Origin: Polyangiaceae bacterium
GTDB lineage: Bacteria; Myxococcota_A; Polyangia; Polyangiales; Polyangiaceae
Reading direction: 5' to 3'
NCBI GenBank assembly: GCA_020849655.1
Contig: JADLFU010000306.1
Location: forward strand, 1 to 37,051
Length of the DNA stretch: 37,051 bases
A program made the position numbers and the translations under genes. The notes under the pieces are model-generated. The model worked only from the letters and a program-made list of their open reading frames with translations, did not search any database and was not told the DNA's origin. Positions 1 to 37,051 of this stretch are shown here, one piece after another; position 1 is the stretch's first letter, and each line of letters begins with the position of its first letter.

Positions 1-743
<743 letters not shown>

Positions 744-746
744 GCC

Positions 747-1253
747 ATGGCCGAGCACCTCACGCTGGAGATCGTCACCCCGTCGGGCGCGAAGCTGTCC
801 GAGGAGGTCACCGAGCTGACGGCGCCGAGCGTCGGCGGCGAGGTCGGCATCCTCCCCGGCCACCTGCCGCTGCTCGCGGCGCTTCGCCCCGGGATCGTGA
901 CGTGGAAGTCGAAGGGCGGCGGCGGCGCGGCGGCGGTCGCGTGGGGGTTCCTCGAGGTGTCGCAGGGCAAGGCGAGCGTGCTCACCGACAAGTACCTGAC
1001 GAAGCCCGAGCTCGACATCGTCGCCGTGCGCGCCGAGCTGAAGGAGCTCGACAAGAAGATCGATCACTTCGAGGGCTCTCGCGCGACGCCCGAGTACACG
1101 ACCCTCGTGAACGAGGAGCTCTGGTGCGCGGCGCAGATGGAGCTGCACGGCGATCCGCCGCCCCCGACCGTCTCGTACGTGGCCGCGTACGGCGCCGCGC
1201 CCGAGGAGCAGACGGAGGGAGAGGGCTCCGAGGCGAAGGTCAAGGAGCACTGA
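747..1253 (+). CDS. atpC: ATP synthase F1 subunit epsilon, with extended C-terminus
   Basis: Epsilon sits in the central stalk of F1 and can inhibit ATP hydrolysis through its C-terminal helices. The N-terminal beta-sandwich is clear: LTLEIVTPSG, then GGEVGILPGHLPLLAALRPG around residues 31-52. The protein has 168 residues, longer than the usual 130-140. The second half is unusual: after the helix AELKELDKKIDHFEG it does not continue as a normal two-helix hairpin but passes through PPPPTV into an acidic, Glu/Lys-rich tail. It starts with ATG 3 nt after the atpD stop, so the two are co-transcribed. The fold assignment is firm; what the divergent C-terminus does is unknown. Confidence 0.93.
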   Translation: MAEHLTLEIVTPSGAKLSEEVTELTAPSVGGEVGILPGHLPLLAALRPGIVTWKSKGGGGAAAVAWGFLEVSQGKASVLTDKYLTKPELDIVAVRAELKELDKKIDHFEGSRATPEYTTLVNEELWCAAQMELHGDPPPPTVSYVAAYGAAPEEQTEGEGSEAKVKEH

Positions 1254-1261
1254 GCGCCGCT

Positions 1262-1286
1262 CCACCCCGGCGACGGACGCGGGTGG
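1262..1286 (+). terminator. Possible terminator hairpin after atpC
   Basis: A 6-bp perfect inverted repeat (ccaccc at 1262-1267, gggtgg at 1281-1286) encloses a 13-nt GC-rich loop 9 nt after the atpC stop. There is no T-run. It is a plausible end for the atp operon but could be chance in such GC-rich DNA. Confidence 0.3.
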
Positions 1287-1326
1287 CCTCGCGGACGATG
1301 CCAAGCGCCGCCCGGTGAAACCACGA

Positions 1327-1332
1327 TAGCCT
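1327..1332 (+). promoter_or_regulatory. Candidate -10 element (TAGCCT) just before a start codon
   Basis: TAGCCT, within GATAGCCTG, lies 8 nt before the ATG at 1341. Transcription from it would begin at or next to the ATG, giving a leaderless or very short leader mRNA. The same GATAGCCTG string precedes the minus-strand start at 33472. No clear -35 is visible. Confidence 0.35.
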
Positions 1333-1340
1333 GACGTTCC

Positions 1341-2891
1341 ATGAGGCGCGGCCGCTCGTACCTGTCGGTGGCCTTGCTCACGCTGGCGACGCTCGGCGAC
1401 GCGCAGGCCGGCGTGCGCGTGAAGTGGGAGCCCGTCGGCGACTTCGACGCAGACAGCGGCGTCGAGTCGCTCGACTTCGAGATCCTCGCGGTGACCGGCC
1501 CGACCACGCGCCTCGTCGGGCTCGACTGGGTGAAGCCAGGCGGGTACGTGTTCAGCGCCTATCAGCAGGCGAGCGTGGGGTGGAAGGCGCTGAAGACGAC
1601 GGGGGGCCCGGCGACGCTGCCGGTGGAGGGCGCCACCGTGGTCGAGGGGCCTTCGCAGACGGTCGTCGCGCTGACGCCGCACGATGTGCTCAGCAAGACG
1701 CCAGCGATGACCTGGATCTTGAATGGATCCACGTGGACGTCGCAGCCGAAGACGTCGTCGGACGAGGACCGCTACGACGCGGCGGCGGCGTTCGACGCGG
1801 ACCGCGGCGTCTCGGTCGTGTTCGGCGGCTCCTGCCCGTCGGGCGCGGCGTGCCTGACCACGCTCGAGTGGGACGGCGCGTCGTGGAAGAAGATCTCCGC
1901 CGCGGGTCCGTCGCCTCGACGGAAGGCGGCGATGGCGTGGGCGAAGGGCGTGGGCGTCGTGATGTTCGGGGGGCGCGGAGAAGACGGCGCGCCGCTCGCC
2001 GACACCTGGGTGTGGGACGGATCGACGTGGACGCCGCGCGACAGCGCCGTGGCGCCGCCTGCCCGTGAGGGCGCCGAGCTCGCGTATGATCCCGCGTCGG
2101 GTCTCGTCGCGCTGTTCGGCGGCGTCGACGTGGAGGCCCCCGAGACGTGGGTGCTCGGCGGCGGCGGCTGGCAGCTCGCGACCCTCGACAGCGCTCCGCC
2201 ACGCGACAAGGTGACCGGCGACTTCTACGAGCTGCACGACTTCGGGTTCGCGACGGATCCCCAGGGCGGACTGCTCGTGGGGGCGCTCGGCGCCGCCGAG
2301 ATCGGCACGTGGCGGGCGAGGCTCTCGCTCGGGGGCGCCGAGTCGTGCACCGGACCGGCGGACTGCGCGTCCGGGTTCTGCGCCGACGGCGTGTGCTGCG
2401 ATGCCCCGTGCGCGGGCGCGTGCGACGCGTGCAGCGTGAAGGCCGGGGCAACGATGGACGGCGTGTGCTCACCGAGGCGACGCGGAGACGACGGCGCGCC
2501 GTCCTGCGGGGCGGCGCGGTGCGATGGCTCGTCCCGGGACTGCCCGACGTCCTGCTCGAGCGACGACGACTGCGCGCCTGGCGTGCGCTGCAGCGCGGGG
2601 AGGTGCACGGAGTCGGAGTGCGCAGATGATTTGTCGGCGAAGGCGAGCTCCGGCCCGCCGACGTCGTGCGCTCCCTACCGATGCCGCGCGGGGCAGTGTC
2701 TGACGACCTGCGCGGCCGGCGCGGACTGCGCCCCCGGCTCCACCTGCTCGACCGCGGGTGCCTGCACCGCGCCGCCGGCGTCGAGCGACGACGGCGGCGG
2801 CTGCGACGTGAGCGACGCGCCGAGCCGCGGGCCGTGGGGGGCGCTCGCGCTGCTGGGCCTGCTGCTGCTGCAGCGCAAGCGGAGGGCGTGA
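1341..2891 (+). CDS. Secreted kelch-like, Cys-rich surface protein with MYXO-CTERM-like tail
   Basis: A 516-residue exported protein of unknown function. An N-terminal signal peptide (about residues 1-24, ending GDAQA) is followed by kelch/galactose-oxidase-like blades. These have recurring patterns such as DAAAAFDADRGVSVVFGG, a central MFGGRGEDG, and TWVWDGSTW, to about residue 330. A Cys-rich region follows (about 335-475) with CASGFCADGVCC and further paired cysteines of the type common in myxobacterial surface proteins. The last 30 residues read DDGGGC, then a short linker, a hydrophobic helix (ALALLGLLLLQ) and a basic end KRRA. This is the layout of a MYXO-CTERM sorting signal, so anchoring or processing at the cell surface is inferred. 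Its stop overlaps the ATG of the next gene (TGATG). The next gene is a paralogue, so the pair probably arose by tandem duplication. Confidence 0.8.
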   Translation: MRRGRSYLSVALLTLATLGDAQAGVRVKWEPVGDFDADSGVESLDFEILAVTGPTTRLVGLDWVKPGGYVFSAYQQASVGWKALKTTGGPATLPVEGATVVEGPSQTVVALTPHDVLSKTPAMTWILNGSTWTSQPKTSSDEDRYDAAAAFDADRGVSVVFGGSCPSGAACLTTLEWDGASWKKISAAGPSPRRKAAMAWAKGVGVVMFGGRGEDGAPLADTWVWDGSTWTPRDSAVAPPAREGAELAYDPASGLVALFGGVDVEAPETWVLGGGGWQLATLDSAPPRDKVTGDFYELHDFGFATDPQGGLLVGALGAAEIGTWRARLSLGGAESCTGPADCASGFCADGVCCDAPCAGACDACSVKAGATMDGVCSPRRRGDDGAPSCGAARCDGSSRDCPTSCSSDDDCAPGVRCSAGRCTESECADDLSAKASSGPPTSCAPYRCRAGQCLTTCAAGADCAPGSTCSTAGACTAPPASSDDGGGCDVSDAPSRGPWGALALLGLLLLQRKRRA

Positions 2892-4399
2892 TGCGGGCGC
2901 GTGCGGCGCTCGCGTCCTCGGCGCTCGTCGTCGCCTGGGCGTCCTCGGCGCACGCCGCCCCCGCGTGGAGAGAGGTGCCGGTGTCGGGGCTGGGACTCAC
3001 GGAGTCCTATTCGGGCTTCTTCGCGTGGGATCCTGCAGCGAGGAGGGCGCGGTTCGTCGGCGCGGACATCACTGACTTCAACGGCTTCGAGGCGGAGGGC
3101 TCGACCTGGACGAAGACCGCGCCCGGGGGACCGCCGCGCCGCGGGGGCTTCAGCGCCGCCTTCGACACCGCGCGAGGCGCCTGGGTCACGTTCGGGGGCG
3201 ACTACAAGGATGTGACGTGGGAGCTCAGCGGGACGAGCTGGACTCAGGTCGACACAGCGGGGCCGGCGGGCCGCTGGTCTGCGGCCATGGCGTTCGACCC
3301 CGTCCGCGGGCGCGCGGTGCTGTTCGGCGGCACCGCGCTCTTCGGCAGCGCGCCTCCCGGCGTCTGCGATGCCCTCGCGTGCCACGACACCTGGGAGTAC
3401 GACGGCAGCTGGCACCCGAAATCGCCCGCGACGACGCCGCCCGCGCGCAACCAGGCGGCGATGTTCTTCCACCCCGGGTTGAAGCGAGTGGTGATGGTGG
3501 GCGGCAAGGGGGCCGACTGCCTGGCCGACACGTGGACGTGGAGCGGCGTTGACTGGGAGAAGCTCGAGGGCGCGACCGCGCCGGCCGCGGGCCGGTCGGC
3601 GGCGGCCGCGTGGGACGAGTCGCGCGCGCGCGCGGTGCTGGTGGTCGCCGACGTCGGTTGCAAAGTGGGCGGGCAGAGGCGCACCTACGAGCTGGTGGGC
3701 AGCGACTGGGTCGAGATCACCGTCTCGACCCCGTGGCTCTACGACGATTTCTCCCTGGCGTACGATCCGACGACGGGCGAGGTGTTCGGCGGCACGTCCC
3801 TGTCGGATCACCTGTTCGTGTACCGCAACCAGCTGCCCCTCGGCGCGGCGTGCGGCGACGCGCTCGGCTGCGAGTCGGGGCACTGCAAGCGCGGCGCGTG
3901 CTGCGCGTCCGCGTGCGAGGGCGCGTGCAGCACCTGCGACGAGGCGACCGGCGCGCCGGCGACAGGGATCTGCGGCGTCGCGCGCGCGGGGCTCGAGGTG
4001 GAGAGCTGCGGGCCCTATCGCTGCAACGGCGTCGACGCGGGCTGCCCCGCGAGCTGCGTCGCTGACACCGACTGCGTCGGCGCGGCGAGGTGCGCGACCG
4101 GCCGGTGTGTCCCGCCCACCACGTGCTCCGAGGACGGCCTGTCTGTGCGGGAGGGCGACGAGCGGAGCTGCGCGCCTTTTCGATGCCGCAGCGGCGCTTG
4201 CCTGGCGAGCTGCGCGACGGGCATGGACTGCGCGCCCGGGCACGTGTGCGCGACGGACGGTCGCTGCGTGGCGCCGCAGGGCGACGACGCCGGCGGGGGG
4301 TGCTCGGTCGGCGCCGCGGCGACGTCGAGCGCGCCCGGCGTCGGGTCGATCCTCGCGCTCGCCCTCCTCTGCGCGAGGAGGAGGCGGAGCACGACGTGA
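2891..4399 (+). CDS. Secreted kelch-like, Cys-rich surface protein with MYXO-CTERM-like tail (paralogue of the preceding gene)
   Basis: A 502-residue paralogue of the upstream protein. The ATG at 2891 is chosen because it overlaps the upstream TGA and directly precedes a clean signal peptide (MRARAALASSALVVAWASSAHA). Kelch-like blades follow with AAFDTARGAWVTFGG, AMAFDPVRGRAVLFGG and TWEYDGSW. A Cys-rich block has CESGHCKRGACC and CEGACSTCDEA. The C-terminus repeats the MYXO-CTERM layout: DDAGGGC, a hydrophobic stretch (VGSILALALLC) and ARRRRS. The stop overlaps the GTG of a Ser/Thr kinase gene (GTGA), so all are translated from one transcript. Function is not known; recognition or adhesion at the surface is only a guess. 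Confidence 0.8.
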   Translation: MRARAALASSALVVAWASSAHAAPAWREVPVSGLGLTESYSGFFAWDPAARRARFVGADITDFNGFEAEGSTWTKTAPGGPPRRGGFSAAFDTARGAWVTFGGDYKDVTWELSGTSWTQVDTAGPAGRWSAAMAFDPVRGRAVLFGGTALFGSAPPGVCDALACHDTWEYDGSWHPKSPATTPPARNQAAMFFHPGLKRVVMVGGKGADCLADTWTWSGVDWEKLEGATAPAAGRSAAAAWDESRARAVLVVADVGCKVGGQRRTYELVGSDWVEITVSTPWLYDDFSLAYDPTTGEVFGGTSLSDHLFVYRNQLPLGAACGDALGCESGHCKRGACCASACEGACSTCDEATGAPATGICGVARAGLEVESCGPYRCNGVDAGCPASCVADTDCVGAARCATGRCVPPTTCSEDGLSVREGDERSCAPFRCRSGACLASCATGMDCAPGHVCATDGRCVAPQGDDAGGGCSVGAAATSSAPGVGSILALALLCARRRRSTT

Positions 4400-5829
4400 G
4401 GGTCGGCGACACGTTCGCTGGCCGCTACCGGATCGACGGCGAGGTGGGCGCCGGCGGGATGGGCGCCGTCTACGCGGTCACGCACCTCGCCACGAAGCGC
4501 AAGGGAGCGCTGAAGGTCATCCTCGGCGACCGGCACGACGCGACGGCCGTACGACGCTTCGGTCGCGAGGCGGAGCTGGCGGGACAGCTCGACACGCGCC
4601 ACGTCGTCTCGGTGTTCGACGCCGGCGCGACGCCGGAGGGCACGCCGTTCCTCGTGATGGAGCTGCTGCGCGGCGAGGATCTGTCGAAGCTCGTCGCGCG
4701 GCGCGGGCGCCTCGTCGAGGATCTGGCGCTCCGCGTGGCCTCGCAGTGCGCGGCGGGCCTGAGCCGCGCCCACGCGCGCGGGATCGTGCACCGCGACATC
4801 AAGACCGCGAACGTGTTCCTCGCCGCGGGCGAGGGCGACGAGATCGTCGTGAAGATCCTCGATTTTGGCATCGCGAAGCTCCGATCGGACGCCGGCGGGC
4901 CCGACGCGCACTCGCTGACGCGCACCGGCTCGCTGCTGGGATCGCCGCTGTACATGTCGCCCGAGCAGGCGCTGGGCGAGCGCTCGCTCGACCACCGCGC
5001 GGATCTCTGGTCGCTCGGGGTCACGCTCTACGAGACGCTCTGCGGGCGCACGCCGTTCCACGACGAGGAGTCGTTCGGCCGCTTGTTGATGGCCATCTGT
5101 CACACCGACGCGCCGCCTGTCGAGCGGTTCGCGAGCGATCTTCGCCCCGAGGTCTGCGACGTGGTGGCGCGCCTGCTGCGACGTGACCGGGACGCGCGCT
5201 TCCAGAGCGCCGACGAGCTGCGCGCCTCCCTGTTGCGGCTCGTGGGCGGACGCGACGGCATCTCCGCGAGTGAGCTGGTCGATGCGGAGGTGGGGCCCGC
5301 CTGCGCGCACCCGTCGAACGACGGCTCGTTCGACGAGACGGTCCCCGCGACCCCGGCCGCCGGGGTGGAGGGACGGTCGAACGACGGCCTCGGTCCCGGC
5401 GGCACGACCCGCGACGGCGCGAGGTGGCGGACGAGGCTCTCCGCGCCCATCCTCGCGGGGGTGGCGGTGGTCACCGCCGGCGCGGGCGGACTTGCCCTCT
5501 CTCGCTCGTCGAGCGCGCGGCGCGCGTCGCCAGAGCGAGAGGCGCCCCCGGTCTCCGCGATGTCTTCGCTGCCCACGACGAGCGCCTCGACGACGCGCTC
5601 CGCCGCGACGGACGACAGCGCCCGCGCGGAGGTGGGCATGGCGCCCAGCCCGCCAGGGTCGACCTCCGTCGGGACGCCGGCGAAGCGCCCACCGCCGACC
5701 TCCCCTCCCCTCGCCACCGTCGCACCTCGCCTCGCCGCCGCCGCGCCTCGCGCGTCCGCGGCGCCCCCGGCGTCGGCCTCGCCTCCCCCTCCCCCGCCCG
5801 CGTTCAGCGGCACCTCCAGGTTCGAATGA
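4396..5829 (+). CDS. Membrane-anchored Hanks-type Ser/Thr protein kinase
   Basis: A 477-residue eukaryotic-like kinase. The GTG at 4396 overlaps the upstream stop (GTGA) and places the glycine loop (GAGGMGAVY, residues 18-26) at the expected distance. The ATP-binding lysine is K40 (ALKVI). The catalytic loop is HRDIKTAN with D134, and the metal-binding DFG is at 156-158. The activation segment ends with SPEQA, a common bacterial form of APE. The kinase domain ends near residue 285. A linker follows, then one membrane segment (about 349-368), then an Ala/Pro/Ser-rich tail on the far side of the membrane with no recognisable sensor fold. All catalytic residues are present, so it should be active. 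It is coupled to genes for two surface proteins upstream and a TPR/PEGA protein downstream, which suggests signalling linked to the envelope. Confidence 0.93.
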   Translation: MRVGDTFAGRYRIDGEVGAGGMGAVYAVTHLATKRKGALKVILGDRHDATAVRRFGREAELAGQLDTRHVVSVFDAGATPEGTPFLVMELLRGEDLSKLVARRGRLVEDLALRVASQCAAGLSRAHARGIVHRDIKTANVFLAAGEGDEIVVKILDFGIAKLRSDAGGPDAHSLTRTGSLLGSPLYMSPEQALGERSLDHRADLWSLGVTLYETLCGRTPFHDEESFGRLLMAICHTDAPPVERFASDLRPEVCDVVARLLRRDRDARFQSADELRASLLRLVGGRDGISASELVDAEVGPACAHPSNDGSFDETVPATPAAGVEGRSNDGLGPGGTTRDGARWRTRLSAPILAGVAVVTAGAGGLALSRSSSARRASPEREAPPVSAMSSLPTTSASTTRSAATDDSARAEVGMAPSPPGSTSVGTPAKRPPPTSPPLATVAPRLAAAAPRASAAPPASASPPPPPPAFSGTSRFE

Positions 5830-7565
5830 CCGAGACCGCACGCCCACGCCGCCCGCGGCGCCACCCGATGGCGCTCTGCCTCGCGCTCTGGCTGCCGCTG
5901 GCCCTGCCGACGAGCGCGCGGGCAGAGGGGCCGACGGAGGATATCGCGGCGGCACAAGCAGAGGCGAAGCTCGCGTTCGAGCGCGGGTACGTGCACATGC
6001 AACGGAAGGCGTTCGACGCGGCGCTCGCGGAGTTCGAGCGGTCGCGCGCGCTGTACCCGACCAAGGGCAACACACGAAACGCCGCCGTGTGCCTCGACCA
6101 GCTCGGCCGCCACGATGAGGCGCTCGATCGGCTCGACGCCTTGCTCCGTGATTTTCCGTCGCTCGAGCAGGACGAGCGCGACGCCATCGGGCGCGAGGTG
6201 GCGCGGCTCCGCGGGCTCGTCGGCTTCCTGGAGATACGCGCCGACGTGCCCGGTGCGCGCGTCGTGATCGACGGACGCGAGCGCGCGACGACGCCGCTCT
6301 CCGCGCCGCTGCGCCTCTCGACCGGCACCCACGCGCTCCGCGTCGTGCGGGAGGGGCACGCCGTGTTCGAGGACCGCGTGACCGTCGCGGCGGGCCAGAT
6401 CGTCACGGTGGACGCGAAGCTGCCCGCGCTGGTGCGTCAGGGGCGGCTGCGCGTCCTCACAGCGGCGGGGTCCGCCCCCGCGAAGGTGAGCGTCGACGGG
6501 CTGATCGTCGGCACGACCCCCTGGGACGGCGCGCTCGCGCCCGGTCGACACGTCGTCTCGCTCGACGGCGGCGGCGACCTCGGCACGCCTCCCGTCTCCG
6601 TCGACGTCCGTGAGGATCAGCCCGCGACGCTGTCGCTCGCGGTGGAGCGCCTGCGCGCCCACCTGCGGATCGATCCCGTGCCGCGAACGGCCGCGGTGGC
6701 GATCGACGGCGTGACGATGGGCTACGGACCGTGGGAGGGGCGGCTGCGTGCCGGTGAGCACGTCGTCGAGGTGTCAGCCGAAGGGTTCCTGACGCTGCGG
6801 CGCGCGCTCTCCATCGCCGAAGACGGGCGCGAGCAGGTGAGGCTGCCGCTCACACGCGATCCGCTCTCACCGTTCTGGGGGGCGCGCGCGCGGTCGCGGC
6901 TGATGCTCGATCTCTCCCTCGGCGGCGCGCTCGCGGCGCGGGGCGCCGGCGGCGATCTCGCGACGTGCAGCGGCTGCGACGCGGGGCTCGGCCACGGCGG
7001 GCGAGCGTTCGTCGGGGGGCTCTACGCGCTGCCGAGCGGAGGGCGCTTCGGGGTCGAGGTCGGCGCGATGGCGCTGCGGATGACCGCGAAGAACGCGGAC
7101 GCGCGGATCGCCATCGGCCCGTCGCGGGCGCCCGGGAGCGCGCAGACGGAGGACGCGCTCGCGTTCGACGGCATGCTCGTCGGCGCCGTCGCGGGGCTGG
7201 CGCCCCCGAGCTGGTCGGTCGTCGAGCTGAGGCTGGGGGCGGGGGTGCTGTTCGGAAGCGTCCGAGACGAGCGCGTGACGAGGGTGGAGGGCGTGACCAC
7301 CACCGCGGCGCAGTCCTCGAGCGCGAGCTACGCCCGGCTCTCGCCCGAGGTGCGAGCGGCGCTGTACGCAGGCGAGAGGCTGGCGATCCGCGCGGGGCTC
7401 GCGGCGACGGCGCTCGTGGCGCTCTCGGCGCCCAGGTGGGATCCCGCGAAGCGCCCCATCGTCGTCCCCAGCGTCGCGTCCCAGGCGGAGTTCGGCGCAG
7501 AGCGCACGAGCGGCGCGTTCGTGGTGCTGATCGAGCCCTCCGTGTCAGCGTCGTACACGTTCTGA
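5826..7565 (+). CDS. TPR and PEGA-repeat envelope protein with C-terminal barrel-like region
   Basis: A 579-residue exported protein. ATG at 5826 overlaps the kinase stop (ATGA) and begins a signal peptide (cleavage after about residue 34, TSARA). A TPR-like segment with AFDAALAEFERSRALYP follows. Three successive PEGA-type domains lie at about residues 137-205, 206-275 and 276-345; each carries the VxIDG or VSVDG turn and a GxHVV strand. The last 230 residues alternate hydrophobic and small residues, contain a CSGCD pair and end with SASYTF. The terminal Phe and amphipathic strands resemble an outer-membrane beta-barrel. PEGA proteins often bind the cell surface or wall; here the protein may link the kinase to the envelope. 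The exact role is unknown. The gene overlaps the convergent downstream gene by 21 bp. Confidence 0.8.
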   Translation: MTETARPRRPRRHPMALCLALWLPLALPTSARAEGPTEDIAAAQAEAKLAFERGYVHMQRKAFDAALAEFERSRALYPTKGNTRNAAVCLDQLGRHDEALDRLDALLRDFPSLEQDERDAIGREVARLRGLVGFLEIRADVPGARVVIDGRERATTPLSAPLRLSTGTHALRVVREGHAVFEDRVTVAAGQIVTVDAKLPALVRQGRLRVLTAAGSAPAKVSVDGLIVGTTPWDGALAPGRHVVSLDGGGDLGTPPVSVDVREDQPATLSLAVERLRAHLRIDPVPRTAAVAIDGVTMGYGPWEGRLRAGEHVVEVSAEGFLTLRRALSIAEDGREQVRLPLTRDPLSPFWGARARSRLMLDLSLGGALAARGAGGDLATCSGCDAGLGHGGRAFVGGLYALPSGGRFGVEVGAMALRMTAKNADARIAIGPSRAPGSAQTEDALAFDGMLVGAVAGLAPPSWSVVELRLGAGVLFGSVRDERVTRVEGVTTTAAQSSSASYARLSPEVRAALYAGERLAIRAGLAATALVALSAPRWDPAKRPIVVPSVASQAEFGAERTSGAFVVLIEPSVSASYTF

Positions 7566-8615
7566 CCGCGGCGCATCGGTGCCGCGCGCGCGCGCCTGCC
7601 ACAGCGCGACGGCCTCCCCGGCGAGCCCGAGGTGGAGGCAGTGGGCGGCCGCGCTGTTGCCGCCGTGGACGCGCACGTGCACCTCACCGCGGTCGAGCCG
7701 CGCGGGAGCGTCGAGGCGGCCGCCGTCCGGCAGCCTGGCGCCGAGCCTCCCGAGGAGCCACGCCGCGACCTCTTTCGTCGACGCGTAGCCCGTCGTCGGA
7801 GCGTCGGAGGTCGACACGAACAGCGTCGCCTCTCCCAGGGCGGCGCGGCGGGCGAACGCGAGGACGGAGGAGAGCGCGGGGGCGTAGACGGCGCCCACGC
7901 GCAGCTCACCGTCCGCGTCCTTCTCGTAGGGCGCGTACAGGCTGTCGAGGAAGAACACCGCGTCGACGCGCGCGGCGTGGTGCTTCAGGATCCTCGTCGT
8001 CGCGGCGAACCCCGCGCTCCACGACGAGAGGGCGACGCGCCCTACCTGTGCCTCGGGATCGCCGGTCGACTCGCGCAGCGTCGCCTCGACGTCCGCGAGC
8101 ATGCCCGTGAACGCGCGAGGGTCCGAGAGCGCCGCTCCGTACACCCGGCTGCCCTCGCCGAGATCGAGCCCCGCGATCACGACCTCGGGCGCGGCGAACA
8201 CGATCGTGCGGCGCGCGGCGTCGGAGAAGTGGAAGTGGAACACCACGTCGTACGCGCCCGATCTCGGCCTCGTGAGAGGCACGCTGATCTTGAGCTTGCC
8301 GCGGGTGACGAAGGGCGCGTGGTCGGCGAACCCGCGATCGGGCGGGGCGCAGGCGAACCGCGGGCGCTCGGCGAACGGCGCGGCGCTCGAGGCCTCGGCG
8401 ACCGCGCTCCCGCTGGCGGAGGCGGCGCTGCTGACGGGCGTGGACGATGGCTCCGACGCGCTGGTCGCCGGAGGCGCATCGGGCGCGCGGGGAGGCGACG
8501 GGGTCGCAGGGCGGGGCTCGGGGGAGACCCCTCCGCACGCGAGCGCGGCGGTGATGAGCCACGCCCCCAGACAGCAGAGCGCGCGCCGGAGGTTCCCGCG
8601 TATGCTGGCGCGCAT
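7545..8615 (-). CDS. Lipoprotein with alpha/beta-hydrolase-like features
   Basis: A 356-residue exported protein. The signal peptide ends in ALAC with C27 as the likely lipidated cysteine, though the lipobox is a weak match. A Pro/Ser/Ala-rich linker runs to about residue 85. The folded part starts with a beta strand pair (YDVVFHFHF) and contains SSWSAG with S200 in the position of a hydrolase nucleophile, an aspartate in FFLDS (D224) and a late histidine (HGGN). These could form a catalytic triad, as in serine esterases. I cannot name the substrate. There is no alternative ATG or GTG before the signal peptide. The start codon overlaps the ATG of the divergent gene (CATG, 8613-8616). Its 3' end overlaps the convergent PEGA gene. 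Confidence 0.7.
   Translation of the reverse strand: MRASIRGNLRRALCCLGAWLITAALACGGVSPEPRPATPSPPRAPDAPPATSASEPSSTPVSSAASASGSAVAEASSAAPFAERPRFACAPPDRGFADHAPFVTRGKLKISVPLTRPRSGAYDVVFHFHFSDAARRTIVFAAPEVVIAGLDLGEGSRVYGAALSDPRAFTGMLADVEATLRESTGDPEAQVGRVALSSWSAGFAATTRILKHHAARVDAVFFLDSLYAPYEKDADGELRVGAVYAPALSSVLAFARRAALGEATLFVSTSDAPTTGYASTKEVAAWLLGRLGARLPDGGRLDAPARLDRGEVHVRVHGGNSAAAHCLHLGLAGEAVALWQARARGTDAPRSERVRR
8601..8606 (+). promoter_or_regulatory. Candidate -10 element (TATGCT)
   Basis: TATGCT ends 7 nt before the ATG at 8614, the spacing seen at several other starts in this window and consistent with a leaderless transcript. It lies inside the coding part of the divergent lipoprotein gene. 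A competing reading is that GGAGG at 8588-8592 serves the ATG at 8602, adding four residues. Confidence 0.3.
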
Positions 8616-9225
8616 GTCTCAGGGGAACGACAAGAAAATCGTGTTCATGGCGGTCGGCGGCGGGCTCGCGTTCTTCGGCGCGGTGTTCGCGCTCTACGGG
8701 ATGTACAACTGGTACCAGTCGTTCGGGGTGCACGACCGCTTCGCCGGGATCGGCGGCTCGCTCGGCCGCATCGTCGCCGACAAGCTGGCGAGCAACTACC
8801 GCATCAAGGGGACGATCGGCTTCGTGCTCTCGTTCTTCTTCCTCGCGGCGGGCGGCGGGGCGGCGTTCTTCGGCTTCAAGCAGGGCGGCGCCGCGCCGAG
8901 CGCCGGCGGCCTCGGGCCGCAGCCTCAGCCGCCCACGGGCGGGTTCGCGCAGCAGCAGGGCTTCACGCAGCCGCAGCAGGGCCTCTCGCAGCCCGGCGCG
9001 CCGACGCAGACGGAGCAGCAGCCGTATGGCCAGCCTCAGCAGCCCTACGGCGGCCAGCCGCAGCCGTACGGCCAGCCCCAGCAGGGCTACGCTCAGCCGC
9101 AGCAGGGCTACGGTCAGCCGCAGCAGTACGCCCAGCCCCAGCAAGGCCAGCCGCAGTACGGTCAGCCCCAGCAGGGCTACGGTCCGCCGCCGCAGGGCGG
9201 ACCCCAAGGCTGGGGCCAGGGGCGA
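8614..9225 (+). CDS. Two-span membrane protein with Gln/Pro/Gly/Tyr-rich tail; stop codon apparently lost
   Basis: A protein of unknown function with two membrane segments (about residues 9-30 and 68-88) joined by a roughly 40-residue loop. A low-complexity tail follows, made of Gln, Pro, Gly and Tyr with repeated YGQPQQ and YAQPQQ units. The natural end is inferred at 9223-9225: the sequence there is CGA, and one C-to-T change would make TGA exactly overlapping a GTG start for the next gene, the junction type used throughout this window. In the sequence as given the frame stays open to 9684, running 460 bases into the ureohydrolase gene, which is not credible as native coding. The start is ATG 8614 (an alternative is ATG 8602, preceded by GGAGG). 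The divergent lipoprotein gene shares the CATG. Confidence 0.7.
9021..9192 (+). repeat. In-frame YGQPQQ-type low-complexity repeat
   Basis: About ten degenerate copies of a hexapeptide-scale unit (YGQPQQ, YAQPQQ, YGGQPQP), encoded by variants of tacggtcagccgcagcag. Codons vary between copies, so this is an old or protein-selected repeat rather than a fresh DNA expansion. Confidence 0.8.
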
Positions 9226-10460
9226 GCCCGGCGGACGAGCTCGGGCTGCTGCTCCGACCGGCGGGCGGCGGTCTGTACCTCGTCTCGAGCGGGCTCGAGG
9301 AGCAAGAGAGGCTCCAGCGTGAGCTGTACCGCGCGCGCGATCGAGCCGAGATCGACGCGCAGTTCCAGGAGACCCTCGCCTCCCTCCGCGACGCCCGCGC
9401 CGTGGTCCTCGGCATCCCGTCCGACACCGGCGCGGGGTTCCGGCGCGGCGCGAACCAGGGGCCGCTCGCGATCCGCGTCGAGCTCGCGCGGAGAGGCTTC
9501 TTCGAGCGCTGGCGCGCGCGCGGCCTCGTCGACGTCGGCGATGTGTTCGTCGTGCCGCAGCTGCAGACCGACGAGATGCTGTCCGACGCCCAGCTCGCGC
9601 GCACCCGCGCCGCCCTGTACCCCGGCCGCGACGAGCCCCTGCCGGTCTCGCCGCTCTCGATCGCGTCGCGCGCGCTCGCGTTGATGCTCGGGGAGAACCC
9701 TCGGCTGAAGGTCTTCGCGATCGGCGGCGATCACTCGACCGCGTGGCCGGTGTTCGACGCCGTGCGCGCCACGTGGCCTGGCAGGCTCGGCGTCGTGCAG
9801 TTCGACGCGCACACCGATCTGTTGCCCTCGCGGCTCGGCGTGGAGCTCTGCTTCGCGACCTGGTCGTACCACGCCAACGAGCGGCTGGGCCGCGACGGGC
9901 GCCTCGTGCAGGTGGGCGTGCGCGCGTCGAGACACCCGCGCGAACACTGGGAGTCGACGCTCGGCGTGCGGCAGCTCTGGGCCGCGGAGTGCAACGCCGA
10001 TCCGGACGCCGCGGTCAGCGCCGTCCTCGCGCACCTCGAGCGCGTGGGCGTCGACGCGGTCTACCTCTCGAACGACATCGACGGCACCGACGCGGCCTTC
10101 GCCGACGCGACGGGTACTCCCGAGCCGGGCGGCCTGTCACCCGAGCTCGTGTCGCGGATGATCGCGGAGGTCGGCGCGCGGTTCCCGCTCGTCGGCGGCG
10201 ACGTGATGGAGGTAGCGCCCGCGCTGTCTGCGACGACGACGACCGTCGAGCTCGCCACGCGCTACTTCGAGCAGACCGTCGAGGCCGCGCTCGGACCCCA
10301 CCGCGCGCCCGGGACCCGGAACCTCGAGATCCCCAGGGGATCCGACGTCGTCCCCGACGGCCTGCCCATGCGAACCCTGGCGCGCGACGACGACACCTTC
10401 GGCGCCTGCTCCGGGCCAGGGGACGGAGTCCGAGGCGGAGCTCGAGCCAAGCCGGGCTGA
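9222..10460 (+). CDS. Ureohydrolase (arginase/agmatinase family); start codon apparently lost
   Basis: A binuclear-manganese hydrolase of guanidino compounds such as arginine, agmatine or formiminoglutamate. All metal-binding motifs are present: GGDHS (H171), DAHTD (D195, H197, D199) and NDIDGTD (D285, D287). GIPSDTGAGFRRG near residue 64 is the usual first strand and loop. The coding pattern clearly reaches back to 9222 (SPADELGLLL), but no ATG, GTG or TTG exists there. Position 9222 reads GCG, and C9223T would give GTG overlapping the stop of the upstream gene. Otherwise the first usable start is GTG at 9402, which would still keep the core fold. The inferred length of 412 exceeds the common 300-350 because of an N-terminal helix and a C-terminal extension. 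The substrate cannot be read from the sequence. Confidence 0.82.
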   Translation, partial: ASPADELGLLLRPAGGGLYLVSSGLEEQERLQRELYRARDRAEIDAQFQETLASLRDARAVVLGIPSDTGAGFRRGANQGPLAIRVELARRGFFERWRARGLVDVGDVFVVPQLQTDEMLSDAQLARTRAALYPGRDEPLPVSPLSIASRALALMLGENPRLKVFAIGGDHSTAWPVFDAVRATWPGRLGVVQFDAHTDLLPSRLGVELCFATWSYHANERLGRDGRLVQVGVRASRHPREHWESTLGVRQLWAAECNADPDAAVSAVLAHLERVGVDAVYLSNDIDGTDAAFADATGTPEPGGLSPELVSRMIAEVGARFPLVGGDVMEVAPALSATTTTVELATRYFEQTVEAALGPHRAPGTRNLEIPRGSDVVPDGLPMRTLARDDDTFGACSGPGDGVRGGARAKPG

Positions 10461-10503
10461 AACCGCACGAGCAGCCTTCCGTCGGCCTCGCGCCTCGATG
10501 GGC

Positions 10504-10509
10504 TATCCT
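10504..10509 (+). promoter_or_regulatory. Candidate -10 element (TATCCT)
   Basis: TATCCT lies 9 nt before the ATG at 10519 in the 58-nt gap after the ureohydrolase gene. Initiation from it would give a leaderless or nearly leaderless acyl-CoA dehydrogenase mRNA. No good -35 is visible. Confidence 0.35.
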
Positions 10510-10518
10510 CCGCGCGCG

Positions 10519-11661
10519 ATGACGTACCTGTTCGAGACGGACGCCCACGCGTCGCTGCGCGCGTCGGCGCGCAGGTTCGCGGAGCGCGAGATCGCGCCGC
10601 ACGCGCGCGAGTGGGAGGAGGCTGGCATCTTCCCGCGGGAGCTCTACGCGAAGCTAGCGGCGGCGGGCCTGCACGGCGCGAGCTACCCGGAGGCGCACGG
10701 CGGCGGCGGCGGCGATCTGACCCACTCGCTCGTCATCGCCGAGGAGCTCATCCTCGCGGGCCACAGCGTCGGCACCGTCGTCGGCCTCGGCAGCCACGGC
10801 ATCGCGCTGCCGCCCATCCTCGCGGCGGGCACGCCCGAGCAGCAGGCCCGCTTCGTCCCGCGCGTGGTGTCCGGCGAGCTCATCGCCGCGCTCGGGATCA
10901 CCGAGCCGGGCGCCGGCAGCGACGTCGCCGGCCTCCGCACGACCGCGCGGCGCGACGGAGATCACTACGTCGTCGACGGCACGAAGACCTTCATCACCTC
11001 CGGCACGCGCGCCGATCTCGTCACGCTCGCCGTGCGCACGGGCGGGCCCGGGCACGCGGGCGTCTCGATGCTCGTCGTCGAGCGCGGCGCGCCGGGCTTC
11101 AGCGTCGGCAAGAAGCTCGACAAGATGGGCTGGTGGGCGAGCGACACGGCGGAGCTCGTCTTCGAGGGCTGCCGCGTCCCGGCGTCGAACCTCCTCGGCG
11201 ACGAGAACCTCGGGTTTTTGCTCATCATGCAGAACTTCGCGACCGAGCGCATCTTCCTCGCCGGCAACTGCGTCGCCATCGCCGAGCTCGCGTACCGCGA
11301 GAGCCGCGCCTACGTGCGACAGCGAGAGGCCTTCGGCAAGCCGCTCGCAGCGTTCCAGGTCATCCGCCACAAGCTGGCCGACATGGCGAGCCGCATCGCG
11401 GCGGCGCGCGCGCTCACCGGCGAGGTGGTCACGCGGCACCTGCGCGGCGAGGCGGTGGCCGCCCACGCCGCGATGGCGAAGAACACCGCGACCGACATGG
11501 CGTCGTTCGTCTGCGATCAGGCGGTGCAGATCTTCGGCGGCGCGGGCTACATGCGCGACACGGTCGTCGAGCGCCTGTACCGCGACGCGCGCCTCTACCC
11601 GATCGGCGGCGGCACGCGCGAGATCATGAACGAGATCATCTGCAAGGTGGAGGGCTACTGA
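10519..11661 (+). CDS. Acyl-CoA dehydrogenase (long-chain/isovaleryl type)
   Basis: A 380-residue FAD enzyme that introduces an alpha,beta double bond into acyl-CoA thioesters. ATG 10519 gives the usual family length; an in-frame ATG at 10498 would add an unlike leader. The FAD/substrate segment is LGITEPGAGSDVAGL (about 126-140). The second signature is QREAFGKPLAAFQ (about 272-285), and the C-terminal loop is IGGGTREIM. The residue corresponding to the MCAD catalytic Glu is not glutamate. FATERIFLAG (E243) places a glutamate where isovaleryl-CoA and long-chain enzymes carry their base, so E243 is the likely catalytic residue. It is probably used in branched-chain amino acid or fatty acid breakdown; the exact chain specificity is not determined. 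It is followed 3 nt later by a small lipoprotein gene. Confidence 0.92.
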   Translation: MTYLFETDAHASLRASARRFAEREIAPHAREWEEAGIFPRELYAKLAAAGLHGASYPEAHGGGGGDLTHSLVIAEELILAGHSVGTVVGLGSHGIALPPILAAGTPEQQARFVPRVVSGELIAALGITEPGAGSDVAGLRTTARRDGDHYVVDGTKTFITSGTRADLVTLAVRTGGPGHAGVSMLVVERGAPGFSVGKKLDKMGWWASDTAELVFEGCRVPASNLLGDENLGFLLIMQNFATERIFLAGNCVAIAELAYRESRAYVRQREAFGKPLAAFQVIRHKLADMASRIAAARALTGEVVTRHLRGEAVAAHAAMAKNTATDMASFVCDQAVQIFGGAGYMRDTVVERLYRDARLYPIGGGTREIMNEIICKVEGY

Positions 11662-11664
11662 GCC

Positions 11665-12063
11665 GTGCGGGCGATGTTCATGTTGTTCAGTTTCACCGCG
11701 CTCGCGTGCGGCCCCTCCAGGGAGACGGAGGAGTCGCGCGCGCTCGGCCGCGCGATCGAGGCGCTCATCGCCGCGCCGAACGATCAGAAGCCGGCGGCGC
11801 TCACCGCCGTCGAGCGCGCGCCGTGCTCCGCCGAGGCCGCGAAGGAGACGCAGCGCGTGTGCGTGGAGGCCTTTCGCCCGCTCGTCCGCGCGCTCGCGAT
11901 GAAGGACGAGATCCGCGCCGCGATGCGCGCGCCGGGGGCGGACGCGGAGGCGCTCCGCGCGAGGGTCGACGAGGCCGACGCGCTCGTGAAGGAGTCGGCG
12001 ACGAAGCACGATCTCTGCCTCACGAAGAAGGCCGCGATGCAGCAGAAGCTGGGCCGCGAGTGA
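11665..12063 (+). CDS. Small predicted lipoprotein, helical, function unknown
   Basis: A 132-residue protein starting at GTG 11665. A short hydrophobic N-terminus ends in ALAC (C15), a weak lipobox followed by GPS. The mature part is Ala/Arg/Glu-rich and predicted mostly helical. It has three further cysteines (in APCSAE, QRVCVE and HDLCLT) that could form disulfides outside the cytoplasm. I recognise no family. The gene sits 3 nt after the acyl-CoA dehydrogenase stop and its own stop overlaps the GTG of trmH (GTGA), so it is probably part of the same transcript. Confidence 0.6.
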   Translation: MRAMFMLFSFTALACGPSRETEESRALGRAIEALIAAPNDQKPAALTAVERAPCSAEAAKETQRVCVEAFRPLVRALAMKDEIRAAMRAPGADAEALRARVDEADALVKESATKHDLCLTKKAAMQQKLGRE

Positions 12064-12767
12064 GGCGGCGCACCCAGGACGTCTTCATCCCCGCGCGCGT
12101 CGGCGGCCTCGAGGACCGCCTCGGAGACGACCGGGTCGAGGCCGCGATCGACGCCCTCGCGCCGCTCGTCACGCCCGCGCGCCGCGCGCGCCTCGACGGG
12201 GTGATCGCGGCGCGGCTCGCCTCGGTCTGCGTGCTGATGGACGCTCCCTATGATCCTCACAACGGCTCGGCCGTCGTGCGCACGATGGACGCGTTCGGTG
12301 TCCAGGACCTGCACGTCGTCGAGCGCCAGGCGCCCTTCACGCTGCACGCGTCGGTCGCCCGCGGATCGCACAAGTGGCTCGATCTCTTCACCTACCAGAC
12401 GCCGGAGGCCGCGCTCCGGCGCCTCTGCGCCGACGGGTTCCACATCGCGGCGACGCACCCCGACGGCGCGCTCGTGCCCGAGCAGCTGGCGGGCATCCCG
12501 CGCCTCTGCGTGCTCCTCGGCAACGAGCACGATGGGATCGATCCGCGCCTGCAGGCCGGCGCGCACACCACGGTGCGGGTGCCGATGCGCGGCTTCGCCG
12601 AGAGCCTCAACGTCAGCGTCACCGCCGCGCTCCTCCTGCACGCGGCGGGCGTGGGGCGCGCGGGCGATCTGCCGCCCGCGCGCAGACGGCGGCTGTATTT
12701 GAGAGGGCTGTTGTACTCGCTGGAGCGCGCGGAGGACATCCTGACGGCGCGCGGGGTGCTCGCGTGA
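12060..12767 (+). CDS. trmH: tRNA (guanosine-2'-O-)-methyltransferase, TrmH/SPOUT family
   Basis: A 235-residue SPOUT methyltransferase, most like TrmH, which methylates the 2'-O of G18 in the tRNA D-loop using SAM. The GTG at 12060 overlaps the upstream stop. The three knotted-fold motifs are visible: motif 1 HNGSAVVRTMDAFG (with R74), motif 2 LLGNEHDGI (152-160), and motif 3 ESLNVSVTAALLL (181-193). The segments PYDPHN and FHIAATHPD also follow E. coli TrmH closely. An N-terminal 50-residue helical part and a C-terminal Arg-rich helix would help bind tRNA. The next gene, overlapping by GTGA, is a second tRNA methyltransferase, which supports a tRNA role over rRNA. Confidence 0.85.
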   Translation: MRRRTQDVFIPARVGGLEDRLGDDRVEAAIDALAPLVTPARRARLDGVIAARLASVCVLMDAPYDPHNGSAVVRTMDAFGVQDLHVVERQAPFTLHASVARGSHKWLDLFTYQTPEAALRRLCADGFHIAATHPDGALVPEQLAGIPRLCVLLGNEHDGIDPRLQAGAHTTVRVPMRGFAESLNVSVTAALLLHAAGVGRAGDLPPARRRRLYLRGLLYSLERAEDILTARGVLA

Positions 12768-13534
12768 CCCCGGGCGACCGCGTCTGTTGCCAGGTGATAG
12801 GCGTCGTCCGCTCACCGTTCGTCGACAAGCGGGACGCGCCGCGACAGGCGTCGGTCGCGCGCGACGCCGAGGGCCGCATCGAGATCGCGCCGACGGCGGA
12901 GCTGGGCCACGCGCTCGAGGAGCTCTCCGCGTGGAGTCACCTGTGGGTGCTCAGCTGGTTTCACTTGGCACATGACTTTCGTCCCAAGGTGCAGCCGCCG
13001 CGCGGCGACGGCGGGCGCGTCGGGGTGCTGTCGACTCGTTCGCCCCACCGCCCCAACCCCATCGGGCTCTCCGCCGTGGAGCTCGTGCGCGTGGAGGGCT
13101 TCACCGTGCACGTGAGGGGCCTCGATCTCCTCGACGGCACGCCGGTGCTCGATCTCAAGCCTTACGTCGCCTACGCCGACTGCATCCCGAGCGCGTCGGC
13201 GGGCTGGCTCTCGGCCGATCCGAAGCCCGCGTGGCGCGTCGAGTACGCCCCGCTGGCGCGGGAGCAGCTCGGGTTCCTGGGCGCGCGCGGCGTGGCGCTC
13301 CGGCCGGCGCTCGACGCGGCGCTCGCGCTCGGCCCCGATCCGAAGCCCTACCGCCGCATCAAGCGCGATCGCGGCCGGCTGCGCATCTCGGTGAAGGACT
13401 GGCGAGCCTGGTTCGAGGTCGGTGACGGCGTGCTCTCCGTCGTCTCGCTCGGCAGCGGCTACCGCGCGAGCGAGCGCGACGCGCCGGGGCTCGAGGCGCA
13501 CCGCGCGTTCGCCGCCGAGTACGGAGACCCGTAG
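12764..13534 (+). CDS. trmO: tRNA (N6-threonylcarbamoyladenosine-N6)-methyltransferase-like, TrmO family
   Basis: A 256-residue member of the TrmO (YaeB/UPF0066) family, which methylates t6A37 next to the anticodon of some tRNAs with SAM. GTG 12764 overlaps the trmH stop (GTGA). The family hallmarks are present: IGVVRSPF at residues 12-19, TRSPHRPNPIGLSAVEL at 91-107, and DLLDGTPVLDLKPYV at 121-135. A C-terminal portion with YRRIKRDRGRLRI corresponds to the usual end domain. Some bacterial homologues are single-domain; this one has the longer form. Its end lies 9 nt from the convergent mntP stop. Placing two tRNA methylases in one coupled pair suggests shared control. Confidence 0.85.
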   Translation: MTPGDRVCCQVIGVVRSPFVDKRDAPRQASVARDAEGRIEIAPTAELGHALEELSAWSHLWVLSWFHLAHDFRPKVQPPRGDGGRVGVLSTRSPHRPNPIGLSAVELVRVEGFTVHVRGLDLLDGTPVLDLKPYVAYADCIPSASAGWLSADPKPAWRVEYAPLAREQLGFLGARGVALRPALDAALALGPDPKPYRRIKRDRGRLRISVKDWRAWFEVGDGVLSVVSLGSGYRASERDAPGLEAHRAFAAEYGDP

Positions 13535-13543
13535 ACGCTCGCG

Positions 13544-14110
13544 CTACCCGAGCGCGCGCGACCAGAGCAGCCTGACGCCCAGCGCGACGAGGACCAGCCC
13601 GCCGGCCGCGTCGAGCCTCGGGCCGAGCAGCGCGCCGAGCCGGCGCCCCGCGAGCAAGGCGGCCGCGGAGGTGACGGCCGTGACGCCGCCGATCATCGCG
13701 ACCGCCGGCGCGAGCGCGGCGCCGAGCATCGGCAGCGTGAAGCCCACCGCGAGCGCGTCGACGCTCGTCGCCACCGCGAGCGCGGCCATCACGCCGAGCC
13801 CCCACGGATCGCGCCCGTCTGCCTCCACGTCCTCGGGCCGCGCGCGCGCCTCGCGGAGCATCTTCACGCCGAGCACGAGGAGCAGCGCGCCGGCCAGCCA
13901 GGGCGCCCACGCCGCGACGTAGCCGCCGACGCGCGCGCCGATCGCCCACCCGACGGCGGGCATCAGCGCCTGCGCGCCGCCGAAGAACGCGGCCACCATC
14001 ACGACGTGCCGCGGGCGCACGACGGCGCAGGCGACGCCGCGCGCCGCGGAGACCGCGGCCGCGTCCATCGCGAGGCCGAACGCGAGCAGGGCGAGGGCGC
14101 CGAGCGTCAC
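13544..14110 (-). CDS. mntP: Manganese efflux pump MntP
   Basis: A 188-residue six-span membrane protein of the MntP family, which exports Mn2+ from the cytoplasm. The length equals that of E. coli MntP. The duplicated motif of the family is seen as LAMDAAAVS (D16) in the first half and TSVDALAVGF (D117) in the second, carrying the acidic residues needed for transport. The GTG at 14110 overlaps the stop of the histidine kinase gene (GTGA), so the pump is the last gene of a CpxP-like/two-component operon. E. coli mntP is controlled by MntR and a yybP-ykoY riboswitch; neither is visible here. Two-component control is therefore suggested by context only. Confidence 0.9.
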   Translation of the reverse strand: MTLGALALLAFGLAMDAAAVSAARGVACAVVRPRHVVMVAAFFGGAQALMPAVGWAIGARVGGYVAAWAPWLAGALLLVLGVKMLREARARPEDVEADGRDPWGLGVMAALAVATSVDALAVGFTLPMLGAALAPAVAMIGGVTAVTSAAALLAGRRLGALLGPRLDAAGGLVLVALGVRLLWSRALG

Positions 14111-15417
14111 GCCGACCTCTCGTCCACCGCCGGCGACCGGCGCACGTCGAAGCCGATGATCGCGCCCCCTCCGTCGGCGGCCCGCGCGAACACGCCCCCG
14201 CCATGCGCCTCGGCGATCCTGCGCACGAGCGACAGCCCGAGGCCGACCGAGCCAGGCTTCTCGCGGCCGCCCGAGCCGGGCCCCTCCGCGCGCTGCGCGC
14301 CGAACGGCTCGAAGATCCGTGACGCGTCGGCGGGATCGACCCCGGGCCCGCGGTCTCTCGCCTCGACGCGCAGCACGCCTGGTCGCGGCGACGAGATCGT
14401 CAGCTCGAGGAGCCCCTCGCCGTGCTGCTCGGCGTTCGACACCAGGTTGCCGATCGCGCGGCCGAGCAGCGCGGGGTCTCCGAGCACGACGCGATCCTCG
14501 ACGTCGGCGGAGAGGCGCGTCACGTCGACCCCGCGCTTGTCGAGCACGTCCGCGGCGAGCGCGCCGAGATCGACCGGCACCGGGCTCTCCGCGCCGAAGT
14601 CGAGCCTCGAGCCCGCGAGCAGATCGGCGACCAGCGCGTCGACCTCGGCGACCTCCGCGTCGAGCTTGTCGAGCGCCGACGCGTCGCCGCCGCGCGACAG
14701 CTCCGTCAAGAGGCGCATCCGCGCGAGCGGCGTGCGGATCTCGTGCGACACCGCGGCCAGCAGCGCCCGCTGCGTCTCCAGCTGCTTCTCCGCGCGCGCC
14801 GCGAGATCGTTCAGCGCGTCGGCGATCGCGGCGACCTCCGCGTCGTCGCTCGAGGTCCGGGTGATGCGCGTGCCGAGCCGCCCACGCCCGAGATCCTCGG
14901 CCACGCGCGAGAGCGCATGGAACGGCCGCGCGAGGCGCCGCGCGAGCAGCGACGCCGACAGCCACAGCACGAGCGCCACCGCGGCGACGGGCGCGAGGAT
15001 GCGGGCCGGCCCAGGCCGGACGCGCTCCCCGCAGACGACGATCCTCCCGAGCACGTCGTGGCCGCGGCGCACGTCCGTCGAGAGCCCGTGCTTGCCGCAG
15101 CGCCCGCCGAAGACCGCGAGCGGCCGCCCTCCGACGTCGACGAGGTTCACCGAGAGATCGAACCGCTCGGCCACGTTCTTCGCGAGCGCGTCGCGCGCCG
15201 GCGGGTCGTCCCACACGCGCGCGAGCTGGTCGGACGCGAGGTTGCGGAGCCGGCCCCAGTCGCGCCGCCACGCCGCGCCGGGCGCCGCGCCGCCGAGGGA
15301 CGACGCGACGACGCCCGCGAACATCGCGACGAAGATCGCGAGCGCGAACCACACGAACAGGCGCCGCTGCAGCCTCCGCCGCAGGAACCCGGCGACGCCG
15401 CGGGGCCGCTCACGCAT
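14107..15417 (-). CDS. Sensor histidine kinase (CpxA/EnvZ-like, two membrane spans)
   Basis: A 436-residue membrane kinase. TM1 lies at about 20-42, followed by a roughly 95-residue periplasmic domain containing two cysteines (C107, C129), then TM2 at about 138-160. HAMP follows to about 210, then HisKA with SHEIRTPL (H225). The ATPase domain has the N box NLVSNAEQH (324-332), the G1 box DRGPGVDP and the G2 box GSVGLGLS (389-396). All key residues are present. The gene overlaps the response regulator gene by 8 nt at its start and mntP by 4 nt at its end. The periplasmic CpxP-like protein of the same operon is the natural candidate for controlling it. The periplasmic cysteine pair could sense redox or metal, which is inference. 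Confidence 0.92.
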   Translation of the reverse strand: MRERPRGVAGFLRRRLQRRLFVWFALAIFVAMFAGVVASSLGGAAPGAAWRRDWGRLRNLASDQLARVWDDPPARDALAKNVAERFDLSVNLVDVGGRPLAVFGGRCGKHGLSTDVRRGHDVLGRIVVCGERVRPGPARILAPVAAVALVLWLSASLLARRLARPFHALSRVAEDLGRGRLGTRITRTSSDDAEVAAIADALNDLAARAEKQLETQRALLAAVSHEIRTPLARMRLLTELSRGGDASALDKLDAEVAEVDALVADLLAGSRLDFGAESPVPVDLGALAADVLDKRGVDVTRLSADVEDRVVLGDPALLGRAIGNLVSNAEQHGEGLLELTISSPRPGVLRVEARDRGPGVDPADASRIFEPFGAQRAEGPGSGGREKPGSVGLGLSLVRRIAEAHGGGVFARAADGGGAIIGFDVRRSPAVDERSA

Positions 15418-16093
15418 CCTTGGCCATCACGTAGCCGATGCCGCGGACGGTCTTCAGCACGCGCGGCGATTTCGGATCGTCGCCGAGCTTCTGCCGCAGG
15501 TGCGAGATGTGCACGTCGACCGTCCGCTCGCCGACGGTGACGTCTCCCCTGCCCGCCTCGGAGAGCAGCGACTCGCGCGGCACGACGCGCCCCGCGCGGC
15601 GGGCGAGCGCGAGCAGGATGTCGAACTCGATCCCCGTGAGCTCGACGTCCCGCCCGCCGCGGCGCACCGCGCGCGCGCTCACGTCGAGCTCGATCCCCGC
15701 GACGACCACGCGCTCTCCCTCGGCGTCGGGGCTCGCGCGCCGCAAGACCGCCCGCAGCCGCGCGAGCAGCTCCCTCGGCGAGAAGGGCTTCGGCAGGTAG
15801 TCGTCCGCGCCGAGCTCGAGGCCGACGATCCGATCGGCCTCGTCTCCCTTCGCGGTGAGCATGAGCACGGGGATGCGGCTGTCCTTGCGGATCTTGCGCA
15901 GCACGGTGACGCCGTCCTCTCCGGGCATCATCACGTCGAGCAGCACCGCGTCGAACACGTCGCGCCCGAGCAGCGCGAGACCGCGCGCGCCGTCCGGGGC
16001 GTGCGTGACCTCGAACCCGTGCCCCACGAGGTAGGACGCGATGAGCTCGACCAGCCGCGGATCGTCGTCGATGAGCAGGATGCGGACGGCCAC
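15410..16093 (-). CDS. Response regulator, OmpR/CpxR family
   Basis: A 227-residue two-domain regulator. The receiver domain has the acidic pocket IDDDP (9-12), phosphoacceptor D53 in LLDVMMPG, T80 in LMLTAKG and K102 in PKPF. The C-terminal winged helix contains the recognition segment ERTVDVHISHLRQKLG and ends with VRGIGYVMAKD, typical of OmpR-type regulators. It is made from the same transcript as its partner kinase, with an 8-nt overlap. Closest in overall pattern to CpxR/RstA-type proteins, which fits the CpxP-like gene two positions upstream. It lies 9 nt downstream of the 54-residue membrane protein gene. It probably also controls its own operon. Confidence 0.93.
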   Translation of the reverse strand: MAVRILLIDDDPRLVELIASYLVGHGFEVTHAPDGARGLALLGRDVFDAVLLDVMMPGEDGVTVLRKIRKDSRIPVLMLTAKGDEADRIVGLELGADDYLPKPFSPRELLARLRAVLRRASPDAEGERVVVAGIELDVSARAVRRGGRDVELTGIEFDILLALARRAGRVVPRESLLSEAGRGDVTVGERTVDVHISHLRQKLGDDPKSPRVLKTVRGIGYVMAKDA

Positions 16094-16102
16094 GGCGCGA
16101 CT

Positions 16103-16267
16103 CTACCTCGGCGGCGCGTGGCGGGCGTGGTGAGCGCACGCGCACGCGTCGCGCGACACCACCGCGCAGCCCCGGTGCCACCGGCGCACGCGCGCCGCCT
16201 CGACGCCGAGCCCGAGCACGACGCCGAGCCCGAGCAGCGCGACGACGATCTTCTCGCGCCGGGTCAC
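16103..16267 (-). CDS. 54-residue single-span membrane microprotein with Cys/His-rich tail
   Basis: A short gene of 54 codons found by reading the gap between the CpxP-like and response-regulator genes. GTG 16267 overlaps the upstream stop as GTGA, the same coupling used by other gene pairs here, and the TAG lies 9 nt before the regulator gene. The protein begins MTRREK, has one hydrophobic helix (IVVALLGLGVVLGLG), and then a tail with three cysteines and five histidines (CAVVSRDACACAHHARH). Such a tail could bind metal ions. No known family is recognised. Expression is inferred from position and coupling only. Confidence 0.6.
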   Translation of the reverse strand: MTRREKIVVALLGLGVVLGLGVEAARVRRWHRGCAVVSRDACACAHHARHAPPR

Positions 16268-16710
16268 GCCGCGCTCCATCGGCCGTGGTCGCAGCGCCCC
16301 CGCGGGCCGTGCTCGATGGCCGACGCGAGCCTCCGGCGCTGGTCCGGCTCGAGGATCTCGTGGGCCCGCGTCACGCCGAGGCTCGCCGCCTCGCGCAGGT
16401 GCTGGAGCTTCTGCTCGAGCGACGCGAACGCCCGCGCGAGCGCCGCCTCGTCGACGCGCTCCCCGCGGAGCGCCGCCGCGATGTCACGGCGCGCCTGCCG
16501 CGCGTCGTCGCGCGCGTCACCGCCCGCCGAGAGCAGCTCGTCGAGCACCGGGGACAGCTCCTTCTCCTGCCCCGCCGTCGTGTCGAGGTACCGATACAGC
16601 GCGCGCTTCGGGCTCCCCCACCCGACCCCGCGCCAGCCGCGCCAGCGCGAGCGCCGCAGCACCCTGAAGATCCCGTACGCGCACGCCGCGCTCACCAGAA
16701 AACCGATCAT
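16264..16710 (-). CDS. CpxP/Spy-like periplasmic metal-sensor family protein
   Basis: A 148-residue protein. ATG 16710 is chosen over longer in-frame starts because AGGAGA precedes it at good spacing and it opens directly into a membrane segment (residues 2-20). The body is strongly helical with many charged residues. It carries the pattern EILEPDQRRRLASAIE near the end, matching the LTxxQ-type motif of the CpxP/Spy/ZraP superfamily (periplasmic chaperones and stress or metal sensors). Unlike CpxP it appears to stay anchored by its N-terminal helix. It ends HGPRGRCDHGRW, with possible metal ligands. As first gene of the operon it probably sets the state of the downstream histidine kinase. Confidence 0.72.
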   Translation of the reverse strand: MIGFLVSAACAYGIFRVLRRSRWRGWRGVGWGSPKRALYRYLDTTAGQEKELSPVLDELLSAGGDARDDARQARRDIAAALRGERVDEAALARAFASLEQKLQHLREAASLGVTRAHEILEPDQRRRLASAIEHGPRGRCDHGRWSAA

Positions 16711-16774
16711 CGCCTTCTCTCCTTCTCCGCGCCGCGCACCCTGCGCGGCGTGAGCGGCACGTTGCGTCCCCGAT

Positions 16775-16803
16775 GTGAAGCGCGCCCCGGAGACGGCGTG
16801 AAG
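16775..16803 (-). promoter_or_regulatory. Possible direct-repeat regulator site upstream of the CpxP-like operon
   Basis: GTGAAG occurs at 16775-16780 and again at 16798-16803, with starts 23 bp apart, about two helical turns. OmpR-family regulators bind tandem half-sites, so autoregulation is conceivable. Two hexamers are weak evidence. Confidence 0.2.
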
Positions 16804-16864
16804 AAGCGCAAACGGCGGCGAGGTGGCGCCCGCGCCTCTCAAGAGACGCGGCCCGTCGCCAGGG

Positions 16865-17257
16865 TCACCCCGCGACGGCGACGGGCGACCGGTCGACCGC
16901 GACGACGCGCAGCGTGCGCATGCCGCCCGGCATCTCCCAGTCGATGCGCTGCCCCACGCGCAGCCCGAGGAGCGCGCACCCGAGCGGCGCGAGCACCGAG
17001 ACGCGGCCCGCGTCGGAGTCGGCGTCGCGGGGGAACACGAGCTGCAGCCGGCGGCGCTGGCGCGTCCCGACGACCTCGTACTCGAGCTCGCTCTCCATCA
17101 CGACGACGTCGTACGGCACCTCGGCGAGCGGAACGATCTCCGCGCGCTCGAGCTCGGCCAGCAGCGACGCCGCGACCTCCGATCCGGCGGAGGCGAGCAG
17201 CGGTGACAAACGGTCGCGATCCTCGGACGCGACGATGATGGGAGGGGTGGACGGCAT
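16865..17257 (-). CDS. rnk: Nucleoside diphosphate kinase regulator Rnk (GreA/GreB C-terminal domain family)
   Basis: A 130-residue protein of the Rnk family, related to the C-terminal domain of the transcript-cleavage factors GreA/GreB. Rnk binds RNA polymerase but lacks the coiled coil that enters the secondary channel in Gre factors. The N-terminal 45 residues are helical. The conserved FKBP-like core is clear: VPYDVVVMES, LVFPRDADSDAGRVSVLAPLG and ALLGLRVGQRIDW. A weak GAGG ribosome-binding site lies 8 nt before ATG 17257. The gene is preceded by a candidate promoter at 17436-17463 with a leader of about 170 nt and stands alone between two operons. Confidence 0.88.
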   Translation of the reverse strand: MPSTPPIIVASEDRDRLSPLLASAGSEVAASLLAELERAEIVPLAEVPYDVVVMESELEYEVVGTRQRRRLQLVFPRDADSDAGRVSVLAPLGCALLGLRVGQRIDWEMPGGMRTLRVVAVDRSPVAVAG

Positions 17258-17306
17258 GACGGACCTCGTTCTGGTGAGAGCGGGGAGGCCGGGGACACCA
17301 TCGTCA

Positions 17307-17321
17307 CCCGGCGTGGCCGGG
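17307..17321 (-). other. Perfect 6-bp hairpin in the rnk leader
   Basis: CCCGGC and GCCGGG enclose a 3-nt loop, forming a compact strong stem 50 nt before the rnk start codon. There is no T-run, so it is not a typical terminator. It could influence leader folding. Confidence 0.3.
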
Positions 17322-17335
17322 CGTGGTGCGGGTGC

Positions 17336-17428
17336 TCAGGCGAGCCGACCGCAGACGACCAGCCCGAGGCCGCGCGTCGGCGCGACCTGGACAGGAAGCA
17401 ACAGCAAGCGCTCGCGACGGCGCGGCAT
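17336..17428 (-). CDS. Possible 30-residue leader peptide upstream of rnk
   Basis: A 30-codon open frame with ATG at 17428, 7 nt after a TATGGT -10 candidate. That spacing is the leaderless arrangement seen at several certain genes here. The peptide begins with basic residues (MPRRRER), then LLLL and a hydrophobic end, and stops 78 nt before rnk. It may be a leader peptide or chance; there is no family match. Confidence 0.22.
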   Translation of the reverse strand: MPRRRERLLLLPVQVAPTRGLGLVVCGRLA

Positions 17429-17435
17429 CCCGCAG

Positions 17436-17463
17436 ACCATAACCGCCGATCGCCGCACGTCAA
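17436..17463 (-). promoter_or_regulatory. Candidate sigma-70-type promoter for rnk (TTGACG, 16 nt, TATGGT)
   Basis: Read on the minus strand, TTGACG (17463-17458) matches the -35 consensus at five of six positions. It is followed after 16 nt by TATGGT (17441-17436). The site lies in the gap between the TDT transporter gene and rnk and points to rnk. It is the clearest two-part promoter in the window. Confidence 0.45.
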
Positions 17464-17475
17464 GCCCGACCACGA

Positions 17476-18507
17476 TCACGCGCGGCGGCGCAGGAGGGAC
17501 GACAGCATCCCGAGCATCGCCACGCCCCACGCCGCGATCGCCACGAACACGAACCCCCGCGGGATGACCCGCAGGTACGGCGCGTCGACCGCCTGCGACA
17601 GCCGGATGGTGCACACCGTGTACATCCCGAGCGGGAACACGGCGCCCCAGTACGCAGGATCGTAGCGGAGCGGGAACCTCCGCGCGACGTGCCTCCACGC
17701 TCCGAGGATGACCAGCATCGGGATCCACCACGTCGCGGTCGCCCACCAGAGCAGCGTCATCCCGCGGACGAACGGCAGCACCTCCATCAGCACCGGCGAG
17801 CTCGGCGCCGCAGCCACGAGCGACGCGCCGCCGAGGGTGGCGATCGCCGCGGCGCCCATGTTGATCCAGTACGGCGGCGCGAGATCGCTCGGGCTGAGCG
17901 TGAAGAACGTGTAGCGATAGAAGATGAGCGAGATGATCCAGATGTAGAGCATCGAGCCGCCCAGCCACATCGTCAGCGACAGGAGGAGCGCCTCCGCGGC
18001 GCCCGCCCCCATCGCCGGCGCGAGCTGCGCCCCGAGCACCGCGACCGCGTGCGAGGCGACCACGATCAGCAGCCAGCCGCCGTGGATCCCGTCGGCGAGC
18101 GACGGCTTCTCCCGCTTCACAGTCAGGATCGTGATGATCGTGTAGGTGAGCACCACCCACAGCACGATCGTCAGCCCCCACAGCCCGAGCGCGACGCCGT
18201 GGAGCCCCCCGACGACCAGCGACTGCGAGCCGAGCACGGAGCTCGCGGCGACCATCGTGAAAAACCCGACCGAGCGCCCGTGGTGCAACAGATCGGCGAC
18301 CACGCGCGCGCGATAGAAGACGACGCGCGCGAGCGTCAGCGCCCACAGCGCGGCGAAGAACACGAGGTTCAGCCCGTACAGCGCGATCGCCAGCCGGTGC
18401 ATCCCCTCGAGGTGCGCGGCGATGGAGACGATCCCCGTCGCCATCGTCAGCGCGAAGTAGGCGGGGTTCAGCTCGGCGAGCGCGGACGCCGGGCGGGGCT
18501 CGGTCAC
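17476..18507 (-). CDS. TDT-family (TehA/Mae1/SLAC1) anion channel or transporter
   Basis: A 343-residue integral membrane protein with about ten spans. GTG 18507 is chosen because it overlaps the upstream stop as GTGA; a longer frame from ATG 18552 would overlap more. The family pattern starts with LNPAYFALTMATGIVSIAAH and includes a central helix pair FFTMVAASSVLGSQ and the aromatic-rich MTLLWWATATWWIPMLV. TDT proteins include the tellurite-linked TehA, malate carriers, the sulfite exporter Ssu1 and the plant SLAC1 nitrate/chloride channel. As the last gene of an operon for a molybdenum oxidoreductase similar to nitrate reductases, a role in moving an oxyanion substrate or product (nitrate, nitrite or sulfite) is plausible but unproven. 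Confidence 0.85.
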   Translation of the reverse strand: MTEPRPASALAELNPAYFALTMATGIVSIAAHLEGMHRLAIALYGLNLVFFAALWALTLARVVFYRARVVADLLHHGRSVGFFTMVAASSVLGSQSLVVGGLHGVALGLWGLTIVLWVVLTYTIITILTVKREKPSLADGIHGGWLLIVVASHAVAVLGAQLAPAMGAGAAEALLLSLTMWLGGSMLYIWIISLIFYRYTFFTLSPSDLAPPYWINMGAAAIATLGGASLVAAAPSSPVLMEVLPFVRGMTLLWWATATWWIPMLVILGAWRHVARRFPLRYDPAYWGAVFPLGMYTVCTIRLSQAVDAPYLRVIPRGFVFVAIAAWGVAMLGMLSSLLRRRA

Positions 18508-18719
18508 TCTTCGCGGAGGAAGCGCAGGAGGCCGAGGTTCAGGAGCAGGCACGCGGCGCTCGCGCCGAGGCCGGGCAAGACGACGCTGCTGTCACCGCCG
18601 AGCCACGCGTTCATCGTGGCGGTGAGCAGCCAGAGCTGCAGGACGACCAGCGTCAGCACGAAGCACACGATCCCGTAGACGATCGTGGTGCGCTGCTGGC
18701 GGGAGAAGCGGCGCTTCAT
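18504..18719 (-). CDS. Small two-span membrane protein (71 residues)
   Basis: A 71-residue protein with two hydrophobic helices (about residues 12-33 and 46-66) joined by a short loop containing LGGDSSVV. The N-terminus is basic (MKRRFSRQQR). It resembles the small uncharacterised membrane proteins seen next to Rieske and ferredoxin genes in other bacteria (DUF6755-like is my best recollection, not verified). Its ATG lies just 1 nt after the Rieske stop, and its own stop overlaps the TDT start. A role as a small subunit or assembly factor of the oxidoreductase is likely from position. Confidence 0.7.
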   Translation of the reverse strand: MKRRFSRQQRTTIVYGIVCFVLTLVVLQLWLLTATMNAWLGGDSSVVLPGLGASAACLLLNLGLLRFLREE

Positions 18720-18720
18720 C

Positions 18721-19350
18721 TCACACCGTCCGCTCGTCGACGCCGACGGCGAACACGTCGTCGCCCTCGACCACCAGGTTGATCTTCGGCAGCGGTCGCG
18801 GCGGCGGGCCGGCGATGTTGCGCCCCGTCTTCAGATCGAAGAACCCCTCGTGGCAGGGGCAGTGCAAGACCCCCTCCTCGAGGCGCGGCACGACGGCGCA
18901 CGAGAGGTGGGTGCACGCCTGGCTGTACGCGAGCAGCTCACCCTCCCTGGTGCGGATGAGGAGGCAGGGATCGTGCGGCGTCGGGTACTGGAACGTCACC
19001 GCCGATCCGCGCGCGAGCGCCGCGGCCGACGCGACCCGGAGCCGCGGGGGCGGAGTGCGGCGGCTGCGGACGAGATCCTGCGCGGCGATCCACGCCTGCC
19101 CCGCGGCGAACGCGCCGCTCGTGAGCACGAGGAACTTCGCGAAGTCACGGCGCGCGACGTACTGATCGATCGGCCAGTCGATCGGGAAATCGCGGCGCCA
19201 CTCGGGCTGCTGCGCGCGCGGGGCGCCGTCGGGAGCCTGCGAGATCTCCGTCTCGTCGCGGACGTCGCGGAGCGGCCCCACGAGCGCGCCTGCGCCCGAG
19301 CCGTCCACCGCCGGATCGAGGCGGCGCGAGGCCTTGTCGTCCTGTCCCAT
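18721..19350 (-). CDS. Rieske [2Fe-2S] protein with internal twin-arginine signal anchor
   Basis: A 209-residue iron-sulfur protein. The cluster-binding motifs are CTHLSC and CPCHEGFFD near residues 145-170, providing two Cys and two His. About 75 residues in, ARRDFAKFL is followed by a hydrophobic segment, matching a Tat signal with RRxFxK preceded by an unusually long cytoplasmic leader. The Rieske domain should thus face the periplasm, anchored in the membrane. The start is ATG 19350: GGAGG (19362-19358) lies 7 nt upstream, whereas GTG 19356 would leave no spacing. It follows the ferredoxin gene directly and precedes a small membrane protein gene. It probably carries electrons between quinol or a periplasmic partner and the molybdenum enzyme complex. 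Confidence 0.88.
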   Translation of the reverse strand: MGQDDKASRRLDPAVDGSGAGALVGPLRDVRDETEISQAPDGAPRAQQPEWRRDFPIDWPIDQYVARRDFAKFLVLTSGAFAAGQAWIAAQDLVRSRRTPPPRLRVASAAALARGSAVTFQYPTPHDPCLLIRTREGELLAYSQACTHLSCAVVPRLEEGVLHCPCHEGFFDLKTGRNIAGPPPRPLPKINLVVEGDDVFAVGVDERTV

Positions 19351-19352
19351 GC

Positions 19353-20030
19353 TCACACCTCCACCTCGGCGAAGGGATCGTCCGCGGGCGGGAGCGCCGC
19401 CGGCGCGCCGCCGAGCACCCGCAGCCGCGCGTGCCGCACCTCGGGTCGATCGTCCATCGCCGCCGTGACGTCGAGCAGCGGCGGCGGCGCCTTCGTCTTC
19501 GGCGCGAGCACCTTCACGCGGGTCGTGATGATCTGCTCGCCGAAGCGGAAGCGGTTGGTCGGGGTCGACTGCGGGCGCAGCTCCTCGAGCTCCTCCCTGG
19601 TGCCGAAGAACAAGGCCTGGCTGGGGCAGACGGTCGCGCACATGGGCTTCTTGCCGATCGACGTGCGGTCGTAGCACATGTCGCATTTCATCATCAGCTG
19701 GCGATCGGCGTACAGCTCGGGCACGCCGAACGGGCACGCGACGACGCAGTTCCCGCAGGCGATGCAGCGGGGCTTGCGCGCGCTCTGCACGACGCCGTCG
19801 CCGGTGCGCTTGATGGCGTCGGCCGGGCACACCTCGGCGCAGGTCGGCTGCTCGCAGTGCATGCACACGACGGGCACCGTCTGCACGCTGGCGCCGCGGT
19901 CGACGTACTCGAGGTGAATCATCGACTCGCCCTTGTGGGTGTCGCACTCGCTGCACGCCTGGACACAGGACTGGCAGCCGATGCAGCGGCTCGGATCGAC
20001 GAAGAACTGTAGCTGCGCGGGGACGGGCAT
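19353..20030 (-). CDS. 4Fe-4S ferredoxin-type electron-transfer subunit (DmsB/NrfC-like)
   Basis: A 225-residue protein with four clusters' worth of cysteines. They occur as [11 protein letters not shown] near residue 16, [26 protein letters not shown], and [21 protein letters not shown]. This is the usual layout of beta subunits that wire a molybdopterin catalytic subunit to a membrane partner. No Tat or Sec signal is seen, so it is cytoplasmic or carried by a partner. The C-terminal 80 residues after the last cluster are variable and end PFAEVEV. It starts 13 nt after the molybdenum subunit gene and ends next to the Rieske ATG, clearly within one operon. The function as an electron relay is well supported. 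Confidence 0.92.
19358..19362 (-). promoter_or_regulatory. Ribosome-binding site deciding the Rieske start
   Basis: GGAGG on the minus strand, 7 nt from ATG 19350 and only 1 nt from the alternative GTG 19356, favours the ATG. Confidence 0.6.
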
Positions 20031-20043
20031 CAGGGCGCCTCTC

Positions 20044-22311
20044 TCACTGCTGGGGTTCGAGCTTCGTGGAGTAGGCGGGCGGGGCGGCGGCCCTCGCGAC
20101 CCGGCACGCGCACACCTTGTACTGCGGGATCTTGCTCATCGGATCCTGCGCGGCGACCGTCACGCGGTTCACGCTCTTCTCGCCTGCCCAGTGATAGGGG
20201 ATGAACACCGTGTCGGGGCGGATGGTCGTCACCACCATCGCGCGCACCGTGATCGTGCCGCGCCGGGTCTCGCAGGTCGTCCAGTCGCCGTCCTTGACGC
20301 CGAGCTTGTCGGCGAGGCGCGGGTGCAGCTCGAGGCGCGGCTCGGGGTACTGCTTGACGAGCGGCCCGATGCGCCGCGTCTGCGTCCCGGAGAGGAACTG
20401 GCTGACCACCCGCCCGGTCGTCAGCATCAGCGGGAACTCCGCGTCGACGTCGTCCGCTGGCGCGCGGTAGTCGGCGACGACGAAGCGCGCCTTGCCGTCC
20501 GGGAAGTAGAACCTCCCGGCGCCCTTCGCGATCGGGTTGTAGCTGTCGGGGAGAAAGAGCCGCGGCGTGCCGGGGTTGTCGGGCGTCGGCGCGCCGGACG
20601 CCGGATCGTGCGCCGGACAGGGCCAGAACACGCCCATCTGCGCCTCGAGCTTCTCGTAGGTGATGCCGGAGTAGTCCGAGATGCCCCCCGCGGAGGCGCG
20701 GCGCAGCTCCTCGAAGATCTCGCGCGGCCCGGAGAACGTGAAGCCGTGGGGCCGCCCGAGCGCGCGCGCGAGATCTTGCACGACGCGCCAGTCCTCGCGG
20801 GCCTCGCCTGGACAGTCGATAGCCTTGTTGATCTTGATGACGCGCCCCTCGACCTGCGTGACGGTGCCCTCGTCCTCCTCCTGGAGGCTGCCGGGGAGGA
20901 TCAGATCGGCGTGGCGCGCGGTGTCGTTGAGGAAGAAGTCGACGGCCGCGAAGAACTCGAGCTTGTCGAGCGCGCGCGCGACGAAGCCGCTGTCGGGGAG
21001 CGAGATCTTGGGGTTGAAGCAGAACGCGACCAGCGCCTTGATCTCGCCGGCGTCGATCTTGCGGAACAGCTCGTAGGCGTCGACGCCCGGGCCGGGGATG
21101 CTCGCCTCCTCGACGCCCCACACGGAGGCGATGTGCTTGCGGTGCTCGGGGTTGGAGATATCGCGCATGCCGGGGAGCTGGTCGCACTTCTGACCGTGCT
21201 CGCGGCCGCCCTGGCCGTTCGCCTGCCCGACGATGGTGCCGTAGCCGCTGTGCGGCTTGCCGATGCGCCCCGACGCGAGCACGAGGTTGATGGAGCCGAG
21301 GACGTTCTGCACGCCGATCGAGTGGTGCTCGATGCCGCGCGCGTGCAACATGAAGCTCGACCGCGCCTGGCCCCACAGCTCGGCGGCGGCGCGGAGGGAC
21401 CGCTCGGGGACGCCGGTGACCTCGGCCGTATGGGCGGGGGTCCACTGCTTGCAATACTCGGCGACGGCGTCGAACCCGACAGTGTGCGCGTCGATGAACT
21501 CGCGGTCGATCCGGCCCTGCTCGATCATCAGCGACAGGACGCCCGCGAACAGCGCCGCGTCGCGCCCGGGCTTCACCGGCAGGTACAGATCGCAGGTGCG
21601 GGCGATCGGCGTGATGCGCGGATCCTGGACGATGACGCGGGCGCCGCGCTCGCGCGCCTGCCACACGTAGTTGGTCGTGATGGGCGAGCACTCGGCGACG
21701 TTCGAGCCGGCGATCCAGATGACCTCCGTCTCCAGCATGTCGGCCCAGGGGCTGGTCACGCGGTCGATGCCGAACGCCTTCTTGTTGCCGACGCCGGCGC
21801 TCACCATGCAGAGGCGCCCGTTGTAGTCGATGAACGGCGTCTTCAGGCACACGCGGGCGAACTTGCCGAGCAGGTAGGTCTTCTCGGTCGTGAGGCTCGC
21901 GCCGCCGAGCACGGCGACCGCGCCGGGGCCGTGGGCCTCCTGCAGCCGCGCGATCTCGCGGGCGGCGCGCTCGATCGCGGCCTCGTACGCCATCGGGCGG
22001 AACCCGCTCGGGCTCGACGGATCGCGCGCGAGCGCCGTCAGCAGGCGGTCAGGGTGGGAGCCTTGCAGGTAGCGCTTCACGCCCTTCGGGCAGAGCATCC
22101 CGCGGTTGAAGGGGAACTCCTCCCACGGCTCGAAGCCGATGACCTCGTTCTGCTTCACCTTCAGCTGGATGCCGCACTGTTGCCCGCAGAAGCAGCAGTG
22201 GGTCTTGACGAGCTTGTCGGGCTGCTCGGTCGTCTTGCCGCGGACGTTCTCCGAGAGGTGCGGGCCGTACGCGTGGGTGATGGCGAGCTCGTCGACGGGG
22301 ATCTTCGCCAT
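20044..22311 (-). CDS. Molybdopterin (bis-MGD) oxidoreductase, assimilatory-nitrate-reductase-like
   Basis: A 755-residue catalytic subunit of the DMSO-reductase superfamily. The N-terminal [4Fe-4S] motif is C39, C42, C46 and C74 (C-x2-C-x3-C-x27-C). The Mo-ligand region reads [10 protein letters not shown] with C168, the pattern of NarB/NasC nitrate reductases. MGD-binding segments include [34 protein letters not shown], and the C-terminal domain [12 protein letters not shown] with PYHWAG. No twin-arginine signal is present, so the subunit should be cytoplasmic. Neighbours are a cytochrome-b-like membrane protein (3-nt gap), a multi-cluster ferredoxin, a Rieske protein and an anion channel. 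Nitrate is the best-supported substrate by sequence type, but formate and other oxyanions cannot be excluded; an assimilatory enzyme would not need a membrane quinol partner. Confidence 0.9.
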
Positions 22312-22314
22312 CGC

Positions 22315-23373
22315 TCAGCCCTCCTCGCCCTTCGGCGCGGACGCCCACAGCGCCGACTGCGCGAGCCCGAACATGGCCCGTCGGCAGCGCGGACAGACCT
22401 CCTGGTAGTGGCCCTCGCCCCCGGCCAGCTCGTAGCGAAACCCGAGCTCCCGCTCGACCGTCATCAGATCTCTCACCATCGTGGCACCTGCATAGGGCGC
22501 GTCGCAGCGGCGGCAACGCGCCTGCTCGCCGCTCGTGGACTCGTCCTTGTAGAAGCTGACGCCGAGCTGCGCCGGCCGCTGGAACACATGGAACAGCTTG
22601 CCGAACGGCAGCCACAGCAGCGTGACGATCACGGTGACCGCGTGCAGGATGGCGAGGAACGAGTACGCGTAGCCCTTCATCCAGGTGTAGCTCACCGTGA
22701 GCATCAGCCCGGTGACGCTGATGCCGAGCAAGAGCACGAGCGGCAGGATGTCCTCGCCGAACTGCTGCACGGCGGCCGCGCCCTGGTCGATCATGCGGCG
22801 GCGGAACGCGAGCATCACGCCCGCGATGACGAGGAACGACGCCCAGACGAGCCCGTGGAAGATCAGGAACGCGAGCACGGAGTGCACGGCGAACTCGCCC
22901 GCAGGGATGCCGAACACGAGCGTCCGGTAGTGGTCGATCTTGCCCGGCACCGTCTCGAAGTGCACCCATCCCCAGACGAGCGGGAACGTGATCGCCGCGC
23001 CGAGCACGCAGCCCCACATGATGAGCCAGTGCGCCGTGCCGCGGAGCTTCCCGCGGACGAAGATGAAGCGGTTGGCGGCGAACTCGACGACGGCGCGCCG
23101 GGCCGCCGTGAGCACGTTGCGCGGCAGGCCGCGCGCCGCGAAGAACACCTGCCAGCCGCGCCGCCAGTACAGGCGCGTCGGCGGGCGCTGCAGCCACATC
23201 ACGTAGCGGTACGTGATGCCGAACACGGCGAAGAGCGTCGCGAACGTGTAGCCGACCAGCGCCGCGTCGAAGTGCGCGAGCTTGCGCGAGCCCGCGACGA
23301 TCAAGACGGCGAGCGTGGCGGTGGCGGCGACTCCCCAGGCGGTGGCGCGGGCGCGGCCGGACGGTTGGGCCAT
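22315..23373 (-). CDS. NarI/HdrE/DsrM-like cytochrome b membrane subunit with C-terminal CxxC pairs
   Basis: A 352-residue protein with about six membrane spans. Histidines lie within or next to helices ([34 protein letters not shown] and [10 protein letters not shown]), as in quinol-oxidising b-type cytochromes such as NarI or HdrE/DsrM. After the last span a cytoplasmic tail carries [10 protein letters not shown] and [11 protein letters not shown], two CxxC pairs about 45 residues apart. These could bind zinc or an iron-sulfur cluster; the common NarI and HdrE/DsrM forms do not normally carry such a module. It is the first gene of the molybdenum operon, with a candidate -10 just before its ATG. 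Quinone interaction and heme b binding are inferred. Confidence 0.75.
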
Positions 23374-23380
23374 GGCGCGG

Positions 23381-23386
23381 GATATA
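23381..23386 (-). promoter_or_regulatory. Candidate -10 element (TATATC) for the molybdenum operon
   Basis: TATATC on the minus strand ends 7 nt before ATG 23373 in the 88-nt gap to the thioesterase gene. It is the only AT-rich patch in the gap and suggests a near-leaderless mRNA. Confidence 0.35.
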
Positions 23387-23461
23387 GTCCCGCGAGGGCG
23401 GCTCGTCTCGCGGATTGATCTCGCTCAAGGCGCGAGCCCAAGGAGGGCCCCGCGCGCTCGC

Positions 23462-23857
23462 TCAGCCGCGGCGCGCGAACACGCTGAAGGTGCCGAGCGC
23501 GACGGCGACGAGCTCGGCGCTCGACGTCACCCGCGACTCGAGCACGGCGAGGCGCCCGGAGCGGCCGATGAGCGTCGTCTCGCAGCGGAGCGCGCCCTCG
23601 CGCGCGGCGGCGAGGTAGTTGATCTTGAGCTCCACCGTCGCGCCCGCCTCCGTCTCTGCGAGCGTCGAGTAGAGCGCGGCGCCCATGCCGGTGTCGGCGA
23701 GCGAGTACACCACGCCGCCGTGGACGACCCTGTTGGGGTTGAGGTGGTGGGCCGCGATCACGAGCGAGAGCACGCTGCGGCCCGCCGCGGCCTCCTCGAC
23801 GCGGAGGCCGAGCAGCTGCCCGAACGGGTGGTCGTGCGCGCCCGGCGGACCGCTCAC
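23462..23857 (-). CDS. Hotdog-fold thioesterase, PaaI family
   Basis: A 131-residue PaaI-like acyl-CoA thioesterase. GTG 23857 overlaps the upstream stop (GTGA). The hallmark VVHGGVVYSLADTGMGAALYS contains the HGG turn and the helix with the acidic residue (D in LADTG) that serve catalysis in this family. The segment VELKINYLAAAREG and the final strand VALGTFSVFARR complete the hotdog fold. Family members hydrolyse phenylacetyl-CoA, hydroxybenzoyl-CoA or medium-chain acyl-CoA; the substrate here cannot be told. It is the last gene of an operon with a TPR/PEGA-like protein and a Cys-rich lipoprotein, an odd association. Confidence 0.88.
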   Translation of the reverse strand: MSGPPGAHDHPFGQLLGLRVEEAAAGRSVLSLVIAAHHLNPNRVVHGGVVYSLADTGMGAALYSTLAETEAGATVELKINYLAAAREGALRCETTLIGRSGRLAVLESRVTSSAELVAVALGTFSVFARRG

Positions 23858-24906
23858 AGCCGCCCGCCTATCGTGAGGCCCGCGCCGCCGGGGCCGACGC
23901 TGGGGGTGACGCGGAGCGCGGCGCCCTCCTTCTTCTTGCCGCCGATGACGAACATCGCGGCGCCCGCGCCGGCCACGACCGCGCCGCCAATCCACAGGAC
24001 GTTGGTGATCTTCTCGAGGCGCTCGACGGAGTCGGCGTCGCCGCGGCTCGACGGGGGGCAGCGGTCCGCGGTGCAGCTCGCCTCGACGTCGGAGAGCTTG
24101 CTCTTGCCCATCAGCCCGGTGATCACGCCGCCGAGGATCATCGCGCCGCCCACGCCCATCGTCACCAGCCCCGCCGTCCGAAGCGGCGCGCGCGCGGGAG
24201 GCGGAGGCGTGGCGCTCGGCTCGGCCGGGGGCGGCGCCGACGCGACGGGCGCCGCGGACGCCGAGGCCGTGGGGGATGCGGCGCCTGCCCCCGCGGGGTG
24301 AAAGTCGAAGCGCTTCTCCGTCACCTGCCCGGCCGAGAGCTCCACCTCCCAGCGGGCCGTCTCCGCGCCGCGCTTCGCGGTGACGACGTGGCGGCCCGCC
24401 TGGAGGCGGAGCGTCACCTTGCCGCTCGCCGGGATCGCGTAGGAGTTGACGGCGGTCGAGCCGTTCGCGCGCTGGCGCTGGTCGACGAGCGCGACCTCGC
24501 CCGCGCCGCTCGCGGTGAGGGTGACCGTGGCCGAGTCGCCCTTCATCAGCCCGACGTCGCGGGTCACCTGCGCGCGCTCGGCGTCTCCAATCTCGGAGCC
24601 GCCGCCCGCGAGGTACCGCTCGTAGGCGTCGATGGCGTCGGTGAAGCGCTCCAGCTTCATCGCGGAGAGCCCGAGGTTGCCGAGGATCTTCCACGACGGG
24701 CTCGCCGCGTACGCGCGGTTGAACGCGCGGAACGCCTCCTCGTACCGGGCGCCGTCGGGATCGTTGAGGAAGTCGACGCCGGCCTTGAAGTGGCGCTTCG
24801 CGTCCTCGGTGACGGGGACGTCCGCCTTCGGCTGCGCGAGCGCCGGCGTGGCGAGCGAGGCGCAGAGGACGAGGGAGATCGTGGAGACGGCGCGGCGCGC
24901 GTTCAT
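23854..24906 (-). CDS. TPR/PEGA-like envelope protein with two membrane segments
   Basis: A 350-residue protein. ATG 24906 overlaps the upstream stop (ATGA) and starts a signal peptide ending PALAQ. A TPR-like helical region spans about 35-120, with EEAFRAFNRAYAASPSWKILGNLGLSAMKLERF cut here into its elements AFRAFNRAYAASP and NLGLSAMKLERF. A PEGA-like beta region (about 125-205) has GRHVVTAKRG. An Ala/Pro/Ser-rich linker leads to two hydrophobic spans (about 250-275 and 310-330) flanking a short loop with a CTADRC pair. The order TPR, PEGA-like, Pro-rich linker, paired helices is common in myxobacterial envelope proteins of unknown role. It ends with a Gly-rich segment. No enzymatic motif is seen. 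Confidence 0.72.
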   Translation of the reverse strand: MNARRAVSTISLVLCASLATPALAQPKADVPVTEDAKRHFKAGVDFLNDPDGARYEEAFRAFNRAYAASPSWKILGNLGLSAMKLERFTDAIDAYERYLAGGGSEIGDAERAQVTRDVGLMKGDSATVTLTASGAGEVALVDQRQRANGSTAVNSYAIPASGKVTLRLQAGRHVVTAKRGAETARWEVELSAGQVTEKRFDFHPAGAGAASPTASASAAPVASAPPPAEPSATPPPPARAPLRTAGLVTMGVGGAMILGGVITGLMGKSKLSDVEASCTADRCPPSSRGDADSVERLEKITNVLWIGGAVVAGAGAAMFVIGGKKKEGAALRVTPSVGPGGAGLTIGGRL

Positions 24907-27900
24907 CGGGACACCAGCTTGATGAGGTTGTCGGAGGAGCTCCAGACGGCGAGGTACGTGCTGGTGCAGGTGGCGACGAGGGAGGCGCCGGAGCTCGCGA
25001 GCACGCGCCGGTTGGTGCCGTCCGTGTTCATCCGCTCGACGGCCGACGCGGTCGCCCAGTAGAAGATACCCGGCGCCAGCGAGAAGTCGTTGATGGCCGC
25101 GCCCACCGCGAAGGTCTGCGGGGCCGGGGAGCCTGACAGCGAACCCTTGACGAGGCTCGACCCCTTCGCCCAGAAGAGGCCGTCGGACTCCGCTCTCAGC
25201 TTCTTCACGGCGACCTCCCCCGAGTACAGCGTCGCCGCGTCCAGGCCCCTGCGCCGGATGGTGTCGTCCGCGGCGACGTAGTAGAAGGTGCCGTTCAGCC
25301 CGTCGCCGACCTTCAGCGAAGTGATGAAGTTCATGTACGCGCAGTTCGCTCCGTTCAAGTTGCACACAACCCCGTTCGAGCCGCCGGCGAGGTGAAGCTT
25401 GCTTCCGACGACGCGGAACACGCCGAGGGGCTCGGTCGCGGGGTTCGAGGTGAGATCTTCAGGTATCTTGCCGTTCCACGCCACCCGCCGGGCCAGGTAG
25501 GACGAGGAGCCGTCGGCGCGGTCGAAGTACACGTAGCCGCTCTGCAGCTGGATGTGCGCGCCGGTCGTGCTGGTGTCCCACATGGTCATCTCCCCCTCGA
25601 GGATGCTCACGCGGTACACGCCGCCGGTCCCCGCGACGTAGACGTTGGTGTCGTCGCAGTCGAGCGCGGCGACGCCGGTGGCGCTCGTCACAGTGACCGG
25701 CGCGCACAGCCCGCCGACGCAGGTGCCCACGCCGCACTGGCGCCCGCAGGCGCCGCAGTTGTTCGGGTCGGTCTGCAGGTCACGGCAGACCCCGTTGCAG
25801 CTGGTCTGCGCGCCGCACGTGCAGGCGCTCATGTTCAGGGCGCAGGCGCTGTCGCAGGTCACCGTGCCCACCCACCCGGCGCCCAGCTGGCTGCACGAGG
25901 CGCCCTTCAGGTCGGCGCCGTCACACGCCTCCGAGCCCTGCGCCTGCCCGTTGCCACAGTACTGACACCCTGACGTGTCGAACGCACACTGTCCGTTGCA
26001 GAGGAGGGACCCCGTCGCCGAGGACTTGCCCACCACGGAGGCGCACGTCGCGCCGCCATAGTCGGTGGTGTCGCACGCCTCGCTGCCGTTCTTCACGCCG
26101 TCGCCGCAGCTGGGCGGCGCGCTGCAGCCGGAGGTGTCGAACGCGCAGGTGGACGCGCACTTCAAGGTGCCGACGCTCCCGGCGCCGACGACCGAGGCGC
26201 ACGTCGCCGAGCCGAGCGTCGCGCCGTCGCACGACTCCCCGCCGTCGATCGCGCCGTCTCCGCAGTAGTGGCAGCCGGCAGGGCTGAGCGTGCAGTCGGG
26301 CTGGCAGGTCGGCGCGCCGGTCGCCGGTTTGCCGACCACGCTGGTGCAGGTCGCCCCGCCCAGGTCCCCGCCGTCGCAGGCGTCGTTGCCGTTCTTGACC
26401 CCGTCGCCGCAGCCGGGCGGCGCCGAGCAGGCGCTGGTGTTGAGCTTGCAGTCGATGCCGCAGGACAGCGTCCCCGTGCTCCCGGCCCCGACCACCGACG
26501 CGCAGGTCGCCGTCCCCACGCCGCCGTCACACGCCTCACCCGAGTCGACGGCGCCGTCGCCGCAGAAGTGGCACCCGGCGAGGTCGAGGGTGCAGTTCGT
26601 CTTGCACGCCAGGTCGCCCGTCGCCGCCGGCTTGCCGGTCGCCGTCGCGCAGGTGTTCGCGCCGAGGCTCGGGCCGTCGCATGATTCGCCGGCGTTGATG
26701 ACCCCGTCGCCGCAGCTCGCCGGCGGGGTGCAGCCGGCGCTGTCGAATTTGCAAAGTGAAGAGCAGGCGAGCGTGCCGGTGCTCCCCGTGCCGACCACGG
26801 ACGCGCACGTCGCCGCCCCCACGCCGCCGTCGCAGCTCTCGGGCGAGGTGACGACGCCGTCGCCGCAGTAACGACAGGCGCTCACGTCGAGGGAGCAGTC
26901 CGCCTTGCAGGTGAGGCTGCCGGTCGCGCCCTGCCCCACCGCGGTCGCGCAGCTCGCCCCCCCGAGATCGGCGCCGTCGCACGCCTCCGTCCCGTTCCTC
27001 TTGCCGTCGCCGCAGCTGACGGCGGCCGAGCAGCCCGAGGTGTCGAGCGCGCACGACGCCGAGCAGACGACCTTGCCCTGGCTCCCGGCCCCCACGGCGG
27101 CGGCGCAGGTCGTCACGCCCACGTCGCCGTCGCACGCCTCGCCGGCGTCCACCGCGCCGTCGCCGCAGTAGTGACACTGGGAGAGGTCCAGCGTGCAGTT
27201 GCTTCGGCAGGTGGGCGTGCCGGTCGCGGGCCGGTTCAGCGCGTCGCTGCAGGATTTTCCGCCGAGGTTGGCGCCGTCGCACGCCTCGCCGTTGTTGAGC
27301 GCGCCGTCCCCGCAGCTCGCGGGCGCGCTGCACGCGGACGTGCGGTACGTGCAGGTGGTCGAGCAGGAGATGGCGCCCACGCTGCCCGCGCCCACGAGGG
27401 TCGCGCAGGTCACCGCGCCCACGCTGCCGTCGCACTCCTCTCCGTTGTCGACTGTCCCGTCACCACAGTAGTGACAGCCGGAGGTGTCGAACTTGCAGTC
27501 GCTCTTGCAGGCGAGCACGCCGGTCGCCGCCTGACCCACGGCGGCGGCGCAGGTCTTGTTGCCGAGATCCTGGCCGTCGCACAGCTCGACGCCGCCCCGC
27601 GCGCCGTCGCCGCAGACCGGCGCTCCCCCGCCCACGCCGGCCTGGCCGCCGCCGGACTGCCCTGCCGCGCCCGCGCCCCCCTGCCCCGCGCCCGCTTGCC
27701 CCGCGCCGCCCTGGCCCGCGCCCGCTTGCCCCGCGCCGCCCTGCCCCGCGCCGCTCTGCCCCGCGCCCGCTCTGCCCCGCGCCCGCCTGCCCAGCGCCGC
27801 CCTGGCCTGCGCCGCTCTGCCCCGCGCCCGCCTGCCCCGCGCCGGCCTGCGACTGCCCTGCGTGGCCCGCGCCCGCCTGGCCCGCGCCGCCGCCGGGATG

Positions 27901-28092
27901 CCCCGCGCCGCCCGCGCTGCCTCCGCCCGCGCCGGACGCGCCGCCCGCGGGGGCGCCGTCGAACTTCAGTCGCTCGGTGTCCAGCGAGCAGCCCGCGACC
28001 AGCAGCGCGGCGAGCACCGCCGCGACTGGGCGTCGCTTCGGCTTGGTTGCGTCAGGGTGCTTGGCGTCAGTGCGCGCGAGATAGTTCCCCAT
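24903..28092 (-). CDS. Cys-rich 12-repeat surface lipoprotein, frameshifted at about 27766-27768
   Basis: A large lipoprotein gene read in two frames. From ATG 28092 the N-terminus has a signal peptide ending LLVAGC (C35) and a Gly/Ala/Gln linker (GAGQ units). Near 27767 the frame breaks: the repeat unit ccgcgccgctctgcc appears with one extra C (ccgcgcccgctctgcc). Removing that base joins it to a 910-residue frame ending at 24903. That part has 12 tandem Cys-rich units (CGDG, then GExCDG, then CxxxCxxDxxxC), alternating between two subtypes, followed by CTCGAQTSCNGVC and a C-terminal beta-rich region that may be a propeller. Similar repeats occur in many myxobacterial surface proteins. If the break is real, translation from the lipoprotein start stops at 27460, and only an unanchored product from GTG 27635 could be made. 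Confidence 0.78.
25830..27620 (-). repeat. Twelve tandem Cys-rich protein repeats in a two-unit higher-order pattern
   Basis: Twelve units of about 48-50 residues, each starting CGDG (CGNG in the last) and containing an acidic CDG and several cysteines. They alternate: units preceded by HYCG or HFCG and units preceded by PASCG or PPSCG, giving about six roughly 100-residue pairs. DNA identity between copies is moderate. Confidence 0.8.
27640..27900 (-). repeat. 15-bp GC-rich tandem repeat encoding GAGQ-type linker
   Basis: Many imperfect copies of a unit like ctgccccgcgcccgc encode Gly-Ala-Gly-Gln stretches between the lipidated N-terminus and the Cys-rich array. One copy at 27761-27776 carries an extra C and changes the frame. 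Such tracts are prone both to slippage in vivo and to sequencing error. Confidence 0.75.
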
Positions 28093-28100
28093 TAAGCATG

Positions 28101-28106
28101 AAGCTA
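28101..28106 (-). promoter_or_regulatory. Candidate -10 element (TAGCTT)
   Basis: TAGCTT on the minus strand lies 8 nt before ATG 28092. TTGCTC, 18 nt further upstream, is a poor -35. The spacing again implies a leaderless mRNA. Confidence 0.35.
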
Positions 28107-28223
28107 GCGCCCTCCACCTTCGCCGAGCAACCCCGTAGCTGCTCCCGGACCGCGCGGGGAGCCCGTGCGACATGCGCAAAATTCGCGTGCGCCGCGCGTC
28201 GGACGGGGTACTACGCCGCCCAG

Positions 28224-29378
28224 ATGGCCTCGGATGGCGCGCCTGCGCTGCTCGACGCGGGCGACACGCCCGCGCTGCTCGATGCGGCCGAGCCCTCCGC
28301 GGAGCTGCTCGAGCGACTGCGGAGCTGGGGGTGGAACTCCACGTCGTTCCAGGTGACGAAGCCCGGGTTTCGCTACCTGCGCGACGGTGACGCGACGGTC
28401 GCGTACGTCGACACCGGCGGCGCGTGGGTGTGCGCCGGCGCGCCCATCGGCCCGGACGCCTCGCTCGGGCGCGCCGTCGACGCCTTCGTCCGGGCCGCGC
28501 GCGGGGCGGGCCGTCGACCGTCGTTCTTCGCCGTCGAGCGGCGGCTGCTCTCGGCCGCGCCGACGCTGCGCGCGCTCGCCATCGGGCAGCAGCCCGTGTG
28601 GGATCCTTCCGAGTGGGGCGCGACGGTCGCGCGCGCTCGCACGCTGCGCTCGCAGGTGCGGCGGCCGCTCGCGAAGGGCGTCTCGGCGCGCGTCGCCGAC
28701 CCGTCCGAGGTCGCGCGCGACGCCCCGCTCTACCGGGAGATCGACGCGCTCACGGCGCGATGGCTCGCGAGCCGCGGGATGCCGCCGATGAGCTTCCTCG
28801 TCGACATCCGCGTCGGCGGCCACGAGCGGGAGCGGAGGTACGTCGTCGCCGAGCGCGGCGGTCAGCTCGTCGGCGCGTGCCTCGCGGTGCCCATCTACGC
28901 GCGGGACGGCTGGTTCCTCGAGAACGTCCTGCGCGCGCCCGGCGCCCCGAACGGCACGGCCGAGCTGCTCGTCGACGCGACGATGCGGTCGATCGCCGCC
29001 GACGGCGCGAGGTACGCGACGCTCGGCCTCGCGCCCCTCTCGGGAGAGGTCGCGCCGTGGCTGCGGCTCGCGCGGCGAGCGGGCCGCTTCCTGTACGATT
29101 TCCAGGGGCTGCACGCGTTCAAGACGAAGCTCTGCCCCGCGCGCTGGGACGACGTGTTCCTCGCCTGCCCGGCGGGCGCGTCGCGGACGGTCGCCGTCGT
29201 CGACGCGCTGACGGCCTTCGCGGGTGGGAGCCTCGTGAGGTTCGGGCTGCGCGCCGCCGCGCACCTCGCCGCGCCCCGCCGCGCCCGCGCCGCGCTGCCC
29301 GCGCGAGGAGTGGAGTTAGGTTTGTCGTCGAGCTCGAGGGCGTCGGCGACCCGCGCCGCGGTCCACGGTGGGCGGTGA
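28224..29378 (+). CDS. DUF2156 / phosphatidylglycerol lysyltransferase C-terminal-domain protein (soluble)
   Basis: A 384-residue protein with the GNAT-like tandem fold of the MprF/LPG-synthase C-terminal domain, which moves aminoacyl groups from aminoacyl-tRNA to lipids or other acceptors. The family pattern is visible in the first half (SWGWNSTSFQ, YVDTGGAWVCAGAPIGP and FFAVERRLL) and in the second (RRYVVAERGGQLVGACLAVPIYAR, LLVDATMRSIAADGARYATLGLAPLSG, and FLYDFQGLHAFKTKL). The multi-span flippase domain of MprF is absent, so the protein appears soluble. ATG 28224 is chosen just before the domain; an in-frame ATG at 28098 is possible. The stop overlaps the GTG of a peptidyl-prolyl isomerase gene. 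The acceptor is unknown. Confidence 0.82.
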   Translation: MASDGAPALLDAGDTPALLDAAEPSAELLERLRSWGWNSTSFQVTKPGFRYLRDGDATVAYVDTGGAWVCAGAPIGPDASLGRAVDAFVRAARGAGRRPSFFAVERRLLSAAPTLRALAIGQQPVWDPSEWGATVARARTLRSQVRRPLAKGVSARVADPSEVARDAPLYREIDALTARWLASRGMPPMSFLVDIRVGGHERERRYVVAERGGQLVGACLAVPIYARDGWFLENVLRAPGAPNGTAELLVDATMRSIAADGARYATLGLAPLSGEVAPWLRLARRAGRFLYDFQGLHAFKTKLCPARWDDVFLACPAGASRTVAVVDALTAFAGGSLVRFGLRAAAHLAAPRRARAALPARGVELGLSSSSRASATRAAVHGGR

Positions 29379-30244
29379 GCGCCCGGCTCCGTCAGCTCGC
29401 GCGCGAGCCGCTCGCGCACTTCGTCGCGGCAGGCGCCGCCCTGTTCGCGCTCGATCGCGCGGTGCACGGGCGCCCCGTGGACGCGCTCCCTGCGCCGGCC
29501 GTCTGCGCGTCCTCTGCCGCGCCCACGGCGCCCGGGCCCGGCGTGGTCGACGCCGGGCTTCGCGCCTCGGTCGCGCGCGCGTTCGAGGCGACGGAGGGGC
29601 GCCCGCCCGACGCGCGCGAGCTCGAGCGCGCCGTCTCCTCTTGGGTCGAGGACTAGGTCCTGTTCCGCGAGGGTGTGCGCCTCGGCCTCGAGCGCGACGA
29701 TCCGGCCGTGCGCCGGCGCGTGGCGGTGAAGCTGCTCGCGGTCTACCGCGCCGGGCTCGCGCTCCCCGCGCCGACCGAGCCGGAGCTGCGCGCGCACCAC
29801 GAGGCGCACCGCGATCGCTGGGACAAGCCCGCGCTCGTCGACTTCACGCAGGTGTTCGTCAGCGGCAAGGGCGCCGACGCCGAGGCGCGGGCCCGGGAGC
29901 TGCTCGCGCGGCTGTCGAGCGGCGCGGAGCCCTCGAGCCTGGGCGACACCTACAGCGGCGGCAGACGCTACCGCCTTCGCCCCGTCGCGGAGCTGCGCGA
30001 GGCGTTCGGCGCCGACTTCGCCGACGGGCTGGAGCAGGCGCCCCTCGGGCGGTGGCATGAGCGCCGCTCCCCCGCGGGCCTGCACCTCGTCCGCATCGAG
30101 AAGCGCACGCCGGGCGAGCGCCCGAGCTTCGAAGAGGTGCGCGGCGACGTCGCCGCCGATCTCGGCGTCGAGCGCAGCGAGCGAGCGATCCGCGCGAGGG
30201 TGCAGGACCTGATCCGTCGCGCCGAGGTCCGCGAGCGGCCATGA
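29375..30244 (+). pseudogene. PpiC/SurA-type peptidyl-prolyl isomerase interrupted by an in-frame TAG (29654-29656)
   Basis: The gene starts at GTG 29375, overlapping the upstream stop (GTGA), with a membrane signal anchor (HFVAAGAALFAL). Coding similarity runs through ELERAVSSWVED, then TAG, then VLFREGVRLGLERDDP in the same frame. In this family the stretch normally reads as acidic residues followed by a continuous VLYREA-type helix, so the stop most likely replaces a glutamate codon (GAG to TAG). Downstream is a parvulin domain (FTQVFVSGKG, about residues 165-270) ending at 30244, which overlaps the HupE-like start (ATGA). Without the stop the protein would be 289 residues. It is either a nonsense mutant, a sequencing error or a suppressed stop. 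GTG and ATG codons after the stop could give a fragment. Confidence 0.8.
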
Positions 30245-31233
30245 GCCTGGCGCGTCGCCGCGCGCTCTCGGTGGCCCTCTGCGTCGCGGCGTCGGCGCCA
30301 CCGTGCCTGGCGCACGACTTCGACCCAGGCGTGCTCGCGATCTCGGAGGCGCCCGACTCTGCCGGCGTGACCCACCGCTTTCGACTCACGCAGCCCGTCG
30401 ACGCGCGCGGCGGCGGCGCGCGGGTGGTGGCGCGGTTCCCCGCGCGCTGCGTGGTCGACGAGGCCGCCGGGACCCTCGCGTGCGGCGAGCGCGGCCTCGA
30501 GGGCGGCGTCTCGCTGACGGGCCTCTCGACGTCGGCGGGGCGCGTGAGGATGATCGTGACGCTCCGCGCGCGCGACGGGCGCGTCGTCGAGCGCCCCGTC
30601 GAGCGCGACGGCCTCGTGGACGTCACGGTCGGCGGTGACGACTCACCTCGGCGGCCGCTCGGCTGGGTGACCCTCGGCGCGCACCACCTCGTGACAGGGC
30701 CCGATCACCTGGCGTTCTTGCTCGGGCTGCTCGGCCTCGTCGCGAGCCGCCGCGCGCTCGTGCTCGCGATCACGGCGTTCTCGGCCGGTCACGCGGCGTC
30801 GCTCGCGCTCGCGACGCTGGGGCTGCTCTCGGTCCCGACTGCGCCCACGGAGGCCCTCATCGGGCTGAGCGTGCTGCTCGTCGGGCTCGAGGCGCTTCGC
30901 CGCGGGCGCGCGGGCGCACCGCCGTCGTCGCTCGCCCGCGCGCCCCTCGTCGCGTCGCTCGTCTTCGGGCTGCTCCACGGCCTGGGGTTCGCGTCCGCGC
31001 TCGGCGATCGAGGGTTCCCCCGCGAGGGGCTGTGGCGCGCGCTCGGGGCGTTCCACCTCGGCGTGGAGGCCGCGCAGCTCGCGCTGGTCGCGCTGGCTGC
31101 CGGCCTGTGGTGGGCCCTCGGTCGGCTCGGGGAGCGAGCCCGCGCGCGCGCCCGCGTCGTCGCGCTGTACGGCGTCGGCGCGGGCGGCGCCTACTGGACG
31201 ATCGATCGCGTCGCCCGGCTGCTGGGCGGGTAG
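30241..31233 (+). CDS. HupE/UreJ-type membrane protein
   Basis: A 330-residue protein. ATG 30241 overlaps the upstream stop (ATGA) and begins a signal peptide ending CLAHD. An extracytoplasmic beta-rich domain of about 110 residues is followed by six or seven membrane spans from about residue 140. The HupE/UreJ-2 signatures are GAHHLVTGPDHLAFLLGLL, AITAFSAGHAASLALATLG, VFGLLHGLGFASAL and FHLGVEAAQLALVAL. These have intramembrane His, Asp and Glu residues typical of this presumed nickel/metal-permease family. No hydrogenase or urease gene is nearby. The coupled neighbour is a PpiC isomerase, an association I believe recurs for this HupE subfamily. Substrate unknown. Confidence 0.88.
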   Translation: MSLARRRALSVALCVAASAPPCLAHDFDPGVLAISEAPDSAGVTHRFRLTQPVDARGGGARVVARFPARCVVDEAAGTLACGERGLEGGVSLTGLSTSAGRVRMIVTLRARDGRVVERPVERDGLVDVTVGGDDSPRRPLGWVTLGAHHLVTGPDHLAFLLGLLGLVASRRALVLAITAFSAGHAASLALATLGLLSVPTAPTEALIGLSVLLVGLEALRRGRAGAPPSSLARAPLVASLVFGLLHGLGFASALGDRGFPREGLWRALGAFHLGVEAAQLALVALAAGLWWALGRLGERARARARVVALYGVGAGGAYWTIDRVARLLGG

Positions 31234-31234
31234 C

Positions 31235-33472
31235 TCACTTGACAGTGAAGCGGTGGATGGGGGACGCCGCCCGGTGCTGACAGTCGCCGACCGTCGCGTA
31301 CCACTCGTACACCCCGCCGGCGACCAACCCCGACGCGGACGCCGTCGCGGTCTGCCCCGAGACCGCCGCGCCCTTCACCTCGGTCCACGCGCCCCCGGCG
31401 CCCGTGAGCGGCACCTTCAAGGTGAACTCGCTCGCCGCGTCCGTCTGCCACTTCTTCAGCGACGGCGAGTACGTCCGCACCGTCAGCTCGCCGCTCTTCG
31501 GCGAGAACTCCCAGATGCGCAGGTAGCCCGATCCTCCCTCGTACTTCGGCACGTCGTCGTTGGGATCGCTGTCCTTCCCCAGAAACTGATAGTCGGCCAG
31601 CATCGTCGTCACCTTGTGGCCGGTGGCGGCGTGGGTGTCGGTGCGGCGCTCCTCGTCCGAGACGTGCCCGCAGGTCATCAGGTGGACGTTCCGCGCGTCG
31701 GCGACGCTGTCGTAGAGCGCCTTGCCCTGGTCGATCCACGCGGCGCCGCCCTTGATGATGCCGTGCGAGTTGACGATGCCGAAGGCGTCGGGGTGCGCGT
31801 CGAAGATCGAGCGCCCCCACTTGATGGCCGCCTGGCGGTACGCGGTGTCGTCCGCCACGTACTGGTAGCTGACGACCACGAGGTCGAGGTCCCCCGCTCG
31901 AAACCTCACGAAATTCTCGTCGTTCTTCTTCGATCCGTAGTGCCCGCCGTAGTACGAGCGCGCCGAGAACCGGTTGATGCCGAAGTACTTGTTGAAGAAC
32001 GCCGTGTTCCCCGTGACGGAGTCCCCGTCGAGGTTCTTGTTGTCGTGGTTGCCGATCGTCATCGCGAAGGGGATGCCCTCGGCGAGCCCCGTCGTCTTCG
32101 GGTCCTCGAGGGCGCTCATCGCCTGGTCGGCCACCTTCCACTCCGACTCGTTCTTCTGACCCGTGTCGCTGATGTCTCCGTTGTGGATGACGCCGATGAT
32201 GTTGTACGCCGCTCGGTTGTCGACGATCCACTTCGTCTGCGCGTAGAAGTGCTTGCGCCAGTCGTTGTGCTCCTCGGTGTAGTACTGGGTGTCGGGGAGC
32301 GCGACGATGGTGAAGTCGTCCGCGTCGGTGATGGCCCTCACGTAGAACCTCGGCTCGAACACCGCGCTGTCGGCGTCGGTGAAGGTCACCGAGAGCGTCG
32401 TCGTGGGCGCGGGGACGGCGGCGCCCCCCGTCGGGGCTCCTGCGGAGAGCACCGGCGGCGCGCCGAGATCGATGGGCGAGCCGGGGCTCGTCGTCGTCGC
32501 GCCGACGAGCTTGCCGTCGGCGGCGCCGACCGAGTCTGAGGCGTCGCCGGCCTCGAAGGACCAGGCGGCGACCAGCCCCGTCGTCGCGCCGATGGTCTTC
32601 CACGCGCCGTCCTTGATCTCCGCTGCGGTGCGCGCGGTGCTCCAGACGCGGACGTCGTCGATCGCGCCGTGGAACGCGCCCGACGGCGCGCCCGTCGAGT
32701 CGAGCCCGGCCCCGATGCCGAAGTGCTGCACGCTGTCGGCCCGCGGCTTCGCGGCGGCGGGGACCGCGCCGTCGAGCGCGCCGTCGAGGTACAGGCGGAG
32801 CTCCTTGCCGTCGAAGGTGGCGGCGACGTGGTGCCACTCGCCGCGGGTGACGTCGGTGGCGCCGACCAGCGGGTGGTTGTCGCCGTCGTCGGTGTCCTCG
32901 AAATCGACCCCGAGGCGCTCGCCGGCGAAGCCGAACGCGTAGTTGCAGTCGACGTTGGTGCCGTCGCTCTCCCCTCGACCCTTGCCGGCGATGGGCACGA
33001 GGTGCAGGCCGCCGACGCCGGTGCTCATGGTCTTGCCGGCGCCGTCGCGGCGCACCCACGCCTCGACGGTGAAGGTGGAGAGCGAGAGCGCCTTCACGTT
33101 CCCCATCGCCACGTGATCGTCGGCGCCGTCGAGCAGCAGCGCCTTCGTGCCTGGCTTGCCCGCCGGTCCCTCGCAGCTCGCCCCGCCCGCCGCCCCCGAC
33201 CCGCCCGCCTTGCCCGCAGCGCCACCCGCGCTGGGGTAGCCCGCGGACGCGCCCGCGGCCCCTGCCGCCGTGGCACCGCCCGCAGACGCGCCCGCCGCGG
33301 TGCCGCCCGCCGACGCGCCCGCGGCTCCGGCTGCCGTGGCCCCGCCCGCGCCCACGCCCGCCTGCGACGGATCGTTCGACGTGGCGTCGGCGCCGCCTCC
33401 GCAGGCGACCAGCGCGGACCCGAGCCCGAGCAGGGCGAGGAGGGGAAGGACCGTGAGGGAGAGCGCTCGCAT
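31235..33472 (-). CDS. LamG-domain metallophosphoesterase lipoprotein
   Basis: A 745-residue lipoprotein with signal peptide ending LVAC (C24). A long Ala/Gly linker (AGGATAAGAAGAS-type) runs to about residue 105. A LamG/concanavalin-like domain (about 107-305) contains FTVEAWVRRDG, WHHVAATFDG and IDDVRVW. A calcineurin-like phosphoesterase domain (about 390-640) follows with DTQYY, HNGDISD and GNHDN and the late CGH, so the dimetal site is complete. The C-terminal 80 residues form an immunoglobulin-like strand domain ending HRFTVK. It is predicted to hydrolyse phosphate esters outside the cell while the LamG domain binds glycans or surfaces; the substrate is unknown. The stop is one base away from the convergent HupE-like stop. 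Confidence 0.88.
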   Translation of the reverse strand: MRALSLTVLPLLALLGLGSALVACGGGADATSNDPSQAGVGAGGATAAGAAGASAGGTAAGASAGGATAAGAAGASAGYPSAGGAAGKAGGSGAAGGASCEGPAGKPGTKALLLDGADDHVAMGNVKALSLSTFTVEAWVRRDGAGKTMSTGVGGLHLVPIAGKGRGESDGTNVDCNYAFGFAGERLGVDFEDTDDGDNHPLVGATDVTRGEWHHVAATFDGKELRLYLDGALDGAVPAAAKPRADSVQHFGIGAGLDSTGAPSGAFHGAIDDVRVWSTARTAAEIKDGAWKTIGATTGLVAAWSFEAGDASDSVGAADGKLVGATTTSPGSPIDLGAPPVLSAGAPTGGAAVPAPTTTLSVTFTDADSAVFEPRFYVRAITDADDFTIVALPDTQYYTEEHNDWRKHFYAQTKWIVDNRAAYNIIGVIHNGDISDTGQKNESEWKVADQAMSALEDPKTTGLAEGIPFAMTIGNHDNKNLDGDSVTGNTAFFNKYFGINRFSARSYYGGHYGSKKNDENFVRFRAGDLDLVVVSYQYVADDTAYRQAAIKWGRSIFDAHPDAFGIVNSHGIIKGGAAWIDQGKALYDSVADARNVHLMTCGHVSDEERRTDTHAATGHKVTTMLADYQFLGKDSDPNDDVPKYEGGSGYLRIWEFSPKSGELTVRTYSPSLKKWQTDAASEFTLKVPLTGAGGAWTEVKGAAVSGQTATASASGLVAGGVYEWYATVGDCQHRAASPIHRFTVK
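33180..33370 (-). repeat. Ala/Gly-rich linker repeat in the phosphoesterase lipoprotein
   Basis: Tandem AGGATAAGAAGASAGG-like units follow the lipidated cysteine and would form a flexible spacer between the membrane and the folded domains. Confidence 0.7.
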
Positions 33473-33478
33473 CGAGCC

Positions 33479-33484
33479 AGGCTA
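33479..33484 (-). promoter_or_regulatory. Candidate -10 element (TAGCCT) before the phosphoesterase gene
   Basis: TAGCCT within TGATAGCCTGG lies 6 nt before ATG 33472 on the minus strand, sharing GATAGCCTG with the site at 1325-1333. No -35 is visible. Confidence 0.35.
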
Positions 33485-33653
33485 TCACTGCTCGACCTCC
33501 CGGTGGCGCCGGGCGCGCTCCCTCGAGCTCGCAGCGTGAGGGACCGCCGGGGCCGGCGCCGGTCGCCGCCGGCAGGCGCGCCGTGGTCATGCCGCGCGGA
33601 CCGCCTTCGCCGAGAGCGCTTGCGCCGCGCGCGCCCCCGGTCCCGCCCGGACG

Positions 33654-33683
33654 TTGCAGGGAGCGGAGCGCGCGTGCTAGATG
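33654..33683 (+). promoter_or_regulatory. Candidate promoter (TTGCAG, 18 nt, TGC-TAGATG)
   Basis: TTGCAG at 33654-33659 is followed after 18 nt by an extended -10 (TGC then TAGATG, 33678-33683). It would give a leader of about 100 nt for the gene at 33791. The match is moderate. Confidence 0.28.
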
Positions 33684-33790
33684 GCGCCTTCGCCGACGAC
33701 GCGCCGTGCGCGGGGCGGGCGCACGCGCGGCTCGACCGGCGCGGCCCCCTACAGCCACGCCCGTCCATGCGGCAGAAAGCCTAGCTACCA

Positions 33791-34345
33791 ATGATCCATC
33801 ACCGAGGGAGTGTCCTGGGAGTCTTCTGTGTGCTCGTCGCCGCCGCCTGCGGGGGGAGCGACTCGTCGCCCGCGGGCGGCGCGGGCGGCAGCCTGACCGG
33901 CGGACACTGCACGTCCGCCAAGGCCTGCTACTTCGTGACCGACCCCGCCGACTTCGACGTCAAGGGAGAGTGCGAGGCCGTCGGGAGCAAGTGGTCGACC
34001 GGCAGCTGCCCGACCGCGGGCTACGGGCGCAAGTGCACGCAGAAGGTGAAGGTCAGCGAGGACGGCGCGGCCGAGCGCGAGGTCACCTACGTGTACTACT
34101 TCCCCCCGGGCGACACGACCGCGTGCCTCGGCGCGTCGGAGCCCCTCACGGGCGCCGGAGGCCAGGGCGGGCAAGGCGGCCAGGGCGCCAGCGACAACTG
34201 TGTGCGCTCGGAGGCCGACGACGACCGCTGCGGCGCCCCCTATGGCGCGGCCTGGGTCTGCAAGGACAACAAGCAGAACCTGCCGTGCGACCAGCCCTTC
34301 GGCTCGCTCCGTGAGGATCACACGCAGCTCCAGTGCTGTCCCTGA
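33791..34345 (+). CDS. Small Cys-rich lipoprotein, function unknown
   Basis: A 184-residue lipoprotein. The signal peptide ends VAAAC (C20), followed by GGSDSSPAGGAGGS, a short version of the Gly/Ala/Ser linker seen in neighbouring lipoproteins. The mature part has nine or more cysteines (CTSAKACYF, GECEAVG, GSCPTAGYGRKC and LQCCP), presumably in disulfides. It also has a second Gly/Gln insert (GGQGGQGGQGAS). No catalytic motif or named family is recognised. Transcription probably starts in the divergent region upstream. A strong hairpin follows its stop. Confidence 0.7.
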   Translation: MIHHRGSVLGVFCVLVAAACGGSDSSPAGGAGGSLTGGHCTSAKACYFVTDPADFDVKGECEAVGSKWSTGSCPTAGYGRKCTQKVKVSEDGAAEREVTYVYYFPPGDTTACLGASEPLTGAGGQGGQGGQGASDNCVRSEADDDRCGAPYGAAWVCKDNKQNLPCDQPFGSLREDHTQLQCCP

Positions 34346-34348
34346 GCA

Positions 34349-34375
34349 CCTCGCGGCCCGGGTGCCCGCGCGAGG
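34349..34375 (+). terminator. Hairpin between convergent lipoprotein genes
   Basis: A 7-bp perfect inverted repeat (CCTCGCG at 34349-34355, CGCGAGG at 34369-34375) with a 13-nt GC-rich loop begins 3 nt after the stop at 34345. It could end transcription in both directions for the convergent pair. No T-run is present. Confidence 0.42.
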
Positions 34376-34465
34376 GAAGCGTCGCGCGACGCCCCACGAA
34401 CAGGGTGACAACTGAACGCGCGCCCCATCGAGCGCTGGCGGCGCCGTCGTGAGCCGTCACATCGG

Positions 34466-35557
34466 TCACCCCTGGGCGGGGTTGTGCTGCAGGTACCGCT
34501 GCCAGATGGCGTCGATGCGACACTGTTTCCAGGTGTAGAATGTGTACTTCGTATGACTGACGAGGCCGTTCCTCCCGGCCACCCAGTCACGCACCTGATC
34601 GCGCAGCGACAGCTTCATCTTCGCGCCGACCCAGACGGCGTGGATGTGCGGCGCCTCGTCGCTCGGCCAGCCGTCGTGCCCGGGCCAGCGGTACCACGCG
34701 ACGAAGCCGACCGAGGCCAGCTCCTCGAGGCGGTCCTTGATCTGCGCCTGGCTCAGGCCCACGACGCGGAGATCGGTCGCCGCCGAGTAGTCCTTGCCCT
34801 CGGCCGCGCCGTCCTTCGCGTGGGTGCCCGCCGAGGCCGCGGCGCTGCCGATCGTCTGGGAGATGTCGCCCGCGTCGAGGCCGATCGCGGCGAGCGCGTC
34901 CGAGGCGTCGGGGTGGAGACCGTACTTGATGTACGGCTCGTCCTTCACGGCGGCGAAGTCACACGGATCGAGCTTGCACGTGTCGGCGGTCCCCGCGGCG
35001 GCCTCGACGCAGCCCTTGTCGCAGCTCTGCTTCACGCCCCACTCGCCGCCCGGGCACGCGAGGATGTCGTCGGTGTGCGCGGGCAGGAGGGGCACGGTGC
35101 AGCCTCGCTTCTCGGCCTCCTTCGCCACCCCGGCGCCGCACCAGGCCTCCTTGACGAAGCAGTCGCAGACCGGGAGCGCCGGGGGCCCTCCTGCCTTGCC
35201 CGCGGCCCCGGCTCCTCCGCCGCCCTTGCCGCCTGCGCCGCCGGCGCCAGCGGCGGGCTTGCCGGCCGTCCCCCCCGCGCCGGCCGAGGCTCCTGCGCCG
35301 CCGCCGCCGCCGCCGCTCGCCGACGATCCCGCCGCGCCGCCTCCGCCTCCGCCAGCGTCGTGCGCGCCTGCGCTGCCGGAGGCGCCAGAGGCGTGGCCGC
35401 CGGCGCTCCCCGCTCCACCGCCTCCACCGCCGCCGCCCCCACCCGCGTCGCCGTCGGCCTGAGCGCCGAGCTCCGAGGAACCTTCGCCGCCGCCGCAGCC
35501 CGCCGCGACGACGCCAGCGAAGGCGAGGCCCAACACCAGGAAAGACAGGGCGCGCAT
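34466..35557 (-). CDS. Lipoprotein with long polyglycine linker and an unassigned C-terminal domain
   Basis: A 363-residue lipoprotein: signal peptide ending VAAGC (C21), then about 100 residues of Gly/Ala/Ser linker including a run of ten glycines. A Cys-containing segment follows (CDCFVKEAWCGAG, CPGGEWGVKQSCDKGC and CKLDPCD). The C-terminal domain (about 250-363) includes WYRWPGHDGWPSDEAPHIHAV cut here as WYRWPGHDGW and APHIHAVWVG, followed by NGLVSHTKYTFYTWK. The two close histidines and aspartates could bind a metal, as in some peptidoglycan peptidases, but I cannot place it in a family. A TTGACA -35 lies upstream. Confidence 0.68.
   Translation of the reverse strand: MRALSFLVLGLAFAGVVAAGCGGGEGSSELGAQADGDAGGGGGGGGGGAGSAGGHASGASGSAGAHDAGGGGGGAAGSSASGGGGGGAGASAGAGGTAGKPAAGAGGAGGKGGGGAGAAGKAGGPPALPVCDCFVKEAWCGAGVAKEAEKRGCTVPLLPAHTDDILACPGGEWGVKQSCDKGCVEAAAGTADTCKLDPCDFAAVKDEPYIKYGLHPDASDALAAIGLDAGDISQTIGSAAASAGTHAKDGAAEGKDYSAATDLRVVGLSQAQIKDRLEELASVGFVAWYRWPGHDGWPSDEAPHIHAVWVGAKMKLSLRDQVRDWVAGRNGLVSHTKYTFYTWKQCRIDAIWQRYLQHNPAQG
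35185..35460 (-). repeat. Polyglycine/alanine linker in lipoprotein
   Basis: About 90 codons of mainly Gly, Ala and Ser, with runs of up to ten glycines encoded mostly by ggc and ggt-type codons. It acts as a spacer after the lipidated cysteine and is a likely hot spot for replication slippage. Confidence 0.7.
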
Positions 35558-35563
35558 GCCGGC

Positions 35564-35592
35564 AGTTCACGCGCGCTCCGCCCGACTGTCAA
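35564..35592 (-). promoter_or_regulatory. Candidate promoter with perfect -35 (TTGACA, 17 nt, TGAACT)
   Basis: On the minus strand TTGACA (35592-35587) is followed after exactly 17 nt by TGAACT (35569-35564), 6 nt before ATG 35557. The -10 is a poor match but the -35 and spacing are ideal. Transcription would begin at or near the ATG. Confidence 0.4.
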
Positions 35593-35684
35593 CGCGAACG
35601 GCTTGATTCTCCGGGTGCGCGACGCGAAGAGCCCCCGACCGGCGCCGCCCTGCTCGGCCTCTCAGCCCACGTCCACCTGACCCC

Positions 35685-35690
35685 GAGGAG
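35685..35690 (+). promoter_or_regulatory. Ribosome-binding site supporting a TTG start
   Basis: GAGGAG with a 6-nt spacer (atagac) precedes TTG 35697, supporting this rare start codon for the SRPBCC gene. Confidence 0.55.
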
Positions 35691-35696
35691 ATAGAC

Positions 35697-36137
35697 TTGT
35701 CAGAGTTCACGCTGGAGTTCAGCTCCCCCCTGCGCGCGAGCGCCGACGAGGTCTGGGCGCACGCGTCTACGATCGCGGGCGTCAACGCCGAGCTCGGGCC
35801 GTGGGTGCGGATGACCGCCCCGCGCGGTGCGTCCCTCGCCGACGCGCCGCCGGGCCGGGAGGCGCTCCGGAGCGTGCTCCTGGTGCTCGGCGTCGTGCCG
35901 GTCGACGTGCACCACCTGACGATCGAGCGCGCGCTGCCGCGGGGGTTCGACGAGGAGAGCTGGTCGTGGCTGCAGCGGCGCTGGCGCCACGAGCGGCGCG
36001 TCGAGCCGCGCGACGGAGGCTGCGTCGTCACCGACCGGCTGACCGTCAGACCGCGCCTCGCCGCCCCCCTCGCGCGCCTCCTCGTCGGCTGGGTCTTCGC
36101 GTGGAGGCACCGGCGGCTGCGCGCGCGGTTCGGCTAG
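35697..36137 (+). CDS. SRPBCC/START-fold ligand-binding protein
   Basis: A 146-residue protein beginning at TTG 35697, supported by GAGGAG six bases upstream. The fold is suggested by the opening FTLEFSSPLRASADEVWAHAST, here split as FTLEFSSPL and ASADEVWAH, followed by the tight VNAELGPWVRM turn, the VDVHHLTIERALPRGF strand pair, the hydrophobic-aromatic RRWRHERRVE strand, and a final helix (LVGWVFAWRHRRLRARFG). Members of this family bind hydrophobic ligands or act as cyclases/aromatases; several short ones are annotated only as SRPBCC. No partner gene is adjacent. Ligand unknown. Confidence 0.72.
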   Translation: MSEFTLEFSSPLRASADEVWAHASTIAGVNAELGPWVRMTAPRGASLADAPPGREALRSVLLVLGVVPVDVHHLTIERALPRGFDEESWSWLQRRWRHERRVEPRDGGCVVTDRLTVRPRLAAPLARLLVGWVFAWRHRRLRARFG

Positions 36138-36163
36138 GATCTCCCGCTCGAAGTTCGCAGGGG

Positions 36164-36196
36164 GTCGCGGCAGGGCGGTCCCTGCGCGGCCGCGAC
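36164..36196. terminator. Bulged inverted repeat between convergent genes
   Basis: GTCGCGGC (36164-36171) pairs with GCCGCGAC (36189-36196). Inside it AGGG pairs with CCCT around a cggt loop, leaving a 5-nt bulge on the 3' side. Its place between the convergent stops at 36137 and 36310 suits a two-way terminator. Confidence 0.42.
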
Positions 36197-36309
36197 GAAC
36201 AGGACGACGAAGCGCGCGCCGCGCACCTCGCCGGCGACGCGCCGGCGTGCCGACGCCGAGGACCCACGGCGCCGCGCGACGCCGCCTACTCGATAGGCTG
36301 GAGCACCCA

Positions 36310-37051
36310 CTACCCGATTGGCACGTGACGACCGTCGCGCGTGCCCCAGTACTTCCCCTCCGGGACCCGGAGGTCTTCGTGGTGCACCACGTCGACGCGC
36401 TCGAGCCGTCCATCGGGCGGCACAGTGATCGTGCGCTCGATGAGCTTGCGATCGGCGACGACCCAGCTGCGAAACTCCCAGCCGCCGCGGGTGCGGAGTG
36501 CCTGCTCGGGCTGGACGCGCCCCCCGAACCTCGCACGGAGCTGCTCGACCTCGGCCCGCTCGGCCGGGGTGAGCTCGAGCCACGGGATGTGATCGAACGC
36601 CGTCAGGCGCATCTCGCCGTGGACGGCCGTCGTCGTCCAACCGCTGCCGTAGAGCGCGTACGCCTGCGCGATCTCGAGGCGATCCAGGTCGCGCGGCGGA
36701 TCGGCGGCGGCCATCGCGCCCAAGCGCTCGACGTGCTTGGTCAGCAGCAGCGGCCGCCCCTCCCCGGCGGGGCCCAGCGCCAGCACCACGAAGCTCGCCG
36801 GCATCGGCGACGCCGAGTTGGCATACACTACGGTGTGGCGCCGGAAGAAGGGCTGCGCGCTCTTCTGGAACGTCAGCCCGGCGAGCCTCGGCTCGAAGTC
36901 GGGGCGCTCGGCCCGGACCGCGGCGCCCACGGCCTCGATCGCCTCGGCGCTCAGCGACACCGGCTCGCGCCTCAGCACGATCGGCGCCGCGGGCTCCTCC
37001 GCTGCGTCCCGCTGGGTCCACGCCGGGCGCTCGACGCGCGGCGCGTACGCG
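36310..37051 (-). CDS. Unrecognised protein, open to the right edge (probably 5'-partial)
   Basis: At least 222 residues from a possible GTG at 36978, but the frame stays open to the window edge (AYAPRVERPAWTQRDAAEEP upstream), so the true start probably lies outside. The protein is mixed alpha/beta with FQKSAQPFFRRHTVVYANSA, FVVLALGPAGEGRPLLLTKHVERL (given here only in part), a PP-rich turn and a C-terminal YWGTRDGRHVPIG. No signal peptide, membrane segment or catalytic signature is visible in the part shown. I do not recognise a family. The coding strand is supported by the third-position GC pattern and by the convergent hairpin downstream. Confidence 0.6.
   Translation of the reverse strand, partial: AYAPRVERPAWTQRDAAEEPAAPIVLRREPVSLSAEAIEAVGAAVRAERPDFEPRLAGLTFQKSAQPFFRRHTVVYANSASPMPASFVVLALGPAGEGRPLLLTKHVERLGAMAAADPPRDLDRLEIAQAYALYGSGWTTTAVHGEMRLTAFDHIPWLELTPAERAEVEQLRARFGGRVQPEQALRTRGGWEFRSWVVADRKLIERTITVPPDGRLERVDVVHHEDLRVPEGKYWGTRDGRHVPIG

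Follow-up and report, generated by a model that had tools for sequence, protein, structure and literature searches.

What does a molybdenum enzyme resembling assimilatory nitrate reductases do when it is encoded with a quinol-type cytochrome b and an exported Rieske protein? The question is raised by a locus from a Polyangiaceae bacterium, found on contig C306 of a draft genome of 6.56 Mb whose nearest named relatives belong to Myxococcota; the whole stretch of DNA analysed, 37,051 nucleotides long, is called the window here. The preliminary description had placed six genes between positions 17476 and 23373, and its coordinates and gene descriptions are correct:

22315..23373, minus strand: cytochrome b, NarI/HdrE-like and predicted to be diheme, 352 aa, ending in a four-Cys tail
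20044..22311, minus strand: Mo-bisPGD catalytic subunit, 755 aa, with one [4Fe-4S] cluster and no export signal (Pfam and NCBIfam)
19353..20030, minus strand: four-[4Fe-4S] electron-relay subunit, DmsB/FdnH/NarH-like, 225 aa (TIGR02951)
18721..19350, minus strand: Tat-anchored Rieske [2Fe-2S] protein, bc-type (Pfam Rieske)
18504..18719, minus strand: DUF6755 small membrane protein, 71 aa, with two predicted TM helices (PF20540 and hydropathy)
17476..18507, minus strand: TDT/SLAC1-family anion channel, a probable nitrate/nitrite channel (PF03595)

The six genes run from 23373 down to 17476 with intergenic gaps of 3, 13, 2, 1 and -4 nt, and these short gaps and the overlap make a single transcription unit likely. 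The start of the TDT gene is a GTG overlapping the DUF6755 stop, with an alternative upstream GTG at 18552. Matches over the Pfam cut-offs were obtained for the Mo subunit (Molybdopterin, Molydop_binding and Molybdop_Fe4S4), the ferredoxin (Fer4_11), the Rieske protein (Rieske), DUF6755 (105.8 bits on PF20540, curated cut-off 27) and the channel (SLAC1; 176.9 bits on PF03595, curated cut-off 27.9). The Pfam scan gave no family for the cytochrome b, including no match to Nitrate_red_gam, and a search of PDB sequences with the TDT protein returned no match.

To find relatives, named genomes were scanned with an alignment of Mo subunits, and the best 80 of 584 matches were taken as loci. Among these best 80, relatives of the operon occur in at least 11 phyla: Acidobacteriota (23), Planctomycetota (17), Myxococcota (9), Chloroflexota (9), Verrucomicrobiota (5), Armatimonadota (5) and Actinomycetota (4), with one locus each in Gemmatimonadota, Bdellovibrionota, Bacteroidota and Hydrogenedentota and four without a phylum; since most relatives are MAGs, single phylum assignments may be wrong. 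Cultured carriers include Lacipirellula limnantheis, Anaeromyxobacter oryzae and Algoriphagus aquaeductus, and the operon is also carried on Deinococcus plasmids. The four core genes (cytochrome b, Mo subunit, ferredoxin and Rieske) lie together on one strand in all 67 loci with enough flanking sequence, so their grouping is not due to chance. Their order is conserved across phyla (65 of the 67 loci, the exceptions being L102 and L103, where ferredoxin and Rieske precede the cytochrome). The combination had been called unusual; the set is widespread and not unique to this bacterium. Within the host's phylum, 10 of 235 genomes encode DUF6755, always next to the cytochrome-Mo-ferredoxin-Rieske set. 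A tblastn search placed it near 57 of 90 loci, which is a lower bound because the protein is so short. In the open-access literature we found no paper on DUF6755 and no published description of the six-gene operon, which may be described elsewhere; the related systems found there were the haloarchaeal Nar, the Caldithrix Nap with a Rieske/cytochrome b pair, and Methanoperedens. The operon is apparently an undescribed and widespread variant of membrane nitrate reductase.

The family of the catalytic subunit was addressed with a tree of 106 sequences, in which the operon-linked Mo subunits form one clade (SH-aLRT 99). Next to it come a divergent version from L027 and L125 (98), which are the same gene and where the four-gene operon is present too, and then NasC-type enzymes (96) of Paenibacillus, Actinomycetota and Deinococcus grandis. 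NapA, NarG, proteobacterial NasA and the formate dehydrogenases (FDHs) lie apart. Deeper branching in this tree is uncertain, because the search was quick, some branches are long and the AioA root is very distant. The phylogeny proposed in the preliminary description as a check thus returned a separate clade, with no firm placement in a characterised family that has other partners. On the NasC model (NF047855) the window's subunit scores 754.3 bits and other members 787-864, below the cut-off of 1100, which one control genome exceeds; the family range is 727-864 bits, compared with at most about 540 for the phylum's other enzymes and the reference NasA. Judged by these scores, the operon Mo subunits are a tier under true NasC and above the phylum's other enzymes. 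Other identities tried were rejected: NarG (53.5 bits, TIGR01580 cut-off 1084), NapA (252 bits, cut-off 904, and an N-terminus without a Tat motif) and FDH alpha (536.7 bits, TIGR01591 cut-off 666, with the FDH-type His and Arg absent).

In the window, the active site contains RLCMVSAG and a second stretch of 13 residues. Cys168, Met169, Gln363, Arg370 and Glu371 are invariant in 87 of 87 Mo subunits, giving the motif pairs Cys168-Met169, Gly362-Gln363 and Arg370-Glu371, and Cys-Met and GQxNxQGGRE likewise occur in all 87. In the reference alignment, FDHs mostly have Cys/Sec-His with RGQNNVQG, and nitrate reductases mostly have Cys-Met with TGQP..RE; at the FDH-type positions, the operon subunits have Met for His and Val or Thr for Arg. 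In one reference FDH subfamily (Pantoea, Deinococcus) the pair is Cys-Gln, so not every FDH can be recognised by the His criterion alone. The active-site residues of the operon subunits are of the nitrate-reductase type. No Tat-like motif is found at the start of 86 of the 87 Mo subunits, the single match lying in an over-extended start, or of any of 84 ferredoxins, and no NarJ-like chaperone gene is present within the operon.

Model scores and structural matches bear out the labels NarI/HdrE-like, DmsB-like and assimilatory-nitrate-reductase-like that the subunits had been given. The cytochrome b has six TM helices, with both the N and C ends predicted to be cytoplasmic, and its AlphaFold2 model (from a 68-sequence alignment) has a mean pLDDT of 94.5. 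The closest structural match to this model is mycobacterial EtfD (Z 11.7, 4.6 Å over 235 residues), followed by E. coli NarI at Z 10.7-11.1. Both stand above the unrelated structures, which start at Z 9.1, although helical bundles can reach a Z of about 11 through their arrangement alone. A profile search gave weak matches to NarI, in which the stretch H244...H262 was aligned with the NarI segment carrying His187 and His205, as well as weak matches to the QmoC and TcuB models; phmmer with the single cytochrome b against PDB sequences returned no match. His115, His244 and His262 are found in 81 of 81 sequences and His173 in 74. In the C-terminal tail, Cys287 is invariant (81/81) and Cys290, Cys327 and Cys330 nearly so (79/81). 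Helix order and the positive-inside rule would place the two heme pairs on opposite faces of the membrane. His173 is replaced by Asn or Gln in L085, L086, L095, L098, L101, L106 and L110, and in these 7 of 81 the periplasmic heme may be different or differently ligated; among these lineages, L085, L086 and L098 have HPP as the transporter. The ferredoxin scores 99 bits on the DmsB model (TIGR02951), its sixteen cluster cysteines are conserved in a 10-sequence alignment, and its nearest solved structures are FdnH and PsrB-type NrfC.

The role of the Rieske protein is what makes the operon interesting. Its twin arginines (R in 79/80 and 80/80 sequences, across phyla) precede a single, moderately hydrophobic segment. 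This near-invariant pair, with none in the Mo subunit or the ferredoxin, speaks for a Rieske in the periplasm and a Mo subunit in the cytoplasm, and agrees with the claim of the preliminary description that an unexported Mo subunit and a Tat-anchored Rieske face opposite sides of the membrane. The features of a bc-type Rieske are present: the CTHxxC and CPCH ligands and the disulfide Cys pair in 80 of 80 sequences, and the GPP Pro-loop in 79-80 of 80. The nearest solved structure is the bc-type Rieske of Thermus. The Ser and Tyr hydrogen bonds to the cluster are absent, these positions being Gly169 and Phe171 (79/80 each). Loss of these bonds lowers the redox potential of a Rieske cluster, so the predicted potential is low, which suits menaquinol and argues against nitrite oxidation. 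By its conservation, the Rieske is a near-invariant additional periplasmic redox site with a putative role in the complex, and the suggestion that it takes part in electron transfer across the membrane is possible.

Which substrate the enzyme acts on is indicated by the genes around it. Among loci with enough flank, the transporter slot is occupied by TDT alone in 17, NarK alone in 14, HPP alone in 2 and NarK with TDT in 1, and is empty in 7, three of which have NirB nearby (Fisher p 0.0003 for these counts, kinship ignored). For nine of nine tested proteins, the best model of the NarK-type transporter was TIGR00886, at 191-300 bits, all under its cut-off of 311.7. HPP was identified from Pfam, and an HPP protein has been shown to transport nitrite (PMC4137279). 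In three loci, a NarK-type transporter and the cytochrome b share one uninterrupted frame (L037:6685-8991, L102:6805-8988 and L104:6789-9005), apparently a natural fusion. Genes recurring nearby include NirB/NirD (6 loci: L062, L066, L067, L091, L101 and L110, where they adjoin the operon), NrfAH (3), RIC/ScdA (14-15), Rrf2 (7), NnrS (4) and MobA (5-6). Neither sulfur genes beside the loci nor a cytochrome c gene in the operon recur. The shared TDT/NarK/HPP slot, the NarK fusions and the NirBD, NrfAH, RIC and NnrS neighbours point to nitrate being the substrate and nitrite the product. A nitrate or sulfur-oxyanion system had been proposed; the nitrate half is supported by the active site and by NarK, HPP, NirBD and NrfAH, but sulfur oxyanions are not supported. 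Likewise, the operon does close with an anion channel, but not one that belongs to it everywhere: TDT is an exchangeable accessory, with NarK or HPP instead in many loci. Its presence in this slot suggests that bacterial TDT/SLAC1 channels may serve nitrate or nitrite, which is testable because NarK and HPP occupy the same place.

Taken together, we consider it likely that the operon encodes a membrane-bound (mena)quinol:nitrate oxidoreductase with its active site facing the cytoplasm. We infer that the subunits assemble into one complex, and likewise the substrate, the path and direction of electron flow, and what the Rieske, DUF6755 and the four-Cys tail do. In such an enzyme, the NarI-like cytochrome b would oxidise quinol at its periplasmic face, with protons released outside, and electrons would cross the membrane through two b hemes, from the periplasmic pair His173/His244 to the cytoplasmic pair His115/His262. 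They would then pass through the four-cluster ferredoxin and the catalytic [4Fe-4S] cluster to Mo-bisPGD, where nitrate would be reduced to nitrite. TDT (NarK or HPP elsewhere) would bring nitrate in and/or let nitrite out, and nitrite would go on to NirBD or NrfA or be exported. The Tat-anchored Rieske would add another redox site in the periplasm, close to the quinol site or heme, where it would most likely mediate or gate quinol oxidation or exchange electrons with a periplasmic carrier. A bolder version, which we think unlikely, is that the Rieske and the NarI-like cytochrome split the quinol electrons as in bc1, one passing to the Rieske and a periplasmic acceptor while the second travels by way of the hemes and reaches nitrate in the cytoplasm. 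If true, this nitrate reductase would carry out a Q-cycle-like bifurcation of its own, with a cytochrome b of the NarI type and not the bc1 type.

The same complex could instead be a quinol-linked assimilatory enzyme, making nitrite for NirBD with the quinol pool in place of an NADH or ferredoxin donor. We regard this as somewhat unlikely overall, and it is live chiefly for the NirBD-linked lineages: the catalytic subunit adjoins NasC-type enzymes in the tree and the NirB/NirD neighbours in six loci also fit assimilation, but NrfAH, RIC, NnrS and Rrf2 elsewhere point to dissimilation or nitrosative stress, and in the host, assimilation has a PII-NirB-NasA cluster of its own. The respiratory use that the preliminary description had suggested as a possibility would be the more probable one, and for the host we lean to a respiratory or redox-balancing role.

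The near-invariance of the Rieske, its Tat motif and its disulfide cysteines indicates that this subunit matters to function, and could also mean that electrons enter or leave through it and not through the quinone pool. The enzyme would then be an oxidoreductase between periplasmic cytochrome c (or a similar carrier) and nitrate or, in reverse, a nitrite oxidase, which NarK and HPP would also serve. This seems quite improbable, given that the low potential predicted for the Rieske is ill suited to nitrite oxidation, that the NirBD, NrfA and RIC neighbours fit nitrite production, and that the operon has no recurring cytochrome c gene. Even less probable, to the point that we give it hardly any weight, is a formate dehydrogenase or sulfur-oxyanion enzyme that merely resembles nitrate reductases. 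Its basis would be the 536.7 bits on the FDH-alpha model and the DmsB- and PsrB-like relay; the score misses the FDH cut-off of 666, however, the FDH-type His and Arg are lacking in 87 of 87 subunits, and it is nitrate/nitrite genes, not sulfur genes, that recur beside the operon.

How does the predicted quinol:nitrate oxidoreductase compare with known systems? The nearest catalytic subunits are NasC of the Bacillus type (NF047855) and its actinobacterial relatives, which share the Cys-Met and Arg-Glu pattern and the lack of an export signal. In contrast to NasC, whose partners are the NADH- or ferredoxin-linked NasB/NirB, the subunit here is encoded with a predicted diheme cytochrome b, a relay of four clusters and a Rieske. 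No NasB/NirB partner is found within the operon, NirB being merely a neighbour in six loci; the NasC-type gene of Paenibacillus adjoins nirB. A 2023 survey of the superfamily treats NasC, NasA and NarB as one assimilatory family comprising nearly a fifth of its members (PMC10100899). Metagenome surveys would label the catalytic subunit as assimilatory (nasA/narB-like) despite its respiratory-type membrane partners, and because the operon occurs widely in groups of soil and sediment (Acidobacteriota, Planctomycetota, Chloroflexota, Myxococcota and others), nitrate respiration or quinol-linked reduction there may be misread as assimilation.

With NarGHI, the operon shares the architecture of a cytoplasmic Mo subunit, a four-cluster FeS subunit and a cytochrome b that resembles NarI and is predicted to be diheme. 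Its catalytic subunit, however, does not belong to NarG and presents Cys to the Mo, where NarG has Asp; a Rieske, DUF6755 and the four-Cys tail are added, and NarJ is absent. The haloarchaeal Nar likewise encodes a Rieske (narB) and a cytochrome b (narC) with a nitrate reductase, and a Q-cycle has been proposed for it (PMC2483277). Its catalytic subunit is a NarG of 983 aa and its cytochrome b has 486 aa (PMC2483277), whereas here the catalytic subunit is Nas-type and the cytochrome b is NarI-like, with 352 aa. A Rieske/cytochrome b pair also occurs in the nap cluster of Caldithrix abyssi (PMC5317091). On the AioB model the operon Rieske scores 46.4 bits, under the cut-off. AioAB is another Mo-bisPGD enzyme with a Tat-dependent Rieske, but the operon Rieske is closer to the bc-type of Thermus. 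AioA itself is periplasmic, with no amino-acid ligand to Mo (PMC10100899). The cytochrome b has a predicted fold like that of EtfD, HdrE and QmoC-type proteins (EtfD Z 11.7) and differs from them in standing alone with a C-terminal four-Cys tail and in being encoded with a Mo enzyme. The pairing of a Rieske with a NarI-type module is also informative about the way in which Rieske/cytochrome b bioenergetics is put together.

The same draft genome encodes further nitrate and nitrite enzymes on contigs C69, C93, C252 and C30 (loci L165, L163, L162 and L164): a NarG over its cut-off, a NapA-like protein just under, a PII-NirB-FeS-NasA cluster in which the NasA frame is broken in the assembly, and NrfA. 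With NarG, the NapA-like protein and NasA in the same MAG, the operon complex would be the fourth nitrate reductase there, although some of these genes could be foreign at an estimated contamination of 4.17%. The separate PII-NirB-FeS-NasA cluster makes it unlikely that the complex is the host's sole route of assimilation. Of the phylum's 10 operon-bearing genomes, 4 have a strong NrfA match, which is no clear enrichment. The NapA-like gene adjoins DsrO/DsrP-like genes.

Elsewhere in the window, the minus strand downstream of the operon (14107-17257) encodes a Rnk/GreA-type protein, a Metal_resist-family protein, an OmpR-type response regulator and a histidine kinase. Also on the minus strand are a Cys-rich protein of 910 aa with repeated CGDG-type units and no Pfam family (24906-27635) and a protein of 745 aa in which a calcineurin-like phosphoesterase domain comes after a laminin-G/concanavalin-like domain (31238-33472).
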